Shown here piece by piece: positions 1-26,363 of a DNA stretch of 26,363 bases. The translations under genes were made by a program, and so were the position numbers. How positions within the stretch are numbered: position 1 is the stretch's first letter; each line of letters begins with the position of its first letter. Source of the stretch: Pigoraptor vietnamica. Taxonomy: Eukaryota; Opisthokonta; Filasterea. The stretch lies in NCBI GenBank assembly GCA_943704525.1, contig CALSCQ010002454.1, forward strand, positions 1 through 26,363, written 5' to 3'. The notes under the pieces were generated by a model, which saw only the letters and a list, made by a program, of their open reading frames with translations, did no database searches and was not told the origin of the DNA.

Positions 1-368
1 GGGGGGGGGGGCATGTGTGCGTGTGTTTGCGTGTGGCGCCAACGTCCTTGTGCTCTCACACGGTCATGCGGCACATATACATATCCGTACGGCGTTCGCA
101 CAGGCGCTCGCCATTTTTGTTCCTACTCCGTGTATTCATACATCACATCGTCCCACGCAGCCTCAGCGCGGCCTTCCTCCCCGACCGAGGTGCCCTTCGC
201 AACTTTGTAATTTGCGCCGTGGCATTCGTCGCTTACTTTTTGATATCGCTTGCGTACATTGCGGAACACGGCACGCACTGAGTGCGGCGGAAAGCAAGAT
301 AAAGAAAAAAATAAGCAAGGATGTGAAATTCACCGTACTTTGCGTTGTGTGTGCGTGTGTGTGTGTGC

Positions 369-597
<229 letters not shown>

Positions 598-1076
598 CTC
601 CGTCAAGAGATTGAGTTGCTAAAAGTTCAACCGACAGCACATGCACAGATTTTGTCGTGCAAGTGTTAGGCAGTTGACCGACCAGAACCCAAAAAGTGTG
701 ACTGTGTGTGTGTGGTCTGCGTGTGGTCAGCGTGTGTGTGGGCGGGTGGCGGGGGCAACGGCGCCCGAAGTTTTGGCCAGACGGATACGAAAGCTGGTGG
801 CAATGGGAATAACCACTCGCACTTGTCAACTGCTGAAATTTTAGACATAAACGTACCGCAACACGCAAACGCAACACGCCCGCGATACGCACACGCGCTC
901 ACGCTCACGCAAGCAACAGCACACGCACGCACGCACGCATGAACGACTCCCGTTCGGTCTTTGCGCACGTTCGCATCAATAGCCGTCCGTCCGTCGTTCC
1001 TCAGTGCGGAGACAGCCCGACTGCGCAAGTGACTGCCGCCTAAACGTTCGTCCATTCCCCTTTCCACGCAGTACGT

Positions 1077-4000
1077 TCACCGCCACGGACGCCCCGTGGG
1101 GTTAAACGCTGCCGACGCGGGGTTGAGTCCCTTGGTCGGCGTACGCACCGTGGCGGCCGTCGGTTGCGGGTCGCGGCGAGGGCTCTCATCACGCGCGCCT
1201 GCATACGCGTCGCGTTGGGACTGATGCGCGTACATGGCACGCCCGTCCCCTTGCTGCGAATAGCCGTCGTGAGTGAGAGCGGCCGGGGGCTGCCCATACA
1301 CCCGTCCGCTCGCGTGCGGTGCGAACGAGTCGCTTCCGCCCTGTGCGTAGGTACCACGCCCACTCGGCTCGTACATTCCACGCCCACCCGCGTGCTGCGC
1401 GTAGCCGTGTCCGTAGTCTTGCGCGCTCATGCCTTGCGAATAATCTTCCGAGTACTCTGGCTGAAAAGCGGCACCGTACGGATCCCCTTGCGGCTTTCCT
1501 GTCCGCTTGTTACCCCCGTCGCTGCCATGGCGACGCGCGTAATCGTCCCCGTCGGGCTCAACTCCGCCGCCTTCGGCCCACTCTTCGCCTCCCTCCTGCG
1601 CCACGTGGTCGCCGTGCACGTACGCACCTTCCGTCGCCCACCCCGGCTGCTGCATGAACGGCATAAATGCCGCGTGCCCGGCGCCAAAGCCGGGCGGCAC
1701 TCCGCCGGCAAACTGCGCGTACATCTGATGCGCAAAGTACGGCGGCACAAACTGCGGCGGCTGCTGTGGGTGGCCAAACCCAGGCGGAGCGTAATAGTGC
1801 GCTGGGGGGAAGCCGGCGTGGTAGAATGGCACCGCCTCATGCGCGAACATCGGGTCGCCTTCCACGTAGGGGTTGGGCACATAGCCGCGCTCGTCCACGA
1901 ACGCCACCTGACCGTCCACAGCAGACCACTCTCCGTCCACAGCGCCCGCGGGATACGCTTCGCTGTTCTCGGCGACTCCATCGGGGACTACGTACGCGCC
2001 AAACGCACCGCCACCCAAGGGAATACCCTCCGTGACACTCGCACCGGCCACAAACGCGCCCTCGTCCAGTTCCTGCGATTGCAACAGAGAGGGGTCGGCG
2101 TTGATTTCATAGTCCCCGGGCGAAGCCGCGACGTTGCCATCAAGGGAGCCGGCAGAGAGCATGATCCCCTCGTCGGATACAAGCTTCCTCCTCGCGCCCG
2201 AAGCCCGTTGCGCGCCGTGCCCCTCGGTCACGTGCGCGCGGTCCGCAGCGGCGCCCACAAAGCGGACGAGTGGCGAAACCGCCGGCGGTTGCGCGAAATT
2301 TCCGAAGGGCACCGCAAATTCCGACACGTCAGAAATGGAAAAGCTGGCCACCGGCGGCCGCACGTGCACGTGGGCGGGAGTGGCGTGCACGCCCGAAATC
2401 GAACCAAACGAGATATCGGCAGTGTCCCAATCGCCCACGTCGTCGCCAAGCCCGTCAAAGTCCGCGCCGTCCGCGAAGTGCACAGCGGACGCCGTGTGAG
2501 CTTCGTCGTACGCGTACGTATCGTATGGGGAAGCGTCGGCGTCAATTTCGGGCTCTTGTGCAAACTCAGCGCCAACGTCGCCAACGTCGCCGCTCGAGAC
2601 CGAGACCGCGTCGGCACTTTCTTCCTTGTGATGAGTCGCGGTGCCCTCGTCCTTGAGTTGGTCAAAGTGTGTCGCCCACTCGCGCCGCGTGCCCCACGCA
2701 GACGCACCAGCGGGCGTCTTGGAAGCCGACGAAGTCGCCGACAAAACGGGCGAGCTTGTGCTTGAGGATTGGCCAAGAGACTGGCGAGCGCATAGAGTGT
2801 CAGTGGTGGGCCCTCACGACGCAGTTTGCGTTTCATTACTATCAACCCACTTCAAAATGTAAGAGCATAGAGACGAGGATGCGCACGTAAACAACGTACC
2901 GGGAAGTCACGTGCGATGTCCGGCGTGCGAGGAGGGCCCTGTGGCTTTGGAGAAACAGTAGCAACGGGATGTTCGTAATTCTCCTCAAAGTCGCCACTTC
3001 CGCCGATCAACACCCTCCGCTGCGCACGTCAAATTTGACACAAGTAAATATTAGCACACATATTAACGTGCAAAGATACATAATATCACGTGAGTGAATG
3101 CGTGAGCAAGTGTGCCCAGCGGGCGCACGGCGTGTGCATATTCTGTGTTGTCCACGCCATGTCTCGCCTTATATCGCCTTGCAGCGACGACTGTCACATA
3201 CAAAGCAGTTGCTAGCTTCTCCACTCAAACGAGTGTTCGAAGAGAACCGTACCTCCCGCTGGGCCCTTCCGCCGCGCTTGCCCCGGGTGCGACCCGTGGA
3301 CGTCTCCGCGCCTTCCCCTCCCTTTCGATAGTAGCCGCTGAGCTTCGTGTGATCGCCCTTCGCAGCCTTCTCTTGCGCATCGACGCTCGCCGCAATGGCC
3401 CTGGAGTCAATATACAGGAACAAGTGAGATACGGAAATAAATATAACACACCCACAAACAGAAGGCTAGAATATATACGAGGCTAAGATATTAGACGCGA
3501 TCGGGAAGGGAGTCATGCACATGCCGCACGGCGCCTTCCCCCACCTGTCAGACGCGTGCTGCGTGCGCAGGTCGTTGAGCCACACTTCGTACTGCACATT
3601 CCGCGCGGAGAAGTCCTCCGAATCGCACGGCAGTCCCAAAATGCCGTTGATGACGTCGTAGAGAAGCCCTACCACACGCACAGCGGCGTAAAGATCAGCA
3701 ATTGTGCACGCACGAGTACCTGCGTGTTGTCTGGACACCATGCAGCGACATACTCTCGCAGACCGAGACACGAAGCCCACAAAGAGCACGGTTTAACAGC
3801 GATTACAACACCAGCACGCACAGAGTAGATTGAACAGCAAGCAGCGCGCCCACCCCCACCCTGCATCATGCGCGCCTTTTCGGCCCACTGCGCCGGCACG
3901 ACGCAATCGTAGTGGTTTCCGCCCGTGAAGCACAGCCGCACGACACTCGCGCCCTCCGCCCCGGATGTGACGGTGAGGGGAGGCTTGTTGGCCTCTTGGA

Positions 4001-4962
4001 AGATGGCGAATTCGAGGCTGCGCGGATGACGCCGTGCGCACATTGCGTCAGTGGCGTGTAGAATGGAAGGGCACGAGTAGCGTACAACCGCCGGGTACGT
4101 GCACACACGCAGATATTAAATTTCAAGGTCACGCACTCACGCACACACACACACACACACACATACACACTACATATACACACACACGCACACACACACA
4201 CACACCACACACATACACAGGCACACGCACACGCAAACATACACACACACACACACTACACACAAACGCACGCACGCACGCAAACACGCGTGCATTCAGA
4301 CGAGAGTCACTCACTTGAGCAAGCGCGCCATGCATTGGAGCTCAATTTCGCCGCCCCATCCACTGAGGCGGCGAATCTCAAACACGTAGTGGTCGAATGG
4401 GACGGCCATGAAGGGCTCGTAATCGTCGCGATTCCTCACGAGAAAGTCAACGCACGACTGCCGGAGCATGTCGTGTTGCGCCTGTGACAGACCGGGCAAC
4501 TGCGAGTAACGAGAATGGGTTTAATCCGACGGCGATTGTATGTAAACCTCACAGCAACACGAAAGCCGTAACGAGAATGGCGTGGGGAAGTGCTTCGGGT
4601 GCGCGCACGTGTGTTAACAGGACGAAGCACACGATAATCTGACCGATTTGCGGACACTGCCGATGAAGTCCCACCTGCGCCGCAATGGCCCTAAAAAGGC
4701 AGGAGCCGTCCTTCACAATCGGAATCCGCTTCAACCCCTTGCTTCCAAGGTACCTGCGCGCATTAGTGGCGGGCGTGAGTCACATGTAGCGATGCGCGAA
4801 CTGCAAAGCAGATTTATAACTAATAGCCCAAAGGACGCTCAGCGTTACAGCAACTCACGTGTCCATATCAGCGAGTGCGGGCTCGTGTTGCATGGCGGCG
4901 GACGAGGCCACGCCATACTGCGCCTCGAACGACGACTCGGCCATCTTTGGGTCAAGCGCCAT
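1077..4962 (-). CDS. OTU-domain deubiquitinase with prion-like tail and C-terminal PAM2 motif
   Basis: Eight exons, in transcript order: 4962-4859, 4753-4675, 4499-4315, 4017-3860, 3668-3545, 3400-3253, 3019-2900, 2780-1077; 873 codons plus stop, all phases close. The OTU fold spans about residues 36-190. Visible catalytic signature: D50-G-S-C53 (nucleophile Cys) and N-H158-Y-D (general base), with the family-typical segment W109-G-G-E-I-E-L-Q between them. A helical segment follows (L-L-Y-D-V-I-N), as in OTUD4/Otu-type enzymes; I do not see a clear Tudor domain. Residues beyond about 300 are acidic, then rich in Pro, Gly, Tyr, Gln and Ala with repeated G-R-G-x-Y-like units, hence disordered and prion-like. 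The last 18 residues hold L858-N-P-x-x-x-x-F865-x-P, a good PAM2 motif for the MLLE domain of poly(A)-binding protein. Inference: a ubiquitin protease acting on mRNPs. The first ATG in the open frame was taken as start; the short exon 1 is the least certain part. Confidence 0.87.
1080..1133 (-). other. PAM2 (PABP-binding) motif at the C-terminus of the OTU protein
   Basis: Codes the final 18 residues, K856 to R873. The known PAM2 core is L-N-x-x-A-x-x-F-x-P; here it reads L-N-P-A-S-A-A-F-N-P, with the Leu and Phe that insert into the MLLE pockets seven residues apart, the usual spacing. The Ala sits one residue off the most common register but a second Ala follows. Confidence 0.75.
4140..4264. 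repeat. Imperfect (CA)n tract in an intron of the OTU gene
   Basis: CA dinucleotides with TA/GC interruptions. On the sense (minus) strand this is a GT-rich tract starting about 50 bases inside the intron whose donor is at 4314. Confidence 0.95.
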
Positions 4963-5325
4963 TCTTCGTGCGGATAACGTGCGTCACTCCACGCACTACT
5001 CTCAACGCGTGTGTGTTGGGCACACGACAAACGCTAATAACAGTTGCGCATGGTTACGCGCACGTGTCCTAAGCACGAAACCCAAGCGAAGGCAAGACAA
5101 ACGGTACACTGCAAGATTTGCGTGCAACACTAAAATAACAGTACCCAACACGTGATGTTACAACTAACACCCCGGATGCTCAATTGGTAACGTGGGTGTT
5201 GTTCGACGTTAACATCGTCGCCGGCCGTTTCCCTGCTTGTGCCTTCGAAGAATGGGAAGCGCCCTTCGGTTTTTGACAATTTCGGAACGCAGGACGTTTG
5301 AATCGGCACCAATACTGGCGATTGT

Positions 5326-5905
5326 GCTTTTCAATATAAGAAGATTCGACGCGACTGGTCTGTGTCTGTAGCCGGGGAATTGCCGAGAAGGCCGATGCCA
5401 TTCAGCTTTCCGTCAGTTGCGGGACATCGTGTTACGTCCAACCCTAATATTTTAAGCACGTAACTCGCCCGGTGATGCACACACACGGCCGGGGCTTACT
5501 GTATCCCCGGTCACTAGGCGCCGACTCCTGCACCGCGCTTGACCTCATTTCCCAAATCCCAACCACTGGTTGGACTTTCGCCAAATCACTGCCGACAATG
5601 CAGCTGACTCGGCAAAAGATGAAACCGCGTGTCACGTTTTAATTCACCGAGACGCGGAGGCGCAGCCTTGCGTCTGGAACGATGGACGACCTGGAAGCCG
5701 TCGTTCGCGTCGCCCTGCAAGCGATCTTGTTCAGTGTTCGTTCCCCGTCACGGCAATCGCTACCCGAGCCGCGACGTCGTCCACGCCCGCTCGTGCGTGC
5801 TGATTTGCCGCTTTCAATATAAAAAGTTTCAACGTGGGGGACGATGGAGAACAGTGGAAGATCGATGCCATTCTTACCGTCATTGCGACACGACGTTTTG
5901 CTTGA
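5326..5905. repeat. Two strongly diverged copies of one block (about 5326-5436 and 5809-5905)
   Basis: Both copies contain the ordered words CTTTTCAATATAA / CTTTCAATATAA, then TTCGACG / TTCAACG, then GATGCCATTC, then CCGTCA-TTGCG-GACA, with different spacing between the words. The order is conserved, suggesting an old duplication or two relics of the same dispersed repeat. The match is by eye only. Confidence 0.4.
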
Positions 5906-6044
5906 CTTTTTTTGCTTTCGGTGCATTCTTGGCGCAACTCTCTGCAAAAACAGTGCGTCACACACACTGTCCGGTTGGTCCCTCGTGCGGTAACATCGCG
6001 TAACGCTCATTCTCTTGTTACCCAACATGCTTCAGGCGTTCTGT

Positions 6045-6175
6045 TGGGACGTAGCTGAACAATGCGTGCGCCATTGTCCAGAAGGTCTTGGGTTCGAGTC
6101 CGAGTGTGCACGCGCGCATATTTTGGAGAAAGCCAAGCGTTTTCATTTCTTTTGTGTCGATAGTGGCAAAAAAAG
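6045..6175 (+). repeat. tRNA-derived SINE-like element or tRNA relic
   Basis: 6091-6101 reads GGTTCGAGTCC, an exact match to the Pol III B-box consensus GGTTCGANTCC. Upstream, 6052-6064 (TAGCTGAACAATG) resembles an A box, and the 39-base distance between box starts is near that of a tRNA. A complete cloverleaf cannot be folded: the anticodon stem and one T-stem pair fail. A short A run at about 6167-6174 could be the tail of a SINE. I therefore call it a tRNA-derived repeat or pseudogene, not a working tRNA. No target-site duplication was found. Confidence 0.45.
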
Positions 6176-6234
6176 AGTTTGCGGTTTTGATCCACTTCGC
6201 CAATACGTTACGTCAGGCTGCCATCACACTCAGT

Positions 6235-6240
<6 letters not shown>

Positions 6241-6269
<29 letters not shown>
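6241..6269. repeat. (CA)n microsatellite
   Basis: Pure CA repeat of about 29 bases in the divergent intergenic region, roughly 390 bases upstream of the ATG8-like start codon. Confidence 0.95.
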
Positions 6270-6271
<2 letters not shown>

Positions 6272-6657
6272 ACACACATTCATACACTCGTACCCAATCT
6301 GGGGTCGTCGCATTTTTTGACGAAATCCCACTCACACTGTGACTCTTCCCACACACGAATCACGTTCGCTTGTACGCACTCGGCGCACTGACGTACCCAC
6401 CCATCGTTTTCGCCTCCGTTATTCTCACGTCGCGATCGCTGAGCCACGATTTCTCCATTTTTTATGTCGTTGCGCAAGCACACGGACGCACTTCGTTGCT
6501 TCCTCTCACTTCATTCCTTCGACAGTCTCGTGCGGTTGCGAAAATCATGTGACATTGTCACTGTAGCACGCTCGCATCATCGAGTGGATCCCCTTAATAG
6601 GCGCGCGATTTCGCTCTCGCACGACACGCAGTCGTCCCTCGAAGGACCCCCGACAAC

Positions 6658-8018
6658 ATGCTCACTGCGGCAGCAAACGTTTTGAAGCGTCGTCTCAGCA
6701 TCGGCGGGGACGATGCGCGTGACGAGGCGGTGGAGGCGGCGCTCGACGAGTACCCGGGCATGATACCCATCATGGTGCTCTGCGGCGAAGGGGCAGCGGC
6801 CTCGTCCCGCTTCTCTTTCCACCGGCGGAAGAGCGTCGGAGACGAGGACGCGAGCACATCGCCACAGCCTACGCGCCTCTCGAACCGCAAGTTTTTGGTC
6901 CCCGCGGCGATGACCGTCAGCCAACTCGCCCTCGTCATTGGGCACAGGCTGCAACTGCCTGCCGGCAAGGTGTGTAACGAGAGTGCGCTGTTCCGCTGTA
7001 CCGCGCTGTACAACTCCCTTTTACTTTTTTCGTGCAGTAACACAAATGCTCATTGGTGCGTTGACGTCTGTTACAGGTGATAAAGCTCTCCCCCGCGCGC
7101 AAGGCGTCGGTGCATCTCTCGGACGGCACGGCCCTCAGCGACGTCTACATGCGATACGCAGACAACGACGGGTTCGTGTACATCACGTACCGAACCAACC
7201 CCGAGGTCCGCCGTCGCATGTCGGTCGACACGTCTTCGGCGTCCATTAGCGAGCGCATTCGCAACATGTCGCTGAGCAGCGCCAAGGAGGCCCTTCACAG
7301 CCCCCTCCCGTCGCCGCCACACCCGAAGGAACAGAAGAAGAGCGCCCCCGTCGTCGCAGGCAGGAGTACAACATCTGTCGGCGCTCCCTCGACGGATGAC
7401 ACGCGTCCCCGACGCAAGTCGCTCGAGGAAGCGCGCCGCGACGAGGCTCGACAAGTGGCGGAGGACTTGCGTAACAGCGCATGCCTCAAACCGACCGAGA
7501 CGCCGAGCGAGCCCGTGTCGCCGCTGTCGCTCACGCCCCCGGAGGACTCGCCGCTTTCTGACCTTATCGTGAGTGACACAATGCCGGGACAGTCGCCGCC
7601 GCGGTCGTTCCAGGTGGAAAGCGCAAGTGCACCGTCGCTCGTACCCAGCAGGGACGCTGCCGTGGCGCATGTCGTTCCCGCGGAAGGTACCCGCAGCTGC
7701 ACGCCCGCGGGCTTGCAGCGCGACCTCATGCGTCGGCGCGTGAACGAGCGTCTTTTTGATCTCCTCGCCGAGGACGAGCCGCAGTACATTCCGCCGTTCG
7801 AGTCGATCATCGCTGCTCTTGAGCGCGATCAAATCCACGCGACGCGGTCCGACGGGGCGATTGAGCGTCCATCGACCAAGCTGTCGGGCATTGCGGAGGG
7901 GTCGCTGCCGAAGAGTCTGTCCGTGCCGTCGCTAACCGCGTTTTCGGAGGCGGAAAACGCGTCGATTATGCGCCGCCGCATGTCGCTGCACAACAGTCTC
8001 CCCGTGCGAGTGGGCTAA
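6658..8018 (+). CDS. Divergent ATG8-like ubiquitin-fold protein with long disordered C-terminal tail
   Basis: Two exons, 6658-6969 and 7077-8018 (intron GT-AG, phase 0), 417 aa. Residues about 25-142 follow the ATG8/GABARAP pattern in order: Y32-P-G-M-I-P-I (compare Y-P-D-R-I-P-V), K78-F-L-V-P, T86-V-S-Q-L, I94-G-H-R-L-Q-L, and finally D133-N-D-G-F-V-Y-I-T-Y142 (compare D-E-D-G-F-L-Y-x-T-Y). An insert of roughly 23 residues follows the first strand. True ATG8 ends about eight residues after T-Y with the Gly that ATG4 exposes and ATG3 joins to phosphatidylethanolamine; here R143-T-N-P-E-V-R-R follows with no Gly, and about 275 Ser/Pro/Arg-rich residues come next. The tail has several R-R-x-S sites and two possible LIR motifs. 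Inference: keeps the LIR-binding fold but is not lipidated in the standard way. It could instead belong to the ATG12 branch; the Y-P-x-x-I-P start favours ATG8. The downstream neighbour (OTC) is convergent. Confidence 0.78.
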
Positions 8019-8214
8019 GGTTAACCCTCGCCCACACTGATATAAATACACTCACTAAGTTAAGAACAACTGCGCCTTCGAATGGAGACATCGTAGAATA
8101 TATCGCAACAAAAAATCGCTCGTTCTCTTACGCACAAAGGCACATCCGAGTTGAGGCGACACAGCACAGAGGTCCAGCCCACTTTACTCGCGTGTACGTT
8201 GTGCGCGCTCTGCT
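8019..8214. other. Short convergent intergenic region
   Basis: 196 bases between the stops of the ATG8-like gene (+) and OTC (-). A TATAAATA word lies at about 8041, possibly serving as an A-rich processing signal. Both 3' UTRs must be short or overlap. Confidence 0.5.
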
Positions 8215-8489
8215 TCAGCTGGGAGGGATGAAGCCAGGCGGCGGAGGAAGACGCATCACATACATCAGCACAGCCATCATGGTATAGAGGCGGTTCTCCG
8301 CCTCGTCGAAAACGGCCGAGCGATAGCCGTAGAAGACCTGCGTGCGATACATAAAGTGAGACGTCGAACGTCAGCTTGGGGCCATATGCGCACAACTCAT
8401 ACGCAACGCGCGAGTGGTGACAATTGAGTGCGTGTGCATACGAGTTACATGCAGCCAGGGCATGGGATGTTTGTGCACGTGCGGGTGCG

Positions 8490-8553
<64 letters not shown>

Positions 8554-10960
8554 GTGAGATACGCAAGACAAACGGCGGTCCTTCGCTCACATTGTCGTCG
8601 ACCTCCTCCTTCTTGCGCGGGAGGCAGTGGAGGAAGATCCAGTCGGGCGCGGCGTACGCAGACGCCTCCATAGTGACTTGGTACCCAGCAAAGGCCTTGA
8701 GGCGCGCGTCCTTCTCGCCCTCGTCACCCATGCTCACCTGCACGAAAGAGACATCAGAACGGCTCATTAAGAGACAGTCGTCCATCGACAAAGGAGAAAG
8801 AGTGGAACATATACGCCCAATTACATGAGACCGTTGGAACAACGCGTGCACTGACACTCAGAATACGATCCTTGGCGTCGCCAGCGCGAATAGACACACA
8901 GCGATAGCGCAATGATGCGTCCTCTCGCACGCACCCAAGTGTCCGTCGCAATCACACGCGCGTCCTTGTATGCTTCGGCGATGTTCCCGCCAATTTTGAT
9001 CGAAGTGCCGTGCTTTGCCGCCAATTTTTCGGCAATTTCGACCACCTCTTTCTTCGGCCGATAGTCGACGGGCGTGGCCACCTGCGCATGGCGGTGACAG
9101 TCAGTTCTTGTGTTGCAGACAGCTTGAGGTAGGCACACACACAGCAGCGTACAATGCGGGCATGTGAGGGGGGGATACGTCTCCGAAGGCACGCAAATAG
9201 CAATCGATGATGATGTGAGGCCCACAAATGCGCCATCGATGTGTGAGTGAGGCGAAGGAAAAGTTTTTTCAATGGTCTTCGAGAGCAAACGCGACGATAT
9301 ACTGGCCCCACGCGTCGCCCTATCTGGATAGAAAACGCGACCTCCTTTCCATACTTAAATGAGAAAAGGTAAGCTTACGCACCTGCAAGTCAATTCCAAG
9401 CTTCGGGGCGGTGACCAGGAAGCTGTTAAGAATGTTGTTTCCGTCGCCCACCCACGCGAGGCGGAGGCCTTCGAGGGACCCGCGACTATAGGCGCACGAG
9501 GGAACGGAGTAGACGAACGAAGGCATCAGCTGCCGCTATGTGATACTATCAAGCCGCGACCACAAGAAACGCCCACGGAGAGCCAGGGGCACGCACACAC
9601 TTGAATTCTCTCCCTAGCTTGCCTCAATATGTCTTGCTGGTGCCCGATACAGCAAACATCAACCACTCACGCACTAACAAACAACCAACGCGCAGTATAA
9701 ACAGATAATCGCGCGGTCCCCACCCAAACTTCTCCATGATGGTCATGTAGTCCGCGAGTGCCTGCAGCGGATGGTATGTGTCCGACAGTGCGTTGATCAC
9801 GGGCACTCGCGAGTGCTTCGCAAGCTCCTGCAATGTGCGCGACACGTGATGGGCGACACGTGAGCTCGAATTGTGCGTGCATGGTGTGAGAGAGATATCC
9901 CCAACGGTCCATCCCCCCATCAATTCAACTCGTATGTGTGCGTGTGTGAGCCATGGGCGCGTGAACATACTTCTCGTGCGCTTGTCTGATTGTACGTGAA
10001 TACATGAGGTGCGTGTAATGTGCACGTTGTGTATGTGGCGCTCTGCAGAGACGGTGCCAACGCACACACAAGCACACACCTCCACGTCGCTGTGCTGGTA
10101 CACACGGGCCAGAATGACGCTACTGAGGCGAGAGAGCACTTCGGACGTGTCTCGGAGTGACTCTGTGAAACGCAAAAATCAGTAACGCGCCGTAACAGTG
10201 AAGACCCCCCCCCCTTCCCCTCATCAGAGTGGTCGACACTTAAAGCAGCCATTGAGCATGTCGCCCTCACTTCTTCTCCCTCCCAAAGCTCACACTGATA
10301 CAGTCACCACGGATAGTCCCTCAGAAGGACTGGCTACGTTCCGATAAGCGATAAGCAGGCAGCTGAACGCACCGTTGACGCCCAGTTGTATGTCGTCCTT
10401 CCCCAGGAAAATCGGGTGGCCTCCGAGGTAGGACATGGCCGTCTCCGCACTCACACGCGTGCGCGTGCTGCGCTTCTGGAAGATCATCGAGAGCGTGCGG
10501 CCGAGGAGAGGTCGGTAAATGTCGCCGCGGCGGTACTTGTCCTTGAGGTAGAAAGCGAGTGAGAGAAGCGTCTTGATATCCTGCGGCGCTGTGTGTGCGC
10601 AAAAGACACGAAGTGTTCAGATGCGTGCGAACAAGTCCATGCCGGTCTAACAAGGCAACTAGGGCAAATTGGGCGTCCTTGGCGCTCGGAGACGCACAAC
10701 GAACACGCGTGTGGGGGGGGTGTGGGAGGCGGCAAATCAGCTCAAATTGTAGACATTGGGTGTGGGATGTCAAATCGGCTTAAATAACAGACGTGTACTT
10801 TCACATTGGGTGTGGGGGAGAGACAGAGAGAACGAAAGCCATCGGACTCACCCGTGTCCACGAGGCTGAGGAAGTGGAGCGGCTGCGCGGCGGTGCTCTG
10901 TGCGCGCGATGCCACTCGAAACACGGGCAACGCCGTGCGAAGCGCGCGAAGAGGGAGCAT
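8215..10960 (-). CDS. ARG3: Ornithine carbamoyltransferase, mitochondrial
   Basis: Transfers the carbamoyl group of carbamoyl phosphate to ornithine, giving citrulline. Eight exons in transcript order: 10960-10852, 10588-10373, 10162-10080, 9827-9724, 9485-9383, 9081-8935, 8737-8591, 8337-8215; 343 aa, the usual family length. The N-terminus ([11 protein letters not shown]) is Arg-rich without acids, a mitochondrial presequence; mature protein begins near H-F-L-S-L. Diagnostic sites: S77-T-R-T-R carbamoyl-phosphate loop, [15 protein letters not shown], the ornithine loop S-M-G, and H-C-L-P-R with the catalytic Cys. All seven introns are GT-AG. The gene is divergent from ARG5,6 with 514 bases between start codons. 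The yeast symbol is used (animal and human: OTC). Confidence 0.96.
8492..8552. repeat. (GT)n microsatellite in the last OTC intron
   Basis: About 30 GT units on the plus strand inside the intron between the last two OTC exons (8338-8590). On the sense strand of this gene it is (AC)n, unlike most intronic tracts in the window, which are GT in the sense direction. Confidence 0.95.
10735..10816. repeat. Diverged tandem duplication in OTC intron 1
   Basis: Two units: CAAATCAGCTCAAATT...ACATTGGGTGTGGG and CAAATCGGCTTAAAT...ACATTGGGTGTGGG, the second ending at about 10816. The 14-base end word is identical in both. No function is suggested. Confidence 0.6.
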
Positions 10961-11167
10961 TTTGGGAGTGTGCGCTCACTCGCTCCTTCCTTCTTCCGTT
11001 ACTCTCTCTTGTGGGCTCCCAACTGGCAAACAGGGCACCCGAGACAGACAAGTGTGTCCCACTATTGATAAGATTACACTAAAGTTGCTTCCTCAGACCA
11101 ACAGACTCATGTATACAGAGAAAGAGCACACACATAGAGGCAGCTCAACAAGCACAGCGCTCGCACG

Positions 11168-11202
<35 letters not shown>

Positions 11203-11474
11203 GCGAGCGCAGGGACGTTGCAGCACACTCTTGTGTGTGTGGGTGATGGCACTGATGTCCAGCGATCATCAGTGGTCACGTGATGTCCGCAATCGGCACG
11301 TGTTGACACCTCGCACGAACCGCACGCGCTCACACACAACGCACACGCACGCAGCTCTCCCGAAGGCAGTGGCTCGTTCGAGTACTTGAAGAACGTGCGT
11401 GTACACCGTTGTCCTCTTCCCGTTCGCTGTCGCTTTCTGAGTGGTTGTGTGTGGGACTTTCAATCGACAGCAGC
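10961..11474. promoter_or_regulatory. Bidirectional promoter region shared by OTC and ARG5,6
   Basis: 514 bases between two outward start codons must hold both promoters and both 5' leaders. Visible words: TGATAAG at 11066-11072, fitting the HGATAR site of GATA factors; a CA microsatellite at 11172-11200; palindromic TCACGTGA at 11276-11283 and a second CACGTG at about 11297, the class of E-box bound by bHLH factors such as Cbf1 or the TFEB/MITF group. No TATA box is obvious. CACGTG is frequent throughout this window, so the E-boxes alone are weak evidence. Confidence 0.5.
11172..11200. repeat. (CA)n microsatellite in the OTC/ARG5,6 promoter
   Basis: About 29 bases of pure CA, roughly midway between the two divergent start codons. 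Length changes here would alter promoter spacing for both genes. Confidence 0.95.
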
Positions 11475-11579
11475 ATGCTGCGCGTCGCGCGTGCTCGCCT
11501 TCCCCTGGCGACATGCGCCCGTCCGCGCTTGGCGATCAATGCCCGCGCTGCATACTCGGCCAGTGCGGGTCCGATTGAC

Positions 11580-11678
<99 letters not shown>

Positions 11679-13361
11679 GTGCATGCACGCCTCGTGTGAG
11701 GCTGTTGATGCACTACATGTTGTAATACATTGCTCGTGCAGGCGACACTCGCCCGCGTCGTCGGCGCTGTGACGAGCCGCCGCGACGTCGAGTATTTCAA
11801 CCACCTCTTCGGGCGCGATCACTCGGTGCGTGCATGCTAGTGCGTGTGTTTGTGTGTGCGTGTGCGTGTGCGTGTGCGTGAGCGTGTGCGTGCATGGTCA
11901 CCTATTTGTGTGCATGTGTGTGCGCGTGCGTGTATGTTTTCATGTGCAATTTGTGTATGCGTGTGCGTGCATGCTCCTAGTGCGCGTGTTTGTGTGTGCG
12001 CGTGCGTGTATGTTTTCCCGTGCAATTTTGTGTATGCGTGTGCGTGTATGTTTAGTGTGCTTCAGTGTGCGTGCACATGTGTTTCAGTGTGCGTGCGCGT
12101 GCGTGTGGACTCGCCAGTTGCGCTGGCTTGCATCCTGTCTCACGAGTCAATTGCACTGCAGTCCCGCCATGTCGCTGTCGTGAAGGTCGGCGGTGCAATT
12201 ATTGAGGAGGAACTCGACGTCCTCGCCGATTCGCTCCTCACCCTCTTGCGCGTGGGAATGGCACCTGTCGTCGTGCACGGCGGCGGTCCACAGGTGCGTA
12301 GCTCGCTGCCTATGTTTCATGAATGTTGGCGTACCAGAGGAGAGAGAGAGAGTGTGTGTGTGTGTGTGTGCGTGAATGTGGAATGCCATTTTTAAAAAAA
12401 AAAAAAAGTGCGTGCAAGTTTGCTGTTTCTGCAGCGCGACGTCTCACGCCGCTCTCTTCCCCATGCCGTGCAGCTGAACAAGGTGCTTGAGGCCGCGGGT
12501 ATTGAGCCAGAGTACATTGACGGAATGCGCGTCACAGACAAGGCCACGCTCGAAACCGCGCAGAAGGTGTGCGACGCGAACCCACCAGCACTCCGTGGTC
12601 AATAACTCCCTCCTGTTTCGCTTCCCCCTTCCACATCTCATTACTGGCGGTTCTGCGCATTTATGTTCACGTCTCGTCACTCTCTCACTCTCGCACATGA
12701 CGCACACTTTCAGCCGCCGTCAGTTTTCTGTGTGTGGTCGCACATTTATGTCTTCGTACAGTACGTTCCGCACACACACACACACGTGTCGATGCATTGG
12801 ATGCTCACGTCACATGTCGTCGTTTCACAGGTCTTCCAGGGTGAGAATGAGAAGCTCACCGCCGCACTCTGTGCTCGTGGCATCACAGCGGTGCCGTTCC
12901 TCGAGGGCGTCGTGCAGGCGAGTGCTCCGTCTCTCCCCTGCGCAGGTCTCCCCCTGCGCAACCTGCGCATGCCACGCATTCAGACGTACCTAATCCCACG
13001 TTCAACGCTCGCCATTCTTGGCATCCATCAGCCACTCACAATATCACGTGCGCTCACTCCATCTCTCCACGCATGCGCAGGCGAAGCTCCTGGACTTTAG
13101 CAAGTGGAAGTTCGTGGGCAAGCCGACGGGCGCCAAGGTCGATGGCGTGAACAAGATCGTCGCTTCCGGCGGAATTCCCGTCATTAGTAGCCTTGCGCAG
13201 GACGAGACGAGCGGCCAGACGCTCAACGTCAATGCCGACACGGCAGCGTGCGAGCTTGCGCGCGCCGTTCGTCCCCTCAAGACGGTGTTTTTGAACTCGA
13301 CGGGAGGCATTCTGCACGGCGTAACGAAGGAGCGCATTCCGGTCATCGACGTGGTAAGTGG

Positions 13362-13410
<49 letters not shown>

Positions 13411-16400
13411 ACTGCAGTTAAATTTGCCCATTCGATGAGCGTCCTTACACATAGACATGCACACGCATAAGCCTATCTATCGCCTCACTCTATCCTCCAT
13501 TCCCCCCTGCGCCACACAGGAGAACGAGTACGATGCTCTGCTGAAGCAGCCGTGGGTCAAGTACGGCACTCGCCTCAAGATTGTCGAAATCCGCGACCTC
13601 CTCTTCTCGCTGCCGAACCGCGCTGCGACGGTCACCATCACGTCGACCAAGCAGCTCCTCCCCGCCCTGCTCTACGGGAGCAGCGCCGACGGGACGAAGA
13701 TGAAGCGCGGCTACAAGTGCGTTGTGTCGGCTGTGTGTCTGCGTGCCTGTGTGTCGATGTGTGTGGTACTGTTTGTCATGTGTCCGTGTGTGTGGGAAAG
13801 CTCACCGTTGTCGCGCTGCAGGATTGGCCATCACGTGACCATGCAGAGCGTCAACCAGGCGCGCGCGGCGGCCCTTCTCGCTGCGGCGAACCCGAAGATG
13901 GGCGAGACGACGGCACGTGACCGCATCTCGCAGCTGGCGCAGTCGTCGAACGTGCACGGGGTGGGTGTCTGTGTGACAGTTCGAATAGAATCACGTGCGC
14001 ACAGCCAACGCACGCGCGTGTGCATGAATGTGCAAGCGCTGTGCTGGACACTCAGGGCTATTCTATAGCCCACGAGAGATGTCCAATGGCCTTCGTTGTT
14101 CTAAATACGGTGCGTTCACCTCCGTGCAGGTGTTTGCGGACGACGACTACAACTGCCTCGCCGTCGTATCCATTCCCGGCACAGGCCAGCGCCCCGTCCT
14201 CGAGGAGTTTGCCGTGTCGAGCGAGGCGCGCGTGTCGGGCTCCGAGGACCAGCTCTGGGACCGCGTGCGACAGACGTACGTCGACCTGCAGTGGTCTGTC
14301 CCCGCGACGGCGTCGGACGACACGATTGCGTGGAACCTGCAGCGTGCGAAGGGGAGCGTGCGGGACGAGGCCAAGGGCGCCATTCGCTTCTGGTACGAGA
14401 CGGCCGGGCAGACGGAGACGGGTCCCGCGAAGGCAGCTGCGCGCGCCCACGCGGCGTCGGGCACTGAGCCCGGCTCTGGGGTGACGTCCATTGCATCGAC
14501 GGCGGCGGCGGCGGCTGCTGCTGCGTCGTCGGCGACGAAGAACGAGCGCAAGTTTTCGACGTTCACTTCGTCTCTGTTTCACTCGCGCGGCTACGCCACG
14601 TCGGCCGCCGGTGGCAAGAAGTACGGCATCGGAATTGTGGGGGCGCGCGGTTACGTCGGAACGGAATTGATGAAGTTGATTGCGGGACACTCGTCGTTTG
14701 AGATTGTGTGCGTTGGGTCGAGGGCGAACGAGGGCGCGCGCATCGCGGACAATGTGCCGGGGCTTTCGTCGGACGTCCGGTGAGAGGAGATGGTCCAAGA
14801 GTGTGCATGCCTGAGTGAAGATGTGAATGGTGTGCTTTCTTTGTGTGTGAGTATTTGGATGGTCGCACCTCTCGTTAAGCTGACTCTGCGTGGAATACTT
14901 GCTGAATTCATCCTCCTTTCTTCGCTCTTTGCGCCAGGTATACGAACATCACCGCTGCCGACATTGAGAACTACAAGGGCGTCGATTGCTGGGTGCTCGC
15001 CCTCCCGAACGGTCTTGCGGCCCCTTATGTGGAGGCATGTGGCGCGCGCGTGTGTGTGTGCGTGTGCGTGTATGTGCGCGTGTGTGTGTGTGCGTGTGTG
15101 CGTGTGTGTGTGTGTGCGTGTGCGTGTGTGTGCTGCGTGCGCGCATATGCCCGCTCTTGTTGCTGTTGTGTTGTGTGTGTGCGCCCGTGTGCATGGACCG
15201 GTTTCATCGGTGTGTGGTGTGTTTACGCGTGTGTGTGTGTGATGACGTTTGTAAATGACGTCCTTTTCGTCGCAGGCCATCAAGAAGGCGGGCTCTGGCA
15301 AGCGCACAGTGACTGTCGACCTGTCAGGCGATCACCGGTGCGTCACGTGATTCGTCTCAGTGCACGCATACGCATAATTGTCCGCGCATTCCTTCACTTG
15401 TCCACGTAATGCGTTAGTTGTCGTGTTGCTGCGCTGTTCTCACCTTTTACTCCTCTTGCTTCGCCCCTCAGTTTCGACAACGACTGGCAGTACGGTCTCC
15501 CGGAGCGCTTCCGCAACGACATTCGCCGCGCGCGCTTCATCTCCAACCCCGGATGTTACGCGTCTGGCGCCCAGTTTGGGCTCCTCCCCGTGCTCGAGCA
15601 CATTGGCGGCGCGCCCTCCATCTTCGGCGTGTCGGGTTATAGCGGCGCAGGCACCACGCCCAGCCCCAAGAACGACCCCAAGTACCTCGCGGACAACCTG
15701 GTGCCCTACTCGCTCACAGGACACCTGCACGAGCGCGAAGTGTCGCGCCAGCTGGGCCGACAGGTGGGAGTCTTTGTTGGAGATGTTCGTGCGTGTGTAT
15801 GTCGTTCGTTTTCTCTCGCGTGGGCGTGTTGCGTATCTCGGTGCCAGAGTTCTCTACACATGCACTACACATGCGCTCACTCTTCTTATGTCTTTCGCAG
15901 GTCCACTTTATGCCGCACGTGGCGCCCTTCTTCCAGGGCATCTCCCTCACGATCTCAGTGCCCCTTGCGACGCGGTTGACCGCTCAGCAGGCCCTCGAAA
16001 AGTAGGTTTTCCGTGCGACCCTCAATTGTCATCCACATCGCGATAGTCAGTGATGCACTTTCGTGCACATGACACCAGCGATATCTAGCTTTCTCCTAAG
16101 CTCTAATGGCTGTGATTGTACATATCGACGACACTGTGCGGGCCTCCCCTCCTCCGTCTCACGCACGCACGTGTGCACGTTCACTTTGTACTGCTGTGAT
16201 TGCACACATTGCTCTCCCCCCCCCCCAACCACCACCACCACCTCCTCCTCCTCCTCCCCCACTACCCACCACGCACCCGCACACGCGCAGGTTCACATCG
16301 TACTACGCCTCGGAGCCCCTCATTCGCGTGCAGAAGGACATTCCCGTAGTCAAGGACATCTCCAGGAAGCATCACGTGACGATCGGTGGCTTTTCGGCGT

Positions 16401-16721
16401 CGGACGAGGGCCAGAACAGGCTTGTGCTCGTGTCGACCATCGACAACCTCCTCAAGGGCGCCGCGACGCAGGCGCTGCAGGTGGGGCTTCTGCTTTGTCG
16501 GTCTTGTCGAATTTGTTTTGCGTGGCCTTCTGTCAAATTTGAATAGAGTTTCTGTAGCTGTGATGGCGCATTTGTAGTGGTGTGATGTCGTGTATTCCTT
16601 TTTTTTCGCTTTTCATTCTTTCTCTCGCGTGTACTTACTCCCCGTGCGCCTTCAGAACATGAACCTCGCACTGGGCATCGATGAACTCGAGGGCATCAAG
16701 CAGTTTGTGACGCCGAAATGA
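11475..16721 (+). CDS. ARG5,6: ARG5,6: acetylglutamate kinase / N-acetyl-gamma-glutamyl-phosphate reductase fusion, mitochondrial
   Basis: Second and third steps of arginine synthesis on one polyprotein. Fifteen exons: 11475-11582, 11742-11825, 12162-12293, 12474-12566, 12831-12917, 13081-13353, 13520-13716, 13822-13960, 14130-14779, 14938-15034, 15276-15337, 15472-15763, 15901-16001, 16291-16480, 16656-16721; 856 aa (yeast protein is about 860). Order: Arg-rich presequence (1-30); amino-acid kinase domain with V71-K72-V-G-G-A and V-V-V-H-G-G-G-P-Q108; the fungal-type extra NAT-like (DUF619) domain, about 340-465; a linker with an Ala run; an internal presequence-like stretch (511-533, S/T/F/R-rich); and reductase from K534 with G-I-V-G-A-R-G-Y-V-G and catalytic C669 in S-N-P-G-C-Y. 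In yeast such a protein is cut in mitochondria between the two enzymes. Introns after exons 5 and 10 use GC donors. First ATG in frame chosen. Confidence 0.97.
11583..11673. repeat. (GT)n microsatellite forming the splice donor of ARG5,6 intron 1
   Basis: About 45 GT units. Exon 1 ends A-G-G at 11582 and the intron begins with the first GT of the tract, so the donor itself is microsatellite sequence. Expansion or contraction leaves the junction intact. Confidence 0.95.
11916..12050. repeat. 76-base tandem duplication in ARG5,6 intron 2
   Basis: GT-rich units start at 11916 and 11992; each contains GTGCGTGTATGTTTT followed by GTGCAATTT(T)GTGTATGCG. The intron runs from 11826 to 12161 and is GT-rich throughout its first 280 bases. 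Confidence 0.75.
12918..13080 (+). other. GC-AG intron (intron 5 of ARG5,6)
   Basis: The donor is CAG|GCGAGT. The flanking exons join as G-V-V-Q|A-K-L-L-D in phase 0, which aligns without gaps to the yeast kinase segment. No GT within reach gives phase 0, so a GC donor is required for an intact kinase. Confidence 0.85.
13363..13407. repeat. (GT)n microsatellite just inside ARG5,6 intron 6
   Basis: The donor GTAAGT is at 13354 and the pure GT tract starts nine bases later. Confidence 0.95.
15035..15275 (+). other. GC-AG intron (intron 10 of ARG5,6), GT-rich
   Basis: The donor GAG|GCATGT joins P-Y-V-E|A-I-K-K, matching the reductase family with no insertion. A GT donor 15 bases downstream, at the start of a GT-rich tract (about 15050-15133), would also be in frame but would insert five residues (A-C-G-A-R), so the GC choice is favoured, not proven. 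Confidence 0.65.
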
Positions 16722-17093
16722 GAGTGCGGCGACAATTGCGGACAATACAATTGTGCAGTCTCACTGTCTCGCTCTCGATGTTGAGGTCAAAGGCGAGGCG
16801 GTACGGAGCGCGAGCAGATGAAACCCACTGCCGCGAGACAAGAACAACACTGTTGTGGCTGGACCCGATTGCATGCCATTTTTGTGTGTGGATTTCAATT
16901 TCTGCCGACCGCACACAGTTCAACAGTCCAGCGTGAGCGCCCTTTAGAGGATTGGGTTTATCGCCCACACATTCTACTTTGCGGGTTAGTCGCCGTTCCC
17001 ATGAGCGCAAAGTTCAAATAGCTTGCTGCAAAAACGACCGCCGACGACATTTACTGGGCGTCGCCAGCCAACAAAGGAACTGCGCAACATGGC
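16722..17093. other. Convergent intergenic region between ARG5,6 and ARG8
   Basis: 372 bases holding the two 3' ends. No open frame or repeat of note. A short hairpin-capable word ACAATTG...CAATTGT occurs at about 16732-16755. Confidence 0.5.
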
Positions 17094-20000
17094 TCAGTTC
17101 GAGCTCTCCTTCTTCTTCTTCTCCACGGCGGCGTCGAGGCTCTCGCCAATCACCTTGACGGCGGCATCGATGTGCGCGCGCTCCACGATAAGGGGCGGGA
17201 GAAGGCGCAGCACCTGCTTGCCGCTCGTAATGACAATAACACCCCTGGAAGCAAACAAGCGGAAATGAGTGGAAATTAAATGTGCCAAAGGCGTCACAGC
17301 GAGTGCATACACGAACACTGTGCATGTTGCAAATAAAAGTAAGTCAAGACAGCCACGGGCAAGCCCGTGCCCCCAGCATTAACAGTAACACGTAACGGCA
17401 TACACTTGTGAGGCCATTTCAACACACACGATGGCCATCGCACACTTTTGTTTGACAGTACACGCACCTGTCGAAGCACGGCGCAGTGACGTCCGCCGCG
17501 GCGACGCCCGGGAACAGCTCGACGCCCACCATCAGCCCAAAGCCACGCACTTCCTTGATGTGGTCGGGGCGGCGCTTCTGCAGATCGACGAGACGATCGC
17601 GAAGGTACTCGCCCGAATCGCGCACCTGCGCGTGAGATAAGAGGGCAGCGATGGTTTATAGATGAACAGCCAACACAGCACGACCACAAAACTCAAACCG
17701 ACTTTCGACGTGCAACGCCTCGCTGCTTACAGAACGAGATATGCAAACAACGAGGTAATGCGCCTCGAAAGAACCGAGCTGAATGACGGGTGCGCGCATT
17801 GCAATCAACATCACCCCCATCACAACACACAACTGTACACATATGCATCTGAAAGTATTGCGCTTGCCTTCTGGAGGAATGCGGGGTGCGAAATCTTGCC
17901 GAGGACGACCTGCGCTGCACGGCACACAAGAGGGCCACCGGAGAAGGTGGAACCGTGCTCGCCCGCCTTCATCACGTCGCTGACGGCCTGAGAATGAGGA
18001 CGAATGGAAGGGGTGTGAGTGGGTGTGCGGTAGGTTTTGAGTATGAGGACGAATGGAAGGTGTGTGAGTGTGCGGTAGGTTGTGAGTATGAGGACGAATG
18101 GAAAGGGTCGTGTGCGGTAGGTTTTGAAGGCGAACGAAAGAGGTACGAGTGTCGGCTCCATACGCAATCGTGCAATTTTGAATATCAGACACAGATGCCG
18201 TAAAAGACGCGCATGCACGAACAAACCACTGACAATAACGAGTGCGCGTGTCCTTCACATTCACATTGTGCCCTCCGACTCACGAATCGCGCACACCGCA
18301 CACACAGAAGAGGTTTACGCACCTGCGTCATCAGAATAGCGCCAATGGGGAGCCCGCCCGCGAGTGGCTTTGCAAGCGTCATGACGTCGGGCTTCACGTT
18401 GAACGAGGGGTGCTCGTGCGCCCACAAGTACCCGGTGCGGCCGAGTCCACACTGCAGCACGCGTGAGTGCAGATCGAGCGTGAGTTATGTACCACAGGAA
18501 TTTTCTGACGTTTGACGAGTGACATGCAACGTCTTCCCGCCTAACAAGAGACACGGCGCGAACCGCGCGCACGCCGCACCTGCACTTCGTCAAAAACGAG
18601 AATGGCGCCGTTCTCCGTGCACTTGGCGCGAAGCTTCTGCAGGAATTCCTTCTTCGCGGGGTTGATGCCGCCCTCGCCCTGGATGGGCTCCACAAACACG
18701 CCGCACACGTTCTTTCCCACGACGTCCAGCGCGGAGAGGTCGTTGTACGTGGCCTGCACGATGCCGGGGACATGCGGCGCGAAGGGGTTCTACGCGTACA
18801 GTGTGGGTGAGTGACGACACGGACGATAAATACAGTGTAACGTGTTAAGGGCAGGATTAATGACCGTTCACGAACGGCAGCGCGCATTCGGGATTCGTAT
18901 GAATTCTGCCTTCTCCACGGGTCAATTTCACGTCTTGCGCGGACACGAAAACCGGCGCAACTCATCCCCACTTCACTCTGCAGTCGCAGAGGGCATTGTC
19001 CCACCTGGTACGTGGGGTTGTGGGTGGCTGCCAGCGCACCCATCGTGCGCCCGTGGAAACCGGAGGAAAAGCTCACAATCTGGGATTTAACAGCAAACAA
19101 TGTGCTTAGCAAGTCATACCGGCGCAACGGGCCATACGCACGCATCATGCACGTGTCCAACACTGGCAGGGAACATAGACTAACAATCACAGTGGGCATA
19201 ATGAGCCTACAGATATGTATAGTATTGAGTCAGTGTGGGTGTGTGGTGTGTGCGTGTGCGCGTCTAATAAGTGTGCTCACCACGTGCTTTGCGCCGCTGG
19301 GGTCCTTCGTGAGGCCCCACTTGCGGCAGAATTTGATAGCGCCCTCATTCGCCTCGGTGCCGCTGTTGGAGAAGAACACCTGCGATGCGGACGCAGGGAT
19401 GTCGGATCAGCTTGATTCATGGACGCGTGTCCATCGACTTCACGATATGGACGCAGAGACAATGGGACTGAGTTGTTGGAACCCACCATTAAATACCACA
19501 AGCAAGAAAATAAAAAAATAAAAAAGGAAGGGTGAAGGAGCACGCACCTTGTCGGCAAAGGAAAGTTCCACGAGCGACTTCGCGAGCTCGAGCGAGGGGA
19601 TCGAGTGGAAGAGGTTGCTCACGTGACACAGGGTGCGTGCCTGCTCGGCGACGGCCGCGGCCCAGTCGGGGTCCGAGTGGCCCAGCGCATTCACAGCAAT
19701 GCCCGACGAGAAATCGAGATACTCCTGCGTGGAACATGCACGCAGACACGAGGGAGCGACGTAAGACGCTGGACGGAACTGTGTTCGCTTGAGGGTCGGA
19801 TATGAATGAGTGCACACGGACGGTGGACGTAAGACACATCTGGACGAAACTGTGTGCGCTTGAGGGTCGGCGTATGGTAGAGGGCATACGAAGTGCGTTT
19901 GCACAGACATGACTCGTGCCTCTCCATTGAACGTGCCTTTCCCTCCGTGTCGTAGACATAGACACCCTTGCCGCGCACAAAGGCGAGATTTGGGCGGACG

Positions 20001-20346
20001 TATGTGGGCACAATGTACTTGTTGTAGGCCTCAGCGGCAGAAGCACCCGTCCATGACGACTGCTGACGCAGCGGCTGCGTGGTCAAATGAAGGTAAGGGA
20101 TGGTGTACAACACACGCACGGAGAAGACAATGTATTGTACGAAAATAGAGTTGATGAGAGAATGCAGTTAGTTCTTTTGATACACTTCACAAGAGATGCA
20201 CATTCGAGTCGCTTACCGCGGCGTGTGCAGAACGGACCGCAGTCGCGGCGCGGAAGGCGCTTGCAACTGCCCAAGGAATTGCGCCATTAGCCAGAGAGGA
20301 CGAGTGACAGCTCAAGTGACAGCAACCCACCTACGCGACGGAACAT
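17094..20346 (-). CDS. ARG8: Acetylornithine aminotransferase, mitochondrial
   Basis: PLP enzyme converting N-acetylglutamate semialdehyde to N-acetylornithine. Eleven exons in transcript order: 20346-20331, 20266-20217, 20074-19937, 19724-19548, 19379-19281, 19079-19005, 18789-18580, 18451-18323, 17987-17868, 17625-17468, 17244-17094; 440 aa (yeast Arg8 about 423). Exons 1-2 give [13 protein letters not shown], a clear mitochondrial presequence, joined across a 64-base intron with a CTAAT branch-like word; an ATG inside that intron (20288) was rejected because it ends in the wrong phase. Class-III features: [35 protein letters not shown], Schiff-base K283 in T-L-A-K-P-L-A-G-G, and G-S-T-F-S-G-G-P. 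Two introns (donors at 19936 and 17867) are GC-AG. Convergent with ARG5,6; divergent from the GATA gene. Confidence 0.95.
17626..17867 (-). other. GC-AG intron of ARG8 with an in-frame alternative GT donor
   Basis: The donor AAG|GCAAGC joins F-L-Q-K|V-R-D-S-G, which matches the family length. A GT donor (TAT|GTGTAC) 27 bases further in would also keep frame and add nine residues (A-S-A-I-L-S-D-A-Y). Either donor, or both, may be used; the family alignment favours GC. Confidence 0.65.
17995..18127. repeat. Minisatellite, three units of about 45 bases, in an ARG8 intron
   Basis: Units begin ATGAGGACGAATGGAA at 17995, 18043 and 18088 and end in TGTGCGGTAGGTT. The third is shortened. The array begins seven bases upstream (sense strand) of the acceptor for the exon at 17987. 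Confidence 0.92.
19725..19936 (-). other. GC-AG intron of ARG8 (after exon 3)
   Basis: The donor AAG|GCACGT joins E-G-K|E-Y-L-D-F in phase 0. No nearby GT gives the right phase. The intron contains a tandem duplication at 19759-19870. Confidence 0.83.
19759..19870. repeat. 68-base-period tandem duplication in an ARG8 intron
   Basis: Copies start at 19759 and 19827, each running ACGTAAGAC...CTGGACG...AACTGTGT-CGCTTGAGGGTCGG with a few substitutions and a three-base indel. Confidence 0.85.
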
Positions 20347-20771
20347 CACGCGCGCAGCACTTTCGTTCCAGGTGGTTCGGATGTCCTTTTATCCCTGCAG
20401 GCTCTGAGACTTTAGATGTCGGTCCCTGTGCGCGCGACGGTGTGTGTGTGTGTGACTGTGTGTGGGCGCAACCCTACTGATCACTGATCATCGCGCCGAA
20501 AAATAGGCGGGTGTTACAACAAATTGTTACTCATTCGCATCACGTGTTTCAGACACACCCCGGATATTCAGACGAACACCCCGTATGTGATCGATCAGCT
20601 GATTGCCTCGCGCCAAATTTATTTTTGGAATTGCATAATTGAGTCCGAACATTTTTTCATTTATTTTGTGCACTCTTATCTATGAGAAATGTATGAAATT
20701 ATCGTTTATTTCCGCCCCCATTTTGCAAAAGGCACGTCAGTGGATCGGTAATTGTGGGGTTGCCCAGCAGT

Positions 20772-20772
<1 letters not shown>

Positions 20773-20833
<61 letters not shown>
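20773..20833. repeat. (CT)n microsatellite
   Basis: About 30 uninterrupted CT units in the ARG8/GATA divergent region. Polypurine-polypyrimidine tracts of this length can form non-B DNA and often lie in promoters. Confidence 0.96.
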
Positions 20834-20835
<2 letters not shown>

Positions 20836-21084
20836 CTCTCGCATCCACCTGTCGATTGTCGTGTGTTGTGTGCGTCTGCGTGTGCGTCTACGTGTGTCTC
20901 TCTCTGTGTCTGTGCACGAGTCTTTTTGTGAAGGTGGTCGGCTGAATGTAACCCGCAACAATTTCCACACACACACAGCGCAAAAAACAAAACCCCATCT
21001 TTCTTCGGAGCGTGATGAGGAACTGCAGGAACCCATACAGCATGACTGGTGTGTGCGGGCGTCTATTTGTCTTATTACGTTATC

Positions 21085-21086
<2 letters not shown>

Positions 21087-21129
<43 letters not shown>
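21087..21129. repeat. (GT)n microsatellite
   Basis: About 21 GT units in the divergent region, immediately after a TTATCG word. Confidence 0.95.
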
Positions 21130-21131
<2 letters not shown>

Positions 21132-21322
21132 CTATGCGGCTTCGAGGAACTCAGGTCCGGACGCGTGTGGATGAAGCTGTGTGAGCGTCTGCGGCTTGTT
21201 GGGGCAGTTATTCATTCGTCGGCGTGCCTCTGTTTCCCTTACGCAGGGTCTTTTGATGCGATGCAACTATTAATGGTGTAATCGAGACACACAACACACA
21301 GAGGAACATAGTCGTCGCGAGA

Positions 21323-21415
21323 ATGTCGTTCCGCAACTTGCAGTCTGGGCAGGTGGAGCCCCGTGTCGATTACCTCAACATCATTGCGTGGAAGGGAGCG
21401 GCGGATTCAAACTAG
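21323..21415 (+). CDS. Possible 30-residue upstream ORF in the GATA-gene leader
   Basis: Thirty codons beginning M-S-F-R-N-L-Q-S-G-Q with an A at position -3 of the ATG and ending in TAG. It lies 468 bases upstream of the GATA start. The peptide is not recognised. It may be a regulatory uORF, a first exon of something not seen (a GT follows codon 10), or chance. Confidence 0.25.
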   Translation: MSFRNLQSGQVEPRVDYLNIIAWKGAADSN

Positions 21416-21882
21416 ACGCGTGCGCTCCATTTGCGGCGGCTCTTTTTTGCAAGCGCCCGCGAACGCTCTCGTTGCGTCGTCTTCGCCTTTGAATTCTCTC
21501 TCTCTCTCTCTCTCTCGTCCGCGCTGATTGTTGCGGTGTCGTGCCTGGGCTTTGTGCTTGGCCTGCGATTCCCGTGACGTGTACATATTCGTCGTCGTCA
21601 TTTTTTATACGTAATCGTTCTTCTGTCGAGTGACTGCGTTCCCTTGGAACCGAGTCCCTCTTTGCCGTCAGATCGACTGGACGCGTGGCGCATCCCCCGT
21701 CCGTCCGGTCTGCGTTTTTTCCTGCGAAGGATAACGAAAAGTTGAGGAGGTGGTCTCTTCGTCGCGATCTCGTTCCCGCGTCGAGGCCCCGAATCGGAAA
21801 AACAGGCGAGCAAACTCGGTTTTGCCGCCGTCGAAAACACTGCGAAACGTTTCGCGATTTTTGCAAGAGCAACAAGAGAAAA

Positions 21883-23223
21883 ATGGAGTCGTGCGACGTC
21901 TTTTCGCTCGACCTTGAGGCCGCTGGCCTGGACATTCTCGGCGCGTGCGACGGGTGAGTTGCGCTGTGCACGCTTGTTGAGAGCAGCTTCAGGTACATGG
22001 ACATGAGACTGGTATGACCTGTGCGCCTTGGACTTTTGACTCACATGTCCGTTGCTCTCGACCTTCAGCTTTGCGCTGGACGATTTTATCGTCCCGAGCG
22101 AGCTCGACATGCTCTTCACGGGCGTCGACGTCGACGCTCTTTCGGAGGACCTGTCGTCGTCGCCGCTCTCGCCCTCGTCGAGCATCTCTGCCGACGTGAG
22201 CGGCAGCAACAGCGTGCCTGGATCGCCCCCTTCGTCCCACGGCGCCTCGCCGGTGCCTTCCGAGTGGGATGGCGAGTGCATCATGCCCAAGGAGGTGCGT
22301 TGAGCCCGTTGTTGTTCAAGCGTCGTGGTGGAATTCTCATTGCTCGCAGTCGCGTGCTGATCGGTGTCTTGTTCTTTGTTTTCCCCCATAGGGTGAGGCG
22401 CGCGTGTGCGGCAACTGCGCGACAACGTCGACGCCCCTCTGGCGAAAGACTGCGGACGGGACTATCCTGTGCAACGCGTGCGGCCTCTATCACAAGGCCT
22501 ACAAGGTGCACCGCCCGCAGACGACGCGTAAGGCGCGCCCGGTCAAGTCGGAGTCGTCGCAGGAGCGTACCGCGCCTGCCTCGTCCGGACAGTCGTGCGC
22601 CAACTGCGCGACGACGGTGACGACGCTGTGGCGCCGTGACGCGCGTGGACGCCTGTGCTGCAATGCGTGCGGGCTCTACTCGAAGATGCACCACAAGTGA
22701 GTTTGGTTTTGCCTCCCATGTTTGTCTCCCACATTAGGCACTCTGATGTCTTATGCCGTTCCAACACTATGTATTGTTTTTTAATCGCGCACTGTGTTGC
22801 CGCCGCAGGGACCGCCCGCTGAAGCTCAAGGGCCAGATTCGCCCGCGCAGCCGCAAGGTTGGCGGCGACGTCGTGAACAAGTCGATGGCGCCGTCGGCCG
22901 CGCCGAAGTCGCCCTCGCAGCCGCTGATGTCCCTCATGGCGTCGTCGATGCCGGCGCTTTTCGGGCTTCCAATGGAGACGTCCGTCTCGGACATGCAGGC
23001 TGCGAGTGCCCAGCTGGCCGCTGCCGCTGCCGCCGCCGCCGCGCTCTCGGTCCCCATTCCGCAGCTCGCGATGCCTCTCGGCTACCCCCTCGTGGGCGCG
23101 CCGTTTGTCGTGCCGTCGACGCCCGAGGAGCGCATTGCCGCGCAGCTGCGCATGCGCCTGCTCGAGTCGCAGCTCATTGCGCTGAGCTCTGTGATTGCGG
23201 CGGGCATGGTGCCCTCGAAGTAG
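21883..23223 (+). CDS. Two-zinc-finger GATA transcription factor
   Basis: Four exons: 21883-21953, 22069-22294, 22392-22696, 22809-23223; 338 aa. The first 99 residues are acidic and Ser/Pro-rich (a likely activation region). Finger 1 is C105-x2-C108-x17-C126-x2-C129 with T-P-L-W-R-K; finger 2 is C168-x2-C171-x17-C189-x2-C192 with T-T-L-W-R-R and C-N-A-C-G-L-Y-S-K-M-H, followed by D-R-P-L-K-L-K and a basic tail to about residue 220 (DNA binding to (A/T)GATA(A/G)). The 38-residue spacing between the fingers and their sequences recall animal GATA1-6 more than fungal AreA (one finger) or SreA (Cys-rich linker). The C-terminus is Ala/Met/Leu-rich with an Ala run. The first in-frame ATG was used; the frame is open for 200 bases upstream but lacks an ATG. 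Confidence 0.93.
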
Positions 23224-24826
23224 GCGCGTCGTCGCCGGTCGATTGCGCGTAAACCTGCGATACGTGGGTTGATCTGTGTTCTCACGCGTGGCCGTGGCTG
23301 AAAAGCTTGGCCTGCTGGGCGTTATGTGATCCCCTTTCGTCGCACGGTCGTCGCGCTCCCGTGGATGCACTCGGTGTGTCCTTTTGTTCTTCCTCTATTG
23401 CTCTGCGATTGCCGCGTTTGTCGTTCATTTGGCGCGTCGCTCTACGCGCCACTCGCGCTCGCCACGTTTTTGCTGCGTTGTCGCTACTCCGTTCGACTTG
23501 TCCCGCGGGTTGATGGTTGAGTCCCCGTGCGTGCGCTCGTCGGGCGTCGATTCTCGGGCGTCGTCCTCTGCCTAAGGGCGCGTCCCATTGTAGTCTGTCG
23601 GGCCTTCTCTCCGACAGCTCGCGGACCGTTTCGTCTGCGTTTCGAGGTCGCTCCGTGTGACCTGGGTATTGTTCTTCTCTTCCGATTGTAGGCGGATCGA
23701 GGCGCTTCGTCGTCTGGCCGCCTTCTCCTCTTTATCCGAACTTTGCGGGTGAAATATGCGCGTACCTGGCGCACAAAAGGTCGTCGCGCGTCTGATAATC
23801 GGCCGCACCTACGGCCGGGAATACGGCACTGCCCCGATGTATCCGAGCTATGCTGGTGGACTCCGCTGCTGCGCCGGCGCGCGCCGTCCGCGCTGGGAGG
23901 GGAGCTAGAGCTCTACGCTCGATCTCTCCGCACTGGCGCGTCGATAGTGCGTGACCCCCCAAGCTACATTCCGTCCCGCGTGCGATTGGATCATCGGCTC
24001 GGGCACTCCGTTGGTAATCCCGTCAGCCGCGACCGTCGTTTTTGGCGGCATCGCCACTCACTCCCTTGGGTCGCTTCGGTTCCAACGTTTCTTCTTTCTT
24101 GCCGCTGCGATTGGGCACTTTCGGACATTTACTTTTTGCCGCGTGCGCTGCGTCGGCGCTGACTGTCGATGGCCAGTTTTGCTGCTCGTGCGGGCGACTC
24201 TACGTTGCCTGCTGCGGCTCCTTTTGGCCAGCTCGATGGACGTTGCTGATGTGCGCGCTCGGCGCTTTTTCGCCCTTTGTCGCGCGGTGGGGAGGGGACG
24301 CGGTCCCGTCGCCCCGTCTCTGTGTCCCACGGCATTGCGTTGCCGGGGGCGGTTTTCGCGCGTGCGCCTTTTGAGGCCCGCGTTTTATTCTTTTATCTTT
24401 TCGTTTCTGTTTGTTGCCCGTTATGGGATCGCGCGTTGATGCGCTATGGCTCGGCCCACACTCCGCTGGCAATTTGCCGGTCGAGAAGGGGCGCGTGTCT
24501 GTCATCCGCGCTGCTGCTCCGTTGCCGCGTCGCACCTTTTGCGCGTTTTTCGTTTGTAGTGTGAGAGAAAATTGAGAGAGCGTTCGCGTTTTTCCTGCCA
24601 CTCGGGCTCCTGTTTGGCCCTCTGGCTGCCGCAAATTCAAGAAAAAAAAATATAGGACAAAAAAATGCTTGCAAAAAAAAAAAAAAAAGAAGGGCTCGCT
24701 CCATTATGTCGTAGAGGTGCACTACATCGTCGTGCCGAGTGCCAAAAGGGCTGCAAGGGCTGTCAATTGTTTGGTCGATCGTCGCAAAACGAAATGCAAT
24801 ATTTTACAGTGCACGTGACGCCACGC
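23224..24826. other. 1.6-kb convergent intergenic region, no gene recognised
   Basis: It lies between the stops of the GATA gene (+) and the FERM gene (-). It is GC-rich, T/C-heavy on the plus strand, and free of the microsatellites common elsewhere. Open frames of 60-160 codons occur on both strands but none shows a known domain or plausible introns. At 24641-24688 two A-rich runs (nine, seven and sixteen As) close the segment, as at the 3' end of a retroposed copy or as a T-rich 3' end signal for the minus-strand gene. Confidence 0.5.
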
Positions 24827-25972
24827 TCACACGGCGGCGGCCGGATTGGTAAACACCCTGTCGATAATGTCGTCGTCTGCGATCGGATTGTTCATCGAGT
24901 TGAGCGAATCGAGACTCGCGTCGTCCCCCTCTGCCCCGGCGTCCTCATCAATGTCCTCAAGCCCAGCGCCCCGCATTTCCATATTCTGGCGCAGCTTGCG
25001 ACCGCGTCGTGTGCCCGCCGCCTCCCGCAACCGCCGGGGCTGCCCGTCGTCCTCGGCCGCATCGCTCACAGTGCGTACCATTGCCACGAGGTCAATGTTG
25101 CCCTGCGATACGATGCGAATGAGTATTGGCAAAGTATGCGTAACACAATGGACTACAGGCACGAAACGGGAGTGCAGAAAAGCGGACTCCTCGTGCTCAC
25201 CTCGAGCGAAGAGATGAAAGTGGACGCCGCAAGGCTCGAGGGGAAGATAGCGACCGCCTTGCCTTTCTTGCCGAAGGAGAGCGTGACCTGCGTAACAGGC
25301 AAAGGATGGTCACGTGAGAGGGAGGAGGACGCGCACTTCGTCCACGGGTGTCCGTGGGTACAAAGGGAGAATGTGCCATGGCTGTACACCTCGTGACGAA
25401 GACCGGCGGTACAAGAAAGCGCACAGCAAACACGCAATCAATCAAAAGCCGCACCTGAAGGCCGTCGTTGTCTGTCGTCCATTTTTGCGCCGCCTCCAGA
25501 TTCCACTGTTGCGGTCCGTTTCGCGGCGGCTGCTGCGGGTCGACGGGCAAGTCTGGTGCGGCGAAGATGATCTTCTCGTGACCCACGCCGAGAATCGCCG
25601 GTGTCTTCGGCTGTGTGGAGCAATTGGAGTCCGAGTAAATATGCACGCGCAGGAAAGAGTTGGAGCTCGATTGCACGATTGCATGCACTCGTTTTGCGAT
25701 ATGCGACGACGCAATGAATAGAGATGAAGGATGAGACAACGGAGTGAGGAGCAGCGCAGCGCACCTCCGTGCCCGTGGTGCACGTGAAGCAGTCGACGCC
25801 GTAGAGGTCCAACACAGACCACAGTTTGACAAAATTGAGGCGCGCGTCCGTTTCGCCCATTCCCGCGAGAGCTCGGTGGTCGCGGCGGAGGCGCTTTGCG
25901 ACCGACGATTTCCGCTTCACAAAAAACGGAAAAATGGTCGACCACACCTCGTCGAGAAAGCGCCACGTGTGC
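24827..25972 (-). CDS. FERM-domain protein, talin-head-like, 3' part
   Basis: Four exons in transcript order: 25972-25765, 25610-25455, 25287-25201, 25102-24827; phases close; the 5' part is outside the window (first listed exon starts with one base of a split codon). The end of FERM lobe F2 reads F-L-D...V-K-R-K, then A-R-L-N-F-V-K-L-W...Y-G-V-D-C-F, parallel to talin's A-K-V-R-Y-V-K-L-A...Y-G-V-S-F-F. Lobe F3 (PTB fold) follows: I-L-G-V-G, Q-W-N-L-E-A-A-Q-K-W, V-T-L-S-F-G, ending S-S-L-E-G-N-I-D-L. The Trp in Q-K-W aligns with talin W359, which contacts integrin NPxY tails; an insert of about 16 Pro-rich residues precedes it. After F3 come about 80 charged, acidic residues and a stop; no rod. 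Alternatives are kindlin or MyTH4-FERM proteins; talin matches best. Role inferred: membrane-cytoskeleton linkage. Confidence 0.78.

Positions 25973-26363
<391 letters not shown>

Follow-up and report, generated by a model that had tools for sequence, protein, structure and literature searches.

The window analysed here is a stretch of 26,363 nucleotides from the 32.5-Mb draft genome of Pigoraptor vietnamica. On its forward strand, positions 6658-8018 carry a gene for an ATG8-like protein, which translation and predicted splicing resolve into two exons and a product of 417 residues. Exon 1 (6658-6969) encodes residues 1-104, which by alignment span the N-terminal helix region, beta1, an insertion loop, beta2 and alpha3. 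Exon 2 (7077-8018) encodes residues 105-417 and the stop codon, and covers beta3, alpha4 and beta4 followed by a long tail. The predicted intron (6970-7076) is 107 nt long, in phase 0 and of the GT-AG type (GTGTGT...TTACAG). The gene limits given by the first-pass annotation were correct, with the addition that the intron is needed to keep the frame; an unspliced reading stops after 140 amino acids. The canonical Atg8 gene of the same genome allows a similar reading, with a short intron that is also in phase 0 and has a GTG-type donor but is located elsewhere in the domain. A second acceptor-like CAG was noticed within the intron at 7035-7037, after a pyrimidine run. In this phase it leads immediately to a TAA stop, so that alternative splicing could turn the ATG8-like gene off.

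Codon usage was evaluated with a training set of 25 open reading frames (ORFs) of at least 450 amino acids from the same genome, overlapping opposite-strand ORFs being left in. In exon 1 the reading frame of the model scored best (0.206 vs. 0.043 in the next frame), and the exon gave a six-frame ATG8 match in a profile search of the genome (E = 4.8e-4). The frame was also favoured for exon 2 overall and, within the tail, in five of six segments of 135 nt.

Arginine-biosynthesis genes adjoin one another downstream, at about 8063-20119, a clustering that is unusual for a eukaryote. They comprise an ornithine carbamoyltransferase gene (about 8063-10175, reverse strand), an ARG5,6-like kinase/NAT/reductase gene (about 12-16.5 kb, forward strand) and an acetylornithine-aminotransferase-like gene (about 18.3-20.1 kb, reverse strand) whose Pfam match lies below its cut-off. 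The window also contains a tandem GATA zinc finger pair at 22404-22700 (PF00320, E = 2.9e-26), and (CA/TG)n runs with ten or more perfect units at 416-546, 4142-4163, 6240-6269, 8492-8551, 11172-11201, 11583-11672, 13363-13406, 21087-21128 and 26185-26290.

The ATG8-like ubiquitin-fold domain (6730-7190, residues 25-142) is split by the intron and was delimited by Pfam, PDB-chain matches and alignment. Pfam ATG8 (PF02991) matched residues 72-145 with E = 1.2e-11 and 45.1 bits, against a curated cut-off of 27. When PDB chains were searched with phmmer, 102 distinct sequences were found at E up to 1 (best E = 5.8e-8), and the best 60 of the 102 were ATG8, LC3, GABARAP/GATE-16 or LGG-2 chains, or chimeras with them. 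The original assignment to ATG8, made from the landmarks Y-P-x-x-I-P and D-G-F-x-Y-x-T-Y, is thus borne out; both are present, as YPGMIP and DGFVYITY, and alignment to canonical ATG8 showed that KFLVP is kept as well. The protein retains 14 of the 21 columns invariant across ten canonical ATG8 rows, nine of them known family members (the LC3C sequence among them verified) and the tenth taken from this genome. Identity with LC3B amounts to 38 of 120 aligned positions. The alignment also revealed that about 22 extra residues separate beta1 from beta2 and that another 2 to 3 are inserted after beta3. It follows from the homology that the domain should adopt a ubiquitin-like fold with two N-terminal helices. 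An origin from ATG12 was rejected, there being no match to APG12 (PF04110) at E up to 1 in the Pfam search and a separate Atg12 locus elsewhere in the genome (C206).

The position of the protein within the family was examined with an 11-row tree. It formed a very long branch of 5.63 changes per column between the LC3 and the Atg8/GABARAP rows, at a weakly supported position (55/90, 73/46), and its highest identity over the tree columns was 32%, to Arabidopsis ATG8f. The tree does not place it in either subfamily. It neither favours nor disfavours an LC3-type ancestry. The residue by which the Atg8/GABARAP type is recognised (K/R47, according to the part of PMC7615515 available) is present here as Arg77.

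The LIR-docking site was compared with that of LC3B, in which HP1 and HP2 comprise 13 residues according to the available portion of PMC7615515. Nine of them are identical (4 of 7 in HP1 and 5 of 6 in HP2), more than expected from the 38 of 120 identities overall (hypergeometric P = 0.004). K51 of LC3B, the lysine needed for LIR binding, is kept as K78. The gatekeeper lysine (LC3B K49, yeast K46) is replaced by N76, the HP1 residues corresponding to LC3B D19 and I23 are both alanine, and yeast R28 is methionine; because of the two alanines and the methionine, the protein could bind LIRs weakly or not at all. On the residue match, the docking site nevertheless appears largely kept. The UDS face, in contrast, is lost in the alignment, the strand AIFIFV having become VIKLSP with Lys107 in place of yeast Atg8 Phe77.

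Tetrapeptides resembling LIR cores were also sought within the protein itself. The tail contains FDLL at residue 331 and FESI at residue 345, the latter where a predicted helix begins (7755-7808, forward strand). These are hypothetical elements at a chance-level count, the whole protein having three LIR-like cores vs. 2.7 expected and no xLIR motif, and an autoinhibitory device made of tail LIR motifs was rejected on that evidence.

Downstream of the domain the usual conjugation site is missing. Depending on which of two alignments is used, the lipidated glycine of canonical ATG8 aligns with Arg149 or Arg151, and Arg149-Arg150-Arg151 (7209-7217) replaces the scissile and lipidated residue. After Gly136 the next glycine is Gly199, so that residues 137-198 contain none and the ATG4/lipidation site is absent, as the first reading of the sequence had held. 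Since this glycine is missing, lipidation is unlikely, and so is acceptance of the protein by ATG7 and ATG3 and its attachment to PE. The first-pass annotation had also raised the possibility of a 3' exon that restores a glycine end. A pattern scan of 7077-10500 in the three forward frames gave six matches, none of them like the canonical TY-x6-G end; one was the end of the protein itself. Its last residue is Gly417 (8013-8015), as in mature ubiquitin-like proteins. This glycine lies 275 residues beyond the domain and is therefore taken as chance, an unusual conjugation through it being conceivable.

The tail (7191-8015, residues 143-417) is 275 residues long, rich in Ser, Pro and Arg, has a net charge of +1 and is mostly disordered by prediction. 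Short helices were predicted near residues 161-166, 221-237, 314-335, 345-362 and 395-406. An AlphaFold2 model of exon 2 alone, computed from the single sequence without an alignment and to be taken as weak evidence, had a mean pLDDT of 48.2, with values below 50 in 205 of 313 residues, and showed nothing but short helices in the tail. The length and the mostly disordered character proposed for the tail at first are thus in agreement with these largely low-confidence predictions. No Pfam family matched residues 148-417 at E up to 0.01.

At least some parts of the conjugation systems are encoded elsewhere in the genome. A separate canonical Atg8, which the first-pass annotation had proposed to look for, was found on another contig (G000:C583, E = 7.9e-40) and ends in TYSGENTFGDC, and Atg4 matches lie on two contigs (C681 and C741). 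Because canonical Atg8, Atg4 and Atg12 are also present, the ATG8-like protein is best regarded as an extra, divergent paralog. When the genome was searched with it, four matches were obtained: two were the exons of the gene itself, one was the canonical Atg8 (E = 2.3e-5) and one was a tail match on contig C1323. The last was considered as a possible paralog and taken as chance, having E = 0.06 and two internal stops, and no second copy of the tailed kind was found in the draft genome.

Relatives were also sought in large protein and contig collections, which are a poor sample of eukaryotes. The full-length protein gave no match at E up to 0.01 among the 7994 scored candidates sharing most words with it, residues 20-160 gave none at E up to 1 among 1088 candidates, and a 136-residue domain piece gave none at E up to 0.01 among 48. 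In a database of 5.8 billion sequences canonical ATG8s, at about 35 bits, would themselves come near the limits, so that only close relatives are excluded, and for that database. With exon 2 as the query, 10 stretches in viral contigs and 408 in bacterial and archaeal genomes fitted the pattern and none was confirmed, neither collection being a fair survey of eukaryotes.

The strongest functional clue is probably a set of five R-R-x-S-hydrophobic motifs of the PKA type, which the first-pass annotation had missed. RRLSI (Ser14, 6688-6702) precedes helix alpha2, RRKSV (Ser59, 6823-6837) lies in the beta1-beta2 insertion, RRMSV (Ser153, 7212-7226) is directly at the lost glycine site, RRKSL (Ser219, 7410-7424) is in the tail and RRMSL (Ser407, 7974-7988) is near the C terminus. 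A weaker basophilic motif, RKASV (Ser115, 7098-7112), was found near the beta3-alpha4 loop. Two controls were employed. Shuffling of the protein gave a mean of 0.25 motifs, and none of 20000 shuffles reached five. The second control used the longest non-overlapping stop-to-stop ORFs of at least 250 amino acids from 20 genome stretches and the window, some of which are perhaps not genes. One of the 78 ORFs was dropped for its composition and two for their position (exon 2 and the motif-free ORF at 8063-8857). The remaining 75 contained 14 motifs in 32054 amino acids, or 0.18 per 417 residues (65 had none, 7 one, 2 two and 1 three, the maximum). The corresponding Poisson P is 1.4e-6; the RRxS motif was chosen after the sequence had been viewed and no correction was made for that choice, so the P values overstate the case.

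Ser14 is aligned with LC3A S12, LC3B T12 and LC3C S18. An N-terminal PKA site is common to LC3 proteins and absent from GABARAPs, and phosphorylation of the LC3C site affects the LIR-binding region in vitro, as described in the available text of PMC6775092. Furthermore, when PKA phosphorylates Ser12 of rat LC3, less LC3 is recruited to autophagosomes (Cherra et al. 2010, cited in an excerpt of PMC9806848). The column is poorly conserved; GABARAPL2 has a serine without the arginines and the LC3-type LGG-2 a proline. The genome contains an ORF for a PKA regulatory subunit (C630) with the inhibitor site RRQSV, matching RIIbeta at E = 5.3e-70 and RIbeta at 3.4e-69. An RIIa motif and cNMP domains occur in the same stretch, and a second, weaker RIIa motif was found on contig C108. 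In all, 39 cyclic-nucleotide-binding domain matches were counted in the genome (loci L038-L043 and others), suggesting rich cyclic-nucleotide signalling.

The reading that we favour, with a probability of roughly 0.45, is that the protein is a soluble LIR binder which is not lipidated, serves as an adaptor or decoy and is controlled by PKA-type phosphorylation, the binding and the phosphorylation both being predicted from sequence. It was weighed against a soluble ATG8-like scaffold whose sites serve other kinases such as PKD or AMPK/Snf1, or phospho-dependent 14-3-3 binding, which would void the nutrient and cAMP logic. At four of the five sites position -5 is hydrophobic, a feature that also suits PKD- or AMPK/Snf1-type kinases, so that kinases of these kinds have to be considered, and ten Rxx[ST] sites are present, though this number does not exceed chance (7.1 expected). 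However, at all five sites the serine is preceded by Arg at -3 and -2 and followed at +1 by a hydrophobic residue, which is the textbook PKA consensus. Their +4 residues are D, E, S, A and S, whereas AMPK favours large hydrophobics there, and the 14-3-3 motif RxxSxP is absent from the protein (0 found, 0.45 expected). Use by other kinases or by 14-3-3 proteins is regarded as unlikely.

The possibility was also considered that the fold has been re-used outside LIR binding and autophagy, for example in a cytoskeletal or membrane-traffic adaptor of which the tail is the functional part. The very long branch in the tree would be consistent with such a change of role, as would the altered UDS residues, the two lost HP1 residues and the beta1-beta2 insertion. 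Yet the pocket residues are retained more than the rest of the domain. Moreover, a typical microtubule binder has a basic tail, and with its nearly neutral charge the tail does not favour that function. Lipidation-independent roles of Atg8 do exist, as with Atg8-Hfl1 (PMC6279349, from the text available), and taken together re-use of the fold outside autophagy seems somewhat unlikely. A duplicate that is decaying or has been neofunctionalised recently, with a function that is slight or absent and a tail that is mere read-through, would account for the failure to find relatives in collections that sample eukaryotes poorly and for the single copy in the draft genome, but it is hard to reconcile with a 417-codon frame intact across the intron, coding-like codon usage in most of the tail, kinase motifs in both domain and tail and the kept pocket, and is very improbable. 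Finally, the gene model, which is predicted from sequence and whose intron has the additional CAG acceptor, might be an artefact in which another 3' exon or splicing pattern gives an ordinary ATG8, or two genes have been joined. That acceptor leads to a TAA, however, the end of the domain and the tail lie in a single uninterrupted exon, and the scan downstream found no canonical-like end, which makes an artefact hardly conceivable.

If the protein is a soluble LIR-binding adaptor or decoy under PKA-type control, its action could be pictured as follows. As a divergent ATG8 paralog it would stay soluble and non-lipidated; with the glycine replaced by an Arg-Arg-Arg-Met-Ser segment, ATG4 processing and lipidation would not take place at the usual site. 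Because most of the LIR-docking pocket is kept, autophagy receptors or adaptors could be bound in the cytosol, where they would be scaffolded or competed away from membrane-bound Atg8. Which state prevails would depend on a basophilic kinase, PKA being the most probable candidate. The kinase would act on up to five sites, one ahead of helix alpha2, one in the loop joining beta1 and beta2, one where the glycine used to be and the others in the tail. When cAMP is high, signalling nutrients, LIR binding would change, and starvation would undo the change. The soluble LIR-binding scaffold, decoy or regulator proposed at first fits the retained pocket residues, while the LIR binding that it presupposes is still a prediction from them.

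Comparison with known systems places the protein at some distance from each. With canonical ATG8, LC3 and GABARAP proteins (PF02991), including the Atg8 of the same genome, it has in common the homologous domain, KFLVP, DGFVYITY and the nine pocket residues, and it differs from them in the absent post-domain glycine, the changed UDS, the beta1-beta2 insertion, the 275-residue tail and the five PKA-type sites. The N-terminal PKA-type site is a likeness to LC3A/B/C, on alignment alone, whereas LC3 proteins keep the glycine and the present protein has Arg77. At the yeast vacuole Atg8 acts with Hfl1 independently of lipidation, and an ATG8 fold active without lipid attachment is also what is proposed here; in yeast, according to the same available text (PMC6279349), canonical Atg8 does both jobs, whereas in the present genome the protein without the usual lipidation site is a paralog distinct from the canonical one. 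Apicomplexan ATG12, another ubiquitin-like autophagy protein without its conjugation glycine, has lost the C-terminal residue and may act non-covalently, but it belongs to a different family and no long tail appears in the available parts of its description (PMC10104450, PMC3416769). Trypanosomatid ATG8A/B/C are likewise divergent paralogs alongside a canonical ATG8, and the available description mentions no such tail in them (PMC10104450). Among the matches listed in searches of the open-access literature, as far as their text was available, there was no ATG8 with a long tail or without the glycine, Apicomplexan ATG12 being the nearest case, and as far as those listings go the first-pass statement that no described family has this architecture is not contradicted.

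As judged from its sequence, the protein is an ATG8 homologue that fails the defining feature of a lipidated modifier, and it looks like an ATG8 that has retained one of its protein-binding faces while losing the other along with its conjugation end. A bolder interpretation, which we regard as doubtful, is that it represents an undescribed lineage-specific class of ATG8 that abandoned conjugation and now serves as a soluble switch under cAMP control, with PKA phosphorylating several sites around the pocket and thereby toggling its hold on receptors. ATG8 proteins are usually understood through their attachment to lipid, and separating LIR binding from lipidation normally takes engineered mutants; a natural ATG8 in which the glycine is gone but the pocket persists would allow the function of soluble ATG8 to be tested without such engineering. 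The PKA-type sites, if they are used, would provide a direct and testable link between cAMP and selective autophagy. If the proposal is true, one protein would be both phospho-sensor and LIR binder, tying nutrient signalling to the choice of cargo.
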